Below, piece by piece: positions 1 through 64,000 of a stretch of DNA of 64,000 nt. Within the stretch, counting starts at the first letter, position 1. Each line of letters begins with the position of its first letter. This DNA is from Leptospirales bacterium (GTDB lineage Bacteria; Spirochaetota; Leptospiria; Leptospirales; Leptospiraceae). Position numbers and translations under genes: made by a program. The stretch lies in the NCBI GenBank assembly GCA_013297885.1, contig JAAFIR010000017.1, positions 1 to 64,000 on the forward strand. Direction: 5' to 3'. The notes under the pieces are model-generated. The model was given only the letters and a program-made list of their open reading frames with translations. It made no database searches and had not been told where the DNA came from.

Positions 1-69
1 CTTGGACGTATCATCGAAGATTTTATTATCGTAGGTTTGACTTTCATGATAATGAAGAATCTGTTTTGA
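1..69 (+). CDS. C-terminal end of an unknown protein (partial)
   Basis: Frame 1 is open from the window edge for 22 codons and stops at TGA 67-69. The visible tail is mostly hydrophobic (…DFIIVGLTFMIMKNLF), which suggests a membrane helix at the C-terminus. Too little is present to name a family, and the call rests only on an open frame reaching the edge. Confidence 0.35.
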   Translation, partial: LGRIIEDFIIVGLTFMIMKNLF

Positions 70-721
70 ATAACTGAAATTTTTTTTAATCTGAAAAATT
101 TTTCTGAAATCGATAGAACTTTGAGATACGAATAGTTATTCAGATTTCGGTAAGTTTTTTCGATACAGAAAGATTATTCGAAACAAAACAAGTTTTTCAA
201 AGCAAATAAGTCAATTATAAGCAGAAAAGTTTCTCAACAAGAGGCAATTTTTCCTAACTCTACAAAATCCCACAATACAAATATGCCTTACCAATGTACG
301 AAAGTTTATGAATTCTACTTTTTTAGGAAAAAGCCTTCCAACAAAATTCAAATTCTGCATAACTATTTGGATTTAGTTAGGTTATTCAACACAAAAAGGT
401 TTCCCTTTACAATTTAAATTTCCCAACATGAGAGAGTAAATAGTCTAGATAAGTAACTCGAAAAATACATTGCTAATTTTTTAATATAAAATCATTTTCA
501 CAATACAAAAGCAAAAGAAATCGAAACGGTGTCAAAAAATTTTTTATAAAATTTTTTGACAAAAGTTGAGAGTTCGCTTTTTTTGGGAATCATTTCTATT
601 AGTTTTGCATAACTATCTATTTTCCCATAAAAATTTGCCCAAAAACATTTAAAAAATGACTTTTCTTTTTAAACTATCATAAATATTTTTGAATCTAATA
701 ATTAAGGAAGTATTTTTTGGC
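70..721. other. Intergenic region upstream of mqo
   Basis: This stretch is AT-rich and shows no convincing gene in either strand. It holds one full copy of the dispersed two-hairpin repeat (about 500-641). At 245-275 there is a weak resemblance to the reverse complement of that repeat's GAGTTAGGG 5' end, too degenerate to call. A purine-rich AAGGAAG at 704-710 is the likely ribosome binding site of mqo. Confidence 0.6.
500..641 (+). repeat. Dispersed two-hairpin repeat, copy 1 (type A)
   Basis: Closing stem GCAAA (511-515) pairs with TTTGC (634-638). Linker 1 reads AAATCGAAACGG, a diverged form of the consensus AGnGATTGAAGCGG. Hairpin 1 is GTCAAAAAATTTT/AAAATTTTTTGAC (531-560). Linker 2 is GTTGAGAGTTCGC. 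Hairpin 2 begins with a T run and GGGAA near 579-589 and closes with TTCCC near 621-626. The copy ends in GCCC like the others. Confidence 0.75.
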
Positions 722-2257
722 ATGCTTATAGAACATAAATTAGATAACACTCAAATTACAGAAGACGAAAAAAAACATAAAGTAAAAACCAAATCAGATG
801 TTATTTTGGTAGGTTCAGGAATTATGAGTGCTACACTTGGGATTTTTTTAAAAGAACTTGAACCAGAATTAACAATCACAATACTAGAGCGACTTCCAGA
901 TGCAGCCCAAGAAAGCACAAATGCTTGGAACAATGCAGGAACTGGTCATTCAGCTTTTTGTGAATTAAATTATACTCCCATGAAAGATGGAGTTGTAGAT
1001 GCAAAAAAAGCTGTTGGAATTGCTGCTTCTTATGAAATTTCCAAAGAGTTTTGGGCATATTTGGTGAAAGAAAAAAATATGATTAATCCAACTGACTTTA
1101 TTCACAAAGTTCCACATTTTAGTTTTGTTTGGGGACAAGAAAATGTTGTCTATCTCAAAAAGAGATTTGAAGCATTAACTGAAAATCCTCTTTTTTTTGG
1201 AATGGAATATACTGAGGATAGAGCTATCATTAATCAATGGATGCCACTAGTAATGAAAGGCAGAGATTTTAAAGTTCCTGTTGCAGCAACAAAAATGGCA
1301 ATTGGAACAGATGTGGACTTTGGTGCATTATCTAGAGCTATGTTAAAATATTTATCCAAGCAAGATGGAGTGACAGTAAAATTTAACGAAGATGTTAAAG
1401 ACCTTGAAAGAGAAAAAGATGGCTTATGGAATTTAACTTCTACAAATGAACTCACTCATGAAAAAGAACACCACGAAGCAAGTTTTGTTTTTATTGGAGC
1501 TGGTGGAGGTTCACTTCCATTATTAGAAAAATCAGATATACCTGAAGCACAAGGATTTGGAGGTTTTCCAGTTAGTGGTCAATGGCTTCGTTGTACAAAT
1601 CAAGAAATCATTGAGCAACATGCTGCAAAAGTTTATGGCAAAGCTTCAGTTGGTTCTCCACCAATGTCAGTTCCACATCTTGACACAAGGGTCATAAATG
1701 GAAAAAAAGAATTATTATTTGGACCATTTGCAGGATTTACCACAAAGTTTTTAAAAAAAGGATCCTATTTTGATCTCGTTAAATCTTTGGAGTTCACAAA
1801 TATTTTTCCAATGCTCTCAGCAGGAATGCACAATTTTCCACTCACAAAATATTTAATTCAACAAGCAATGCAATCTCATTCAGATAGAATGAAATCACTA
1901 AAAGAATATTTTCCAACTGCAAGAAGTAAAGATTGGAAATTGGAAATTGCAGGAAAACGTGTTCAAGTAATTAAAAAAGATGAAGAAGAAGGTGGCAAAC
2001 TAGAATTTGGAACAGAAGTTGTGTTTGCAAAAGATGGTTCTCTTTCTGCTTTACTTGGTGCTTCTCCAGGTGCATCTACTTCGGTTTCAATTATGCTGGA
2101 AGTGATGCTTGATTGTTTTAAAAGAAAAACAAATTCTCCAGAATGGCAAGAAAAATTAAAACAAATGATTCCATCTTATCATGAAGATTTAGCACATGAT
2201 GAAAAACTGATTATAAAAAGTAGAAAATACACTTCTGAAGTTTTGAATTTGAAATAG
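722..2257 (+). CDS. mqo: Malate:quinone oxidoreductase
   Basis: Peripheral membrane flavoprotein that oxidises malate to oxaloacetate and passes electrons to quinone, linking the TCA cycle to the respiratory chain. An N-terminal FAD-binding glycine motif (VGSGIMSATLG) follows a short charged leader. The Mqo signature NAWNNAGTGHSAFCELNYTP follows near residue 70, and the Mqo-like core (FGPFAGFTTKFLKKG, LGASPGAST) runs to the end. At 511 residues it has the normal family length. I chose the ATG at 722 because AAGGAAG lies about 12 bases upstream; an in-frame TTG at 689 lacks such a site. It stands alone, with repeat copies on both sides. Confidence 0.95.
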   Translation: MLIEHKLDNTQITEDEKKHKVKTKSDVILVGSGIMSATLGIFLKELEPELTITILERLPDAAQESTNAWNNAGTGHSAFCELNYTPMKDGVVDAKKAVGIAASYEISKEFWAYLVKEKNMINPTDFIHKVPHFSFVWGQENVVYLKKRFEALTENPLFFGMEYTEDRAIINQWMPLVMKGRDFKVPVAATKMAIGTDVDFGALSRAMLKYLSKQDGVTVKFNEDVKDLEREKDGLWNLTSTNELTHEKEHHEASFVFIGAGGGSLPLLEKSDIPEAQGFGGFPVSGQWLRCTNQEIIEQHAAKVYGKASVGSPPMSVPHLDTRVINGKKELLFGPFAGFTTKFLKKGSYFDLVKSLEFTNIFPMLSAGMHNFPLTKYLIQQAMQSHSDRMKSLKEYFPTARSKDWKLEIAGKRVQVIKKDEEEGGKLEFGTEVVFAKDGSLSALLGASPGASTSVSIMLEVMLDCFKRKTNSPEWQEKLKQMIPSYHEDLAHDEKLIIKSRKYTSEVLNLK

Positions 2258-2801
2258 TCTTATTTTATTTTCTTAGGGATTGTAGAATCATAGGATGGGC
2301 AAATTTTTTTGTGCGACTAACATTTTAGAAGTTAATGTTTATATGTAATCTGAAACAAAAAAATTTGGCTTTTAGTTACTTCTTTTTATTAATTTGGCAG
2401 TAAAAAAAAATCAAAAATCTTGTAAAATTTAAAAGGTTTTTAAATAGATTATCTAAATGTATAATTTATTCAAACTCGAAGAAAACATCAAGTCACAAAA
2501 AACTAAAAAAATAAAATTCAAAAATTATGAATATTAAGTGGATTTTTTATTTAACACAACACATAACATTATTTATATAAAAATCATGTAAATAGATTGA
2601 TTAGTATGCCAGCTAGCCAAATGGTTTTTACTTTTCAGAGTAGAGTTTAAGTGTCTTGTGTATTTAACAATTTGAGGATGAGAGTCCACTATGGATGATG
2701 ATTGTTCCAACGACAACCAAAGAGCTTTAGCGATTTCCTTTTAATATTTTACAAAAATGTATTTTCTTTTTTTTCTAATTTATTTATTTCACTAAAGTTA
2801 A
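2258..2801. other. Intergenic region between mqo and the prophage remnant
   Basis: No intact gene is visible. A partial repeat copy lies at 2297-2384. Further on, 2640-2745 is less AT-rich than its surroundings and may be decayed sequence, but no protein is recognisable in it. A TAA at 2799-2801 is the last in-frame stop before the phage pseudogene frame opens. Confidence 0.5.
2297..2384 (-). repeat. Dispersed two-hairpin repeat, partial copy
   Basis: GGGCAAATTTTTTTGT at 2297-2312 and ACAAAAAAATTTGGCTTTT at 2355-2373 match the 3' end and hairpin 2 of the repeat family in minus orientation. The matching hairpin 1 and 5' leader cannot be recognised, so the copy is decayed or truncated. Confidence 0.45.
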
Positions 2802-3949
2802 CTGCTTTACAAAAAAAAAGTATTCAATTCTAGCGATAAAGAAGGTCTCTCTAAAATTCCACTTGAGAGTAAGAATGCAAGGCTTGCTCAAAATGCTTTG
2901 TATAAAGAACACTTTCAACAAGTTGAATCGATTATCAACCAAGGGATTTTTCCTGAACCAAAAACTAGAGAAGATGTAGCAAAAAGAATTGATTCAATCA
3001 CAAAAGAAATTTTGGAAAAAGTGGATATGAATGCAAATAAAGCTCGTTTTTGGGCGATAAATCAGTTAAGTAATTTTCTAAGTGAGAATGAAATTTTGAG
3101 AGCTAGAAAAGCTGGGCGGGTTTATTACTATTGGCGTAATAATGGTGCACGGACTAGACCCACACACCTTGAAAATTTTGGAAAAGTTTTTTCGATCGAT
3201 GCTGATGCGTTAAATTTGTCAAAGACGGGTACAAGGCATCCAATACAGGATTATCGTTGTGACTGCTCAATGGAATGGCTCTCAGAAAGAGACATTGAAC
3301 AAGAGAGTAAAAAAGGTAAACTTCCCGGTCAAAAAGCAAATCCGGTAAAATCAGTTGAGCAAGTGGCGAATAGCTATGGGTTATTTGATCGAGTAGTTGA
3401 AGCTGTTAAAAATTTTGTTAAACCGATTTTTCAAAGTGCAGGAAAAGATAAGTGGATTAATGGAACTGCTGAAGAAATCGCCAGAGCAAATAAAAAGATT
3501 AAAATTTTGAAAGAAGCAAATGAAACTTTAGAAAAACAAGAATATTATATTTCGAATTTAGCGGTCGAGTTTGCAATTATAAAAATGGCTGATGGCAAGT
3601 ATGAGTATGTTGTGGGAGGAAAGAACTATGTGAATGTTTCTGAATTAAATGGTCAACTTGCAGAGCAATATTTAGCCATAATCATCCCTCTGGTGCTTTG
3701 AATAGTTTTTTGGATGTAATAGCATTAATTGAAGAAGGTTTAAAAGATGTTAGATTAGTAACAAAGGAAGTTGTTTATGTTTTATCAAATACTAAAAATA
3801 AAGTTTATAAATCTGATTGGCTTGAAGAAAAATTCAAGGAATCATACAGTGATGCAAAAAAAAATCTTGACTTGAAAAATAAATCTAATAATTCTAAGAT
3901 TACTCTGATAGACATTCAGAATAAAGAATGGAAATTTTTGAACAACTGA
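2802..3949 (+). pseudogene. Mu gpF-like phage head morphogenesis protein with HNHPSG domain, frameshifted
   Basis: The frame opens after TAA 2799-2801 without a convincing ATG and reads to TGA at 3701. The encoded segment has the phage head-morphogenesis (Mu F/SPP1 gp7-like) core: a helical stretch, then YYYWRNNGARTRPTHLENFGK and a Cys-containing HPIQDYRCDCSMEW, which resembles the family's conserved 'RxxH … P…CRC' region. At 3672-3680 the frame reads LAI, but the +2 frame from 3677 reads HNHPSGALNSFLDVIALIEEG and continues to 3949. A single-base deletion in 'LA-HNHPSG' explains this. HNHPSG resembles the metal-binding motif of JAB/RadC-type and phage-associated C-terminal domains. The N-terminus looks truncated. 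Decayed Mu-like prophage gene. Confidence 0.75.
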
Positions 3950-3976
3950 CAGGATTCTTTTTTAAAAGGAAAAAAA

Positions 3977-4177
3977 ATGATAATAGATGATTCAACAGTT
4001 GCGGAATTACATAATGGAACTGGTAATGACTGCTTGTCTTGCGAACATTCTACAGACATTAGAGAATGTAAAGCGTTTGATTTTATTCCTTCAGAAATTT
4101 GGCTTGGTAAATTCAAACACAACAAACCTTATCCAAATGACAATGGAATTCAATTCGAGGCAATTAAACACCATTAA
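3977..4177 (+). CDS. Small CxxC conserved hypothetical, phage-associated
   Basis: A 66-residue protein with AAAAGGA just upstream of the ATG. The pattern is CLSCEHS…ECKAF…IPSEIWLGKFKHNKPYPNDNGIQFE. It resembles a widespread family of tiny proteins with 'CxxC-H…C-AF…IP…G…H…P…GDxGI.F', often found near phage head genes. The two N-terminal cysteines and the later Cys may bind metal. An overlapping frame (3987-4196) is less phage-like and is a shadow. It sits between two decayed phage genes, so it may no longer be under selection even though its frame is intact. Confidence 0.6.
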   Translation: MIIDDSTVAELHNGTGNDCLSCEHSTDIRECKAFDFIPSEIWLGKFKHNKPYPNDNGIQFEAIKHH

Positions 4178-4192
4178 CCAAACCCCTATTTG

Positions 4193-4214
4193 GTAACGTC
4201 CTCCCTGTCGTTAC
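4193..4214. other. Perfect 6-bp hairpin
   Basis: GTAACG (4193-4198) and CGTTAC (4209-4214) flank a 10-base loop just after the small CxxC gene. CCAA/TTGG a few bases upstream (4177-4192) forms a second short stem. No T run follows directly, so a terminator role is uncertain. Confidence 0.35.
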
Positions 4215-4242
4215 AAACCCCATAGAAAAATTAAACAAAAAC

Positions 4243-4279
4243 AAACAGACTAATTCGACTAAATAGAATCTGTTTTTTT
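4243..4279 (+). terminator. Possible rho-independent terminator
   Basis: AAACAGA (4243-4249) pairs with TCTGTTT (4269-4275) and a T run continues to 4279. The 19-base loop is long and the stem is weak, so this is only a candidate. It lies after the small CxxC gene and before the DUF2213 fragment. Confidence 0.35.
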
Positions 4280-4304
4280 CTGAACTCATGGTATTCTGTT
4301 TTTA

Positions 4305-4553
4305 ATGAGTGATGAGTTACGTTTCGACCAAGGACAAATTGAATTAGTTTCTGAGGATGGATTTCTTAGAGCAAAAGTATTTTTGACAAAGCCCGGAGTT
4401 TATCCTTATCTACTTTCCAATGGCACAATCTCTAATGAAGCAAAACTTGGAGAAGACTTGTTCTCTTCGTTTGTTCTTGATTCTGCTAAAGGAGTTCCAT
4501 CAACTGAAGATCATCCAAGTCAAGGACTTGTGAAACCAATTTTTTCTTTATGA
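4305..4553 (+). pseudogene. DUF2213 phage protein, N-terminal fragment
   Basis: The 82 residues start with LRFDQGQIELVSEDGFLRAKVFLTKPGVYPY and continue to …GVPSTEDHPSQGLV. This fits the N-terminus of DUF2213 proteins: a 'GFL.a.a.lTrpGVyPY' stretch, an acidic segment, then 'G.P.T..HP'. The family is usually several hundred residues and is encoded in Mu-like head-gene clusters, where it is thought to act in prohead assembly or proteolysis. This copy stops shortly after the HP motif, and the downstream bases do not obviously continue the domain in another frame. Together with the gpF-like pseudogene it marks a decayed prophage. Confidence 0.65.
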
Positions 4554-4990
4554 ATTGGAAGAAAACTTGCTTTGCAAAAAAAACTGTTAAAGATATTCAA
4601 AAATAGATTTTGGATGATATTGGAACAAAATTGCACTACATGAGAAGTCAAGCTTTCTATTTTACTTAATTTTCTGAGGGGAAATCTGTAAGAAAGAAAA
4701 AAAATAGATTTACCCTCTTAGGCTTATCCCACCTTAAATTATATTAAGATTAAAATCTTTAAAAAGTTTTTCAGAAATTCAAATTTTTGAACAGAGTTCA
4801 ATAAATTATATTTTTTTTTAAAACTTAATCTAGTTTAACGAAGCTAATTTTAATCTTATTTTTGATTTGACTATCAAATAGAATCTCCTTTAAAGTAAAT
4901 CTATATTTCAAATCAAATTAAAGTCAGATTAGTGATAAAAATACTTTATATTTGAAAACGACAATTTAAAATTTATACGAGGTTTATAAA
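4554..4990. other. AT-rich intergenic region
   Basis: No gene or repeat copy is recognisable. It is AT-rich with many short T and A runs. It must contain the promoter of the 4991 gene, whose ribosome binding site is probably ACGAGG at 4977-4982. Confidence 0.5.
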
Positions 4991-5974
4991 ATGAATAAAT
5001 TGATTTTAATATTTTTAATTCTATTTTCAGAATTTTGTACTTTTCCTAAAGAAAATACAAATGAAAAAAATTTTATTTCATTACTTCTTGTTAGGAGTTC
5101 AATACTTCCATCTAGTGGGAGTGGTAACAACTTTGATCAATTCACTCCAAACCAAGCAAATTGGAATACATTTCTTACAAAAATTACTGCAGCTGGTCTC
5201 AATGGACATGATCCAGATTCTATTACTTGGATTAGCAAATCCACTTGGGATAACGCAAGATGGGATGGTAAAACAATTTATGATCCAACTAAAATGACAA
5301 GAGCTGAATTTGAAACAGCAATTTGTCCAAATGCAGGTGATACTATTCGTGGAATTAGAGAAGTTTTTTATAGAACGAATCCATTTAGAGATAACAAAAA
5401 TCCAACAAAAGCTGAAGTTGATGAATGGCATAGAATTGCTCTCAATCATGTTCGAGCATTAGTTGGTTATACAACAGCCGATAGACTCGTTCAAAAAGAT
5501 CATTGTATGTTTAAAAGAGCTTTATGGGGAGATGAAAGACAGAACACTAGAATGTGGGATGCAAAATATCCAGGAACTGATGGCTCTGCTGCCGGTCCTT
5601 GTGTCGGTGGAACAAATGCACATTGTGGAGCAAGTTTTATTCCATCAGCAACAGATCAAGCTCCCTATTTTATTGGAACTCCTCAAACTTGTGTTGCAGG
5701 TCAAGGTTCGGAAGGAATAACTTCTGCACCCAAATCAAACATTCCATGGTCGATCAAATGGTCGCGAGGATTTTGTGGATTTCTTGGTGGTGAAGGTTTT
5801 TGGGGGGGACATGTTGGACCTTTTTTTCATAGAGAAAAATTTGGATTTAATTTTTGGGACGCTGAACAAAGTAATAATAATAGCAATGCAGTGTTAAGAG
5901 CAAAATGGACTGGTAAACGTATGCCGAGTCTTTATAATGATCCTGCTATAGTGACAGATTCAAACAGTGAATAA
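4991..5974 (+). CDS. Secreted protein of unknown family, tandem paralog 1 (putative lipoprotein)
   Basis: A 327-residue protein with a hydrophobic N-terminus and a possible lipobox (…ILFSEFC, Cys near residue 16). From residue about 48 it is closely similar along its length to the next gene: DQFTPNQANWNTF, DGKTIYDPTKM, NPTKAEVDEWHRIALNHVRALVGYTT, KRALWGDER, NIPWSIKWSRGFC, FWGGHVGPFFHREKFGFNFWD. Cysteines (ICP, DHC, GPC, AHC, QTC, GFC) recur in both copies, suggesting disulfides and export. Conserved Trp, His and Glu could form a catalytic or binding site, but I do not recognise the family. It differs from copy 2 by an extra low-complexity linker after the signal and by a longer C-terminus. 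Probably an exported protein; function unknown. Confidence 0.75.
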   Translation: MNKLILIFLILFSEFCTFPKENTNEKNFISLLLVRSSILPSSGSGNNFDQFTPNQANWNTFLTKITAAGLNGHDPDSITWISKSTWDNARWDGKTIYDPTKMTRAEFETAICPNAGDTIRGIREVFYRTNPFRDNKNPTKAEVDEWHRIALNHVRALVGYTTADRLVQKDHCMFKRALWGDERQNTRMWDAKYPGTDGSAAGPCVGGTNAHCGASFIPSATDQAPYFIGTPQTCVAGQGSEGITSAPKSNIPWSIKWSRGFCGFLGGEGFWGGHVGPFFHREKFGFNFWDAEQSNNNSNAVLRAKWTGKRMPSLYNDPAIVTDSNSE

Positions 5975-5998
5975 TATTCGGATAAGAGGAATTAAACG

Positions 5999-6871
5999 AT
6001 GAAAACAATTTTTATTTTTTTTAGCATGATGATTTTAACAACATTCATAAATGCTAATGATCAATTTACACCTAACCAAGCAGATTGGACAACATTCCAA
6101 TCAAAAGTAACTGCAGCAGGAATCACAGCACACGATCCTGATTCAGTGACATGGATTAAAAAATCAGATTGGGAAGCAGCTAAATGGGATGGCAAAACAA
6201 TTTACGATCCAACCAAAATGAGCAAAGCAGATTTTTTTAAAGCAATTTGTCCAAGTGCAGATAGAGTCCGCGGAATTAGAGAAGTGTTTTACAAAACAAA
6301 TCCGTTTAAGGACAACAAAAATCCAACTAAAGCAGAAATTGACGAATGGCATAGAGTTGCGATCAATCATGTTCGTGCGTTAGTTGGTTACACAACTTCA
6401 GACAGACAAATCATGAAAGACCAATGTATGTTCAAAAGAGCTTTATGGGGAGATGAAAGAAAATTTTCTACTATGTGGGATACAAAATATCCTGGCACAT
6501 CTGTATCTGCGGCAGGACCATGTGGTAAATTAAACACAGATGCACATTGTGGAGCAACCTTTCTTCCATCTGCAGCTGACCAGGCTCCTTATTTTACAAC
6601 AGCTCCCGAGACTTGCACAGCAACTGCTGGATCAGAAGGAGTTTTTTCTGGACCCAAATCAAACATTCCTTGGTCAATCAAATGGTCTCGAGGACTATGC
6701 AATACACTTGCTGCTGAAGGATTTTGGGGTGGACACACTGGACCTTGGTTTCACAGAGAAAAATTTGGTTTTAGTTTTTGGGATGCAGATCCAAAAAATA
6801 ATGGAAGTATAGCAGTCTTAAGAGCAAAATGGACTGGAAAATTAATGCCTAGTCTTTATAAACAACCTTAA
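5999..6871 (+). CDS. Secreted protein of unknown family, tandem paralog 2
   Basis: A 290-residue paralog of the preceding gene, 24 bases downstream, with AGAGGA before its ATG. A signal peptide (FFSMMILTTFINAN) without a lipobox leads directly into DQFTPNQADWTTF, so this copy is probably soluble and exported, while copy 1 may be lipid-anchored. The Cys pattern and the motifs EWHRVAINHVRALVG, FKRALWGDER, NIPWSIKWSRGLC and GPWFHREKFGFSFWD are kept. The two genes look co-transcribed. A repeat copy follows within 10 bases of the stop and may end the transcript. Confidence 0.8.
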   Translation: MKTIFIFFSMMILTTFINANDQFTPNQADWTTFQSKVTAAGITAHDPDSVTWIKKSDWEAAKWDGKTIYDPTKMSKADFFKAICPSADRVRGIREVFYKTNPFKDNKNPTKAEIDEWHRVAINHVRALVGYTTSDRQIMKDQCMFKRALWGDERKFSTMWDTKYPGTSVSAAGPCGKLNTDAHCGATFLPSAADQAPYFTTAPETCTATAGSEGVFSGPKSNIPWSIKWSRGLCNTLAAEGFWGGHTGPWFHREKFGFSFWDADPKNNGSIAVLRAKWTGKLMPSLYKQP

Positions 6872-6880
6872 AATAAATTT

Positions 6881-7048
6881 GGGAGTTCCCTTTAAAGAAT
6901 GAAGAATGAAAAATTTTGAATTATAAAATCTGAGTTGAATATTCTTATTCTTCATTCATTAAAGGTCGGGCTTTTCGCTACTTCTGAATCCTCGGGTTAA
7001 AACCCGAGGTAATTCAGAAACGCTACAATCCCTAACTCTCACTTCGCT
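6881..7048 (-). repeat. Dispersed two-hairpin repeat, copy 2 (type B)
   Basis: Closing stem GAGTT (6883-6887) pairs with AACTC (7034-7038). The first hairpin on the plus strand has long arms around CTTTAAAGAATGAAGAATG (6889-6908) and ATTCTTCATTCATTAAAGG (6947-6965). Linker GTCGGGCTT follows. The second hairpin has TTCTGAATCCTCGGGTT facing AACCCGAGGTAATTCAGAA. It ends with CAATCCCTAACTC, the reverse complement of the family 5' start. Confidence 0.8.
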
Positions 7049-7116
7049 GAATTGTAAAAATAGGTTTGCTATTGTAAAATTAATTTTAAAACTATCAATG
7101 TAATTGAGGTTTCAGA

Positions 7117-8067
7117 ATGAAATTAATCTATATTGTTTTTATAATTATTATTTTAACAAATTGTAAAGAAAAAATTCCAGCATCTACAAATTCAAATTTA
7201 AAACCAAAACTAGATTTACAGGGGCATAGAGGAGCAAGAGGTTTAAAACCAGAAAATACTTTACCTGCTTTTGAATCAGCTATGAAATTTGGAATGACAA
7301 CTATTGAACTAGATACAGTTGTTACAAAAGATAAAAAATTAATTATTCATCATGATACAAATTTGAATCCAGAAATTTGCCAAAAAAATAGTGGAGAGAA
7401 AATTGATGTTAAACGAATTGCTGAAGTTGAACTAGAATTTTTAAAATCATTAGATTGTGGTTCTTTAAAAAATAAAAAATTTCCAGAACAAGAAAGAATT
7501 CCAAAACTTGGTTTAAGCACACTAAATGAATTTTTTAAATTTGTAAAAGATTATGAAAAAAAGAATCAAATAAAAAAAGAATTTCAATTTAATATAGAAA
7601 CTAAATTTGAAAAAGATGTTAGCCTTGAAACAGTAAATGAATTTGCAAAATTAATCGTTGAAGAAATAGAAAAAGAAAATGTTGTAAATCGTTCTACAGT
7701 TCAATCATTTGACTTAAGAGTTTTACCAATTGTAAAAAAGTTAAATCCAAATTTAAAAATTTCTGCTTTAATTCAACCTGAAGGAATCATTGACCTAGCA
7801 AATTTGAATTATTTTTTTAAAAAGTATTCTCAAGATAAATCAATCGAAAAAGCTGTAGAAGTAAAAGCAGAAATCATTTCTCCCAATTATAGATTCATTG
7901 ATGAATATTTTATTAAATCAGCTAATTCTAAAAATCTATTAGTAATTCCTTGGACTATAAATGAAAAATCAGAAATGCAAAAATACATTGAACTTGGAGT
8001 AGATGGAATCATTTCAGATTATCCAAATTTATTAATTGAAGTTTATAAAGAAAGATATAAGAAGTGA
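7117..8067 (+). CDS. Glycerophosphodiester phosphodiesterase lipoprotein
   Basis: Hydrolyses glycerophosphodiesters to glycerol-3-phosphate and an alcohol. The N-terminus carries a spirochaete-like lipobox (IIILTNC, Cys near residue 16), so it is probably anchored in a membrane facing the periplasm. The GDPD barrel begins with QGHRGARGLKPENTLPAFESA (catalytic His/Arg and the PENT motif), followed by IELDTVVTKDKKLIIHHD (metal-binding Glu/Asp and second His). The C-terminal barrel strand GVDGIISDYP is typical. At 316 residues the length is ordinary. GGTTTC before the start is a weak ribosome binding site. Similar to GlpQ/UgpQ, but I do not assign one symbol. Confidence 0.9.
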   Translation: MKLIYIVFIIIILTNCKEKIPASTNSNLKPKLDLQGHRGARGLKPENTLPAFESAMKFGMTTIELDTVVTKDKKLIIHHDTNLNPEICQKNSGEKIDVKRIAEVELEFLKSLDCGSLKNKKFPEQERIPKLGLSTLNEFFKFVKDYEKKNQIKKEFQFNIETKFEKDVSLETVNEFAKLIVEEIEKENVVNRSTVQSFDLRVLPIVKKLNPNLKISALIQPEGIIDLANLNYFFKKYSQDKSIEKAVEVKAEIISPNYRFIDEYFIKSANSKNLLVIPWTINEKSEMQKYIELGVDGIISDYPNLLIEVYKERYKK

Positions 8068-8086
8068 TTAGATAAGGTGAAATTTT

Positions 8087-8374
8087 ATGAATCCAAAATT
8101 TTTATCACAACTATCAATCCAAGAAATTGAAAAAAATATTTCAGATTTGAATTCATATTTTAAAGGATTATATGAACTTTTAAATGAATTTCAAAATGAA
8201 TTGAAATTTAAAGAAATAATAATTCTAGTTAAAAAGGCTTTAATAACAGATTTTTTAGATTCAATAACTGGAAACATCTTAGCAAGTTTTCCAACTAGCG
8301 AGGATTTAGTGCAACATCAAAATAAAAGAATTTGGGCTTCATATGAAATTCATTTAGCTTTTAGAACAGATTGA
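8087..8374 (+). CDS. Hypothetical protein
   Basis: A 95-residue protein with a good AAGGTG site before its ATG, 19 bases after the GDPD gene, so possibly in the same transcript. It looks helical and has no signal peptide, cysteine cluster or membrane segment. I do not recognise it. The RX4-6H motif expected of a HEPN toxin is absent, although a nucleotidyltransferase remnant follows. Confidence 0.5.
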   Translation: MNPKFLSQLSIQEIEKNISDLNSYFKGLYELLNEFQNELKFKEIIILVKKALITDFLDSITGNILASFPTSEDLVQHQNKRIWASYEIHLAFRTD

Positions 8375-8463
8375 TTTGTATGTAATGAAAAATCATATCT
8401 AATCTTGTGAACAAGAAATACGATTTAGAAAATAAAAAAGGAATTGCATAAGAATATGTAAGA

Positions 8464-8592
8464 ATGGTTAAAGAATTAAAAGTAAAATTAAATAAAGATA
8501 TTCATTTAATTATGACTAACTCTATTTCTCCATTTATAGTGGAAAATATAAATAAAGACAAGATTTTGGTTTATGATAGATCAAGTAAGTAA
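8464..8592 (+). pseudogene. MNT-type nucleotidyltransferase, C-terminal remnant
   Basis: A 42-residue open frame reads VKELKVKLNKDIHLIMTN… then PFIVENINKDKILVYD. This resembles the end of small MntA-like nucleotidyltransferases ('LxxxLGRxVDLV…P.L..eI..eG.vLY'), the antitoxin partner of HEPN proteins. The catalytic GSxxxG…D half is missing, and an in-frame TAA lies a few codons upstream. Its end overlaps the first 20 bases of the next gene in another frame. The call rests on a short match. Confidence 0.4.
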
Positions 8593-9106
8593 TAAAGCAA
8601 TCTTAATCATTGATCCACAAAAAGATTTTACTTCTGAAACCGGAGCTTATGCAAAAAGGCATTCAGGGATTTTACAAATTCTAAAAGCTAAAAAAAATAT
8701 TCAAAATTTAATTGATACAACTTCTACACCTGTTATAATTATTTATTCAAACTATATTGAAAACCAATTCGAAAATAATTTATCTATTTGTATTCCGAAT
8801 ACAGAAGGTCATCAAATTGATCTCGAATTAAAAAAAAATTTTTATTTATTTTCGAAAACTGAACACGATGCTTTTTCTTCAGAAGAATTTAAAAAGTTTT
8901 TAATAGAAAAAAAGATTAGCTCAGTTTTTATAGGAGGATTTTTAGCTGAATATTGTGTGAAACAAACTGCAATTTCAGCAATCAATTTTGGATTAAAAGT
9001 TTCACTTATCGAAGATTGTATTGGAACAGGTGATGATGTCCAATTTAGAAAAGAAAATTTATTTGAAGAAATGAAAAATTATAATTTTTTTTCAAATCGA
9101 ATATAA
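8573..9106 (+). CDS. Isochorismatase-family cysteine hydrolase
   Basis: A 177-residue cytoplasmic hydrolase with the family's catalytic triad: Asp in LIIDPQKDF near residue 14, Lys in FSKTEHDAF near residue 99, and Cys in AEYCVKQTA near residue 129. The preceding GGF fits the conserved cis-peptide region. Members include nicotinamidases, isochorismatases and carbamoylases, and the substrate cannot be told from sequence alone. The metal-binding DxH typical of nicotinamidase is not obvious. A repeat copy follows the stop. Confidence 0.85.
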   Translation: MIDQVSNKAILIIDPQKDFTSETGAYAKRHSGILQILKAKKNIQNLIDTTSTPVIIIYSNYIENQFENNLSICIPNTEGHQIDLELKKNFYLFSKTEHDAFSSEEFKKFLIEKKISSVFIGGFLAEYCVKQTAISAINFGLKVSLIEDCIGTGDDVQFRKENLFEEMKNYNFFSNRI

Positions 9107-9126
9107 GCTCAATTAATAAAATTTTC

Positions 9127-9288
9127 TCAACACTAGCGAAAACGATCAACTCGATGTAAAAATTTTGTCCACCCTGCTTGTTTAAATCGCCAAGCCAAGC
9201 TATACAAAATTTTTACAAAAGAGGCGAGCGTGTTTTTTTTGTTTCTCGCTTTGAAGTATCGAAGTGAGAGACAAAAAAATTCGCCCAA
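9127..9288 (+). repeat. Dispersed two-hairpin repeat, copy 3 (type A)
   Basis: Leader CTCAACACTAG, closing stem GCGAA (9136-9140)/TTCGC (9280-9284). Linker ACGATCAACTCGA. Hairpin 1 is TGTAAAAATTTTGT (9155-9168)/ACAAAATTTTTACA (9204-9217) with a 35-base loop. Linker AGAGGCGAGCGTG. Hairpin 2 pairs TTTTTTTGTTTCTCGCTTTGA with TCGAAGTGAGAGACAAAAAAA (9233-9280). This is one of the best-paired copies. Confidence 0.85.
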
Positions 9289-9318
9289 CGAAAAAGAAAA
9301 AAATCACTTTACTTTAAA

Positions 9319-9732
9319 ATGAAAAATCTTTTTTTAAAAGATGTGTCCTATCTTGATTTATCCAAAGTTTCTAAATTAAAATTTTCATTATTTTATATTT
9401 TAATTTCTGCTTTTTTTACTTTGATTTTTTATTTAATTGAGTTAAAATTCTATCCATCGAATGAGCTAGGTTTTACAAAATCAGTTGGAATTACATTTAT
9501 TTTTAGTTTTATTTATCTATTTTTAAGAATTGTTTTGATGCAAAAAGAATTTTTACTTCAAGCCCAACTTCAAATTTTATTATCATTTTTATCATTTGGA
9601 TTTAATTTTTTTTTAGTTTATCTAATTACAGAAAGTTTTACGAAAAATCTTCCTTTTTTTGGGTTTTTACTTGCATACAATCTTCATATTTTAAATATAG
9701 CTATTATTACAAAGATTTTAGTAAAGAAATGA
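9319..9732 (+). CDS. Small membrane protein at the head of the atp operon (AtpI position)
   Basis: A 137-residue protein with about four predicted membrane helices (FSLFYILISAFFTLIFYLI, SVGITFIFSFIYLFL, LLSFLSFGFNFFLVYLI and a C-terminal one). Its stop overlaps the atpB start by four bases (ATGA), so the two are translationally coupled. The position matches AtpI, proposed to help c-ring assembly or ion supply, but the sequence is too diverged to assign on similarity alone. Confidence 0.65.
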   Translation: MKNLFLKDVSYLDLSKVSKLKFSLFYILISAFFTLIFYLIELKFYPSNELGFTKSVGITFIFSFIYLFLRIVLMQKEFLLQAQLQILLSFLSFGFNFFLVYLITESFTKNLPFFGFLLAYNLHILNIAIITKILVKK

Positions 9733-10730
9733 TAATCAAAATTTTATTCATATTCAGTCTATTTTTCAGTTTTCCGAGTTTTGCTAGTGAAGCAGGACAT
9801 GGTGAAACATTTGATTTATCTTCCGTGATAGATCACCATCTTTCAGATCATGCTGAATTCCCATTTAATATCGGCGGAAGAAAAGTATTCGAAGGCGACC
9901 CTTTATTTGATTCCACAAACCTAAATATTTTTGAAGACCATGATCTAAATAAAAAATTTCATTTTGTTGAGGGAATTGATTTACACATTACTAAACGTGT
10001 TACAATGATGTGGATTATTTCATTTTTCCTATTAATAATTTTTATCCCTGCTGCAAGACTCATTGCAAAAAATCCAATGAAAGTTCATTCCAGATTTACT
10101 GGAACTGTTGAATCTCTTTTGACATTCTTACAAAAAGATGTAATTGATCCAAACATGCACGGTCATGGTCATGGATATTATCATTACATGTTCACATTAT
10201 TTTTCTTTATTTTATTTTCAAATTTATTTGGGCTCATTCCTTCTATCGGGGAATTACTTTCTACTGTTTCTGGTTCAGATCCACATCATAATTTTTTTGC
10301 AAAAGTTTGGTCTGGAATTACTGTTACTGGTGATGTTTCTGTTACAGTAACTCTTGCTGGAATCACTTTATTACTCATTTATTCAACTGGTTTTATTTAC
10401 CAAGGCCCAAAATTTATTTTTAATTCTGTTCCTAACGGTGTGCCTTTAGTGTTTTATCCTTTACTTTGGCCTTTGGAATTTATTGTTTCGCCTTGTGCAA
10501 AAGCGTTTGCGTTAACTGTACGTCTATTGGCGAATATGACAGCTGGTCACGTTGTGATCTTGGCTTTGCTTGGATTTATTTTTGAATTTCGTTCTTATGC
10601 AATTGCTCCCATTTCTGTACTTGGTGCAACTGCTATTTATATGTTGGAATTGTTTGTGGCATTTTTGCAAGCATATATTTTTACATTATTGACTTCACTA
10701 TTTGTAGGGTCGTCAATGCATAGACATTAG
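9729..10730 (+). CDS. atpB: F0 ATP synthase subunit a
   Basis: Membrane subunit forming the two proton half-channels against the c-ring. It has a signal-like N-terminus (FIFSLFFSFPSFAS), a His-rich periplasmic segment, then 5-6 membrane helices. The conserved Arg is in FALTVRLLANMTAGH, with a typical last helix ELFVAFLQAYIFTLLTSLFVG. At 333 residues it is longer than the E. coli subunit because of the N-terminal extension. A short HGHGHGYYHY cluster lies before the second helix. Third base usage matches its neighbours. Confidence 0.95.
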   Translation: MIIKILFIFSLFFSFPSFASEAGHGETFDLSSVIDHHLSDHAEFPFNIGGRKVFEGDPLFDSTNLNIFEDHDLNKKFHFVEGIDLHITKRVTMMWIISFFLLIIFIPAARLIAKNPMKVHSRFTGTVESLLTFLQKDVIDPNMHGHGHGYYHYMFTLFFFILFSNLFGLIPSIGELLSTVSGSDPHHNFFAKVWSGITVTGDVSVTVTLAGITLLLIYSTGFIYQGPKFIFNSVPNGVPLVFYPLLWPLEFIVSPCAKAFALTVRLLANMTAGHVVILALLGFIFEFRSYAIAPISVLGATAIYMLELFVAFLQAYIFTLLTSLFVGSSMHRH

Positions 10731-10763
10731 TATTCATTATAATAAATTAATATAGGAGATTAT

Positions 10764-11054
10764 ATGGATTTTGGTTTAGGTTATATTGGAATCGGGATTG
10801 CAGCAGGTCTTGCAATTCTTGGTGCTGGATTAGGAATTGGAAGAATTGGTGGACAAGCTGTTGAAGGTATGAGTCGTCAACCTGAAGCTGCAGGTAAAAT
10901 CCAAACTGCGATGATTATTTCTGCAGCGTTGATTGAAGGTGCGGCATTATTTGCTTTAGTTATTGCTTTCCAAGCAGGTGGAACTTTAAATAAAGAACTT
11001 CCAAATCTTTTAAAAGCTAAAACTACTGTTGAAGCACCAGCTCAACAAAAGTAA
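10764..11054 (+). CDS. atpE: F0 ATP synthase subunit c
   Basis: A 96-residue double-helix hairpin proteolipid. The first helix is Gly-rich (AAGLAILGAGLGIGRIGG), the polar loop is SRQPEAAGK, and the ion-binding Glu of helix 2 is in AALIEGAALFALVIAF. The Glu is followed by Gly rather than the Ser/Thr usual in Na+-binding rings, so proton coupling is more likely. The C-terminus has an unusual 20-residue hydrophilic tail. AGGAGA precedes the start. Confidence 0.95.
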   Translation: MDFGLGYIGIGIAAGLAILGAGLGIGRIGGQAVEGMSRQPEAAGKIQTAMIISAALIEGAALFALVIAFQAGGTLNKELPNLLKAKTTVEAPAQQK

Positions 11055-11068
11055 TTAAGGACTAATTG

Positions 11069-11578
11069 ATGTATCTTGCAGCAGGTGGCTTATTAGACGT
11101 TAATCCAGGTTTATTAATCTGGACAATTATTACATTTTCGATTGTAGTAATCATTCTTCGTATATTTGCTTGGAATCCAATTATTCATGCTTTGGATGAA
11201 AGAGCAGAAAAAATTCACGGAGATATTGAAAAAGCTGAACAGTCTCGAAAAGATGCTGAAAAAACTTTAGCTGAATACAACCAAAAATTGATTTCAGCAA
11301 AAGATGAAGCAATTGCAATTGTGAATGAAGCAAGTGCTGATGCTACTAGGCTCAAAAATAAAATGCTGCAAGAGACTGGGGAAGAAATTAAAACTTTAAA
11401 AGATAATTCAATTAAGGATATTGAACTTGCAAAAGCTAAAGCTTTACAAGAAGTTCAAGCCCATATTGTTGAATTAAGTGTTGCAGTAGCTTCACAAATA
11501 CTGAAGAAAAACATCAGTGCAAATGATCATACTGCCTTTATTAAAGATGAGATTTCAAAAATTAAAAGTGTGAAATAA
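11069..11578 (+). CDS. atpF: F0 ATP synthase subunit b
   Basis: Peripheral stalk subunit: one N-terminal membrane helix (GLLIWTIITFSIVVIILRIFAW) followed by a long charged coiled coil (DERAEKIHGDIEKAEQSRKDAEKTLAEY) that reaches F1. The ATG at 11069 is preceded by TAAGGA; an in-frame TTG one codon earlier is less likely. The gene ends overlapping the atpH ATG by one base. Confidence 0.93.
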   Translation: MYLAAGGLLDVNPGLLIWTIITFSIVVIILRIFAWNPIIHALDERAEKIHGDIEKAEQSRKDAEKTLAEYNQKLISAKDEAIAIVNEASADATRLKNKMLQETGEEIKTLKDNSIKDIELAKAKALQEVQAHIVELSVAVASQILKKNISANDHTAFIKDEISKIKSVK

Positions 11579-12144
11579 TGGATATAATTCATATTGCAAA
11601 AGTTTACGCTGATGCTTTGTTAGAAATTTCTGAAGAAAATAAAAGCTCTGAAACTATTGAAAAAGAATTAGAAGAAGTTGCTAAAGTGATTTCTGAAGAT
11701 AAAGATATTTGGGAATTTGTAAATTCACCCTTAATAAAGAAAGAAGAAAAAATCAAAGTTGTTGAAAAAGCTTTTTTAGGAAATGCTTCTGAAACAATTA
11801 ATTCATTTTTATTTTTACTTATGAAAAATGAAAGGATCTCTTTAATTAAAGAGATAAAAACTCAATATATATTGGGATCAGATAAAATCAAAGGTAGAAT
11901 TAGAGCTTATGTAGAATCTGCAAAAGCTTTGACTGATGCTGAAACAAATGAAATTAAATCATCTTTAAAAGAAAAATTTAAAGGTGAATGTATTTTAGAA
12001 AATATTGTTAAACCCGAATTAATCGGTGGAATTATAATTAAATTCAACGACAACTTGATAGATGGCTCGATGCAATCAAGTTTATTCAATTTAAAACAAA
12101 ATTTATTACAGAGCAAATTAAGTGGGGCTTATTATGAAAATTAA
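11578..12144 (+). CDS. atpH: F1 ATP synthase subunit delta
   Basis: A 188-residue stator subunit joining the b stalk to the top of F1. An N-terminal helical domain ([12 protein letters not shown]) is followed by the OSCP-like C-terminal signature [30 protein letters not shown]. It starts inside the atpF stop codon and its end overlaps the atpA start by 11 bases, so translation is likely coupled. Confidence 0.92.
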
Positions 12145-13645
12145 GACTGAGGAAATCACATCCCTTATCAAAAAAGAAATTCAAAGCTATAAAAAAGATT
12201 TAGCAGTTGATGAAGTTGGTACTGTAATCGAAATTGGTGATGGTATCGCAAGAGTATTTGGTCTTAAAAACGTTATGGCTGGAGAGCTTGTTGAATTCCA
12301 AAACGGAATCAAAGGACAAGCTTTTAACTTAGAAGAAAATTCAGTTGGTGTTGTAATTTTAGGTGAATACAAAAACATTGAAGAAGGTTTTACTGTAAAA
12401 AGAACTGGACAAATCTTTTCAGTTCCAGTTGGTCCAGCAATGCTCGGAAGAGTTGTAAATTCACTTGGTGAGCCAATTGATGGAAAAGGTCCAATTGCTT
12501 CTGTTAAAACTAGACCTGTAGAAATTCTTGCACCAGGTATTTCAAAAAGATACCCTGTAGGTGAGCCATTACAAACTGGTATCAAAGCAATTGATGCAAT
12601 GATTCCAATTGGAAGAGGACAAAGAGAATTAATTATTGGTGATAGAGGAACTGGAAAAACTTCAATCGCGTTAGACACTATCATCAACCAAAAAGGTTCT
12701 GGTGTAATTTGTGTTTATGTTGCAATTGGACAAAAAGCTTCTACTGTTGCTGGTGTTGTTCAAAAACTTACTGATGCTGGTGCAATGGATTATACTATTG
12801 TAGTTGCTTCATCTGCATCTGAACCTGCACCTATGCAATTTATTGCACCATATTCTGGTTGTACAATGGCTGAATATTTTATGTATGATGAGAAAAAAGC
12901 GTGTTTAATCGTTTATGATGATTTAACTAAACAAGCAGTTGCTTATCGTCAAATGTCATTATTATTAAGAAGACCTCCGGGTCGTGAAGCTTACCCTGGG
13001 GATGTTTTTTATCTCCATTCAAGACTTCTTGAAAGAGCTGCAAAACTTGATCAAAAATATGGTGGTGGTTCACTTACTGCACTTCCAATTATTGAAACTC
13101 AGGAAGGGGAAGTATCTGCATATATCCCAACAAACGTAATTTCAATTACTGATGGACAAATTTATCTACAAGGAAATTTGTTCGCGTCTGGTATAAGACC
13201 TGCAGTTGATGTGGGGATTTCTGTATCTCGTGTGGGTAGTGCTGCTCAAATTAAAGCAATGAAAAAAGTTGCTGGAACTTTAAAATTGGATCTTTCTCAA
13301 TTTAGAGACTTGGAAGCATTTGCACAACTTGGTACTGAGCTTGATGCTTCAACTCAAGGCCAGCTAGACAGAGGAAATAGAATTGTAGAGATTTTAAAAC
13401 AACCTCAAGCAAAACCTTTTCCAGTTGAAGAACAAGTTGTTTCTATTTTTGCGGTCACTCGTGGTTTAATGGATACAATTCCAGTTCCAAAAGTTAAAGC
13501 ATTTGAGAATTATCTTCTTGAAACTTTGAGAAATCACACTCCAGAAATTTTAACAGCTATTAAAACTAAATCTTCAATTGAAGATGAAAATGCTTTATCT
13601 GAAAAAATTAAAGAAATAGCAGCAGATTTTTTAAGAAAGAACTAA
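12134..13645 (+). CDS. atpA: F1 ATP synthase subunit alpha
   Basis: Non-catalytic nucleotide-binding subunit of the F1 hexamer, 503 residues. Walker A is GDRGTGKTS, with the alpha signature [18 protein letters not shown]-terminal beta barrel, central ATPase fold and helical C-terminus are all present. I prefer the ATG at 12134, preceded by GTGGGG, over an in-frame GTG at 12122. Confidence 0.97.
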
Positions 13646-13655
13646 GGATTTAAAA

Positions 13656-14519
13656 TTGGCTTCACCGAGAGAAATTAAGAAAAGAATTGTTTCTGTTTCC
13701 AACACGAAGAAAATTACTCGTACTATGGAAATGGTAGCTACTGCCAAATCCAAAAAAATGAGTAATAAGGTGAATGCATCTAAACCTTATTCAGACAAAA
13801 TCAAAGAATTAATTGGTTCCCTTTCTTCTTTATCTTCAACAGTGGAAAGCCCACTTTTAAGAAAAGAAGATAAGCCAAAAAAACTGGCTCTATTAATTAT
13901 TACTTCTAACAGAGGTTTATGTGGTGGTTATAATGGGAATGTTCTCAAAATGACTAGAGCTAAAATTGCAGATTTAAAATCTAAAGGCATCGAATATGAT
14001 TTGTATGCAATTGGAAAAAAATCAATTTCTTATTTTAAATTTGCAAAAGAAACAGTAAAACAGTCTTATTTGAATATAAGTGATAATTCTGGTTATAAAG
14101 AAGCAGAATTTTTTGCTAATCTTTTTATGGATGAATTTTCTGATAAAAAAGTGGATGGTGTTGAAATTATTTCAACTCAGTTTCTTTCTTCATCAGAACA
14201 AATCCCTTCCATCACTAAGGTTTTACCAATTGTACCCGAAAAAGGAAAAGCAGAAGTAAATGATTTAATTATTTATGAACCTAGTCCAGAAGCGATATTA
14301 AATTCATTACTACCTCAAGTAATTAAAACTACAATGTATAAAGTAATTTTAGAAGCTGTATGTTCAGAACAAATTGCAAGAAGAATGGCAATGAAATCTG
14401 CTACTGATGCTGCAACAGACATGATCAAATCATTAACTCGTGGATACAACAGAGCTAGACAATCCAAAATCACTCAAGAGATTTCGGAAATTGTTGCTGG
14501 TGCTGATTCACAAAAATAG
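13656..14519 (+). CDS. atpG: F1 ATP synthase subunit gamma
   Basis: Central rotor stalk, 287 residues. The conserved start [30 protein letters not shown] and end [24 protein letters not shown]-like segment are both present. The start codon is TTG with AAGGA upstream; no ATG fits the conserved N-terminus. Confidence 0.95.
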
Positions 14520-14533
14520 AAGGAAGGAAATAG

Positions 14534-15937
<1,404 letters not shown>

Positions 15938-15941
15938 TATT

Positions 15942-16319
15942 TTGTCAGAAACATTTAAAGTCGAAGTAATTTCACCTGAAAAATTAATTTTTTCAGGTGA
16001 AGTTCAATCAGCTTCAATACCTGGTTCAGAAGGATATTTTGGAGTTTTAAAAAATCATGCTGCAATGGTTTCAGAACTCGGAATTGGAATTATGGAACTA
16101 AACACTGATTCAAAGACAATTAAATTAGTAATAGATGCTGGTTTTGCAGAAATTAAATCTAACACTTTAAAGATTTTAACTAACGGTGGAGATTTGAGAG
16201 AAAACTTAAATTTAGAAAAAGCTAAAAAAGAACTTGAAGAAGCACTTAAATCGACTTCGAGACAAAGAGATGAGTTAATTAAAAAAGCTAAAGCAAGAGT
16301 TGAAATTCATAATCAATAA
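15942..16319 (+). CDS. atpC: F1 ATP synthase subunit epsilon
   Basis: A 125-residue central-stalk and regulatory subunit with an N-terminal beta sandwich (KVEVISPEKLIFSGEVQSASIPGSEGYFGVLKNHA) and two C-terminal helices. It begins with TTG four bases after the atpD stop. It closes the operon. No clear terminator hairpin follows. Confidence 0.93.
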   Translation: MSETFKVEVISPEKLIFSGEVQSASIPGSEGYFGVLKNHAAMVSELGIGIMELNTDSKTIKLVIDAGFAEIKSNTLKILTNGGDLRENLNLEKAKKELEEALKSTSRQRDELIKKAKARVEIHNQ

Positions 16320-16480
16320 TTTCTTTCTTTTAGCCGAAAATTAACTGTGATATTTTTTTTTCAAAATCATAACATAAAATTTATATTTGCCTTGCTACAA
16401 AATCAAGGTCAAATATTCTTACACAGAAAAAAGATTTTTAATTGGAATTTTTTTTCTATTAGTGTATTGGGTAGGAATTA

Positions 16481-18820
16481 ATGGATAACTCTGAGGAAAG
16501 TTTTGAATCAAGTCTCTCAAAAAAAAATCTTGATAGTGATTTATTAGATGAATTTGATGATGCAGATACAGGATCACTTTCTGAATTTCATGATATAATC
16601 GATTTTGAATATTACCCAGAAGACATAGATACTATATTAGATGATGATTTAGTTGCACCACAAAACGATAATGTTTTGAATTTTAATTTATCTAGTTTGG
16701 AAGAAGAAATTGAAGATGACTCTCTTTCTGAAAAACCTATCGAATTTAATCTATCATCTTTTGTCGATAGAACAGCAATGAATATTTTAGAAGATGAAGT
16801 AAATCAATCATCATCTTTATTGGAAGATTCTGAAGATGAAATAATTTCATTATCTCCAAATGAACTTGGTAACATTACGAATGAACTTGATTCAGATATT
16901 TTAGATGATGATGATACTAACCTTTTAGTTCCCGATGAACTTGAACAAAATGAACTTAACTTAGATGACGAACCAATCTCCCTAGATGCATCAGAATTAG
17001 ATCATATTTTAAATGCTGATGATTCTGATGAAGAAGAAACAGAAGATTCAATTTTTGGTGAACTTGAAGATAAGTCAAGTTTGGTCGGTGTAAACGAAAA
17101 TTATGATGACTTTGATGAAGGTGAGATTTCATTATCAACAAATGAATTAGATAATATTTTAGGTTCAGATTCAAATGAAGAATTTGAATCATCAATTGAT
17201 GAAGACGATTCAAACGAACATAAATCATTCTTTGATGATTTTGATGAAGAAGAAGAGACTGATCAACAAATTGAAGAAGATGAAACTATCGCTTTATCTC
17301 TTGATGAACTCGGAAATATTACTTCAACTCCCACTGAAGAAGCAGATTCTGCTTTGGAAGAAAGAGATGAGAATATCGCCCTTTCAGGTGATGAGTTAAA
17401 TAATTTATTAGATACCGGTGATTTGGAATCAGAAGAAGATTCTTCAGGTTCAACATTTGATTCTGATGAAGAAGATGACGAATCTATTGCATTATCTCCT
17501 GATGAATTAGGAAATATTACTTCTACAGAGACTGAAGAATTTGTTTCTGATCTTAATGAAAATGAAGAAGAAGATATTGCACTTTCAGGTGATGAGTTAA
17601 ACAATTTATTAGATACTGGTGATTTAATAGGTGAAGAAGATTCTAATCCTAGTAACTCAATTGAATCAATTGATGATGAAGATGAATCAATTGCATTATC
17701 TCTAGATGAGTTAGGAAATATTACAGCAACTGAAATTGAAGAAGTTGGTTCAGTTTTTGAAGACGCTAGTGATGAAGACATCGCTCTTTCAGGTGATGAG
17801 TTAAGCAATTTATTAGATACTGCTGATTTAATTGTAGAAGATGATAATTCTAGTTCGACTTCTGAATTGATAGAAGAAGATGAGTCCATTGCACTATCTC
17901 CAGACGAATTAGGGAATATTACTTCAACTGAGACGGAAGATATTCTTTCTCCAACTGATGAAAATAATGAAGATGAAATTGCTCTTTCTGGTGAAGAGTT
18001 AAGCAATCTTTTAGATACTAGTGATTTACAGATAGATGAAGAAAGTTCTGGTTTAAATGAAGACGAACCAATTTCGCTTTCTAGTGAAGAAGATTTAGAA
18101 CTAAAAGATTTTTCTGAAAATGAATCAGAGGTTGAAGATGATATTGCATTATCAGGTGATGAGTTAACAAATCTTTTAGAAACTGAAAATCAAACTGATA
18201 TTTCTCAAGAACAACCTACTTCGTTTTTTGAAACAATAGATGAAGAAGATGAATCAATAGCTTTAACAGATGATGAATTAGGAAATATTACTCCAGAACC
18301 TCTTTCAGATGGAGAAGAAGAAATTTCCCTTTCAGGTGAAGAATTAAATAATATCCTAGATGATAATCAATCTGATGATTCGATCAATGATTACTTATCA
18401 AATACATCAGAAGATGATTCAATTGATCAATTTAATTATGAACATGATGAAAGTTCTACAGAAAATAAAGTTGGTTTTGACTCAGAAGACACTGATTCAA
18501 ATATCTCACTATCTTCAAATGAGTTAAACAACATTTTAGAAGATGATCCTGAGCTTGGGATAAATGAAGATGATTTTATTATTAATGATGAAAATTCACA
18601 AATAACTGCTTTAGATTCTGTAGAAGATAATCAAACTTTAGTAGGTTCTGAAAATTTTACACAAACCAGTCTTAAGAATGTAAATAGAGAAGAATTAAAA
18701 AAATTGATGTCACATATGGATGAACTTCTTGGTAGCCTCCCTGATTCTTATATTAAAGAGTTTGCCACTTCAGAATACTTTGAACTCTATAAAAAGATAA
18801 TGGAAGAATTGGAACTTTAA
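16481..18820 (+). CDS. Acidic repeat protein with about 16 'IALSxDELxNI/L' motifs
   Basis: A 779-residue, very acidic protein with no signal peptide or membrane segment. From residue about 120 to 685 it carries about 16 copies of a short motif in two flavours: A, S-IALSPDELGNIT, and B, D-IALSGDELNNLL followed by DT-DL. Between 17287 and 18010 they alternate A-B-A-B with a DNA period close to 200 bases. Linkers are Asp/Glu/Ser-rich and probably disordered. The last 45 residues form a separate helical, less acidic domain (REELKKLMSHMDELLGSLPDSYIKEFA… LYKKIMEELEL). The motifs may be docking sites for a repeated partner. The next gene starts 3 bases after the stop, also has an acidic N-terminus, and is probably a functional partner. 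Family not recognised. Confidence 0.8.
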   Translation: MDNSEESFESSLSKKNLDSDLLDEFDDADTGSLSEFHDIIDFEYYPEDIDTILDDDLVAPQNDNVLNFNLSSLEEEIEDDSLSEKPIEFNLSSFVDRTAMNILEDEVNQSSSLLEDSEDEIISLSPNELGNITNELDSDILDDDDTNLLVPDELEQNELNLDDEPISLDASELDHILNADDSDEEETEDSIFGELEDKSSLVGVNENYDDFDEGEISLSTNELDNILGSDSNEEFESSIDEDDSNEHKSFFDDFDEEEETDQQIEEDETIALSLDELGNITSTPTEEADSALEERDENIALSGDELNNLLDTGDLESEEDSSGSTFDSDEEDDESIALSPDELGNITSTETEEFVSDLNENEEEDIALSGDELNNLLDTGDLIGEEDSNPSNSIESIDDEDESIALSLDELGNITATEIEEVGSVFEDASDEDIALSGDELSNLLDTADLIVEDDNSSSTSELIEEDESIALSPDELGNITSTETEDILSPTDENNEDEIALSGEELSNLLDTSDLQIDEESSGLNEDEPISLSSEEDLELKDFSENESEVEDDIALSGDELTNLLETENQTDISQEQPTSFFETIDEEDESIALTDDELGNITPEPLSDGEEEISLSGEELNNILDDNQSDDSINDYLSNTSEDDSIDQFNYEHDESSTENKVGFDSEDTDSNISLSSNELNNILEDDPELGINEDDFIINDENSQITALDSVEDNQTLVGSENFTQTSLKNVNREELKKLMSHMDELLGSLPDSYIKEFATSEYFELYKKIMEELEL

Positions 18821-18822
18821 AA

Positions 18823-20754
18823 ATGAGTCTAATTGAAAGGGCGTTTCGCTTATTAAAAGAAATTCCAAATCTTGTAATTGGTGAAAATAAAAACGAACCT
18901 CATAAGAACAAACGAAGTTTTTTAAAAGAAGCAGAAAATTTTCACCAAACAGCAATTTATCCTATTGTAGAAGAAAATATTCCTGATGAAGAATCTATTA
19001 AAGCATCAAAGGAATTAACTGAAACTGAAATTGAAGCAGTTGTAGACAAAGAAGAATTTCTTTTAATAAATGAGTCTGATGAAATTTATATTGAAAATGA
19101 AGATAATATTGATGATGAAGCTGAAGATGATTATCTAATTGATTTAGATAAAATCGAGGATGATGTTAATCAAACAAAAACTAAAATTGAACTTGTTGAT
19201 GATATAATAGATGATAATGAAATTTTAGAAGACTGGGAAAATGATGCACTGAGAGATGAAGAAGTGGGTTATATTCCTAAAGAAGAAATTCACATTTTAA
19301 ATGATAGTTCTGAATCAAAAGACAACTCGGATAATTATTTTGTATTAGTTGAAACTACAAAAGAGATTCTAAAATCAAATTCTTATGATGATTTTTTTGC
19401 AAATTTAATGTATTCTATAATAGGACAAGTTGGTATTGAAAGAATTTTGATTTATTCATCTCGAAATGGGAATTTTAATGAATTAGAGTTAATAGCTAAA
19501 GAAGGTAGTGAAGAAGAAATAGATAAAATATTTTCTTCTAGTGATAAAATTTATCAATCACTTGAAAATTCTGAAAAAATATTAAAAATTTCAGAGATAG
19601 AAAATTTGAATCAAGATGAACTGGAACTAGTAGAAAAATTTCATATCGAGATTTTAATCCCAATAAAAGTAGATGATAAATTTTCAGGTTTTATTTTAGC
19701 TAGTAAAAAACATGCACAAGATGAGTTTTTAGATTCTGAAATAGATTTTATCAAAAATTTAGTTGATATATCTAGTAATTATTTATCAAAACTTTTAGAT
19801 TTTGAAAATCTAAATCGTGAAGTTAGTGAATTGAATAAAGTTTTGTTATCAAATAATCGAGTTACTGCATTTGCTGATAAAATTTATTCGAGCTTAAATC
19901 TTGAAGAAGTTTTTGATTTAACTTCAGAATTTTTTATTAATGATTTTAAAATTCAAAAATTTTCTTTATTAATTCTTGAAAGTTTTAGTGATAAGTTTAA
20001 AATTTTTGAAACTAACACTTTTAGCCAATTAGTAAAAGAAAAATTTTCATTAAATAAAGATTCTAAAATTATCACTATGGTTTCTCAAATATCAGCAATA
20101 TACAAATTAGATAACCCTGAGGAGAATAATGAATTGGCAATATTGAATTCCCAATTAATAGATTATGAATTTATTATGATTCCTTTATTAAACAGAAAAA
20201 GACTTTATGGAATTTTTGTTGTTCATGATGTTGGTTTAAATTTAACTCCAGGTTTTAAACAAGCTTTAGTTTCTATCTCAAATATAATAGCTCCAATAAT
20301 TTCAAATATTCTGATAGAAAAAGAAAAAAATACTTTATATAAAGATCCTTTTAATCCACTACATTCCATTCTTGAAAAAGAAATTGCAGAGGCAAAAGAA
20401 ACTGATTCCAGTTTTACTTTAATTGTTGTTAAAATTTTAAATATAAGTAGAATTTTTACAATATTAGGTATGAATTTTTATACAGAATACATTGAATTCA
20501 TTTCGAAGACAATTCAATCTAATGTCGATGAAAAAGATTATATTTCTAGAATTGGACAAGGAAAATTTGCAATTTTGCTAAAAGGTTTTGATAGCATAGA
20601 TGCTGAAGGTTTTATTGAAAAAATCAAATCCAAAATAGTAATGTTTCACAATCCTTCCAAAGAATTTAAACTTTCAATTCAAGTATACTCTTTAGAATTT
20701 CCAAAACAAGCATCCGATAAAAGAAAATTTATAGAAATGCTCGAAGAAACCTAA
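18823..20754 (+). CDS. GAF-domain protein with acidic N-terminus and degenerate GGDEF-like domain
   Basis: A 643-residue cytoplasmic protein. Residues 1-165 are acidic. Residues about 170-330 look like a GAF domain (NSYDDFFANLMYSIIGQVGIERILIY…), with a second GAF-like domain at about 345-500 (SLNLEEVFDLTSEFFINDFKIQKFSLLIL). The C-terminus from about 505 resembles a diguanylate cyclase fold (SFTLIVVKILNISRIFTILG … ISRIGQGKFAILLKG), but GQGKF replaces GGDEF, so it is unlikely to make c-di-GMP. A sensory or scaffold role is inferred. It follows the acidic repeat gene within 3 bases and is followed by an MBOAT gene after 8 bases. Confidence 0.7.
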   Translation: MSLIERAFRLLKEIPNLVIGENKNEPHKNKRSFLKEAENFHQTAIYPIVEENIPDEESIKASKELTETEIEAVVDKEEFLLINESDEIYIENEDNIDDEAEDDYLIDLDKIEDDVNQTKTKIELVDDIIDDNEILEDWENDALRDEEVGYIPKEEIHILNDSSESKDNSDNYFVLVETTKEILKSNSYDDFFANLMYSIIGQVGIERILIYSSRNGNFNELELIAKEGSEEEIDKIFSSSDKIYQSLENSEKILKISEIENLNQDELELVEKFHIEILIPIKVDDKFSGFILASKKHAQDEFLDSEIDFIKNLVDISSNYLSKLLDFENLNREVSELNKVLLSNNRVTAFADKIYSSLNLEEVFDLTSEFFINDFKIQKFSLLILESFSDKFKIFETNTFSQLVKEKFSLNKDSKIITMVSQISAIYKLDNPEENNELAILNSQLIDYEFIMIPLLNRKRLYGIFVVHDVGLNLTPGFKQALVSISNIIAPIISNILIEKEKNTLYKDPFNPLHSILEKEIAEAKETDSSFTLIVVKILNISRIFTILGMNFYTEYIEFISKTIQSNVDEKDYISRIGQGKFAILLKGFDSIDAEGFIEKIKSKIVMFHNPSKEFKLSIQVYSLEFPKQASDKRKFIEMLEET

Positions 20755-20762
20755 TTGAATAA

Positions 20763-22172
20763 ATGTTATTTAATTCAATTAATTTCTTAGTTTTTTTCTT
20801 TTGTTTTTTTTTAATTTACTTTAAATCTAATTTAAAATTTCAAAATATTTTACTTTTACTAGGTGGAATTTTCTTTTACGCTTTCTGGAATATCTGGGCA
20901 AGTCTAATTTTAATTTTATCTATTTTAATAAATTATTTTATGGGAAATTTATTATTCTCAAAAAAAAACTATAAAAAGAGAATTTTATTTTTTGGGATTA
21001 TAGGCAATTTGAGTTTATTGTTTTTTTTTAAATATGCGATTTTTGTAAGTAATATCCTCAATGATTTTTTTTTGATAACTAATATTAATTTTAAGTTTAA
21101 AATTTTAAATATAATTTTACCAATTGGAATTTCATTTTATACATTTCATAATATTTCGTATTTAGTTGATTTGTATAAAGAAAAAATTTTACCTTCAAAA
21201 AACTTAATAAGTTTTTCAGTTTATGATTTATTTTTTCCACTACTTTTGGCTGGTCCAATAGAAAGAGCAGAAAAACTTATTCCACAAATCGAAGCAAAAC
21301 GAAAAATTAATAAAGATAAGGTTGTCTCTGGAACTATTTTATTTTGTATTGGAATTTTAAAAAAAGTTTTTATTTCTGATAATTTGTCTGAACTTGTTGA
21401 TCTTTCTTTAAAAACTAATTCTATGATTCCTGAAGGTTTTACTTATACAATCGCATTTTTATTTGCATTTCAAGTTTATACAGATTTTAGTGGTTATACT
21501 GATTCAGCACGTGGGCTTGCTAGAATTTTAGGATTCGAATTGTCGCTTAATTTTAATTTACCGTTTGTTTCTAAAAATCCTTCTGAGTTTTGGACAAGAT
21601 GGCACATTAGTCTCAGTACTTGGCTTAGAGATTATGTTTATATCCCTCTTGGTGGAAATAAATATGGGTTTATTAAACAAAATACAAATTTACTAATTGT
21701 CTGGATTTTAGGTGGACTTTGGCATGGAGCAACTTATGGGTATTTGATTTGGGGTGGATATTGTGGGATTCAAGTTGTGGGATATAATTTGATTCAAAAG
21801 TTAAATTTGAAAATAACTATTTCTAATTTTTTTGATAAATATTTTTTAAATAACATTTATCGGATACTAACATTTTTTTTATTTGGTTTTGGTTTATTAT
21901 TGTTTAGAGTTGAAAATTATACTCATTTAGAAAGACTAGTTATAAATTCCAAAACAATTTTTTTTAATTTAAATTTGAATATAAAAATTTTATTTTTTAT
22001 ATCTCCTGTTTTAATTTTAGAAAGTATTTCAATTTATAAAAATGATTTGGAAGCTTTTCATCCAAGGAAAATAAATTCATTTTTATTTTATACAATTACT
22101 TTTGTTTTCAGTTTGCAATTTATCTTGTTTTCTTCTTTCCAGTTAAAAGAATTTTTTTATTTTCAGTTTTAA
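20763..22172 (+). CDS. MBOAT-family O-acyltransferase (AlgI-like)
   Basis: A 469-residue membrane protein with about ten helices. It has PIGISFYTFHNISYLVDLY, LAGPIERAEKLIPQ, a DFSGYTDSARGLARILGFEL segment, and the catalytic-His region NLLIVWILGGLWHGATYGYLIWGGYCG. Such enzymes transfer acetyl or acyl groups to polysaccharide or lipid on the outer face, usually with an SGNH/AlgJ-like partner. No such partner is visible here. The 3' end is followed by a hairpin at 22225-22258. Confidence 0.9.
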   Translation: MLFNSINFLVFFFCFFLIYFKSNLKFQNILLLLGGIFFYAFWNIWASLILILSILINYFMGNLLFSKKNYKKRILFFGIIGNLSLLFFFKYAIFVSNILNDFFLITNINFKFKILNIILPIGISFYTFHNISYLVDLYKEKILPSKNLISFSVYDLFFPLLLAGPIERAEKLIPQIEAKRKINKDKVVSGTILFCIGILKKVFISDNLSELVDLSLKTNSMIPEGFTYTIAFLFAFQVYTDFSGYTDSARGLARILGFELSLNFNLPFVSKNPSEFWTRWHISLSTWLRDYVYIPLGGNKYGFIKQNTNLLIVWILGGLWHGATYGYLIWGGYCGIQVVGYNLIQKLNLKITISNFFDKYFLNNIYRILTFFLFGFGLLLFRVENYTHLERLVINSKTIFFNLNLNIKILFFISPVLILESISIYKNDLEAFHPRKINSFLFYTITFVFSLQFILFSSFQLKEFFYFQF

Positions 22173-22224
22173 ATAACTTTACCTATCTTTACAAATTGAC
22201 ATTTACCAACTATTAATTTATCTT

Positions 22225-22258
22225 CTCAATCATAAACTTTAAATAAAGCTTAATTGAG
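22225..22258 (+). other. Nested hairpin after the MBOAT gene
   Basis: CTCAAT (22225-22230) pairs with ATTGAG (22253-22258), with CTTTA/TAAAG inside. No T run follows on the plus strand, so it may be only a processing or weak termination signal. Confidence 0.3.
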
Positions 22259-22346
22259 AGTTCTAGGATAATTCTAATACTAAAAATTCTAAAATGAATA
22301 TTAATATTCTCAAATTTTCTGAAATTCTTACGATAATAATATTATT

Positions 22347-22886
22347 ATGTCTAAATTTTTTTTTACTTTGATTTTTTTTACTTTGATTTTAATTTCAGGT
22401 GAAGCAGATTTTGTTCCAGTATTTAAAGAACAAAGAACTTCTCAAGGCGAAAAGCATTATGAAATTGCAATGGATTTATATAAAGATAAAAAATACAAAG
22501 ATGTAATTTCTAGAATAAACGATTTTTTGTTTTTATTTCCAGGGCATCCTTCCACTTTAAAATCCTTAAAATTATTAAGTTTAGCACAAAAAAAATCCAA
22601 TTTATATTATGATTCAATTAAAACTGACTCATTTACTTATAGAGAATTCCCAACTACTGAAGATGGAATTGCATCATATTTAGATGCAGGTAAAAAATTA
22701 TTCTTTATTGGAAGAAATAAAGAAGCAAAAGATGTTTTAGAGATTGTTAAAACTCAAATGTATTCTTCCAAACTAGCCAAAGAAGCAGAAATAGAATTAA
22801 AACAACATCAAATTTTAGAAGAAGAACCTTATCTCTTCAAAGAAGATTTAACAAAAAATGAAAATAATACCAATCCTACTAAATAA
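22347..22886 (+). CDS. Exported TPR-like protein
   Basis: A 179-residue protein with a signal peptide (FFFTLIFFTLILISGEA) and helical repeats (EKHYEIAMDLYKDKKYKDVISRINDFLFLFPGHPST), similar to tetratricopeptide or Sel1/YbgF-type periplasmic proteins. It lies 87 bases before the CNBD gene and may share its transcript. Function unknown. Confidence 0.7.
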   Translation: MSKFFFTLIFFTLILISGEADFVPVFKEQRTSQGEKHYEIAMDLYKDKKYKDVISRINDFLFLFPGHPSTLKSLKLLSLAQKKSNLYYDSIKTDSFTYREFPTTEDGIASYLDAGKKLFFIGRNKEAKDVLEIVKTQMYSSKLAKEAEIELKQHQILEEEPYLFKEDLTKNENNTNPTK

Positions 22887-22973
22887 AAAATTGATTATAT
22901 TTTGGAATAAATAAAACTTGTATTTGGCACATAGTAAGTGCAAAGTTTAAGGGAATTTTTAAAGTAAAGAAAC

Positions 22974-24206
22974 ATGACAACAGCACAAGCACCTAGTTTT
23001 CAAATAGTAAGTTATCCCGCAGGCTCTTATATTATAGTTGAGGGTAAAAAAGAAGCATATAATTTTTACATTGTTAGAGAAGGGAAAGTTAGTGTGGGTA
23101 GGGAAAATCCTGTTGTCGGTGAAGACCCAAACCAAAACTTAGGACCTGGAGATTTTTTTGGGGTTGTTGCAGCTATGGCTCAACATCCACAAATTGAATC
23201 AGCTAGAGCATTAACAAATGTTTCTTTAATCTCTGTATCATATGATCAATTCGGAACTCTAATTCAACGTAACACTCCTGTAGCCATGAAAATCATTCGT
23301 TACTTCTCGATGAAGTTAAGACAATTTGATCAGACTATTACAAGACTCTCTTTTAGAAACACAGTTGCTGAAGACATCAACCAACTTTACAATATGGGTG
23401 AATATTATTTTTCGCAAGGTAACATGGATCATGCTACTTATGCTTACCAAAGTTATTTAAAATATTTACCAAATGGTCAATATGTTCCACAAGTAAAAAA
23501 GAAATTAATGTCTTTAAATAAACCTCTTGCATCAGCTCCTATTGACGAAACAAAATTTAATAGATCTTATAAAGATAATGAAGTAATATTTTGTGAACAC
23601 GAACCAGGTAAAGAACTTTATATTATTCAAGGTGGGAAAGTTAAAATTTCCAAAATCGTTGACAACAACGAAGTAATGTTAGCAGTTCTTCAAACAGGTG
23701 ACATCTTTGGTGAGATGGCAATTCTTGACAACAAACCTCGATCAGCAAATGCTGTGGCTTTTGGATTCACTGATGTACTTGCAATCAACAAAGCAAACTT
23801 TGAAGGAATGGTAAAAGCACAACCTCAACTTGCAAGCCGTTTGATAACATTATTATCTGAGAGAATTTGGATCGCATACAAACAATTAGCAAACTTGATG
23901 CTAAAAGATCCTCAGGGTAGAATTGCAGATACTCTTCTCACTCTTGCAGAAAAAAATAGAGCTAAAATTGCACCTAAAACTCCTTATGACTTTGAAATAG
24001 CTGTTAGAGATCTTTTAAAAATGGTTGGACTTGCTGAAAATAGAGATGAGAAAATTTTATATTCTCTTTTTGAAGCGAACAAATTTTTAAAACTAGAAAA
24101 TGATAGAGTCAAATGTTCTGATCTAGGTGAACTTGATAAACTAGTTCAATACTATCGTAAAAAAAATCTAATGGATGCAAAAATTTCAAAAGAAAAATTG
24201 AGATAA
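22974..24206 (+). CDS. Double cyclic-nucleotide-binding domain protein
   Basis: A 410-residue cytoplasmic protein. CNBD 1 spans residues about 10-125 (YPAGSYIIVEGKKEAYNFYIVREGKVSVG), a TPR-like helical segment follows at about 135-185, and CNBD 2 spans about 195-310 with the phosphate-binding cassette FGEMAILDNKPRSANAVA. CNBD 1 lacks the Arg of the cassette (FFGVVAAMAQHPQIESARA is diverged), so only domain 2 is likely to bind cNMP. The C-terminal 100 residues look like a small helical/winged-helix domain (DLLKMVGLAENRDEKIL). Only one base separates it from the ppx gene, so the two are probably co-translated. Confidence 0.88.
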   Translation: MTTAQAPSFQIVSYPAGSYIIVEGKKEAYNFYIVREGKVSVGRENPVVGEDPNQNLGPGDFFGVVAAMAQHPQIESARALTNVSLISVSYDQFGTLIQRNTPVAMKIIRYFSMKLRQFDQTITRLSFRNTVAEDINQLYNMGEYYFSQGNMDHATYAYQSYLKYLPNGQYVPQVKKKLMSLNKPLASAPIDETKFNRSYKDNEVIFCEHEPGKELYIIQGGKVKISKIVDNNEVMLAVLQTGDIFGEMAILDNKPRSANAVAFGFTDVLAINKANFEGMVKAQPQLASRLITLLSERIWIAYKQLANLMLKDPQGRIADTLLTLAEKNRAKIAPKTPYDFEIAVRDLLKMVGLAENRDEKILYSLFEANKFLKLENDRVKCSDLGELDKLVQYYRKKNLMDAKISKEKLR

Positions 24207-24207
24207 A

Positions 24208-25770
24208 ATGTCAGAAAAAAATTTAGCTGCTATTGATTTAGGAACTAATTCTTTTCATCTTATAATTGTTAAAGTCCATCCAGATGGAAGTTTTGAATCT
24301 CTTGGAAAAGAAAAAGAAACTGTAAGACTTGGTTTAGGATCAGGTAGTTCAGACGTAATCACTCCAGATGCTATCGAAAGAGGCATCAAATGTCTTAAGA
24401 GATTTAAAGCACTTGCAGAAATTCAAAATGCAGAGATAAGAGCTGTTGCAACATCTGCTCTTCGTGAAGCAAAAAATCGAAATGTATTTTTAGATAGAGC
24501 AAAAAATGAACTTGGTTTGAATATTGAAGTAGTAAGTGGGTTTGAAGAAGCCAGATTAATCTATTTTGGTATTTTACAAGGACTACCTGTTTTTGATAAA
24601 AAAATTCTTATGATTGATATTGGTGGCGGAAGTACTGAAATTTTAGTTGGTAAAGAAGGACAAATTGAATTTGCTCAAAGTTTAAAAATTGGTGCAATCA
24701 GACTGACTGATAAATTTTTTAATGGTGATCCAAACGAAGACAAAGACATTGAGCAATGTAAACTTCATGTTGAAGGAATGATTTCTCCTTATAAACGAGA
24801 GATTGAAAAGTTAAATCCTGAAATAATAATCGGTTCATCTGGAACAATTCAAGCTCTTGCTAGTATGATTCTTGCTGAACGTGGAGAAGAATTTGAAGAG
24901 TCTAGAAGTTTAAATAATATTTCTTTCACTTATGAAGAATTAAAAAAATCAAGAAATGTTTTAAACCAAGCAAACACTTTAAAGAAAAGAACAAAAGTTC
25001 CTGGACTAGATGTGAAACGAGCTGATATTATTGTTGCAGGAAGTATAATCCTAGAACAAATATTTAAAACATTCTCTTTAAAATCACTCCATATTTCAGA
25101 ATATGCTCTTCGAGAAGGAATCATTTACGATTCAATTAAAAAAACTGTTGAACCAAATTCTAATTCAACTAATCCGCTTGATAATATTCGTATAAAAGCT
25201 GTAAATGCTTTGTTTAATACTTTCCCTTATGAAGCTGAACATGTTAGAAAAGTAACAGAACTAAGTTTAAAAATTTTTGATGATTTAAAATCAGTTCATG
25301 GTTGTAGCCAAGTTGAACGAGAATATTTGGAAGCAGCAAGTATGCTTCATGAAATTGGAATGGGAATTTCGCATTCATCTCATCACAAACATTCCTATTA
25401 TATTATCAGAAATTCTGAATTAATGGTTGGATTTAATTTTGAAGAAATTGAAATTATAGCTCTCACATCACGTTATCATAGAAAAAGCACACCTAAAGCT
25501 AAACATTTGGAATATGTAAAATTAGATCCAATAAGTCAACTCACAATCAAAAAACTTTCTGCTATTTTGAGAATTGCTGATGGTCTTGACAGGTCACATC
25601 AAGGTATTGCTGAAAATATAGAAGCTGAATTTCAAAATGATGTAATTTTATTTAAAGTAAAAGTTAAAAAAGAAATTGATCCCCATATAGACATTTGGTC
25701 AGCCCAACAAAAAAAAGATCTATTTGAAGAAATTTTTGCAAAAAAAATTGCTTTTGTAACTTATACTTAA
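24208..25770 (+). CDS. Ppx/GppA-type exopolyphosphatase or pppGpp phosphatase
   Basis: A 520-residue cytoplasmic phosphohydrolase. The actin-like N-terminal ATPase-fold phosphate motifs are AAIDLGTNSFHLIIV and LMIDIGGGSTEILVG, with GSSGTIQALA later. The C-terminal region from about residue 330 is an HD-like helical domain (AASMLHEIGMGISHSSHHKHSYY, RIADGLDRSH), as in long Ppx/GppA forms. It acts on polyphosphate or on (p)ppGpp; which one cannot be settled from sequence. Coupled to the cNMP-binding protein upstream. Confidence 0.9.
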   Translation: MSEKNLAAIDLGTNSFHLIIVKVHPDGSFESLGKEKETVRLGLGSGSSDVITPDAIERGIKCLKRFKALAEIQNAEIRAVATSALREAKNRNVFLDRAKNELGLNIEVVSGFEEARLIYFGILQGLPVFDKKILMIDIGGGSTEILVGKEGQIEFAQSLKIGAIRLTDKFFNGDPNEDKDIEQCKLHVEGMISPYKREIEKLNPEIIIGSSGTIQALASMILAERGEEFEESRSLNNISFTYEELKKSRNVLNQANTLKKRTKVPGLDVKRADIIVAGSIILEQIFKTFSLKSLHISEYALREGIIYDSIKKTVEPNSNSTNPLDNIRIKAVNALFNTFPYEAEHVRKVTELSLKIFDDLKSVHGCSQVEREYLEAASMLHEIGMGISHSSHHKHSYYIIRNSELMVGFNFEEIEIIALTSRYHRKSTPKAKHLEYVKLDPISQLTIKKLSAILRIADGLDRSHQGIAENIEAEFQNDVILFKVKVKKEIDPHIDIWSAQQKKDLFEEIFAKKIAFVTYT

Positions 25771-25895
25771 TATAATTTTTAAAAATTCTGTTTCTAAAAA
25801 AAGTTAATTTTTCAGCATGTGATTAAACTCAATTCCAAATACTCACTTACCTAAGAGATCAAGTAATATTATAATTAAATATTTTTTATGTTAAG

Positions 25896-26116
25896 CTAAA
25901 TGATTGTTAAAAAATCAATTTCAAAATTTTCTAATAAAATCGATTTTGCAATTCCTGTTTCTTTGAATTCTGAATTGAGAATGTATTTATTTTTTTCGTT
26001 TTGAAAAATTTCTATTGTTTTTGCGAGTGGATCGACTACCCAGTATTCCTTCATCAGTTTTTTTTAAATAATCAGAGTAAGTTTCTAATTTTGATCCCAA
26101 AGTTATTATGTTTTTA
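25896..26116 (-). pseudogene. Uma2-family (DUF820) endonuclease remnant
   Basis: The minus strand reads MKEYWVVDPLAKTIEIFQNE followed by a C-terminal half ending at TAG (complement of 25896-25898). EYWVVDP…IEIF is the characteristic Uma2 core of the PD-(D/E)XK fold. Upstream, in a different frame, the strand reads GSKLETYSDYLKK, which matches the preceding 'KLE.Y' helix. The frames meet in an A/T homopolymer near 26060, indicating a frameshift. The N-terminal catalytic half is absent. Confidence 0.65.
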
Positions 26117-26154
26117 ATCTAACTATTTAAAAAAATTATCAATTAAAAAAAAGA

Positions 26155-26318
26155 TTTTTCTTTACTAGAGTTAGGGATTGAAAAAGTCCAAAGGAGTGCC
26201 TAAGCACCATGCTTTTTCAAGCCCGACCCTTATAAAATGAAGAATGAAGAATTAAAAATATTGAATCTTTCATTCTAAATTCTAAATTTTACATTCTTCA
26301 TTTTAGAGGGGAACTCCC
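26155..26318 (+). repeat. Dispersed two-hairpin repeat, copy 4 (type B)
   Basis: ACTAG leader, closing stem GAGTT (26168-26172)/AACTC (26312-26316). Linker AGGGATTG, hairpin 1 TTGAAAAAG/CTTTTTCAA (26179-26220) with an inner GGAGTGCC/AGCACC-like stem, linker GCCCGACCC, hairpin 2 built on ATAAAATGAAGAATGAAGAATT facing AATTCT…ATTCTTCATTTTA (26232-26306), then CCC. Confidence 0.8.
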
Positions 26319-26392
26319 AAACTTTTAACATAAAAAATAACTTTAAAACTTGTTTTGAATTTAAAACATAGTTTCACTAAAGGAGTAAATTC

Positions 26393-26821
26393 ATGAAATT
26401 TATTTTTATTGGAGTGATTTTGTTTATGTTTAATTGTGCTGGAACTAGACCCTCAAATTTAGGAGCAACAAATGGAAAATTAATTTCCTGTCCAGATAGT
26501 CCAAACTGTGTAAATAGCCAAATGGATAAAATGGATTCTCATTTTATTGAGCCACTAAAATATAGCAAAGACTTAAAAGAAGCAACTGGTGATTTAAAAA
26601 CTCTAATTTCAAAAATTCCAAAAACAAATCTGATCGTTGAAAAAGAAGCTTATCTATATTTTGAATTTACTTCAAAGCTAATGGGATATGTTGATGATGT
26701 CGAATTTTATTTTGATGATTTGAATAAAACAATTCATGTTCGTTCTGCATCAAGACTAGGAAAAAGTGATTTAGGTGTAAATCGAAAAAGAATTGAGTCC
26801 ATTCGATCTGAATTAAAATAA
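26393..26821 (+). CDS. DUF1499 lipoprotein
   Basis: A 142-residue protein with a lipobox (ILFMFNC, Cys near residue 15) and the DUF1499 core: CPDSPNCVNSQ near the start, then VEKEAYLYFEFTSKLMGYVDDVEFYFD and IHVRSASRLGKSDLGVNRKRIE. DUF1499 proteins are small and of unknown function, often lipoproteins. AAAGGAG precedes the ATG. ligA begins 3 bases after the stop. Confidence 0.88.
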   Translation: MKFIFIGVILFMFNCAGTRPSNLGATNGKLISCPDSPNCVNSQMDKMDSHFIEPLKYSKDLKEATGDLKTLISKIPKTNLIVEKEAYLYFEFTSKLMGYVDDVEFYFDDLNKTIHVRSASRLGKSDLGVNRKRIESIRSELK

Positions 26822-26824
26822 TTT

Positions 26825-28822
26825 ATGACTAAAATCGAAAAAGAAATCCGGGAGCTTGAAGACAAAATTCGTTATCACCAAAATTTGTATTATGTAAAAA
26901 ACGAAACTGAAATTTCGGATTTAGAATTTGATTTGTTATTTAAAAAACTTCAGAAACTAGAAGAGGAAAATCCTGAACTAGTTTCTGAAAACTCTCCAAC
27001 AAAAGTAATCGGCTCTGATTTAGATAATTCTTTTGAAAAAGTTACTCACAAAATTCCGGTCATGTCTCTTGCAAATACATATAATACAACTGAGCTTCAA
27101 GATTGGATTATAAAAACTAGTGAAGAGGAACTTTATTCTATTGAGTGGAAAGTGGATGGAGCTTCGATTGTATTGTATTATGAAAATGGAAAATTAGACA
27201 AAGCTGTTTCACGAGGACAAAAAGGAATTGGAGACGACATTACTGAAAATATTCGTACTGTTAAAAATATTCCATTAGTCTTAAAAGAAAAAATTTCTAT
27301 TTATGTACGTGGAGAAGCGTACATGGGATTTAAAGATTTTGAAAAATTTAATGCACTAAATGATGGAAAATACGCAAATCCAAGAAATTCAACTTCTGGC
27401 TCTATCAAACACAAAAACTCAAAAGAAGTTGCAAAACGTCCAATTAAAATTTTTACCTATGATGGGTATTTTCTTGATGGTTATGGAAAAATAAAAACTC
27501 ATACAGAAATGTTAGCTTATATGAAAAAATTGGGTCTTCCTATTTCTGAAGATAATGTTTTATCCAAAGCCAAAGATGTTTTAAAAAATATTGAAAAATT
27601 TAAAAACAAAAAAGACTCTTTGGATTTTCCAACTGATGGTTTGGTTATTAAACTAAATGATTTTGCGTTAAGAGATAATTTAGGTTTTACTTCACATTCA
27701 CCACGTTGGGCTAGAGCATTTAAGTTTGATGCTTTGATGAAAGAAAGTAAAATTATTAAAATTGATTTTGCAATTGGCAGAACAGGAAAAATTACCCCTC
27801 GTGCAGAAATTGAACCTGTTCAACTTGGTGGGACCACAGTTCGATTTGCAACACTTCATAACCAAGATTATATCAACGAACTTGGTGTTGGAATTGGTGC
27901 AAAAGTTTTGGTTGCAAAACGTGGTGAAATTATTCCTGCTGTGGAAGAAGTTGTTGAAGCTGGGGAAAATGGAGTTTTTCAACTTCCAAATAATTGTCCA
28001 ACTTGCAAAACAAAATTAGATCATATTGACGACTCAGTTGATAAATTTTGTCCAAATCTAGATTGTCCAGATCGTGAAGTGAACAATTTGATTTTTTATT
28101 GTGCTAGAAATCAAATGGATATTGAAGGACTTGGTGAAAAACAAATCCAAAATTTTTACGATTTAAAATACATCAAAAAAATTCCTGACCTTTATAATCT
28201 TCACAAAAAAGAATCTGAAATTATGGAGCTAGATGGTTTTGGAAAAAAATCAGTTAGTATAATTCTCGAAGGAATCGAAATTTCAAAGAAAAAAGATTTA
28301 AAACTTCTTTTGCCTTCTCTTGGTTTTTCTGAAATTGGCCACAAAGTCACAGAGTTATTAATTGATTCAGGATATGATGATATAGATAAAATTATTGCTA
28401 TTGCAAAATCTAAAAACGCAGAAGAAGAATTACTCAGCATACACGGATTTGGTGAAAAAATTGTCCAAGCATTAATTTCAACTTTTCAAGATAAAAAAGT
28501 TTTATCCATGATCGAATCTCTAAAAAAATATGGATTAAATTTTCACGCTAAGAAAAAAGAACTTTCATCTAATCAAATTTTTTTAAACCAATCTTGGTGT
28601 GTTACTGGTAGTTTTGAAAAATTTCAACCAAGAGATAAAGCAATGGATTTAATTTTATTTCATGGTGGGAAAAAAGTTACTTCAGTTTCTTCCAAAACAA
28701 CTCATCTTCTTGCTGGTGAAAATGCTGGGTCTAAATTGGAAAAAGCAACCGAGCTTGGAGTAAAAATTATTTCCGAAAAAGAATTTTTAAAAATTTTATC
28801 TGAGAATCAAATCTCTTTATGA
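26825..28822 (+). CDS. ligA: NAD-dependent DNA ligase
   Basis: Seals nicks in DNA using NAD+ for adenylation; essential for replication and repair. The 665 residues fit the family. In order: Ia domain, nucleotidyltransferase domain with adenylated Lys in IEWKVDGASI and RGQKGIGDDIT, OB fold, four-Cys zinc finger (CPTC … CPNLDC), HhH repeats, and a C-terminal BRCT (WCVTGSFEKFQPRDKA). EWKVDG replaces the common E-KIDG, and Q replaces D in the RGD/RGDG motif; the Lys itself is kept. Its last four bases overlap the next ATG. Confidence 0.96.
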   Translation: MTKIEKEIRELEDKIRYHQNLYYVKNETEISDLEFDLLFKKLQKLEEENPELVSENSPTKVIGSDLDNSFEKVTHKIPVMSLANTYNTTELQDWIIKTSEEELYSIEWKVDGASIVLYYENGKLDKAVSRGQKGIGDDITENIRTVKNIPLVLKEKISIYVRGEAYMGFKDFEKFNALNDGKYANPRNSTSGSIKHKNSKEVAKRPIKIFTYDGYFLDGYGKIKTHTEMLAYMKKLGLPISEDNVLSKAKDVLKNIEKFKNKKDSLDFPTDGLVIKLNDFALRDNLGFTSHSPRWARAFKFDALMKESKIIKIDFAIGRTGKITPRAEIEPVQLGGTTVRFATLHNQDYINELGVGIGAKVLVAKRGEIIPAVEEVVEAGENGVFQLPNNCPTCKTKLDHIDDSVDKFCPNLDCPDREVNNLIFYCARNQMDIEGLGEKQIQNFYDLKYIKKIPDLYNLHKKESEIMELDGFGKKSVSIILEGIEISKKKDLKLLLPSLGFSEIGHKVTELLIDSGYDDIDKIIAIAKSKNAEEELLSIHGFGEKIVQALISTFQDKKVLSMIESLKKYGLNFHAKKKELSSNQIFLNQSWCVTGSFEKFQPRDKAMDLILFHGGKKVTSVSSKTTHLLAGENAGSKLEKATELGVKIISEKEFLKILSENQISL

Positions 28823-29097
28823 AAAAAAAAATCATTTTAGTTTTATTCATATTTCATTTTAATTGTCTCACATTAGTTGGAATTAAAATTGGAAATGCAA
28901 TTGATGGAAAATCAGAATCTGCAGAAGCAAAAATCCAAGCAACAGCTCTTGTTGGGCTTCTTGGAGATTTTTATGCAGCAAGTTTGATTCAACCAACTCC
29001 ATTTGGTTTGGCTTATGGAGTGTTAGCTGGAATATTTTATTTAGTCACAGATGGTGGAATCAGTGATAGATATGGAAGGAATTTAGAACAAGAATGA
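28819..29097 (+). CDS. Small putative lipoprotein
   Basis: A 92-residue protein with a lipobox (FIFHFNC, Cys near residue 14) and a Gly/Ala-rich hydrophobic rest (GLLGDFYAASLIQPTPFGLAYGVLAGIFYLV). It overlaps ligA and cmk by four bases each (ATGA), so it is embedded in the operon. No family recognised. Confidence 0.65.
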   Translation: MKKKIILVLFIFHFNCLTLVGIKIGNAIDGKSESAEAKIQATALVGLLGDFYAASLIQPTPFGLAYGVLAGIFYLVTDGGISDRYGRNLEQE

Positions 29098-29783
29098 ATA
29101 CAAATATAATTTCAATTGATGGACCAGCAGGTTCAGGAAAAAGTTCAGTAGCAAAAGAAGTCGCAGAAAAATTAGGTTTTTTTTATTTAGATTCTGGTTC
29201 TTATTACCGAGCTTTGACTTTGTATTATTTTGAATTGTACAAGAAAAAAAATATCACTGAAAATTTTTCAGAATGGTTTGAGAATTTTTTATATGAAGAA
29301 GAATTTAAAAATATTTCGATTGAAACTAAATTTATTTCTGGTACGATCAATCAAACAATTTTAAATGCTATTGATGTTTCTAAAGAAATCAGATTTCCTG
29401 ATATTACTGAAAAAATAAAATACTTAGCAAATAATGTGAAAATTAGAGAATTTGTTAATGAAAATCTAAGAAATTTAGCTAAAATTCATAAATTAGTAAT
29501 GGATGGAAGGGATATTGGTACAATAGTTTTTCCGGATGCGAAATATAAATTTTTCTTAACAGCTTCTATAGAGATAAGAGCTGAGCGAAGAAAATTGGAA
29601 TTACAAAATTCTAATCTAAAAGTTGATTATGAAAAGTTAAAAGAAGAAATAGCTTTAAGAGATGAAACAGATAAAAATCGAAAAATTGCACCATTATTAA
29701 AGCCCTCAGATGCAATCCTAATTGACACAAGTAATTTATCAAAAAATGTTGTAATTAACATGATTCTATCTGAGATTTTATAG
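29094..29783 (+). CDS. cmk: Cytidylate kinase
   Basis: Phosphorylates CMP/dCMP to the diphosphate using ATP. The P-loop is IDGPAGSGKSSVAKEVAEKL. YLDSGSYYRALTLY matches the CMP-binding segment, MDGRDIGTIVFPDA is the family signature, and the LID Arg region is LTASIEIRAERR. At 229 residues it is a normal single-domain enzyme. The cmk-rpsA order is widely conserved in bacteria. Confidence 0.95.
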   Translation: MNTNIISIDGPAGSGKSSVAKEVAEKLGFFYLDSGSYYRALTLYYFELYKKKNITENFSEWFENFLYEEEFKNISIETKFISGTINQTILNAIDVSKEIRFPDITEKIKYLANNVKIREFVNENLRNLAKIHKLVMDGRDIGTIVFPDAKYKFFLTASIEIRAERRKLELQNSNLKVDYEKLKEEIALRDETDKNRKIAPLLKPSDAILIDTSNLSKNVVINMILSEIL

Positions 29784-29822
29784 AAATACTCTCAGATAAA
29801 TTTAATCAAAATCCGGTAAAAA

Positions 29823-31481
29823 TTGAATCCACAGAATACAACTTCAAACACACATAATACTAACCAACCAGCTAAGGAAAAGGTTATACGCAAAGGCGAT
29901 CTCATAGAAGGGAGAATCGTTGATGTTTATGATCAAGATGTCTATGTTGATTTAGGTTTAAAATCAGATTGTAGAGTTCCAAGATCTGAATTTTCAGAAA
30001 CTCCTGAAAAAGGAAGTATTGTAGCTGTTGTAATAAAAAGTAAAGAACAAGATTCTGAAATTTATCTTGCTTCAAAATTAGAAGCTGATTCTAGAAAAGG
30101 CTGGGAAATAGTCAAAGAAGCGTTCCATAAAGAACTTCAAGTTCAGGGAAAAGTTGATTCTGAAGTTAAAGACAAAGGTTATTTAGTTTATGTTGAAGGG
30201 GTACAATTATTTTTACCAGCTTCTCAACTTGCTATGCGGGGTACCTTAGAAGAATTAAAACAAAAAACTTTAGATTTTAAGATAATTAAATTGAATGAAA
30301 AAGGTCGAACTGGTGTAGTTTCAAGAAAACAATTAGTTGAAGAAATGAACAAAGCTAGTTGGGATGATGTTATCAAACAAATTAAAGTTGATGATAAAAT
30401 CCTTGTTAAAGTTTCTAAAATTGCTAGCTTTGGAGTCTTTTGCAATGTATTAGGTGTTGAAGGTCTACTTAGACAAAATGATATTTCTTATAAAAAATTT
30501 GCACCTTTTAAAAATATGTTCAAAATCGGTGAGGAAATTGAAGTTCAAGTTTTAGAACTAGACCCAACAAATAATAGATTAAGTCTTGGTAAGAAACAAT
30601 TAACAGAAGATCCTTGGGTTTGGGCAGCAAGAGAATTAGAAAAAGATACTGAAGTTAGAGGAACTGTCACTTCTCTCACAAACTTTGGTGCATTTATAGA
30701 GTTAAAAGAAGGGCTTGAAGGTCTCATTCATAATACAGAATTAACTTGGGCAAAAAAACCTCCTCATCCAAAAGAGGTTTTAAAAAAAGGACAAGAAGTT
30801 CATTCTATAATTTTAGATATTGATGTTGAAAAAAGAAGACTTTCACTTGGACTAAAACAACTTCAACAAAATCCTTGGCAAAATTTATCTTCTGAAGTTA
30901 GAGTTGGAAATATTTTAGAAGGTAAAATTACTGGAATCACCAAATATGGTGCTTTTGTGGAAGTCGAAAAAGGAATCGAAGGACTAATTCACATTGGGGA
31001 TATGAGTTGGGAAGATAAACAAAAAGATCCAACTTCACATCTGAAAAAAGGTCAAATTGTTAAATATAAGATTCTAGATGTAAATCTTGAAACGAATAGA
31101 ATTTCTTGTGGTTTAAAACAACTCCAAGAAAATCCTTATGAAGCTCTAAGAAAAAAATATCCTGTTGGTTGTATTATTGAAGGAAAAATTAAATCAGTTG
31201 TTTCATTTGGAATTTTTTTAGAACTAGAGCCAGGTTATGAAGGTCTAGTTCATGTTTCTCAAATTAAAATTGGAAGAGAAGTTGTAAATCTTGAAGAAAC
31301 TTTTAAAGTTGGAGATATTTCTAAAGCGGTAGTTTTAAAAATTGATGTTGAGAACAAAAAGATTTCTTTATCGATTAAAGATTTTGACAAAGCTCTTGAA
31401 AGAGACGAAATTTCAAAATATTTAAAAACTGATTCTTCTCCTTCAAGTGAAAGTTTAGGTAGTTTTTTAAGTTCTAAGTAG
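29823..31481 (+). CDS. rpsA: 30S ribosomal protein S1
   Basis: A 552-residue RNA-binding protein with six S1 domains starting near residues 25, 105, 195, 280, 365 and 450. The last three carry the clear 'V.G.V…..FGAFIEL..G.EGLIH' pattern. It recruits mRNA to the 30S subunit. The start is TTG ([13 protein letters not shown]…), with no good Shine-Dalgarno in the 39-base gap after cmk. S1 genes often have weak sites under autogenous control. A later start is possible because the first 20 residues are low-complexity. Confidence 0.93.
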
Positions 31482-31482
31482 T

Positions 31483-32241
31483 ATGGCAAAATTCGATAGA
31501 AAAAAACATAGAGAAGAGTTTCTTGAAAAATCAAAACAAGAAGTTTTTGTTGATAAATATGCTGATTTTCAAGGAACTAAATCTGAACTTTTATTGTTAA
31601 AATTTGGCGACTTTATTCTTGAAAAAAGAAAAGAGTTTTTAATTGGACTAGCAATTATACTTTCAATTACAATCTCTTTTATAGGTTTTAAAGAGTTTAA
31701 ATATTTTCGTATCAAATCTGCAACAGAAGAAATTGAGAAACTTGACAAAAAAGTTTCTAAAAATTTCAACTTAACAACTGGAAATAAAATCCAAGAGTTT
31801 GAAGCTTTATTAAACAATACTTCAATTAAAGATGGTAAATTAAGAATCTACAAAAAACTAGCAGACTTACATGTTCAAGCTTTTGAAATGAATAAAGCTG
31901 CTGAATATTTGGAGAAATCTGGTGAGTTGTTATATGAACCAAAAGAATTAAAAGCTTATTATTTTTATATTGCAGGAAATTATCGTGAGCAAAATAAAGA
32001 AATTCCAAAAGCTATCGATAATTTTACTAAAGCAACAAATTTTGTTGGCAATAATCGTGAAGTTCAAAGTTTAACTGCTTGGTCCTATTATCAATCTGGA
32101 AGACTAAAGTTAGCAAATGGAAATTCTGAAGGTGCAATTAAAGACTTAAATAAAGTTATTGATATAGAATCTGAAAATCCAGACATAGTGGAAGTTAAAA
32201 AATTAGCAACATTCTTACTTTTAAAATCAAATAAAGGTTAA
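31483..32241 (+). CDS. Membrane-anchored TPR protein
   Basis: A 252-residue protein with a charged cytoplasmic N-terminus, one membrane helix at about 55-75 ([19 protein letters not shown]), and C-terminal TPR-like helices ([53 protein letters not shown]). The layout resembles YfgM/ancillary translocon TPR proteins, but similarity is only in architecture. It starts one base after rpsA and ends one base before hisG. Confidence 0.75.
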
Positions 32242-32242
32242 T

Positions 32243-32860
32243 ATGATCACACTAGCCCTTCCAAAAGGAAGATTAGCAGATGAAAGTATTGACCTTTTAA
32301 TAAAAAAAAAATGGTTCTCAAAAAAAATTGATGAGTCTTCTAGAGAACTAACTTTTATTGATTCTTTAAATCGGCTTAAAATTCTATTAGTTAAACCTCT
32401 TGATGTGGCAACTTATGTTCAAGAATCTGCTGCAGATGCTGGTATACTTGGACTAGACACATTAAATGAAGGTAAATTTGATTTGCTCAATGTATTAGAT
32501 TTAAAAATAGGAAAATGCAGACTTTCTCTTGCATCAACAAAAGAATTTAGTCTAGAAAACTTCAAAAGAAAAATCAAAGTTGCTACAAAATATCCAAATC
32601 TTACAAAAGACTTTTTTTTCACAAAAGGTATAAACTGCGAAGTGATAAAACTTTATGGAAGTATTGAACTCGCTCCATTATGCGGTTTATCTGACTGTAT
32701 TGTTGACTTGGTATCAACTGGAGCAACTTTAAAAGCAAATGGTTTATTTGAACAAGAAGTAATTTTAGAGTCTTCTGCAAGATTAGTATTTAACAGAAGT
32801 TCACTTTATAGAGAGAGAAAAGAATCTTTAAATTTAATTTTTGATTTAGAAAAAGTTTAA
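32243..32860 (+). CDS. hisG: ATP phosphoribosyltransferase, short form
   Basis: First enzyme of histidine synthesis, condensing ATP and PRPP. The 205 residues ([16 protein letters not shown] … GLDTLNE … [18 protein letters not shown]) fit the short HisG, which lacks the regulatory C-terminal domain and normally needs HisZ; hisZ is not in this window. It is the only his gene here, linked to a translation operon. Confidence 0.93.
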
Positions 32861-32884
32861 AAACTAATTTTTCAAATTAAAAAA

Positions 32885-32998
32885 GTTTTTCAACAATAGC
32901 TAAAGTCCAGTTTTTTTTAGAGAACTTCACTAGGTAATATAGACAACTAATATCTGATAGCTGCACAGTGGGTTGAAACCCACAGTCTTATAGATTGT
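32885..32998 (+). repeat. Dispersed two-hairpin repeat, degenerate copy 5
   Basis: TTTTTCAACAATAGC at 32886-32900 matches the family leader. At 32968-32983 there is a hairpin GTGGGTT-GA-AACCCAC like the hairpin tips of copies 2 and 6. The closing stem and linkers are not clear. The element lies between two convergent genes (hisG and the 597-residue minus-strand gene) and may act as a bidirectional terminator. Confidence 0.4.
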
Positions 32999-33035
32999 TT
33001 ATACAAATAAGAAAATTTCACTAAAAAAAAGAATA

Positions 33036-34829
33036 TCAATGAATCTCTTGGTAAGGCTTAGAAGTTAATCTTTCATATTCTGCATAAAGTTTTTGTAAAT
33101 CAGCTTCAATTTTAGTACCTTGGTTTAATTTTGTTAAAATTGCATTGTCTTTAAAAATCACAGAATAGTTGTACAATAATCTAGTCATGTCAAATAAAGA
33201 CTCAAAAATTGTTTTTCCCATGAGTCTGTTTTGAGAAACCAACCTTGCATCAGCATAAGGAATAAATCGTTGCATTACTTTTACTTCTTCAATCATTTTT
33301 TCTTTGGCGTTTAAAACTTTTTCATTAATGGTTCCGTCTTCTTCATTTTTTTTAGCTAACATATGATTTTCAACAACAGTGGTTAGTTTATTACCGAATT
33401 TATGAAAGAAATCTGAAGCATCAGTTATTATTTTTACAAGTTGAGTTTCAATCATATCTTGAGAACCACCAGTAGCAAGTTGTTGAGTTAAACTTTGAAA
33501 AGTATATTGAAAACTTGGAAACTTTCTGTTAAATGAATCTAAATTTCGTAAAGTTGCATTAATCTTTTCAATTTCAGGTAAAAATAGACTTGTTTGCATA
33601 ATCAAAACATCTTTTATTTGACCATTATCAATTTTGATATAACCTTCAACAATAGGAATAAAATTACTTTGTAAATCTTTACAAACTAATTGTAATAATT
33701 TATGAGGCATATTTCTGAAGTTGGATTTAATAATATCTGTTTGGTTAGAATCTGAATAAACTGCATTTACAAAATCTTCTATAATTTGATTTACAAACTC
33801 AAAAGAAATCTTACCACCTTCTCCAAGTGAAAAATAGTTTTTCTTTAAAAAATCTGCTTCACCTTTTGTATTCAATTTGGATTGAATGTCATTTCTTACT
33901 TTTGCAGTTGCAATTTCAATATGTTTTGTTACTTCTTGTGATGTAGAATATTTTCTCTCATCAATTGGGGTTACATTTAAACTTCTTTCAATTTCTATCC
34001 AAGGGACGAATTTTTTTGACATTACAATATGAAAAGCTACAATTGAATCTGTTAATGATGGTTTTCTGGTTTCTAAAGTTAAAGCATAATTTAAACCAGT
34101 CAACATAGATTCAATTTTGGGATATAATTTAGGTTCATTTTTAATTAAACCAGGAACTTTATCCATTACAATTTCTTTTGTGTCTGTTCTTTGAAGAACT
34201 CTAGAGTAATACATTTGCATTTTAGTGGATCGTCCAAGGAAAACTTCTGCAGATATTTCATCTCGAAATAAAGCATCTAAAGATACAAATGAATTAAAAA
34301 AACGATTAAAATTTACTATGACATTATAAACTAAAGGTGTCCATATTTTCCAACCAATTTGTTCTGAATACTTTAAGGCTTGAATTGTGGAAATAATTTC
34401 ATCTTCCTTTAAAGATTTAAAAATCTTTTCTACATTTTTTGTGATTGTTGGTCTTCTGGCAAATAAGCCGACTTCTAAGGCTCTAGATTCTTTTGCAAAT
34501 TTTGAAATTGAATTGGAAGAGCTCCCGCCAAAAATTTTGTCAATTAAACCACCTTTTTCAACTACAGGCATTTGGGCTGTTGTTTGACCTGATTTAAAAT
34601 TAACTACTGGTTTAGAATTCTTTTTATCAGTTTTATCGTTGGCTTCCATTTTTAATCGTTCATTTTTATAAAAATCTTCGTCAACTTTTTTGATTAAATC
34701 GATTCTAATAAACACATCATTAGATTTTGTAATGGCATCATCTACAAGTTTTTGGTGTTCAGCTGAGCGAGATTTTCTATAAAGACTTGCAAATATTTTA
34801 TGTGCTTCTGTTCTTGAAGATGAATTCAA
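33036..34829 (-). CDS. Conserved hypothetical, largely helical 597-residue protein
   Basis: No signal peptide or membrane segment is seen, so it is probably cytoplasmic. The N-terminus has a helical, charged region (residues 1-75), a low-complexity linker (QTTAQMPVVEKGG), and then a long helical body. I do not recognise the family. It starts one base after the stop of the LolA-like gene, so the two are probably co-translated. Confidence 0.7.
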   Translation of the reverse strand: MNSSSRTEAHKIFASLYRKSRSAEHQKLVDDAITKSNDVFIRIDLIKKVDEDFYKNERLKMEANDKTDKKNSKPVVNFKSGQTTAQMPVVEKGGLIDKIFGGSSSNSISKFAKESRALEVGLFARRPTITKNVEKIFKSLKEDEIISTIQALKYSEQIGWKIWTPLVYNVIVNFNRFFNSFVSLDALFRDEISAEVFLGRSTKMQMYYSRVLQRTDTKEIVMDKVPGLIKNEPKLYPKIESMLTGLNYALTLETRKPSLTDSIVAFHIVMSKKFVPWIEIERSLNVTPIDERKYSTSQEVTKHIEIATAKVRNDIQSKLNTKGEADFLKKNYFSLGEGGKISFEFVNQIIEDFVNAVYSDSNQTDIIKSNFRNMPHKLLQLVCKDLQSNFIPIVEGYIKIDNGQIKDVLIMQTSLFLPEIEKINATLRNLDSFNRKFPSFQYTFQSLTQQLATGGSQDMIETQLVKIITDASDFFHKFGNKLTTVVENHMLAKKNEEDGTINEKVLNAKEKMIEEVKVMQRFIPYADARLVSQNRLMGKTIFESLFDMTRLLYNYSVIFKDNAILTKLNQGTKIEADLQKLYAEYERLTSKPYQEIH

Positions 34830-34830
34830 T

Positions 34831-35394
34831 TTATTCCCTCTGGTTCAATGGATTTTCCACTATTTGTGCATTGGCTGGAGGATGGAAGTTAAAAACAGAT
34901 GCAGGTAGTCCAATATTTGTTTGAACACCTGAAAAACTAATTTCCATAAAATCCTGTTTTCCTCTCGCTTTGAGCCGAATAGACCTTATTATATTATTCG
35001 GCGTAACTGAGACAATTATCTCCTCATAATATTTTGTATCTGATTTTAATTTTAAAGTTTTCCCAGAAGCTGAAACTGATTCATATCCTCCGAGTAGACC
35101 GCTAATACCACCAGTTGAGCCTTTTAAGTCTTGTTTACCTGCAACAGATCTTGCAGGATTAAATATCCATAAGTATCTTCCATTTCCTGAAAGAATTCTT
35201 CCATCTGAAAGTTTTAATTGAATGCTTCCAGGTTTTTTATAAGAAACAGTTCCGCTCATTCCATCCAATGAAATATTTGCTCTAAAAGATTCAAAAGAAT
35301 TCATTGTTCCTATAATAGAATTTAAAAGTTCTTCACCTGATTCTGAAAATATGGCAAAGGGAATAAGAATGCAAAAAGCAATATATTTGAGCAT
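34831..35394 (-). CDS. LolA-like outer-membrane lipoprotein carrier
   Basis: A 187-residue periplasmic protein with a signal peptide (AFCILIPFAIFSES). It has the LolA-like order: MNSFESFRANISLDGMSGTVSYKKPG, GRYLWIFNPA, and the end motif ASVFNFHPPANAQIVENP, as in LolA 'F.F.PP.g..V'. LolA carries lipoproteins from LolCDE to the outer membrane. A Leptospirales-style lipoprotein-rich cell needs it. It is more divergent than E. coli LolA, so I withhold the symbol. Confidence 0.75.
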   Translation of the reverse strand: MLKYIAFCILIPFAIFSESGEELLNSIIGTMNSFESFRANISLDGMSGTVSYKKPGSIQLKLSDGRILSGNGRYLWIFNPARSVAGKQDLKGSTGGISGLLGGYESVSASGKTLKLKSDTKYYEEIIVSVTPNNIIRSIRLKARGKQDFMEISFSGVQTNIGLPASVFNFHPPANAQIVENPLNQRE

Positions 35395-35454
35395 GTGAAT
35401 AAATTATTTACAGATTCTATAAAAACAAGAAAAAAAAAGTTTCTTTAAGGATTT

Positions 35455-35592
35455 GGGCGAATTTTTTTGTGACTCTTTTTATGAGTCCCAAAAAAACTGG
35501 GCTTTTCGTGGCTTCGGTCTATAAGTGGGTCTGACCTAGGGTTGAGACCCACTTATAGACTGCTATCGCACCACTTCAATCCCTTTCGCTGC
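35455..35592 (-). repeat. Dispersed two-hairpin repeat, copy 6 (type A)
   Basis: Closing stem GCGAA (35457-35461)/TTCGC (35585-35589). Hairpin near 35463-35495 pairs TGTGACTC with GAGTCCCA beside T and A runs. The second hairpin has GTCTATAAGTGGGTC (35517-35531) facing GACCCACTTATAGAC-like bases to 35560. Linkers in minus sense are AGGGATTGAAGTGG and GAAAAGCCCAG. A separate TTTAGAATC/GATTCTAAA hairpin follows at 35629-35657. Confidence 0.85.
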
Positions 35593-35685
35593 AAAGAATA
35601 TAATTGAAAAATCTTTTTATTACCCTGATTTAGAATCTCACTGCGTTCGATTCTAAATTATGGGCTGTGATTTTATTTTTGAGTA

Positions 35686-36648
35686 TTATTCTTTAACTAG
35701 TTCTAGAATTTTTTCAGACATTAAATCTTTAATTTTTCCATTTTGAAATTGATTTAAAAAACGAATTAAGCTATCTGCAAGTTTTTGTAAATTTACAAGA
35801 CAATCTTTTTTGATTTCATAGCCGTACATAAGTTCATGAATTCTGCTTATATCGGGGAGATTTCTTTTTGGTTTAGAAAAAATTTCTACAACTTCTCTTA
35901 ATTCAGTTTTATTTAATTTTTCTTTTAATAAAATTACTGGATAAGTGAATAGACCATTTAAAAAATCTTTCATTTGAACTTTGCCAGAATTTTCTGAACT
36001 TTGAAAATAATCAATATAATCATCTTTGATCTGAAACATCATTCCCATATCAACACCAAATTTTTGCAGAGCTTTTTTTTGATCAATATTAGATTTTGCT
36101 AATATTCCAGAAGTTAAACAAACTGCACCAAATAATGAAGCTGTTTTACCATAAATAATTTTATTATATTCTTTGATGCTTACTTTAGGATTTTTTTCCC
36201 ATTGCATTTGAATTAATTCACCAACAGATAAATCACGAATCACTGTTGTGTATGCTGACATAAGTTCAGGATTTTTTAATCCATTCAAATGATCAATTCC
36301 ACAAGCAAGTAAATAATCTCCTGCTAAAATTGCTGTTTTATTTCCATAAAGTTTGCCGATTGTGGGTTTACCTCTTCTTAATTCAGCTCCATCAATAACA
36401 TCATCATGAAGTAAACTTGCAGCATGAATTAATTCAGCAATCGAACCAACATCAATCCAATCTTTTCCTTCATAACCAAGTAACTCTGAAAAAAAATAAT
36501 GTGTTAAAGGTCGTATTCTTTTTCCACCAGATTCAATCACTTTTTCTTTAATGTCTTCTAATATTGGTAAATCTTCTTTGATTATCTGGTCTAATTTTTT
36601 ATTAAATTCTTTAATGATGAATGGTATTTCTAATTTTAAAGGTTTCAT
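35686..36648 (-). CDS. Polyprenyl diphosphate synthase
   Basis: Adds isopentenyl units in trans to make a long-chain prenyl diphosphate, likely for the quinone side chain. The 320 residues carry the first Asp-rich motif (LLHDDVIDGAELRRGKPTIG) and the second (FQIKDDYIDYF), with GGKRIRPLTH before them. It resembles octaprenyl/heptaprenyl synthases, but the chain length is not determinable. Its ATG overlaps the stop of the esterase gene upstream. A quinone role fits mqo and the ATP synthase in this window, though they are not adjacent. Confidence 0.9.
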   Translation of the reverse strand: MKPLKLEIPFIIKEFNKKLDQIIKEDLPILEDIKEKVIESGGKRIRPLTHYFFSELLGYEGKDWIDVGSIAELIHAASLLHDDVIDGAELRRGKPTIGKLYGNKTAILAGDYLLACGIDHLNGLKNPELMSAYTTVIRDLSVGELIQMQWEKNPKVSIKEYNKIIYGKTASLFGAVCLTSGILAKSNIDQKKALQKFGVDMGMMFQIKDDYIDYFQSSENSGKVQMKDFLNGLFTYPVILLKEKLNKTELREVVEIFSKPKRNLPDISRIHELMYGYEIKKDCLVNLQKLADSLIRFLNQFQNGKIKDLMSEKILELVKE

Positions 36649-37559
36649 TTAGTATCAATCTTTAGACTTTTAAAAAATTTCCAAATTTCTTCATTTGCAG
36701 AAATTTCTTCAGTAAATCTTCCAAATTTAATTTCATTTTCCAATTTACCTGGATAACCATGGCCAGCACCATCTAGACGAATTAATTTTAGAGATTTTTT
36801 AGTCTTACAATTTTTGTAAATAATTTCAAATACATTTACTCCGTCATCAAATTTATCTTTTGGTTTTACAATTTCTTCATTAGTACATAAATTTCTTTTT
36901 TTCCAAATTGATATGGATTCTTCAACTGATAAAATTTTCCCTTTTCCACCAAGAACTTCACCTCCAGAATAAGGAACAATTGGATCTTCTGTTCCATTTA
37001 CTAGCATTATATTTTGAGGGAACTTGGGTTGTTGTTTTGATAAATTTAATGAAATCGTGGAAACAAAAGTGATATATGTATTAAAAATATTGGATTCAAA
37101 AGCAATTTTTTCTGTCATATACCCTCCATTTGAATAACCTATTAAAATCAAATTTTCTTTGGGAATAAAAAACTCTGTTTGGTATTTTTTAGTTAAAGCC
37201 AAAATGAAACCTTTGTCATCTAAGTTTTCGTTATCAGTAGAAAGTTTTCGTCCATCTGTCCAAGATTTATTTTCTCCATCTGGAAAAATTAATAAAATTC
37301 CTTCTCTATCTGCAATAGAATACATTTCTGATTTTATAAAAAATTCTTTTCCTGTTCCAGCTCTACCATGAAGAGCAACTAATAAATATTGAATTTTTTT
37401 ATTTTCTGGAAAATAAGTTTCGTAAGTTCTATTAAAACCATTCCAGATAAATTGATTTGATTTTGGAAAAATTTGATTTTCTTTTTTTGGAAAAATTTGA
37501 CATTGATAAAAAAAGATTAAAGTTAAAATAAGAATTATTTTTTTTAAAACAGACTTCAT
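36645..37559 (-). CDS. Alpha/beta-hydrolase esterase lipoprotein (PHB depolymerase/LpqC-like)
   Basis: A 304-residue exported esterase with a lipobox (TLIFFYQC, Cys near residue 20). The oxyanion region is LLVALHGRAGTGKEF, the nucleophile elbow GYSNGGYM, an Asp region VNGTEDPIVPYSGG, and catalytic His in DGAGHGYPG. This matches the polyhydroxybutyrate depolymerase/feruloyl esterase fold. The substrate is unknown. Overlaps the polyprenyl synthase start by four bases. Confidence 0.85.
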   Translation of the reverse strand: MKSVLKKIILILTLIFFYQCQIFPKKENQIFPKSNQFIWNGFNRTYETYFPENKKIQYLLVALHGRAGTGKEFFIKSEMYSIADREGILLIFPDGENKSWTDGRKLSTDNENLDDKGFILALTKKYQTEFFIPKENLILIGYSNGGYMTEKIAFESNIFNTYITFVSTISLNLSKQQPKFPQNIMLVNGTEDPIVPYSGGEVLGGKGKILSVEESISIWKKRNLCTNEEIVKPKDKFDDGVNVFEIIYKNCKTKKSLKLIRLDGAGHGYPGKLENEIKFGRFTEEISANEEIWKFFKSLKIDTK

Positions 37560-37668
37560 TAAAGAAAACTTTTATAAAATAAAAAGTTTGTATATATTTA
37601 ATTTTAAAAATGCTAACAAATTTTTATTTCTAGATTGAGTTTTATCATTTATAAAAAATTCTGAACAA

Positions 37669-38124
37669 ATGAATTATGAATTAAAACAAGCTACAATAAA
37701 TGATTTAGATGATATTGTAGAATTATTTGATAAATATAGAATTTTTTATGGGCAGAAATCTGATATTGATGCAGCTAAAAAGTTTATTTATGAAAAATTT
37801 GAACATAGAGAATCAATTATATTTATCGCAAAAGATTTAAGTAGTAATAAAGTTTTGGGCTTCACTCAACTGTATCCTGTTTTTTCTTCTATCTCGATGC
37901 AAAGAAGTCTAGTCTTAAACGATTTATTTGTTTTAGATGAATTTAGAAAAATTGGAATTGCTGAATTATTAATGAAAGAAGCAAAGTCTTATGGAAAAAA
38001 AATAAATTCCAAAGGTATTGAACTTTCTACAGCAAAAGATAATTTCGCTGCTCAATCTTTGTACAAAAAATTAAGTTATGAAAAAGATGAAGATTTTTTC
38101 CATTATTTTCTTAGCCTCAAATAA
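37669..38124 (+). CDS. GNAT-family N-acetyltransferase
   Basis: A 151-residue acetyltransferase. The fold is visible as an N-terminal helix (ATINDLDDIVELFDKYR), a beta strand segment (VLGFTQLYPVFSS), the core LNDLFVLDEFRKIGIAELLMKEAKSYGKKI with the AcCoA loop RKIGIA, and ELSTAKDNFAAQSLYKKLSYEKD. Substrate unknown. No strong ribosome binding site is seen. Confidence 0.88.
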   Translation: MNYELKQATINDLDDIVELFDKYRIFYGQKSDIDAAKKFIYEKFEHRESIIFIAKDLSSNKVLGFTQLYPVFSSISMQRSLVLNDLFVLDEFRKIGIAELLMKEAKSYGKKINSKGIELSTAKDNFAAQSLYKKLSYEKDEDFFHYFLSLK

Positions 38125-38126
38125 AA

Positions 38127-38260
38127 TTCTTCAAAACAAGCAAAAGGGATTGACTCGGGGTCATAATTTTTTTTAAGAAAAAATTATGACCAGAGAGGAA
38201 AGCCCGGTTTTTCAATTAGAGACAAATTTTTTTATTGTCTCTAATTGAAAAATTTGCCCA
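38127..38260 (+). repeat. Dispersed two-hairpin repeat, copy 7 (type A)
   Basis: Closing stem GCAAA (38140-38144)/TTTGC (38253-38257). Linker AGGGATTGACTCGG. Hairpin 1 GTCATAATTTTTT/AAAAAATTATGAC (38160-38190). Linker AGAGAGGAAAGCCCGG. Hairpin 2 TTTTTCAATTAGAGACAA facing TTGTCTCTAATTGAAAAA (38208-38252). Near-perfect pairing; ends CCCAAA. Confidence 0.9.
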
Positions 38261-38328
38261 AATGAAAACTCTTGGCTTGAAACATTAGCAAAAAAAAATG
38301 ACTTTAACCATTAAATTTAGAGGTAATC

Positions 38329-39939
38329 ATGATTAGTGCTGCAAATGTAACTGTTCGTTACGGAAAAAAAACTCTCTTTGAAGATGTAAGTATTAAATTC
38401 AAAGAAGGCTCACGCTATGGGCTAATCGGTGCAAACGGAAGTGGGAAATCAACTTTCTTAAAAGTCCTTGCAGGTTTAGAACAACCTTCTCAAGGTGTGG
38501 TTTCAATCGACAAAGGAATGAAACTTGGATTTTTAAAACAAGATCATTATGAATATGAAAACGTGAGTATCATGAATACTGTATTAATGGGAAACCCAGA
38601 ACTTTGGGAAGTAGCAAAAGAAAGAGATAGACTTTATTCATTACCTGAAATGACAGATGAAGAAGGAATTTTATCTGGTGAATTGGAAGAAAAATTTGCA
38701 GACTTAAATGGTTATGAAGCTGAAAGTTACGCAGGTGGACTTTTGGAAGGTCTTGGAATTCCATCAAGTATTCATTCAGAAGAAATGTCAAAAATTACAG
38801 GGGGGTTTAAACTAAGAGTTTTACTAGCACAAGTATTATTTTTAAAACCTGAAATTTTATTATTAGATGAGCCAACAAACAACCTTGATATAAAAACAAT
38901 TAATTGGCTTGAAGAATTTTTAACAGATTATTCAGGAGTAGTGATTGTGATTTCACATGATAGACATTTTATCAATTCCATTGCAACTGATATTGCTGAC
39001 TTAGATTATAATGTTATACGAATTTATCCCGGAAACTATGATGATTATATGGAAGCTTCCACAATGGCTCGTGAACAATTAGTAAATGAGAACAAACGCA
39101 CTAAAGAAAAAATTTCTGAACTCCAAGATTTTGTGAATCGTTTTAGTGCCAATGCGAGTAAAGCGAAACAAGCAACTTCTCGTGCAAGATTAATTGATAA
39201 ATTAAAATCGGGACAAATTGAAATTAAACCCACTTCAAGAGTATCTCCCTACATTCGATTTAAAATGGCGAAACCTCTTGGGAAAGATGTAATTACTGCA
39301 ACTGAAATTTCTAAGTCTTATGCAAATCCTATTTTTAAAGATTTTACAATTTCAATTACAAAAGGTGAAAAAGTTGGTATTGTTGGAACAAACGGAGTTG
39401 GTAAAACAACATTGCTTCGATGTTTGTTAAAAGTGGACGAACCAGATTCAGGAAAAGTAGAACATGGACAGTCCATGACTTTGTCTTATTTTCCACAAGA
39501 TCACAAAGATGGAATTGGAACAGATGCAACAACTTTAATCGAATGGCTTTATCGTTTTGCCCCTGCTGGAACTGACACAACTGTAATTCGTGGACTTCTT
39601 GGTAGAATGTTGTTTAGTGGGGATATGGCTCAAAAACCTACAACAGTTTTATCGGGTGGTGAAAAATCTAGATTGATTATTTCCAGAATGATAATGGCTG
39701 AAGACAATGTACTCGCACTTGATGAGCCCACAAACCATTTGGATTTGGAAAGTATTGAAGCATTAAACTATTCACTTGGGATTTATGAAGGAACTGTAAT
39801 ATTTGTTTCCCATGACCGTGAATTTGTTTCATCACTTGCAACAAGAATTATTGAAGTTACTCCATCTGGAATTATTGATTTTAAAGGAACTTATGAAGAA
39901 TATCTTGAAAAAGAAGGTTCATATTCCAAATCAAAATGA
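38329..39939 (+). CDS. ybiT: ABC-F ribosome-associated ATPase, YbiT type
   Basis: Cytoplasmic tandem ATPase of the ABC-F family, which acts on ribosomes rather than in transport. The 536 residues align end to end in character with YbiT: RYGLIGANGSGKSTF (Walker A 1), LLLDEPTNNLDIKTI (Walker B 1), linker FVNRFSANASKAKQATSRAR, VGIVGTNGVGKTTL (Walker A 2), VLSGGEKSRLI (signature 2), ALDEPTNHLDLESIEAL and SHDREFVSSLATRIIEVTP. The first signature is degenerate (KITGGFKLRV), as in the E. coli homologue. It overlaps the next ATG by four bases. Confidence 0.9.
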   Translation: MISAANVTVRYGKKTLFEDVSIKFKEGSRYGLIGANGSGKSTFLKVLAGLEQPSQGVVSIDKGMKLGFLKQDHYEYENVSIMNTVLMGNPELWEVAKERDRLYSLPEMTDEEGILSGELEEKFADLNGYEAESYAGGLLEGLGIPSSIHSEEMSKITGGFKLRVLLAQVLFLKPEILLLDEPTNNLDIKTINWLEEFLTDYSGVVIVISHDRHFINSIATDIADLDYNVIRIYPGNYDDYMEASTMAREQLVNENKRTKEKISELQDFVNRFSANASKAKQATSRARLIDKLKSGQIEIKPTSRVSPYIRFKMAKPLGKDVITATEISKSYANPIFKDFTISITKGEKVGIVGTNGVGKTTLLRCLLKVDEPDSGKVEHGQSMTLSYFPQDHKDGIGTDATTLIEWLYRFAPAGTDTTVIRGLLGRMLFSGDMAQKPTTVLSGGEKSRLIISRMIMAEDNVLALDEPTNHLDLESIEALNYSLGIYEGTVIFVSHDREFVSSLATRIIEVTPSGIIDFKGTYEEYLEKEGSYSKSK

Positions 39940-40802
39940 AACCTAGAATTGGAATTATTGGTGGAACTGGTCTGCTTGGCCTTCCTGTTCTAAATGAACT
40001 TGTTAGTTCAGGTTTTGAAGTAAAAGCATTGTGCAGAAATGTTTTAAAAGCAAAATTAGTTTTTCCAGAAAATGTAAATATTCATGAAGGTGATTTGGAA
40101 GATAAATTTTCTTTAGAAAGATTTTTTAAAGAAATTGATGTTTTGTATTTAAACCTCTCTGTAAATCCCTCGAATAAAGAAACAGATTTTTTACCAGAAC
40201 GTGAAGGTTTAGAAAATATTTTAGATGTTGCAAGTTCATTAAAATTAAAACGAATTTTATTTTTATCTTCACTTGTAAAAAATTACCAAGGCAAAAATGG
40301 ATTTGACTGGTGGATTTTTAAATTAAAACATAACGCTGTGAAGTTGATTAAACTTTCTGGTGTTCCCTACACAATTTTTTATCCATCTCAATTTATGGAA
40401 AATATTTCAATTCTTCAGAAATCAGGAAATAAAATTTTACTTGCTGGTGAATCTAAACAGAAAGCAAATTTTATTTCTGCATTTGATTATTCGAGGATGG
40501 TCACAAGATCTATTGAATTAAATTTTTCTGAGTCCAATGAATTTGTCATTCAAGGTTTGGAATCTTTAACAACTGAAGAAGCTGCAAAAATTTTTGTTAA
40601 AGAATACAAAAAAGAAAATTTAAAAATTTCAAAATCCCCATTATTCGTTTTAAAATTTCTCGGACTATTTATTCCAAATATGAAATTCACTGCAAAAATT
40701 TGTGAAGCTTTAAACAACTACCCTGAAAAATTTCAAGGTGAAGAAGCTTGGAAAATTCTTGGAAAACCTACACTTAGAATTTCCGATTTTGCTAAAATTT
40801 AG
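39936..40802 (+). CDS. NmrA-like NAD(P)-binding protein
   Basis: A 288-residue Rossmann protein with IGIIGGTGLLGLPVLNEL at the N-terminus (GxxGxxG), and a following acidic strand segment EGDLEDKFSL. No SDR YxxxK is seen; the NmrA/complex I NDUFA9-like type lacks it. It is likely a NAD(P)-binding regulator or redox protein rather than a clear enzyme. Coupled to ybiT through an ATGA overlap. Confidence 0.8.
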   Translation: MKPRIGIIGGTGLLGLPVLNELVSSGFEVKALCRNVLKAKLVFPENVNIHEGDLEDKFSLERFFKEIDVLYLNLSVNPSNKETDFLPEREGLENILDVASSLKLKRILFLSSLVKNYQGKNGFDWWIFKLKHNAVKLIKLSGVPYTIFYPSQFMENISILQKSGNKILLAGESKQKANFISAFDYSRMVTRSIELNFSESNEFVIQGLESLTTEEAAKIFVKEYKKENLKISKSPLFVLKFLGLFIPNMKFTAKICEALNNYPEKFQGEEAWKILGKPTLRISDFAKI

Positions 40803-40856
40803 TAATATTTGGTTAAGTTAGGTAAGCCACACTTGGATAAAAATAATCTACATTTA

Positions 40857-41084
40857 CTAGATTTTTTTTCTGGTATAAAACTTTTCAGAAATGTATAAAA
40901 ATATAAATCCACCTAATAAAAAACTTGGTATGGAAAAAAAAATAGCTATATAGAAAACTAAAATTCCTCCAACACCTGGTTCAGTAGTAAAATCTGTATT
41001 CGAAATGAAAATATATGAAAAAACTAAAATTGAAGTTATTAAACCAGCAAAAAAAAAGATCAAGAATTTTGAGAACTTAGACAC
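40857..41084 (-). CDS. Small two-helix membrane protein
   Basis: A 75-residue protein with two membrane helices (FLIFFFAGLITSILVFSYIFI and GILVFYIAIFFSIPSFLLGGFIFLYI) and basic ends. No family is recognised. It is the last gene of a minus-strand run. Confidence 0.6.
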   Translation of the reverse strand: MSKFSKFLIFFFAGLITSILVFSYIFISNTDFTTEPGVGGILVFYIAIFFSIPSFLLGGFIFLYISEKFYTRKKI

Positions 41085-41103
41085 TAAACTTCCTTTTTAA
41101 AAA

Positions 41104-41451
41104 TTATTCTTTTTGTTTAAATCTAATTTCTAATTCAGAACATTCATAGTCTTTAATTATTTTTTTATAAATACAAACTTCGATTCCTGCTTCTTTATAA
41201 AAATAAAATTTAAAAAATGCTTCACCTGTGTTTGAATCATTTCCCAAATAAACTCTTTCAACACCAAGAATATTACTTTTTAATTTACTATTTTTTTCTA
41301 AACCTACATAAAATCTATAAAACATTCCAGGTGTGTTACTAGATGTTTGTGATAATACTCTTTTTACTGGGTACTTAACTTGTCCATTTGCACAACTTAT
41401 AAAAAATACTAAAATAAAAATTATTTTAACAAAAATATTTTTTATTGGCAT
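41104..41451 (-). CDS. Small lipoprotein with C-terminal Cys pair (1 of 3)
   Basis: A 115-residue putative lipoprotein: lipobox VFFISC near residue 20, then a beta-rich body. It ends with EVC-x10-C (CIYKKIIKDYEC) close to the C-terminus. Two neighbouring lipoproteins have the same layout, so they may be distant paralogs. It overlaps the next gene upstream by ten bases. Confidence 0.65.
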   Translation of the reverse strand: MPIKNIFVKIIFILVFFISCANGQVKYPVKRVLSQTSSNTPGMFYRFYVGLEKNSKLKSNILGVERVYLGNDSNTGEAFFKFYFYKEAGIEVCIYKKIIKDYECSELEIRFKQKE

Positions 41452-41846
41452 TTTAACTTTTCATCCTTATCAACAATGCATAACATTTTTGAAACAACAA
41501 CATATCTATCTGGAGCAGGTTTAAATAAAACTACATTTCGATTATCTTCAGATTCGGGATCTTCTAAAAATATAATTCCAGATTCTCCAGTTGAAATAAA
41601 AAAACGAATCAATTTAAAAATTGGTGGCAAAGTATAATAGTAAATGTTTTTTTTTCGCGAACTGTTTATTGTTTCTGCTGTGCGAATGGTACTTACACGT
41701 GTTATTTCATAAGTGTCAACTGGATGTTGCGGAGTTGAACCAATTTTTTTTAAATCAGTGTATGCATGTTTTACATAAACGCTATTATCACAACTGTTGA
41801 AAATTAAAAGTGAAAAAATTAAAAAACTATTTTGGAATAACTTCAT
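41442..41846 (-). CDS. Small lipoprotein with C-terminal Cys pair (2 of 3)
   Basis: A 134-residue putative lipoprotein with lipobox LLIFNSC near residue 19. It ends MLCIVDKDEKLKCQ, a C-x9-C pair at the very end. Overall beta-rich (YYYTLPPIFKLIRFF). It overlaps its neighbours at both ends, indicating coupled translation. Confidence 0.65.
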   Translation of the reverse strand: MKLFQNSFLIFSLLIFNSCDNSVYVKHAYTDLKKIGSTPQHPVDTYEITRVSTIRTAETINSSRKKNIYYYTLPPIFKLIRFFISTGESGIIFLEDPESEDNRNVVLFKPAPDRYVVVSKMLCIVDKDEKLKCQ

Positions 41847-42222
41847 TTGGCTCTTCTAGAATTGATAATTCTTCAGTACACTCTAAAACTGTTGAATTTT
41901 TTAAATTACATTTCCAGTAACTTCTTTTGATTTTATTTTCTGAATGTAGTTCCTGAAATTTTTCAAAAGCATTTTTTATTTCTGCTTTGGGAATGTATGC
42001 TGATCTTGTAGATAAATAAAGTGTATTTTCTTTACCTAGTGTAATTTCTCTTAATGCAAAATAGTTATGAATATTTGTATCTTTAACAGGAGTAGTTTTC
42101 CCACATGTGATAAAAAAAATTGTTAAGAATTTTAAAATCAAATTAATTTTTGAATAAAATTTACTAAAACATTTTAAATTTTTAATATTGTATAAGTGAA
42201 TTGTCTTTTTAAAATATTTCAT
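41827..42222 (-). CDS. Small lipoprotein with C-terminal Cys pair (3 of 3)
   Basis: A 131-residue putative lipoprotein. The hydrophobic segment LILKFLTIFFITC ends in a lipobox Cys near residue 40, so the true start may be a later Met or the signal is long. It ends with WKCNLKNSTVLEC (C-x9-C), like the other two. rarA lies 15 bases upstream, so the operon likely continues from it. Confidence 0.6.
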   Translation of the reverse strand: MKYFKKTIHLYNIKNLKCFSKFYSKINLILKFLTIFFITCGKTTPVKDTNIHNYFALREITLGKENTLYLSTRSAYIPKAEIKNAFEKFQELHSENKIKRSYWKCNLKNSTVLECTEELSILEEPNEVIPK

Positions 42223-42237
42223 TATTTTCTAAAAAAT

Positions 42238-43476
42238 TTAAAACCTGTCTTTCCACAACTTTTTTAATCTATCTAGAATTGTTTTTTCAAAACCTTCTTC
42301 AGATGGTTTAAAAAATTTAGGAGGGTTATTTTTTAAAATTTCTGGAAAATAATTTTCTTCCACAAAATGATTTTTGTGGTTATGCGGATAAATATAGTTA
42401 AGTGAAGCACCTTCCATTTTATGAACAAAACTGGGAGCATTTCTCAAATGATTTGGAATTACAACATTTGCACCATTTTTTTTCACAAATTCTAATGCGT
42501 CTTCAATTGCTCTATAACTAGAATTGGATTTTGGGCTACATGCAAGAAATAAAGTTAAATGAGATAACAAAATTCTAGCTTCTGGCATTCCAATTCTTTC
42601 CACTGCTTCTAGAATTGAAATAGCAAGTGGAGTGGCGTTTACAGAAGCCAAACCAATATCTTCAGAGGCTAATACGATTAATCTTCTACATATAAAAACT
42701 GGATCTTCCCCACCTTCAAGCATACACGCTAAATAATAAATCGCTGCATCTGGATCTGAGCCACGAATCGATTTGATAAAAGCGGAAATAAAATCATAAT
42801 GATTTTCTTTGTTTTTATCATATTGAAAGATCTGAGTTTCAAAAAATTCATCTATGTCTGATTCAGTCCAAGCTTCTGTATAATTTAATAGATGAATTGA
42901 TTCCAAAGAGTTTAATAATTTTCTAGCATCTCCACCTGAGTTTAATATTAATTTTTTTTTTGCATCTATCTCAATATTTAGTTTTAATTCAGAAATTCCT
43001 TTTTCCAAAATTTCATTTAAGTCATTTTCAGTTAATGCTTCAAATTTAAAAATTTGTGTTCTAGATAAAAGTGGTCTGATAATTCTAAAAGCAGGATTTT
43101 CAGTTGTTGCAGAAATTAAAATAAATTCTCCTGTTTCAACAGAAGATAAAAGTGAATCTTGTTGGGATGAACTAAAACGATGAATTTCATCCAAAAATAA
43201 AAGTATAGTTCCAATTTTTTTTGCTTCATAAGATAAATCTTTGATTTCTTTTGTTCCAGAAGAAGTTGCATTTAATTCTCGAAAAGGAAGATTCCATTTT
43301 TTACCTAAAATTTTTGCAAGAGTAGTTTTACCTGAACCAGGAGGTCCGTAAAAAATCATTGAAATGGGTTTTGTTAATTTTTCTAATTTTGAAGTTAATT
43401 TTTTTTGTCCAATAATTGAATCAAAACTATCTGGTCTAATTCTGTTTGCTAACGGTGAATTAGTTTCAAATAACAT
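42238..43476 (-). CDS. rarA: Replication-associated recombination protein A (AAA+ ATPase)
   Basis: A 412-residue AAA+ ATPase of the MgsA/RarA/WHIP family, linked to stalled forks. It has PDSFDSIIGQKKL, Walker A GPPGSGKTT, Walker B LLFLDEIHRF, sensor ATTENPAFRI, the C-terminal domain DPDAAIYYLACMLEGGEDPVFICRRLI and ASEDIGLA. Its start overlaps the end of a small Cys-rich gene. Confidence 0.95.
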   Translation of the reverse strand: MLFETNSPLANRIRPDSFDSIIGQKKLTSKLEKLTKPISMIFYGPPGSGKTTLAKILGKKWNLPFRELNATSSGTKEIKDLSYEAKKIGTILLFLDEIHRFSSSQQDSLLSSVETGEFILISATTENPAFRIIRPLLSRTQIFKFEALTENDLNEILEKGISELKLNIEIDAKKKLILNSGGDARKLLNSLESIHLLNYTEAWTESDIDEFFETQIFQYDKNKENHYDFISAFIKSIRGSDPDAAIYYLACMLEGGEDPVFICRRLIVLASEDIGLASVNATPLAISILEAVERIGMPEARILLSHLTLFLACSPKSNSSYRAIEDALEFVKKNGANVVIPNHLRNAPSFVHKMEGASLNYIYPHNHKNHFVEENYFPEILKNNPPKFFKPSEEGFEKTILDRLKKLWKDRF

Positions 43477-43684
43477 TTAATTCTTTTTCAATTGAGACTA
43501 AACAATTATAAATAGTTTCTGCACAAACATCACATCCACTAGAACAACATCTTAAAGATTCTCTGGAAACAGACCCATCTAAAATTGCTTCAATTCTTGA
43601 TTTGATATAATTCGGAAGTGCATACCTATCAATATATTTTAAAATAAGTTCTTCTCTTGAAATTGGAAATAATCTTTCTTCCAT
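43466..43684 (-). CDS. Cys-rich mini-protein (CCxSGCxxC)
   Basis: A 72-residue protein; the ATG at 43684 overlaps the stop of the upstream methyltransferase (TAATG), and the gene overlaps rarA by 11 bases. An in-frame upstream extension to 43753 would add residues that do not look conserved. The helical N-terminus is followed by LRCCSSGCDVCAETIYNCL. This resembles the 'CCgSGCxxCxxxxY' motif of the oxidoreductase-like family PF09791, a possible metal-binding site. The match is short, so this is only a suggestion. Confidence 0.6.
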   Translation of the reverse strand: MEERLFPISREELILKYIDRYALPNYIKSRIEAILDGSVSRESLRCCSSGCDVCAETIYNCLVSIEKELNVI

Positions 43685-44442
43685 TATCTTCCTTGTTCCA
43701 CAAATAAATTTGTTTTTTTTGCAATAAAGCGAAATATAAAATAAATAATCCAAACAGAAATAAAAATAATTTTATGTTGAAAAGGAATTAAATCAAAACT
43801 AAAATTTTCTACTTTTACATAATTCAAAAGATAAATTAAAAAATCAAAAAACAAAAAAATTAAAATGAGCCCAAGGATACTAGAATATTCTCTGTGAATC
43901 ACTGTTCTAAAAGAAAATGAATTTTCAGAAGATTTAAAATTTTTAAAACTAGGAATAAACGCAGGAGTTCTATTTGCCCATAATAAATATTTATCTGAAA
44001 ATTTTTTTCTTAAAAAATTTTCTTCAGTTAAAATAATTCTTTCATAGTAAAAACAAAACACCAAAATAAAAAATACAAACAAAACAAAACTTCTTGGAAT
44101 TAAAGCAACACCTGAATGCATCAAAAAATTTCCCAAATACAATGGATGACGAAGCAAAGAATACATCCCAGTTTGGTTCAAAACATCTGCGACTTGTTTA
44201 TGCCTATTTCTTCCAGAAGTATTTTTTGGAACAAAAGCAATTGTTAAACTCCTAACGATAAGTCCAATAAAACTGACTAAAAAACAAAATCCAAGATAAA
44301 ATAATTGATAAGAATAATTTTCATTTGGATAACGAGTATCTGTTAGAAAAAAAAAAGAAATTAGCACTACCAAAGCTGGGATGTAAGAACGATATTTAAA
44401 TAAAAATTGTCCTTGTTTGTCTAATTCTTCCATAATCGGCAT
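43684..44442 (-). CDS. Isoprenylcysteine carboxyl methyltransferase-like membrane protein
   Basis: A 252-residue membrane protein with about five helices. MYSLLRHPLYLGNFLMHSG and the downstream YYERIILTEENFLRKKFSDKYLLWANRTPAFIP form the SAM-binding core shared by ICMT and PEMT-type methyltransferases (His-Pro and Glu-Glu motifs). Bacterial members methylate lipids or are uncharacterised; the target is unknown. First gene of the run that includes rarA; a 44-base divergent gap separates it from the PlsC-like gene. Confidence 0.8.
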   Translation of the reverse strand: MPIMEELDKQGQFLFKYRSYIPALVVLISFFFLTDTRYPNENYSYQLFYLGFCFLVSFIGLIVRSLTIAFVPKNTSGRNRHKQVADVLNQTGMYSLLRHPLYLGNFLMHSGVALIPRSFVLFVFFILVFCFYYERIILTEENFLRKKFSDKYLLWANRTPAFIPSFKNFKSSENSFSFRTVIHREYSSILGLILIFLFFDFLIYLLNYVKVENFSFDLIPFQHKIIFISVWIIYFIFRFIAKKTNLFVEQGR

Positions 44443-44486
44443 AAAAAAATCCTTGTTAATAAAACTTAATTTTATAATTTTGCTTC

Positions 44487-45740
44487 ATGTCAACTGAATC
44501 ATTTATTCCACCCAAGATGAACTATCCTTTACTTTGGTTAATGGATTTAGGAATTAAAAATTTACTCAAAGCTGTTCATAATATTGAAAATGTTGTGATC
44601 AAAGAATCTGATAAAGAAAAATTAAAAATGCTTAAAGATGAAAGAGTTATCTATATTTCCAATCATCCCTCAACTAAAGAACCTCCAATTTCATACCTAG
44701 TTGGAAATTTAATGTATTCAAGATTTAAGTATATGGCTTCTCGTGAAGTGTTTGATTGGGGTGAAGGGTTTGTTGGAGATTTTATTCAGCAGATGGGTGG
44801 CTTTTCAGTTATCGCAGGATCTGGTGATAGAGAGTCTCTAAAAATGACTCGTTCCATTCTTGCATCTGAAAAAGGAAAATTAGTTTTGTTTCCTGAAGGA
44901 GAACCAACTGGAACAGAAAATGATAATCTCCTTCCATTTCAATCAGGAGTTTCACAACTTGGTTTTTGGGGATATGAAGACGCTTTAAAATTAAATCCAA
45001 AAGCAGACATCACAATTGTTCCAGCTTTTGTAAAATATCGAATGTATGGATCAAAAGAATCAATTCGCAGAGATGTGGATTATTCTTTAGAAAAAATGGA
45101 AAACTATTTTGGAATTTCAAAAAAAGGAAAAGATATTATTCATAGACTTTCTTCAATTGGAAGAAGAATAATTGAAAAAGCAGAAAGAGAATTTGGTATT
45201 GTACCAGACGAATCTCAAACTTTTGATTATAGAGTTGGACGACTTCGACATCATATTTTAGATACAGTTGCTGAAACTGTTGATTTAAAAAAATACAATA
45301 AAGAAGATCATGCAATTGACAAACTAAGAAAAATTCTTTCTACTTTTGAAATGGTTTTTGTCAAAGCAGCAGATCCAAAAAATGAATTACCCTCTTTAGA
45401 CAAAGCTAAATGGGGAAGAAAGTTTTGTCAAAGAGCTTATGATTTTATCACAATTGGAACAACTTATCTCCACGAACTTCCTTCAGCAGAAAGAATTTAC
45501 GAATGGATTTATAGATTAGAAAATGAATTATTTGCAAAAACAAATCCAAGACCTCAAATTGCTGAAGTTCATTTTGCTCCATTTTTTAAATTTTCTGAAC
45601 TTTACCCAAATTATAAAAAAGATAAAAAGAAAGCTGTTGAGGAACTCACTACAAGACTTAGAAATGAAATACAAACTTTACTTGATCGTGAAGTAAAAAA
45701 TTCAGAACATTTATATCCTGAAGGACATGTTTTTTTCTAG
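44487..45740 (+). CDS. PlsC-like acyltransferase
   Basis: A 417-residue protein with the glycerolipid acyltransferase core: IYISNHPSTKEPP (His box, HX4E instead of HX4D), MASREVFDWGEGFVGDFIQQMGGFSVI, LVLFPEGEPTG (EGT-like block), and IVPAFVKYRMYG. Likely a lipid acyltransferase in the membrane phase, but the Asp of HX4D is replaced by Glu, and the long C-terminal extension is unlike PlsC. The gene's stop overlaps the start of a repeat copy. Confidence 0.75.
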   Translation: MSTESFIPPKMNYPLLWLMDLGIKNLLKAVHNIENVVIKESDKEKLKMLKDERVIYISNHPSTKEPPISYLVGNLMYSRFKYMASREVFDWGEGFVGDFIQQMGGFSVIAGSGDRESLKMTRSILASEKGKLVLFPEGEPTGTENDNLLPFQSGVSQLGFWGYEDALKLNPKADITIVPAFVKYRMYGSKESIRRDVDYSLEKMENYFGISKKGKDIIHRLSSIGRRIIEKAEREFGIVPDESQTFDYRVGRLRHHILDTVAETVDLKKYNKEDHAIDKLRKILSTFEMVFVKAADPKNELPSLDKAKWGRKFCQRAYDFITIGTTYLHELPSAERIYEWIYRLENELFAKTNPRPQIAEVHFAPFFKFSELYPNYKKDKKKAVEELTTRLRNEIQTLLDREVKNSEHLYPEGHVFF

Positions 45741-45894
45741 GAGGAATTTTTTTGTCTGGCACTTCGGTACGATTTTCGCTTACGCGAAAATCACTCAGTG
45801 ACCGACAAAAAAACCGGGCTTTCCTCTTTCGTAAAAAAATTTCATTTGAAATTTTTTTACGCCGAGTCAATCCCTTTCTCTAGCATTGGAAAAT
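45739..45894 (-). repeat. Dispersed two-hairpin repeat, copy 8 (type A)
   Basis: The nested hairpin TGTC…GATTTTCGC/GCGAAAATC…GACA (45753-45806) is followed by the linker CCGGGCTTTCCTCTTTCG, then hairpin CGTAAAAAAATTTCATTTGAAATTTTTTTACG (45830-45862) and the linker CGAGTCAATCCC. The closing stem AGGAA/TTCTC is imperfect (one GT pair and one mismatch). The copy begins at the stop codon of the PlsC-like gene. Confidence 0.85.
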
Positions 45895-45977
45895 TTATAA
45901 TACAAATAATAAAATTCATTTTTTTATTTTTCTTTTGTTTTAATTTTTTCTTATGTTTTTCTATCTTTTATTAAAAT

Positions 45978-47177
45978 TTAATCAATATCAAGTAAATGAC
46001 CCATCTTTTCTTTTTTTGTCAGTAAATAATGGTGGTTCTGTTCAATTGGTTTTATTTCCAAGGGAATTCTATCAACAACTTCAAGTCCATAAGCTTCAAG
46101 ACCAACTATTTTTCTTGGATTATTTGTTAAAAGTTTCATTTTGTCAACACCTAAATCTCTTAGGATTTGTGCACCAATTCCATAGTCTCGTAAATCAGGA
46201 GCAAAACCTAATTTCTCATTTGCTTCAACAGTATCCAAACCTTTATCTTGAAGATTGTATGCTTTTAATTTATTCACAATACCAATTCCTCTTCCTTCTT
46301 GCCTCATGTAAAGTACTACACCTGATCCTTCTTTTTCTACAGCAGAAAGTGCTGCATGAAGTTGAGGACCACAATCACATCGATTGCTCATAAAAATATC
46401 ACCTGTTAAACATTCAGAGTGAACACGAACTAAAAAAGGTTCCTCTTTTTTTACTTCACCTTTAATTAATGCAATATGAATTTTATCATCAATCAAAGTT
46501 GAATAAGCTCTAATTTTAAAGTCACCGTAATTTGTGGGAAGATTGGTTTCTACTTCTAAAGAAATTAATTTATCTTTTGTTCTGCGGTACCGAATCAAAT
46601 CTTCTATAGTATAAATATTTAGTTTATGTATTTCTGCAAATTTTTCAAGGTCTTTCATTCTCGCCATTGTGCCATCATCATTCATAATTTCACATATAAT
46701 CGCAGCAGGTTTTAATCCAGCAAGCACAGCTAAATCAACTGATGCTTCTGTGTGTCCTGCTCTTCGTAGTACTCCACCTTTAACAGCTCTCAAAGGAAAT
46801 AGATGCCCGGGTTTTACTAAATCATTTGGTCTTGAATTATCATTAATTAACACTTGAATTGTTTTAGCTCGATCTGCTGCTGAGATTCCTGTTGTAACAC
46901 CTTCTTTTGCATCAACTGAAACTGTAAATGCAGTTCCATGATGATCTCCACCAACATTCACCATTTGATAAAGCTCAAGACTTTTTAGTTTTTCTTCTAC
47001 CATTGGAATACAAATTAAACCTCTTCCATGAGTAGCCATAAAATTAATTGCTTGGTTATCTGCAAACTCAGCAGAAATTACTAAATCACCTTCGTTTTCT
47101 CTATCTTCAGAATCAACAAGGATAATCATTTTTCCAGATTTAATTTCTAATATTGCATCATCGATATTTTTTTTCAT
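45978..47177 (-). CDS. ribBA: Bifunctional DHBP synthase / GTP cyclohydrolase II
   Basis: Two early steps of riboflavin synthesis in one 399-residue protein. The N-terminal RibB half has [41 protein letters not shown] and [16 protein letters not shown]. The C-terminal RibA half has zinc ligands in [24 protein letters not shown] and LTNNPRKI. No FMN riboswitch was recognised in the 118-base upstream gap. Divergent from the STAS gene. Confidence 0.96.
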
Positions 47178-47295
47178 TCTTTGACCATTAGATAAAAAAG
47201 CTAGTTTATAACTATAAAAAAATCTTTAATTTGTTCTTGATTTGTTAAGATAAATTTGTTTTTATGTCCAAACACAGAAAACATAGAGGATTTTA

Positions 47296-47670
47296 ATGGA
47301 GATTAAACTTAATTCAGCTGGCAAAGTGAAAATCATTGAAGTAATTGGTAAATTTGATATAGAAAATACAGAGGAATTTGAAGTTGTGTTTAACAAACAA
47401 ATTGAATCTAAGCCCTCTATTTTAGCAATAGATTTAAACAAATTGGATTACATTGATTCATCAGGTATTGGTTGTCTCATTAAATCTTTAAATAATATAA
47501 AAAACCAGAAAGGTTCCTTAATTTTAGTTGGATTAAAACCAATGATTTTAAATGTATTTAAACTTGCAAAATTAGATTTATTTTTTCAAATTATGACAAA
47601 TGAGGATTTTAAAAATAAATTTGTAAACGATGATGACTCAGACATTAATGAGTTGTTAGGAAAAAAATAA
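47296..47670 (+). CDS. STAS-domain anti-sigma factor antagonist
   Basis: A 124-residue SpoIIAA-like protein. The phosphorylatable Ser is in LDYIDSSGIGCLIKSL near residue 58. It binds or is phosphorylated by an anti-sigma kinase in partner-switching systems. None of those partners is adjacent, although a SpoIIE-like protein lies 2.2 kb downstream. The C-terminal tail is acidic. AGAGGA precedes the ATG. Confidence 0.88.
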   Translation: MEIKLNSAGKVKIIEVIGKFDIENTEEFEVVFNKQIESKPSILAIDLNKLDYIDSSGIGCLIKSLNNIKNQKGSLILVGLKPMILNVFKLAKLDLFFQIMTNEDFKNKFVNDDDSDINELLGKK

Positions 47671-47692
47671 GGAAATATTTCAATTTTCAGGA

Positions 47693-47732
47693 ATTAGGCT
47701 TTTATTCTTTAAAGCTAAAGTCTAATTTTTTC
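47693..47732 (+). terminator. Candidate terminator after the STAS gene
   Basis: ATTAGGCTTT (47693-47702) pairs in part with AAAGC…CTAAT (47711-47725), followed by TTTTTTC. The stem is imperfect, with a bulge of about six bases. Confidence 0.4.
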
Positions 47733-47954
47733 AACCACAGTTAATCAAAACAATAATTTTTTTCTTCTGCCTTAAATAATCAAATTTTTAATAAATAAAA
47801 ATAAACCTCTCATTTTAATTGAAATAATTTTGTAATTAAAACTTAATTAATTTTTCAATTTAAGGCTTTACATATAAAATATATCTTATAAATTTAATTT
47901 AAAATTCTAATTAGAAAATATTAGAATATTATAATATACTAAAGTAAGGTGATT

Positions 47955-48851
47955 ATGAAAAAAATAATATTAACCCTTTTAATTTCTTTTTTTATCAATT
48001 GTGGGAAAAAAGAAAAAATCGTTATTAGCGGTTCTGAAACAATGCATTCAATGATTTCTCAAGTGGCAAATGAATATAAAAAAGTAAATAAAGATATTGA
48101 AATAGATGTAAAAGGTGGTGGTTCTGGTGAAGGTATCCAAGAACTAATTTCTGGATTAACAGATTTTGCAATTAGTTCAAGAGAATTAACAGAAATTGAA
48201 TTTGAAAAATTAAATAAAGATAATCATCTTGAATCAATTTTAATTGCTTATGATGGAGCTGCATTTGTAGTTCATCCATCAAATCCTTTATCAGAAATTA
48301 CACTTGAAGAAGCTTCTGAAATTTTTACAGGGAAAACAAAAAACTGGAAAGAAATAAAAGGAAAAGATTCAGGAATTGAAGTGATAATTAGAGATAATTA
48401 TTCAGGTACTAGAGAATTTATAAAAGAACAAGTTGTAAAAAAATTAAATCTTGGAACAGATGAATATTTACAAAATAAAAAAAATGAATATTTAGAAAAA
48501 GCTAAAATTGCAATTAATAATGAAGAAATTACAGATTTGATTTTAAAAAATCCAAATTGTATATCATATATGGGAATGGGAATAGCAAATGCAAAAACTG
48601 AATTAAAACTTTTAAAATTTGCTAAAACTAGAAAAGATGAATTTGTAGTTCCAAATGTTCAAAATATAAAAGATAGAAAATACAAACTTTCACGTGGTTT
48701 AAAAATGTTTTATAAGTCTGGAAAAAACTCTAAAAAATTAGATGAGTTTGTAAGTTTTGTTCTAAGTGAAAAAGGGCAAACAGTAATTTTAAATTCTGGT
48801 TATCTTAGATCTACACTTCCTGAAGTTAAAGTTGAAGGAAAAAGAAACTAG
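47955..48851 (+). CDS. Phosphate ABC transporter substrate-binding lipoprotein (PstS-like)
   Basis: A 298-residue periplasmic binding lipoprotein with lipobox SFFINCG near residue 15. The body has ISGSETMHSMISQVANEY, GGGSGEGIQELISGLTDFAISSREL and FTGKTKNWKEIKGK, with SGTREFI, the usual PstS ligand segments. The Pst permease genes are absent nearby. I took the ATG at 47955 (AAGGTG upstream) over the GTG at 47949. Confidence 0.85.
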   Translation: MKKIILTLLISFFINCGKKEKIVISGSETMHSMISQVANEYKKVNKDIEIDVKGGGSGEGIQELISGLTDFAISSRELTEIEFEKLNKDNHLESILIAYDGAAFVVHPSNPLSEITLEEASEIFTGKTKNWKEIKGKDSGIEVIIRDNYSGTREFIKEQVVKKLNLGTDEYLQNKKNEYLEKAKIAINNEEITDLILKNPNCISYMGMGIANAKTELKLLKFAKTRKDEFVVPNVQNIKDRKYKLSRGLKMFYKSGKNSKKLDEFVSFVLSEKGQTVILNSGYLRSTLPEVKVEGKRN

Positions 48852-48852
48852 T

Positions 48853-49007
48853 TTTTTAATACTAGCAAAAGTGATTAAAACGGCGTCAAAAAATTTTGAA
48901 TAAAATTTTTTTGACGAAAGTTGAAAGCACGGTTTTTTTGTGGGTGCATTAATTTGTAAATAGTGTTTGTATTTTATTTTATACCAACCCACAAAAAAAT
49001 TTGCCCA
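48853..49007 (+). repeat. Dispersed two-hairpin repeat, copy 9 (type A)
   Basis: Leader TTTTTTAATACTAG, closing stem GCAAA (48866-48870)/TTTGC (49001-49005). Linker AGTGATTAAAACGG. Hairpin 1 CGTCAAAAAATTTTGAATAAAATTTTTTTGACG (48885-48917). Linker AAGTTGAAAGCACGG. Hairpin 2 TTTTTTTGTGGGT facing ACCAACCCACAAAAAAA (48934-49000) with a long loop. Confidence 0.85.
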
Positions 49008-49134
49008 TATTTGAATTCAGAAAAATCAATAATTTATCAATAAAATTTTTAACTATTCGATCTTAGTTAGTCAGCACAAGGTAAAGCTTGATTAGAATTG
49101 AATAAAAAAAAGAATAGCATTCAAAGAAATTTTC

Positions 49135-49884
49135 ATGAAACTTTATTCAGAACTTGCAGAGTATTATTACGAAATCGAAAAACCGGGTAGAAAATTTATT
49201 CAAGAAGTAAAATTTTTAGATGCAATTTTTAAAAAACACAAAGTGAAATCTGTTTTAGATTTAGGTTGTGGAACTGGTGAACATTCTCATGCAATGAAAA
49301 CTCTGGGTTATCAAGTTTCTGGAATAGATTCTTCAATGGAAATGATTAATTATGCAAAAAAAAGATTTCCAGAAATTGATTTTCAAGTTTCAGATATGCA
49401 AAATTTTTTAACCCCAAATTCATATGATGGAATTTATTGTATTTTTGGAACTTTTAATTATTTAACTGAAGAACAAGAAATTTTAAAATGTATAGACCAC
49501 ACTAGAAAAAATTTAAAACAAGCAGGAATTTTTGTTTTAGAAGTTTGGAATGCAATTCCATTTCAAATTATAAAACGTAAACCTTTAACAACTGTTAGCC
49601 AGTCAAGAGTTGGTTCTATAACTATCCAAAGAGATAGAGGTTTTAAGATAAAAAGTATTGAACCAAAACCAGAAAATCCAACATTGGTTGAAGTGAACTA
49701 TGTTTATTATTTGGCTCAAAAAGAAATTAAAGATAAACATTTAATGAGAGTTTTTAAACTAGATGAAGTTATTAGTTATTTAAAAAAATTTCAGTTTGAG
49801 TTATTACATATTTTTAGTAATTATGCAGGTGAAAAGTATTTACAATATGGTTCTAGAATTTTGATTGTTCTACAAAAAAAATGA
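49135..49884 (+). CDS. SAM-dependent class I methyltransferase
   Basis: A 249-residue methyltransferase. Motif I is VLDLGCGTGEHSHAMKTLGYQVSGIDSSMEM, followed by a motif IV-like segment DGIYCIFGTFNYL. No specific substrate is suggested. Its stop overlaps the next ATG by four bases, so it is coupled to the SpoIIE-like gene. Confidence 0.85.
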   Translation: MKLYSELAEYYYEIEKPGRKFIQEVKFLDAIFKKHKVKSVLDLGCGTGEHSHAMKTLGYQVSGIDSSMEMINYAKKRFPEIDFQVSDMQNFLTPNSYDGIYCIFGTFNYLTEEQEILKCIDHTRKNLKQAGIFVLEVWNAIPFQIIKRKPLTTVSQSRVGSITIQRDRGFKIKSIEPKPENPTLVEVNYVYYLAQKEIKDKHLMRVFKLDEVISYLKKFQFELLHIFSNYAGEKYLQYGSRILIVLQKK

Positions 49885-50981
49885 ATTTTAAATTAAGAGT
49901 TTCTATTATTGCAGGTTTATTAGTTTTTTTATCTTTCCAAGCTTTTTATTTAATCGAATACTTTTATTTTTTTAGCTCAATAAATTTTATGGCAGATGAA
50001 AATTTCCACATCGGAAGATTTTTTATATCAGTATCATTTTCATTTTTAGCAGGACTTTTAGTTTATATTTATACAAATAATTTTTATAATTCTTTAAGAG
50101 ATTTATCACATAAAATTCAAGTTTGGGGAAATACTTTAGAAAAACCTGTTGAAAGTATTTCAGTTCTAAAAAAAGATCCAGATATTGAATCTTTGGAAAA
50201 ATTTTTGATTCGAGCAATTGAAGAAAATGAAAAAAAAGTTTCAGAAAAATTTAAACGTGAATTAGAAAAAAATAATACCTTGATAGTAGAAAGTTTTAAA
50301 CCCTTTTTGCCAGAAAATAAACTTGGTGGAATTGAATTTTTAGATGCATCTATTTTTCCATCTAGTTCTCATAATTTTGATTATGATTTAGTGCAGATTG
50401 TAGAAACCGAAAAAGGTTTTATTATGCTTCTAACAGGTTTTGAAAAATCAGAAATTTTTGAATCAATTTACAAATTAAAATTAAAATCAATTTGTTCCAC
50501 TCTAGAAAATTTATTTTATTTTAAAGAAGAAGAAATTTTAAAATCATTAGAAAAAATTTTAGAACAAAATTATTTTCCAAATTTAAGGCTTTCTATTCAT
50601 TATGTTCCAAATATTTCATCACATCTATCTAGTTTACATTTTCAAAAAATGCCTATGATAATTTTAGACGATTCAGGAATATCTTTAATTCGTTCAGATG
50701 AGATTAATTTACCAAGTGGAAACAATCTAAAATTTCATCGTTCTGTTTTTGAACAAAAAACTTATTTAATTTTAATTTCAGATCATATACTTGATAAATT
50801 AAATATTTCTCCAAAAGAATTAATTTTAATTTTAGAAAAAGAAATATTTGCAAGACCAATTTTTTTAAATTCTAAAGAACTAATTTATCAAATAAGTGTT
50901 TTAATGGAAAAACTAGGTAGAGAAAAAAAACTAGATAATATCCTCGATTGGTTCTTTGCAATAGTGCTTTTAAAAAAGTAA
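49881..50981 (+). CDS. Membrane protein with degenerate SpoIIE/PP2C-like domain
   Basis: A 366-residue protein. Two membrane helices flank a short extracytoplasmic segment (residues about 5-30 and 50-68), followed by a HAMP-like linker. The C-terminal 240 residues follow the SpoIIE layout: an opening ASIFPSSSHNFDYDLVQIVETEKGFIMLLTG in place of 'GDYYD…IGDVSGKG', a middle DDSGISLIRS in place of 'G…', and an ending NILDWFFAIVLLKK in place of 'DDiTLvvL'. The metal-binding Asps are lost, so phosphatase activity is unlikely. Inference from layout only. Confidence 0.55.
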   Translation: MNFKLRVSIIAGLLVFLSFQAFYLIEYFYFFSSINFMADENFHIGRFFISVSFSFLAGLLVYIYTNNFYNSLRDLSHKIQVWGNTLEKPVESISVLKKDPDIESLEKFLIRAIEENEKKVSEKFKRELEKNNTLIVESFKPFLPENKLGGIEFLDASIFPSSSHNFDYDLVQIVETEKGFIMLLTGFEKSEIFESIYKLKLKSICSTLENLFYFKEEEILKSLEKILEQNYFPNLRLSIHYVPNISSHLSSLHFQKMPMIILDDSGISLIRSDEINLPSGNNLKFHRSVFEQKTYLILISDHILDKLNISPKELILILEKEIFARPIFLNSKELIYQISVLMEKLGREKKLDNILDWFFAIVLLKK

Positions 50982-51856
50982 ATAGCCTATTATTTCATCA
51001 AGCAAAAGAAAAAAAAGTATTACTAGATTTTGAGTTTGATAAAAATATTATACCGTTTGTTTTTTCAGATCCCACAAGAATCAGACAAATTTTATACAAC
51101 ATAATTGGCAATTCAATTAAGTTTACCAATCAAGGCTCAATTCTTATTTTTTTAAATTCTAAAAAGATAAACCATGAATTTCAAGAAATTGAAATTAAAA
51201 TTCAGGACACTGGAATTGGAATTCCAAAAAACAAACTTCCTGAAATATTTAATCCATTTACCTAAGCTGATGCGGGTATTACCAGAAAATTTGGTGGAAC
51301 TGGACTTGGTCTTTCAATCACTGAAAAATTGGTGAAATTACTTGGCGGAGAAATATCTGTTAGATCTGAAGTTGGAGTTGGAACTTGCTTTACAATTAAT
51401 TTTCAATTTAAATATTCAGATAAAAAAATCAAAGATGAAAAAACTGAAAAGTCTCTTGATTCAGATTTTGCAAACAAATATCCTTTAAAAATTTTAGTAG
51501 CAGATGATAATTTAATTAATCGTGAAGTTGCTAATGGAGTTTTCAAAAAATTAGGTTTTCAAATCAAACTTGTAGAAAATGGAATCGAAGTTCTTGAGAC
51601 AATTAAGTTTGAATACTATGATTTAATTTTAATGGACTTACATATGCCTGAGATGGATGGTTTTGAAGCCACAAAAGAAATCATAGCTTTGCTTGGAGCA
51701 AATAGACCAAAAATAATAGCTTTTACAGCAGATTTAATTGATACTAGCAAAGATATTGTTTTTGAAACTGGTTTTGATGATTTGATGTTCAAACCTTTAA
51801 AGTTAGAAGAATTAGAATCTAAATTAGTTTCTATTTATAAACAAAAAAAAAACTAA
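50950..51856 (+). pseudogene. Truncated hybrid histidine kinase (HATPase + receiver), nonsense codon
   Basis: The frame from about 50950 encodes a HATPase region ([41 protein letters not shown]) up to TAA 51263-51265. The same frame then resumes [22 protein letters not shown] and a receiver domain ([29 protein letters not shown]). The intact paralog downstream has CAA (Gln) at the position of this TAA, so a C-to-T change interrupts the gene. The N-terminal sensor, membrane and HisKA parts are missing, so it is a 5'-truncated, nonsense-disrupted duplicate of the next gene. Confidence 0.85.
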
Positions 51857-51953
51857 GTGTTTACAGCTTCATTAGCTAAACATTTTTACAAATGTTTTTT
51901 AAAATTTTTGAATCACTTAAATCTTTTTTTTACTATAGATTTTCAAAAAGTAA

Positions 51954-54437
51954 ATGACTTTTCTTAAAGAAAGATTAATCTTGACTAGTAAAATTCACAT
52001 GATAGCAAGAATTCGAGTTTTTATATTTCTATTTATTTTTATTTTTCTATTTTCATGTGAAAACAAAAAAAATAATTTCCCAATTTTTAAAGGTGAAATT
52101 GATTTATCTCAATGGAATCCTGAAATTGATGGAATAATTGATTTAACAGGAGATTGGGAATTTTATCCAAATCAAAAATTAACTTATAATGATTTTCAAA
52201 CTAAAAGTTTAAAACCAGAATATTTAACCGTACCATCAACTTGGAGAGGAAAAGATTTTGGTACTTTAAAAATTGAAGATATTAATTTTGCAACTTATCG
52301 ATTAAAAATATTTTTAAAAGATGAATCCAAGATTTTTTCTTTTAAGATGTTAAATCATTCAACTATTTATAAAGTATTTTTAGATGAAAAACTAATTGCA
52401 GAAAATGATTTTAGAGTTAAAGAACAAGAATTATCTCCGTTCCACATACCTATTCATGATTTAAAATTAAAAACTGTTCGTAGAGAGTTAAATCTAATTG
52501 TCCAAATTGTTAAAAATAATCAATTTTATAATGGAATAAATGAAAAAGTGTATGCTGGAAGTTTTCGTGATATAAAATATTTTAAAACATTTAAACAAGG
52601 CATAGAATTAATAATTTCAGGAATTGTTTTTATGATGTTTGTTCATCATATTTTAGTCTTTTTCTTGAGAAAACAAGAAAAGGAATTTTTAGCATTTGCA
52701 ATTTTCTCTTTTTTGGTTTCTATTTGGTTACTTTTAGCTGGAGAAAAATTTTTCTACCAACTCTTCAATTATGAGTATTATGATTATTTATTTTTTTTAG
52801 AAAAATTATTACTGGGCTTTCTGCCTATTTCTGGGATTATATTTACTTACCAAATATATAAAGAATTTTTTAATAAATATATTTTCTATGGATCTATAGT
52901 ATTTTTTTTATTTTATATGTTTATAAATATTTTCTTTTATAAATATTTTTATAAAATTTATTATTATTTTTTAATAATTTTGGTAATTGATTTATTTTAT
53001 AGCGTAATTATAACTATACAATCAATTTTAAAAAAACAAATTAAAGGAAAAATTAGTTTTTTTGGTTTTTTAATTCTAGCCATTACAGTTTTAAATGATG
53101 CTTTAAGTTCAATGAATTTAATTCAATCAATTAGACTAACACAATATGGTTTTTTAGGATTTATGTTTTCTAAAAGTTTTATTTTGTCAGAGAGATATTC
53201 AAATACATTTGATGAACTAGAAGAATTAACTTCTCTTTTGGAAGAAAAAGTCAATGAAAGAACTAAAGAATTAGTAATCGCGAAAGAAAAAGCTGAAAAA
53301 GCAAATCAAGCAAAATCTATTTTTGTAGCAACAACTAGTCACGAAATTAGAACTCCAATGAACGGAATAATTGGAATGTCAAATTTACTTTTAACAACAG
53401 AACAAAACGATGAACAAAAAAAATATGTAGAAATGATTCAAAGCTCAGCTAATTCACTTTTAACTATTTTAAATGATGTATTGGATTATTCAAAAATTGA
53501 AGCTGATAAAGTTACAATTGAGTCAATTCAATTTAATATTGTAAAACTTGTAAATGAAGTTTATTTATTTTTGTACAATAAAGCTAAAGAAAAGAATGTT
53601 TTACTAGATTTTGAATTTGATGCTGAGATAATACCTTATGTTTTTTCAGACCCAACTAAACTTAGACAAATTTTGTATAATATTCTAGGTAATTCAATTA
53701 AGTTTACTGAAAAAGGTGTAATTAAGATTTTTTTAAACAAAATTAGTATTGAAGGAGATTATCAAAAAATTGAAATAAGAGTTCATGATACTGGAATTGG
53801 AATTCCCAAAGATAAAGTAGAAGAAATTTTTGAGCCATTCACTCAAGCTGATTCAGGTATAAGTAGAAAATTTGGTGGAACTGGGCTTGGTTTAGCAATA
53901 ACAAAAAAATTAGTAAATTTACTTGGTGGAAATATTGAAATACATTCTGAGATTGGAGAAGGGACTAGTTTTAGTATCTATTTTAATTTAGAGTATTCTT
54001 TGAAAATTAATCCTGAAAGTAATATAGATAAGAAGTTAGATTCAAAATTTTATTCAATTTATCCATTAAAAATTTTATTAGTAGATGATAATTTAATTAA
54101 TCGAGAAGTAGCAAAAGGGATTTTTACAAAACTTGGATACGAAATTGTTTTAGCTGAAGATGGACTTCAAGCAATTGAAAAATTGAAAAAATTTCATTTT
54201 GATTTAGTATTTATGGATTTACATATGCCAGTTATGAATGGTTATGAAGCAACTAAAGAAATCATTTCTATGCTTGGAGTGAATCGTCCAAAAATCATTG
54301 CTTTTACTGCTGATTTAATTGACACAAGAAAAGATATAGTTTTTAAAACTGGTTTTGATGATTTAATGTTTAAACCTTTAAAAATTGATGAATTAGAATT
54401 TAAACTAGTTACTATCTATAAACAAAAGAAGGTTTAG
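51954..54437 (+). CDS. 7TMR-DISM hybrid histidine kinase with receiver domain
   Basis: An 827-residue sensor kinase. A lipobox-like FLFSCENKK near residue 35 is followed by an extracytoplasmic galactose-binding-like domain (about 45-210: [23 protein letters not shown]), seven membrane helices (about 215-410), a short coiled coil, HisKA ([21 protein letters not shown]), HATPase ([31 protein letters not shown]) and a receiver ([15 protein letters not shown], phospho-Asp in [11 protein letters not shown]). A start at the later ATG near 52000 would give a more usual signal peptide. Paralog of the preceding pseudogene. Confidence 0.9.
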
Positions 54438-54444
54438 TTTTCTT

Positions 54445-54580
54445 AGGGCGAATTTTTGCTAAAGCAAAAACCGTGCTTTCTGCTTCAATCTTTTGTAAAC
54501 TCAACTTATTATTTAAAAAAACCTTCAAAGAGATACAAAAGGATTTTCGCTTCAATCACTTTCGCATAGTGTTGAAAAAA
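54445..54580 (-). repeat. Dispersed two-hairpin repeat, copy 10 (type A)
   Basis: Closing stem GCGAA (54448-54452)/TTCGC (54561-54565). Short hairpin TTTTTGCT/AGCAAAAA (54453-54470), linker CCGTGCTTTCTGCTTC, second hairpin TTTTGTA…TACAAAA (54491-54540), linker TCGCTTCAATCACTTTCGC and leader complement CTATAGTGTTGAAAAAA-like bases (54566-54580). Located between convergent genes. Confidence 0.85.
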
Positions 54581-54581
54581 C

Positions 54582-55163
54582 TTAATCTCTTTTTTCAAAT
54601 TCAATTATTGCTCCTTTTCTTGTAGTAATTTTAATTTTTTTTAGAATTTCATTTTTTGGAACTAATAACAAAAAAGAATATCTATAAATGATTTTTGTTT
54701 TTACATCTTGGTCTATTGGATAAACAAAATTATACGGAGCTCCCATTCCCATCATTCCTGAACCGGGATAATATCTGACTCTTGATATTGAATTTACTAT
54801 TTCTTCAAAATAATCATATTGCTTAATTGGAGTTTTATTATTGTATTCAAACTCAAATTTTAAAAATTCTGGAAATACTTTTGTCTCTGGAAAGAATCGA
54901 AATATATAAAAATCATTTTTTCCAAAATCTAAAAAATTGATTTCTTCCCAAATCAAGTCTGGGTCTTTAAAAAATCTTTGTGAAAAAGAATTTTTTAGAC
55001 TTAATTGTACTAATTCTAATTCTTCTTTATTTAATTTTTGAAATTCTCCGTAATATTTATTCCCAAAGTATTTAAATTCTTTATCTTTAGAAGCAATCCC
55101 TTTTAAGTAGTAATCATTTGTTGTACACGAAATAAAAAGTAGAATTAAAAATAATAATTTCAT
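54582..55163 (-). CDS. Putative lipoprotein
   Basis: A 193-residue protein starting at the ATG complementary to 55161-55163, directly followed by a lipobox (LLFLILLFISCTTN). A longer reading frame upstream has no signal and overlaps a divergent gene, so I reject it. The body is mixed alpha/beta with a Gly-Met rich loop (GSGMMGMGAPYNF). No family is recognised. Confidence 0.65.
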   Translation of the reverse strand: MKLLFLILLFISCTTNDYYLKGIASKDKEFKYFGNKYYGEFQKLNKEELELVQLSLKNSFSQRFFKDPDLIWEEINFLDFGKNDFYIFRFFPETKVFPEFLKFEFEYNNKTPIKQYDYFEEIVNSISRVRYYPGSGMMGMGAPYNFVYPIDQDVKTKIIYRYSFLLLVPKNEILKKIKITTRKGAIIEFEKRD

Positions 55164-55254
55164 TATAAAATTTAGACTTAAAAAATTTATATTTTTTTGA
55201 AAATTTCCGATACTCAAATTTAAGTTTCGATATTTAAAAAACCGAAAATATAAT

Positions 55255-55890
55255 GTGGAATCAGTAGAAAAGCCTAAGAAATTGTTGTACTTATCTATTT
55301 TATTATTTGGTCTTGTACTGATCGAAAAGTCTATTCCCAAAAAAAAACAAACTATTGTACAACAAAAAGAAGAATCACCAGTTCTTGAAGTTGTCCCAAC
55401 TAATGAAGAAGTCCACGAAAATGATATTTTTGCTTCTACAGAAACTCTTCAAGGAATTTATTTCATAAAATTTTATCAAGTAAACCAAAATACCAGAAGT
55501 AAACTAGTAAAAGTGCAACGTATTGTGAAGGGTAGTCTCAAAAAAAGAATCAAACTTGCATTAAAAGAACTAAAAACAGGTCCAAAAACTGAAGAACTAG
55601 AGAAGGGAGTTTTAACAAGTTTACCAAATAAGTTTTCTTACAATAAAAAATTTAAACTTATAGATGGAGTTTTACATATTTCTTTTGATGAGAGTTTCGA
55701 GAAAAATGCTTCCAAAGAATTAATGCAGGATAGAATTGATCAACTTTCTTTTACACTTTTGGAGTTTAAAGAAATCAAAGGTATTAAACTTTATATCAAC
55801 GAAACTGAAATTCGTGAACTAGGAAAAGATAAACTAAGCATTCCAGTTGTGATTAACAAAACTAATAATCGCAAAGTTGTGTTTTTATAA
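55255..55890 (+). CDS. GerMN-domain protein
   Basis: A 211-residue protein with an N-terminal hydrophobic anchor (LLYLSILLFGLVLIEK) and a GerMN-like region: YFIKFYQVNQNTRSKLVKVQRIV, LKELKTGPKTEELEKGVLTSLP, and LHISFDESFEKN… QLSFTLLEFKEIKGIKLYIN. GerMN domains are found in spore germination lipoproteins and, in non-spore formers, in envelope proteins. The start is GTG; the adjacent ATG frame stops after four codons. Divergent from the lipoprotein gene. Confidence 0.75.
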   Translation: MESVEKPKKLLYLSILLFGLVLIEKSIPKKKQTIVQQKEESPVLEVVPTNEEVHENDIFASTETLQGIYFIKFYQVNQNTRSKLVKVQRIVKGSLKKRIKLALKELKTGPKTEELEKGVLTSLPNKFSYNKKFKLIDGVLHISFDESFEKNASKELMQDRIDQLSFTLLEFKEIKGIKLYINETEIRELGKDKLSIPVVINKTNNRKVVFL

Positions 55891-55893
55891 TTT

Positions 55894-55990
55894 AGGGGAG
55901 TTCCCCTTCGGGTCGTGCTAGAAAAAGGTTCCGTCTCTTCGAGACCTAGCTTACGCTAGCTTTTTCAATCACTAACTCTTGTATTGAAAA
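55894..55990 (-). repeat. Dispersed two-hairpin repeat, copy 11 (type B, short)
   Basis: Closing stem GAGTT (55898-55902)/AACTC (55974-55978). One hairpin is almost absent (TTCCCCTTCGGGTCG). The other runs from GCTAGAAAAAG to GCTTTTTCAA with inner GTCTC-TTC-GAGAC and TAGC-TTAC-GCTA stems. The leader reads TTTTTTCAATACAAG in minus sense. It lies a few bases after the GerMN gene and directly beside copy 12. Confidence 0.8.
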
Positions 55991-56007
55991 AATTTAACAA
56001 TTAAATA

Positions 56008-56152
56008 AAAAATTTTTTACAACACTAGGGAAATGGATAGAAGCGATGTCAAAAAATTATGAATATAATTTTTTGACAGTAGCTGATAGCCAGGTTTTGA
56101 AAATAGTAAGGACTTAATTTATTAAGTTCTTACTATTTTCAAAATTCCCCCA
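56008..56152 (+). repeat. Dispersed two-hairpin repeat, copy 12 (type A)
   Basis: Leader TTTTTTACAACACTAG, closing stem GGGAA (56028-56032)/TTCCC (56145-56149). Linker ATGGATAGAAGCGA. Hairpin 1 TGTCAAAAAATTAT/ATAATTTTTTGACA (56047-56078). Linker AGCTGATAGCCAGG. Hairpin 2 with long arms TTTTGAAAATAGTAAG facing CTTACTATTTTCAAAA (56095-56144). Near-perfect pairing. Confidence 0.9.
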
Positions 56153-56163
56153 CCAAAACTAAT

Positions 56164-56180
56164 CCCCTTTAAGAAAGGGG
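56164..56180. other. Perfect 7-bp hairpin before the A2M gene end
   Basis: CCCCTTT-AAG-AAAGGGG forms a strong stem between convergent genes, 18 bases from the A2M stop codon. It has no clear T run on either side but could support termination of A2M transcripts. Confidence 0.4.
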
Positions 56181-56197
56181 GTTCTTGTGTTGAAAAA

Positions 56198-59100
56198 TCA
56201 ATCTTTATAAATTTCAAAAATTGGATTTGGGGATTCACCAAAAATGTCTGGTGAATACATCGCTTCAATTCTTGTTTGAGGTAAAATAAATTTTCCGTCT
56301 TGGTTTAGTCTCACCGTGTATTCAATGATGGTTTCACCTTGTGGTAGAAATTCATAATACGCTCTGTAATTTTCGTAGGAGCGTTCTTCAAAACTTGGAT
56401 AACTGCCTGATGCTTGTTCTGAATTTTGAGCCATTGAAGAATCTTTTCGCACACCACCAAGAATTGCTGCCCCAGTTGGAATTGGATCGTTTAACACTAC
56501 CCAAGTCATGTCCACATCTGCTTTGATTTTAATTTTAACTCGAAGTAAGTCACCACGTTTGTATCCACCACTGAACAATGAAAATACTCCAGAGCTATTC
56601 ATTTTAGAAATTGATTTTTCAATTGTATAACCACTTGAAATCGCTGTCTTTAAAGGTGAGGCAACTTTACTTTGAAGATTCACCCAAGGTTTGCCAGAAC
56701 CTTCATGAGTGATTTTTAAATCAGAAGATTCTGTTGGAAATGGAATTTTTTGGTTTAATGATTTTGTGCTTTCAGTCCATTTTGATTTTTGTGTGTTTGA
56801 TTGATTGGTTGCAGTTGTTTCACCAGTGACAGAATCTTTTTCAAATTCACGAGCAAATTTTTCTAGTGCTAAACTTCCCCAAGCATTTGCAGTTGTTAAA
56901 TCCCAAGTACCTCTTTGTTGACGACCGAGTGTGCCTCGTAAAATTCTTGGAGAATCATCACGCCATTTTTTAAAATTCACAGCGGTTAATAGAAGTTTGG
57001 TGGCGTTCATATCCGAAGAAACCATCAACCACCAAAGTTGATCTGAATTTTCATTTACAAATTTCATACTAGTTCCTTGCAAATTAATTCTTGCACGAAT
57101 CACTTGTTCTAATTCTGAAAGTTGATTTATTCTATTTGGAGCATTTTGTGTTCTTAATAATACAGACCAATAATCTAAAAGTGCTGAACTTGGTAATAAA
57201 TTAAAATCCAGATTTAGTGTGCTTAATGATGTAGTATTTAATTTTCCATAACGAGCAAGTGATTCCATTGAATTAATTTTGCGAATAGTTAAGTCAGCAG
57301 TTTGAAGTGAACTTTCTCGAAAAATTTTTCCTTCCACAAAATTATTTAATGCAGATAACATTTGTTCACGAGAAGAATCTGGAATTTTATAACCAGCTTC
57401 ATGAATAATGGAAAGAACATAAGCTGTTAAACTTGGACTTCCGTAATAAGCATTTGGAAAATATTTTACAAATCCAGATTCATCTAAATATGAGGGAGTG
57501 TTTTTCATCAATTCGTCAAAAGATTTTTTATCTTTTAGCACAATGATTTTTGAAAGTTGTTGTTCATAACAAGTATATGGATATTTTTTCATATACTCTT
57601 TGATGCTATTCATATTATCCAAAAGTGATTTGGAATAATTAATTTCAATTCCTCCTTTTTCAGAATCAGCATCTTCAGGTTTTTCAATTTTTAAAGAATA
57701 TTCTTTGTCCAATTGAAACAATGTTCCTTGAATCACTCTTTCTTTGAGAGATGGAACAATTTTTTGAGAGATTTTAATTTTATCAAATGCACCTGAATTT
57801 GATTTTGCAGAAAATTCATATTCTAATTTTTCAACACCTTTTGGAATTTTAATATCCCAAAAAATTTCTGTGCTTTGGTCTTTTTCAAGACTAATTGATT
57901 TGTTTGTTAGTTCACCGATTCCAGACACAGAACCTTTTACTTCAATATCCATTTTTTGTGTGCTAGAATTTCTAATTGTCACAGAAGGTTTTAATTCGTC
58001 ACCTTCTCGAGCTAGAACCGGAAGACCAGGTAAGATGGATAAATCTTGGGTGCTTCTAAAACTAGTTTCACCAGTTCCAAAAAATTTTTCACCACCATTT
58101 GCAATTGCTACAACTCTAAAACTAGTTAATGAATCGTTTAATGGAAAACTAATTTCTGCATTTCCATTTTGGTCTAATTTTACAATTGCTTTCCAATATA
58201 GAAGTGTGTCAAATTTTTGACGGGCAGATTCCATTCCGCCACCACCACCAGGAGGAAGTGCTTTGATACCAAAATGTCTTCTTCCCACAACTTGCATTTG
58301 TGCTGTGGAAGTTTGAACTTCATGTCCTCTTTCATTCATCATGACTTTTAATAAATTCCAAGTTTCATTTGGCATGAGCTCTAGTAATGCTTCGTCAACA
58401 ACAGCAAGAGCAATTTCAGAGTTTGCTGGAAGTTTTGCACCAATTGCAGTTTTAACTGAAACTGTCGCAGTAACTTTTTCTCTAATTTTAAAAACTGGTC
58501 TATCCGTTTTGACAGAAACTTTTAGTTCATGTGGTTTCCAACCAACTTTAATAGAGTTCATTCCGAGTTTAAAACTTGGTCTGCCAAGATCAACTAGTGC
58601 TGTTGGTTTGATTTCAGAAACTCTTCCGCGAAGTGCTAAAGCAGATACATAAACATTTGGGGCATAATTCTGTTTAATGGGAATTTCAATTACAGGATTT
58701 GCAGAAGTAATTTGTTTTACATAATGATCTAAAATTCCTTCTCTTTCAACTGTAAACAAAACTGTTGAATTTTTAAATGGAGCTCTCACCTGAAATTTTG
58801 CAGTATCACCAACTTCATAATTTTTTGTATCTGGAATGAGATCAATTCTATCATGATCTGCAAAATCAAACCAAGAATCTTTTCCTGATACATTAAATTC
58901 TCTTTGTGCATAAGTAGAATTTTCACCTTCAGAAATTTCAGCTTGTAAAATAACAGAGCCTTCAACTGGGGAAGGTTTTTTACAAACAAATAAACCTTTA
59001 CTGTCTGTTTTGCCGCTACAAAAGTTTGCAATTTTTTTTATTTCACTAGAATAACTAAAAGAATAAAATCCACCTACTAATCTTTTTCTGTTTGAATATT

Positions 59101-61759
59101 GAAATCTTTTGTACATTACAATTTCTACGTTTACACCCGATTTTGGTTTTCCATCTAAATCTACAACAGCAGCAGTAGCTGAAACTTCAGACTTTGGCAT
59201 GTACCAAGAATCATTTTTTAAACCTACTAAGTAACGTGATGGATAAATTTTAAATGAATTAAATGCAGTTTGCATTTCACCACTTGGGTCTCTGTATTCA
59301 AGTTCCGTTTGAACTGTTTGAATTGATTCAGATTTATTTTTTAATTTTGCAATTGCTTTAGCAGAACCAAACTGATCTAATACTAATTCTTCAGAATTGA
59401 TTTGATTTGCACTGGACTCAGTATCCAAATCTAATTCAGTAGAATTATTGGATTGACCTTCTTTAATTTTATTGGAAGCAAAATTAAAATCTTCAAATCC
59501 TTCAAAACTTTGGTAAGCAGCACTTGATTCTGTTGTTCTTAAAGTGATAGGTAAACCAGAAGCAGGACCTCCTGAAAAATAATTTACAATTAAATCAATT
59601 GGAATTTGTTTTTGGTTTATTACTTTTTCATAAGGACCTTTGATTGCAGCTTTTAAAATTGGAGTTTTAAATTCTTCTACACTAAAACTAGCTGTATAAA
59701 ACACATCGTCTTTGTTTGCAATTTCTATTGAGTATTGACCAAGTTTTGCTTCTTTTGGAATTTTAAATTTGGATTCAGCAGTTCCATTATTCCAAGCTAA
59801 TGCAAATGGATATTCCATTCCCGAACCAGAATGAATGATTCTTCCAGAAACTGGAATATCTGAGCCAGCAAAATTTAATCCAGCAGTGGAATGTTTTCTG
59901 ATTAAATGTTTCATGCTAACTGTTTCACCAGTTTGAAAAAGGGTTCTGTCTAAAATTGTGTGCAGAATTAAATTACTAGGTCTAGAATATCCACCACCTA
60001 AATTAAATCTCCAATCTTCAATTCCATTTATCCAAGAAGAATGAACAAAAGAAATATCATTCCCTTTTTCAGCAGTTACTAAATATCCATTGGAATAAGA
60101 AGAAGTGTATGCACAATTTGAGTTTGGTAATTTTCCTTTAAAAGCAAATATACCAATTCCATCAGTAACACCTTCTTTTAAAACTTTATTATTACAATCT
60201 CTAACTGAAATTTTTGCATCAGCAACTGGACTTGCGTTATTTAAAGAAGTAACAAAAACGAGTGAGCTTTCTTTTCCTTCTTTAAAATGTACAGACATAT
60301 TTGTGACAAGTGCTGAGGTCCCCACAAACATTTTGTTTTGTTCTTTTAAAAGTGATTTACCAAGTTTATCACTTTCAATTTCCACTATGTAAAATCCGGG
60401 ATCTTTGAGTGGGATGCCTACCACTTCAAAAGCTTTTTCCCCATTTGGTTTTGGAATTTCAAAATTAGATCCAAAACTTTCACCTTCAAAAAGGGATTTT
60501 TCTCTTTTTTTCTTAGAAACTTTGTTTAACCAATTTAAAATTTTATCTGAAGAAATTTTAACTTTTTTCCCCATCATTTTATCTAAAAAACCTTCTTCTT
60601 TAACCATTCCCAAAATTTTGGCTTTGATTTTTTTGTCTAAATTTCTTAAAGTAACTGGTAAAAGTGGTTCTGCTTCAAATTCAATAATTCCAAAATCCCC
60701 AGAAAATTTTGCAAGTGGTGGAAACTCTGCAGTGCTAAAACTGAGAGGAAATTTATTTTGGTTAGAAAGCTTTCTCGCTGATTCATCTTTAATGGATTCA
60801 ATATTTAAAGTGAATTTTGAATTTTCTGGAAAAGGTCCTTCAAAATAAACTCTATCCAAAGTTTTTTCATTTTCTTCCTCATCATTTCCATAAAATTTTG
60901 CAGACCATTTTTTAGTTCCATCAGTTAAAGAAATTTTTTTAATTTCAGATTTATTAAACGCTGCTGTAAAGTTTACATAAAAATTTCCAACAGGAATACA
61001 ATTTGATTTTGCATTTTCTCTATCACAAGAAAAATTTGCAGCAAAATTTTCTCTCACTTTAAAATTAAAATTTTGTTTTTTGGAAGAAGCAACTCCTGAT
61101 TTAGAAGTAATTCCTTTTTCCCAAATTAAAGTAATTTTGGAATTTGTAGAAAATTTTCTACTTGATTGAAGCATGATTGTTTTTGGGGGAAGTTTTTCTT
61201 GGCTAAATTGTGATTTAACAACCTCGATAAATGAATTTTGATTTAAAATTTTAACTTTGATTTTATCTTTAATTCCTTCCAATTCAAAATACAAATTGGA
61301 ATTTAAACTTTCTTCACTAACTTCTGTGTCAGAAGTCAAAAAGAAAATTTGTTCTTCATCAATAAAACTTCCTTCATAAGGATTGATTGTCAAAACTGCT
61401 GGACCACCAGTTGTAAATTTAAAACTTTTTTTCCCGGTTAAATTTTCCCCAGCTAAAGTTTTAACAGAAGATTTTAATTGAAAAGAACAATTGATTCCAG
61501 CTTCTAGTGAATTTGGAAATTCATAAACAAAAGTTTTTTCATCTATCCATCTAGCTTTTCCTGTTACAGGACAATTGATTTCAAAAATATCAGTTTTGGC
61601 TCTTGGATCACCAAATGGAACCATTTGTTTTTGAAACCCAACTTTGACTTGGGTTACTGATTTTACTTCACCTTCAGGTGAAAAATAAGCTACAGAATTT
61701 TTCTCTTGAGAGAAAATCCCAAATGAAATTAGAAAAGCTAGAACGAATCGTTTAATCAT
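56198..61759 (-). CDS. Bacterial alpha-2-macroglobulin-like protein with thioester motif
   Basis: A 1853-residue exported protein, in the range for bacterial A2M. The signal peptide (FVLAFLISFGIFSQ) has no lipobox Cys, so it is likely periplasmic and soluble. MG-type beta-sandwich domains fill the N-terminal two thirds; FQTGETVSMKHLIRKHS and TLYWKAIV-like segments match MG3-MG10 in order. The thioester motif is intact (YPYTCYEQQLSK, CxEQ), followed by an alpha-helical TED-like region and a C-terminal domain (FLPQGETIIEYTVRLNQDGKFILP). It is likely a broad protease trap. No PBP1C gene is adjacent, unlike typical A2M loci. Confidence 0.9.
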   Translation of the reverse strand: MIKRFVLAFLISFGIFSQEKNSVAYFSPEGEVKSVTQVKVGFQKQMVPFGDPRAKTDIFEINCPVTGKARWIDEKTFVYEFPNSLEAGINCSFQLKSSVKTLAGENLTGKKSFKFTTGGPAVLTINPYEGSFIDEEQIFFLTSDTEVSEESLNSNLYFELEGIKDKIKVKILNQNSFIEVVKSQFSQEKLPPKTIMLQSSRKFSTNSKITLIWEKGITSKSGVASSKKQNFNFKVRENFAANFSCDRENAKSNCIPVGNFYVNFTAAFNKSEIKKISLTDGTKKWSAKFYGNDEEENEKTLDRVYFEGPFPENSKFTLNIESIKDESARKLSNQNKFPLSFSTAEFPPLAKFSGDFGIIEFEAEPLLPVTLRNLDKKIKAKILGMVKEEGFLDKMMGKKVKISSDKILNWLNKVSKKKREKSLFEGESFGSNFEIPKPNGEKAFEVVGIPLKDPGFYIVEIESDKLGKSLLKEQNKMFVGTSALVTNMSVHFKEGKESSLVFVTSLNNASPVADAKISVRDCNNKVLKEGVTDGIGIFAFKGKLPNSNCAYTSSYSNGYLVTAEKGNDISFVHSSWINGIEDWRFNLGGGYSRPSNLILHTILDRTLFQTGETVSMKHLIRKHSTAGLNFAGSDIPVSGRIIHSGSGMEYPFALAWNNGTAESKFKIPKEAKLGQYSIEIANKDDVFYTASFSVEEFKTPILKAAIKGPYEKVINQKQIPIDLIVNYFSGGPASGLPITLRTTESSAAYQSFEGFEDFNFASNKIKEGQSNNSTELDLDTESSANQINSEELVLDQFGSAKAIAKLKNKSESIQTVQTELEYRDPSGEMQTAFNSFKIYPSRYLVGLKNDSWYMPKSEVSATAAVVDLDGKPKSGVNVEIVMYKRFQYSNRKRLVGGFYSFSYSSEIKKIANFCSGKTDSKGLFVCKKPSPVEGSVILQAEISEGENSTYAQREFNVSGKDSWFDFADHDRIDLIPDTKNYEVGDTAKFQVRAPFKNSTVLFTVEREGILDHYVKQITSANPVIEIPIKQNYAPNVYVSALALRGRVSEIKPTALVDLGRPSFKLGMNSIKVGWKPHELKVSVKTDRPVFKIREKVTATVSVKTAIGAKLPANSEIALAVVDEALLELMPNETWNLLKVMMNERGHEVQTSTAQMQVVGRRHFGIKALPPGGGGGMESARQKFDTLLYWKAIVKLDQNGNAEISFPLNDSLTSFRVVAIANGGEKFFGTGETSFRSTQDLSILPGLPVLAREGDELKPSVTIRNSSTQKMDIEVKGSVSGIGELTNKSISLEKDQSTEIFWDIKIPKGVEKLEYEFSAKSNSGAFDKIKISQKIVPSLKERVIQGTLFQLDKEYSLKIEKPEDADSEKGGIEINYSKSLLDNMNSIKEYMKKYPYTCYEQQLSKIIVLKDKKSFDELMKNTPSYLDESGFVKYFPNAYYGSPSLTAYVLSIIHEAGYKIPDSSREQMLSALNNFVEGKIFRESSLQTADLTIRKINSMESLARYGKLNTTSLSTLNLDFNLLPSSALLDYWSVLLRTQNAPNRINQLSELEQVIRARINLQGTSMKFVNENSDQLWWLMVSSDMNATKLLLTAVNFKKWRDDSPRILRGTLGRQQRGTWDLTTANAWGSLALEKFAREFEKDSVTGETTATNQSNTQKSKWTESTKSLNQKIPFPTESSDLKITHEGSGKPWVNLQSKVASPLKTAISSGYTIEKSISKMNSSGVFSLFSGGYKRGDLLRVKIKIKADVDMTWVVLNDPIPTGAAILGGVRKDSSMAQNSEQASGSYPSFEERSYENYRAYYEFLPQGETIIEYTVRLNQDGKFILPQTRIEAMYSPDIFGESPNPIFEIYKD

Positions 61760-61772
61760 GATTTACCTTAAT

Positions 61773-62330
61773 TTATTTTTTTTCATCAACTGGTTTTTTT
61801 TCTTCAGTTGCTTTTTTTTCAGTTGATGGTTTTTTCTCTTCAGGTTTTACACAACGTACATTATATTCTCTTGTAAGTGTTCCATGGTTGTGATGACCAT
61901 TATCAAAATTTACATACCACAACATAGACCTATTACTAGCTACTCTAGTTCCAGATAAATAATTTCCACCAGGAGTTCTAAATTCTGGATATTTTGAAAA
62001 ATAAGCATCTACTAATTCTTCTCTACTTGGAAGCCTTAGTCCATTTTTTTCACATTCTTCTTTTGCGAGCATATAAGATTTTTTTTGGATATTTTCAGAT
62101 TGCCATTTAACACCGTCTAACACCATGAAACCGCCATCTTTAGTGATTGGTGGAAGTTCTTTTTTCTTTGGAGCTGGTTCTGAGCTTGCTGACTTGGCTT
62201 CTACTTTTTTTGCAGGTTCAGTCGTTTTAGCTGCTTGGTCTTTTGATGGTGCAATAGAGTTTGCATCTTTAACTTGGGAGAATAAAATTGATTGAAAAAT
62301 TAAACAACATAGAATAAAAATAAATTTCAT
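61773..62330 (-). CDS. Exported DUF1566/Lcl-C-like protein
   Basis: A 185-residue protein: signal peptide (IFILCCLIFQSILFSQ), Ala/Lys/Pro-rich linker, then a DUF1566-like domain (KDGGFMVLDGVKWQS, GLRLPSREELVDAYF, NYLSGTRVASNRSMLWYVNFDNG, YNVRCVK), and a Lys/Glu-rich tail (PSTEKKATEEKKPVDEKK). DUF1566 domains often sit on exported adhesion or binding proteins. It starts upstream of the A2M gene with a 13-base gap and may share its transcript. Confidence 0.8.
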   Translation of the reverse strand: MKFIFILCCLIFQSILFSQVKDANSIAPSKDQAAKTTEPAKKVEAKSASSEPAPKKKELPPITKDGGFMVLDGVKWQSENIQKKSYMLAKEECEKNGLRLPSREELVDAYFSKYPEFRTPGGNYLSGTRVASNRSMLWYVNFDNGHHNHGTLTREYNVRCVKPEEKKPSTEKKATEEKKPVDEKK

Positions 62331-62393
62331 GTTTATACCTCAAAACTCATATCTAAAGAGATTTGAAAAGAGGTCAAGCTGTAAAAAAAGTTT

Positions 62394-63560
62394 TTAATAA
62401 CCTGAATTTCCACCAAATATTTTTATGATTCTTTTATCTTCTATACTATAAATTGTAATACCTCCACTTTCCCAACCCAATGTTTGAGTCCATAATTCAT
62501 AAATCCCGTTACCATCCAAATCAGTTATAGTAGAATAATATTCAGATTCTGTTCCGTCCCCACCAACAAGATGGTCTGTAATGATAAAATTACTTAGTTT
62601 ACCAGAATCAATTGAATCGACTCTAAAAATTGTTTTTGGTCTATCATTTTCAATAGGAGTTTCATTTTTTTTATATGTTTTTAAAGTAGAAATAAATAAA
62701 GTTTTTGTGTCGTTAATGAAAAGTTTTTCGAAACGACATCTATCATTAATATTACAATCCATAGTTTCTCCAAAATAATCATTTTTAGTATTTAATTCTT
62801 TTACAAAATATTTATGAGAATCAGATATGATTAAATCTTTTTCATTAGGGCTTAACTCAGTGATATTTAGTTTTAAATTTGAAGTTTTGCTTTTTAAAAA
62901 AGCTCCAGCTATCCCAAAATAAGCAGTTTCAATATTTTTTAAATGCTTGAATTCACCTTGTATTTTGTAACAAGTATTGCATAAATATTTCTGACCAATT
63001 TTTATAATCTTATTAATTTTTGATTCTCCAATTGTATTTCCTAATTTATCATATAGAATTATATTTTCATTTTTTTCAGTTTTAGGAATTAATGGTTCAC
63101 CAGTCTTATAACTTATTTCTTTTAATACACCATCATTTAATGTTGCAAAAACATTCGCAATATAGTTATTGTTTTTCGAAATTTCTAAAAAAATAATATT
63201 GCTATTTCCTTTTGAACCAAAATTTAAACTGACGTATTTATTATAAACCCAACCAATTGTCCCATCATTCAATTTTACTTTAAACCAATCTCCATCTAAG
63301 TATTTATTTTCATTTTCTAAATAAATAGAAAACTTGGGGCGATTTATTTCTAAAATTTCAACACTTTCAGAATGATTCAGTCTTTTAATCACTTTTGATT
63401 TAATTTCTGGTTCGATTCTTAAATTAACCATATTACCTGAAATAGCATAAGGTGGAATATTTAGAGAATTAGTTTCGGGGATACTTTTGTTTTCGATTTT
63501 ACAAGAAAAAAAATCAAATAGAATAATTATTAAAAAAAAATTTTTGAGCGAGAGTTCCAC
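62394..63560 (-). CDS. SH3b-domain lipoprotein
   Basis: A 388-residue lipoprotein with lipobox FDFFSC near residue 20. A bacterial SH3 domain lies at about residues 40-115 (VNLRIEPEIKSKVIKRLNHSESVEILE, GDWFKVKLNDGTIGWVYNKYVSL). The C-terminal part contains a FG-GAP/VCBS-like calcium loop (TITDLDGNGIYELWTQ), and a Cys pair (YLCNTCYK). Substrate not known. It is a separate gene 63 bases upstream of the DUF1566 gene. Confidence 0.78.
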   Translation of the reverse strand: MELSLKNFFLIIILFDFFSCKIENKSIPETNSLNIPPYAISGNMVNLRIEPEIKSKVIKRLNHSESVEILEINRPKFSIYLENENKYLDGDWFKVKLNDGTIGWVYNKYVSLNFGSKGNSNIIFLEISKNNNYIANVFATLNDGVLKEISYKTGEPLIPKTEKNENIILYDKLGNTIGESKINKIIKIGQKYLCNTCYKIQGEFKHLKNIETAYFGIAGAFLKSKTSNLKLNITELSPNEKDLIISDSHKYFVKELNTKNDYFGETMDCNINDRCRFEKLFINDTKTLFISTLKTYKKNETPIENDRPKTIFRVDSIDSGKLSNFIITDHLVGGDGTESEYYSTITDLDGNGIYELWTQTLGWESGGITIYSIEDKRIIKIFGGNSGY

Positions 63561-63663
63561 TATTTTGATTTACTAAAATCAAATCATTTGATCAAGAAGT
63601 TAAAATATGGTTTTATATAACCTTAACTTTATATAAAGACTTAAAATTTTGTTTTTGAAATAA

Positions 63664-64000
63664 TTATTCTTTTTTCTTTCTTAAAGACTTACTTTCCTCT
63701 TCAAGAGCTGCCCAATTTAATTCATAAGTAAGTCTAAAACCTAAATATATATCTTCAGTGGTAAATTTTGGTTTTAGTATTTGAGCATTAAAAAATCTTT
63801 CCAGATTCAAGCTACTTATATTTCTATTCGCTTCAATTTTCCAATTTTGATCCATTTGAAAACTTGTCTTCATATAAGAAAAAACTAAACCAATATAAGT
63901 TGAATTAACTTTTGAATGATTATTTTTCAAACCAAACCCAGCTTCAATTCCTTTTAAAGACATTTTCCCTTCTTGGTTTTCTACAAAAAAGTTATTGGAC
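63664..64000 (-). CDS. Outer-membrane beta-barrel-like protein, C-terminal part
   Basis: The frame is open to the window edge, with 111 residues visible. Alternating aromatic/polar residues (YIGLVFSYMKTSFQM, DIYLGFRLTYELNWA) suggest barrel strands, as in OmpA-type or spirochaetal outer-membrane proteins. The last strand-like segment is followed by a charged tail (EEESKSLRKKKE), which is unusual because barrels usually end in an aromatic residue. Function unknown. Confidence 0.5.
   Translation of the reverse strand, partial: SNNFFVENQEGKMSLKGIEAGFGLKNNHSKVNSTYIGLVFSYMKTSFQMDQNWKIEANRNISSLNLERFFNAQILKPKFTTEDIYLGFRLTYELNWAALEEESKSLRKKKE

Follow-up and report, generated by a model that had tools for sequence, protein, structure and literature searches.

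A single-copy spirochaete protein family with FliM-like motifs as a candidate flagellar accessory scaffold

The closest described counterpart of the motif reported here lies at the N-terminus of the C-ring proteins FliM and FliY, whose EIDALL motif is bound by CheY-P (PMC9126983). The FliM N-terminus is also contacted by FlhG (PMC12826062), and Asp12 of FliM makes a key salt bridge to Lys119 of CheY (PMC7012829). Other known systems resemble the locus in part, including multivalent linear-motif scaffolds, the Maf/PseD flagellin glycosyltransferase clusters (PF01973, NF050051), and the GAF-GGDEF diguanylate cyclases. How the periplasmic flagella of spirochaetes are placed, assembled, and coordinated between the two cell ends is not settled. 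The protein described below is a directly testable missing part of this problem; it is single-copy, occurs in most flagellated spirochaetes, and has genes for FliM, FliS, or flagellin glycosyltransferases as neighbours.

The window, a stretch of 64,000 nucleotides from a Leptospirales genome, contains an open reading frame (16481-18820, +) that encodes an acidic disordered scaffold protein of 779 aa, with 18.1% Glu and 15.5% Asp (34% combined); we use T as the name for this protein and its orthologs. A single match shows that T is present in one copy in its own genome. Searches of Pfam and NCBIfam returned no domain for T, including no FliM or FliN core domain, and the family is described by no Pfam or NCBIfam model, no solved structure, and no paper found in a literature search that covered few subscription papers. 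The repeats also produce an antisense ORF of 247 aa (17263-18006, -), which is not a gene. The motif matches at one other place in this genome, on contig C1; we read that site as a chance antisense match because no ORF of at least 90 aa carries it.

T contains 14 strict copies of the pattern [IV][AS]L[ST]x[DENS]EL and one divergent copy, 15 in all, compared to a mean of 0.003 and a maximum of 1 in 20,000 shuffles of its composition; the array claimed by the earlier note is real, but its count of about 16 was slightly too high. The consensus in T is [IV][AS]L[ST]xxELxN[IL], or LSxDELxN[IL][LT] when written as a docking motif. All copies are on the plus strand: ISLSPNELGNIT (16844-16879, of the GNIT flavour), the divergent ISLDASELDHIL (16976-17011), ISLSTNELDNIL (17126-17161), IALSLDELGNIT (17288-17323 and, as the eighth copy, 17690-17725), IALSGDELNNLL (the fifth and seventh, 17375-17410 and 17576-17611), IALSPDELGNIT (the sixth and tenth, 17486-17521 and 17888-17923), IALSGDELSNLL (the ninth, 17780-17815), IALSGEELSNLL (the eleventh, 17978-18013), IALSGDELTNLL (18143-18178), IALTDDELGNIT (18257-18292), ISLSGEELNNIL (18323-18358), and ISLSSNELNNIL (the fifteenth, 18503-18538). 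The GNIT flavour accounts for six copies, and the others read N/S/T-N-[IL]L or similar. GNIT and NNLL pairs form a tandem array (17272-18028, +) to which TRF assigns periods of 198 nt (3.8 copies) and 402 nt (1.9 copies). Here, too, the earlier description holds in part: the two flavours and the period of about 200 bases stand, but strict alternation is confined to four pairs (residues 270-511), in which successive motifs are spaced 29/37/30/38/30/36/30 aa; outside this region both order and spacing are irregular. In family f2 the arrays consist of ordered, distinguishable motifs, and in several members an [IV]-[AT]-L-T-[AP]-E-E-L-G-N-I-V copy is followed by a [VI]ALSxSELDxIL copy; the alternating pair in the window may therefore descend from these two f2-type motifs.

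We counted synonymous and nonsynonymous codon differences among copies of the same flavour, in the motif and in its flanks. For flavour A of the window the ratio is 29:12 in the motif and 5:73 and 12:75 in the flanks; for flavour B it is 64:26 compared to 18:75 and 15:138. The contrast is stronger in a 12-copy ortholog (L074), with 372:43 in the motif and 134:333 and 57:668 in the flanks. By this comparison the motif is under strong purifying selection and the linkers are not; after duplication the motif was retained and the linkers drifted. Across 158 copies the core Glu and Leu are nearly invariant, so the degenerate DEL core in relatives that would have spoken against docking sites was not seen. 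In an AlphaFold2 model extended to include the last motif, a short helix is predicted at that motif, with confidence above that of the low-pLDDT linker. The codon contrast and the low-pLDDT linkers together provide the conserved motif and divergent disordered linkers of a multivalent linear-motif scaffold. The earlier suggestion that fixed motifs in an acidic, disordered chain act as docking sites is supported by conservation of the motif across the phylum, purifying selection, and a predicted short helix amid low-confidence stretches. Like known scaffolds of this type, T combines a repeated short conserved motif with acidic disordered linkers and a separate folded end domain, and its copy number varies between species; unlike them, T was seen only in spirochaetes, in a profile search within Spirochaetota.

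The motif is built like the EIDALL peptide. Both comprise ten residues, LS-x-[DE]-E-hydrophobic-[DN]-x-[IL]-L, that form a short helix with an S-x-x-E start. A motif HMM gave little usable signal among neighbouring ORFs and did not retrieve FliM; for this reason, we used an ungapped position-specific matrix (PSSM) of the T motif. Among 210,406 windows of 610 other proteins, all six FliM N-terminal 10-mers rank 4-8 and 10; first place goes to a T ortholog of a Brachyspira-like genome. This ranking is a strong hint from sequence and not a blind test, because FliM was singled out after the motif had been seen. A degenerate DNA pattern run against T's own genome matches T, FliM (MTEILSQDEIDALL), a FliY-type protein, and one further site; FliM there starts with MTEILSQDEIDALLNAIS and the FliY-type protein with MGDGSLSQDEIDKLL. 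The pattern LSxxEhxxLL also matches a XerC-like recombinase and the tail of CheW, and is a common helix start as well.

The resemblance has clear limits. EIDALL is N-terminal, single, and part of a C-ring protein, whereas the T motif is internal and repeated. Compared to the FliM/FliY consensus LSQxEID(A/Q)LL, T almost always has Leu in place of the Ile that follows Glu, and the position of the FliM Asp is commonly Asn or Gly in this genome. At the Asp12-equivalent position nearly all window copies carry N, G, S, or T, and most copies in families f3-f5 and in Spirochaetia carry D. Given the Leu for Ile and the prevalence of N, G, or S at the Asp12 position, the window copies may bind a different or changed ligand. 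Because Borreliaceae have FliM but lack T, and two key FliM residues differ here, direct binding of CheY by the T motif is only putative.

T belongs to a phylum-wide family. A profile built from 59 C-terminal alignment columns, run within Spirochaetota only, finds it in 276 of 393 genomes, and the phylum-wide profile A3 finds the C-terminal domain in 288 of the 393, nearly always in a single copy; Leptospira itself is not among the named matches. The array that the earlier note described is confirmed, but the family is far larger than it said, and it did not mention the likeness to FliM/FliY or the flagellar genes nearby. There is one motif in Spirochaetia and there are 2-15 in Leptospirae, with 2-11 in relatives from the same family (L025-L029, Leptospiraceae) and the maximum of 15 in this genome. 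The single Spirochaetia motif is a near-invariant IALTGDELDNIL, set in GFFxDExDExIALTGDELDNILNTAxFTEE. T is also found in a Treponema pallidum-like genome (G061); judging by gene order, this looks like T. pallidum or a close relative, in which the T gene would be TP0181. A search for papers on TP0181 or the motif strings returned none naming the protein.

The distribution of T follows that of flagella in part, with exceptions in both directions. In counts made by hand from lists of profile matches, T is present in about 272 of 299 FliM-positive genomes outside Borreliaceae. In family f49, T is found in 0 of 81 genomes and FliM likewise in 0 of 81. In the 36 Borreliaceae genomes FliM is present and T is in none; with this exception, the T family occurs in most flagellated spirochaetes. 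There are 17 T-positive genomes with no FliM match (A1 tally); since 13 of them still encode FlhA, one interrupted by stops, most of these absences are assembly gaps. In G364, the FlhA frame (C16:152368-153495) is broken by 8 TGA and 2 TAG codons and a full T gene is kept.

Two bases past the end of T begins a partner gene (18823-20754, +), whose product carries N-terminal SLIERA/SFLKEA motifs, a GAF-like domain with a weak Pfam match (2.2e-4), and a degenerate GGDEF domain; the adjacent GAF gene to which the earlier note had pointed is therefore there. In 48 of 64 T loci, T is followed directly, in the same orientation and usually within a few bases, by a gene that begins with M[GS]L. The partner has the domain order of GAF-GGDEF diguanylate cyclases but differs from them in its N-terminal basic GLLxRA-type motifs and in a GGDEF signature that reads RIGQGKFA, which makes it unlikely to be a working cyclase; five f1 orthologs aligned to it (alignment A2) have GQGKF, GEGKF, or GRGKF at this site. 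In Leptospirae the M[GS]L neighbour is a GAF or degenerate-GGDEF protein. The Spirochaetia partner genes searched against Pfam gave no match, so the GAF label there denotes position and N-terminal similarity. In many genomes across the phylum the partner N-terminus bears a basic motif, [GS]L[LFR]x[KR]A, in one to six copies, making it a second undescribed motif-bearing protein. In L060 the partner (4599-6836, -) has a T-like SITLTAEEL at residue 150, the best motif-HMM match outside T and Brachyspira. A search of viral contigs for the partner found no match. The third gene of the cluster encodes an MBOAT O-acyltransferase (20763-22172, +; Pfam 2e-22), and this gene (cluster 16) is likewise third in four other genomes of the same family (L025, L026, L028, and L029). 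Elsewhere, the window encodes a 7TMR-DISM hybrid histidine kinase with a receiver domain (51954-54437, +) and a bacterial alpha-2-macroglobulin of 1853 aa (56198-61759, -).

In several clades T is associated with flagellar genes, including FliM, FliS, FapA, and Maf/PseD. The gene order in families f3-f5 is T-GAF-secreted protein-FliM, and FliM lies downstream of T in six loci (L061, L063, L067, L071, L073, and L074; 7.5e-82 in L071). A protein with an apparent signal peptide (cluster 10) precedes FliM in Leptospirae and is also near T in Treponema-like loci; it was found in L061, L063, L067, L070, L071, L073, L074, and L108, with no Pfam match above the cut-off. FliS is directly upstream of T in L068 (2.6e-38), L132 (9.1e-40), and, by clustering, L102, and FapA follows the partner gene in L068 (1.6e-41). 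Most Spirochaetia loci have MptE/Maf-like genes, mostly as tandem pairs (PF01973 1.8e-34; NCBIfam PseD 1.6e-11), in the order T-GAF-type-Maf-Maf-GGDEF-like, and a DivIC-like gene lies divergently upstream of T in many loci of Spirochaetia. In Leptospirae the atp operon is upstream; in L025-L029, T follows atpC, in some cases with a small SLBB gene in between, and precedes the GAF/GGDEF gene. The small SLBB protein has a PF10531 match in L029 (4.2e-8) and was clustered in L025, L026, and L028; a similar gene precedes T in a Brachyspira-like genome (L105).

These neighbours suggest that T helps to build or steer the internal flagella. Our preferred reading, which we hold tentatively, is that T is a spirochaete-specific flagellar accessory scaffold with FliM-like docking motifs for CheY-P or FlhG. 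The long acidic disordered part would display a short helical docking motif, once in Spirochaetia and up to 15 times in this genome, to a ligand that most likely also recognizes EIDALL, namely CheY-P or FlhG, the ATPase for flagellar placement; we infer these ligands because the motif is built like the N-terminal peptide of FliM and FliY. The array could hold several ligand molecules near the flagellar base, raising their local concentration, with the C-terminal three-helix domain anchoring the scaffold and the GAF/degenerate-GGDEF neighbour feeding in a signal. If the motifs do bind CheY-P or FlhG, T would offer a new means of tuning a flagellar switch. A bolder version, which we regard as doubtful, makes T a diffusible, multivalent form of the FliM tip, whose tandem EIDALL-like motifs would collect CheY-P or FlhG and buffer or coordinate the motors at both cell ends.

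The putative anchor, a C-terminal domain of about residues 736-779 (18686-18817, +), is the family signature (profile A3). AlphaFold2 predicts helices at about residues 736-752, 755-762, and 765-776 (pLDDT ~90), a separate three-helix unit, which upholds the claim that this region is a distinct domain. A sequence-profile search of the PDB gave nothing significant (best E 0.28), Foldseek against the PDB nothing below E 4.6, and the matches in Pfam were weak and scattered, with none that held up from member to member; a search of plasmids for the domain found no match. Hints of FliG (N-domain, E 1.2 in a PDB sequence search) and MgtE_N were not significant and were dropped. Intramolecular docking of the last motif on this domain was likewise not supported, as the longer model shows no confident packing (pTM 0.33).

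The main rival to the docking of CheY-P or FlhG places T in flagellin maturation and not at the switch. Here T and its GAF partner would organize FliS, Maf-type glycosylation, and export, and the motif would bind one such enzyme or the export gate. This reading, which we think unlikely, explains better than ours the FliS genes adjoining T in three loci, the Maf-like genes that follow the partner in most loci of Spirochaetia, and the lack of T in Borreliaceae, where FliM is retained, as fits a non-switch role; moreover, the FlaB glycan of Treponema denticola is essential for filament assembly (PMC9481697). It does not account for the FliM gene in the T cluster of families f3-f5 or for a motif that matches FliM and not a known FliS or Maf ligand. 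Neither T nor its partner is itself a glycosyltransferase. In the loci of Leptospirae, which show the greatest expansion of the motif, no Maf or FliS gene was seen adjoining T, and both proteins occur without Maf neighbours.

It is less probable still that the ligand of the motif array is the GAF/GGDEF partner, the two proteins forming a signalling condensate and the flagellar neighbours reflecting only its output. T and its partner are adjacent in most loci, and the numbers of repeated motifs in the two proteins are correlated (Spearman 0.63), but this correlation is confounded by phylogeny and, given the shared ancestry, we do not count it as evidence; the L074 partner, moreover, has one GLRERA motif against 12 motifs in T. 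Least probable is convergence, in which the motif is an unspecific S-x-x-E capped helix of a charged protein that acts outside the flagellum, for example in the cell envelope or division, the FliM likeness is chance, and the neighbours are hitchhikers: the XerC-like and CheW matches, the DivIC-like gene and atp operon upstream, and the persistence of T in two apparently non-flagellate genomes would fit, but the variety of flagellar neighbourhoods, the absence of T from 81 of 81 FliM-less genomes of one family, and the decay of the array in those same two genomes argue against it.

These two near-complete genomes (G362 and G371) have neither FliM nor FlhA. In both, T is shortened to about 210 residues, the motif array is degenerate, and the GAF and Maf neighbours are gone; the C-terminal domain and a coiled-coil segment are retained. 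One of the shortened genes (L170 5274-5894, -) keeps GAFVSPEELEGLL and GDFLSPEDID, and the other (L169 5007-5645, -) keeps only GFFLSPADEERSF. The loss of array and partner along with the flagellum suggests that the three belong together, and the retention of the C-terminal domain suggests that this part of T has some additional role.
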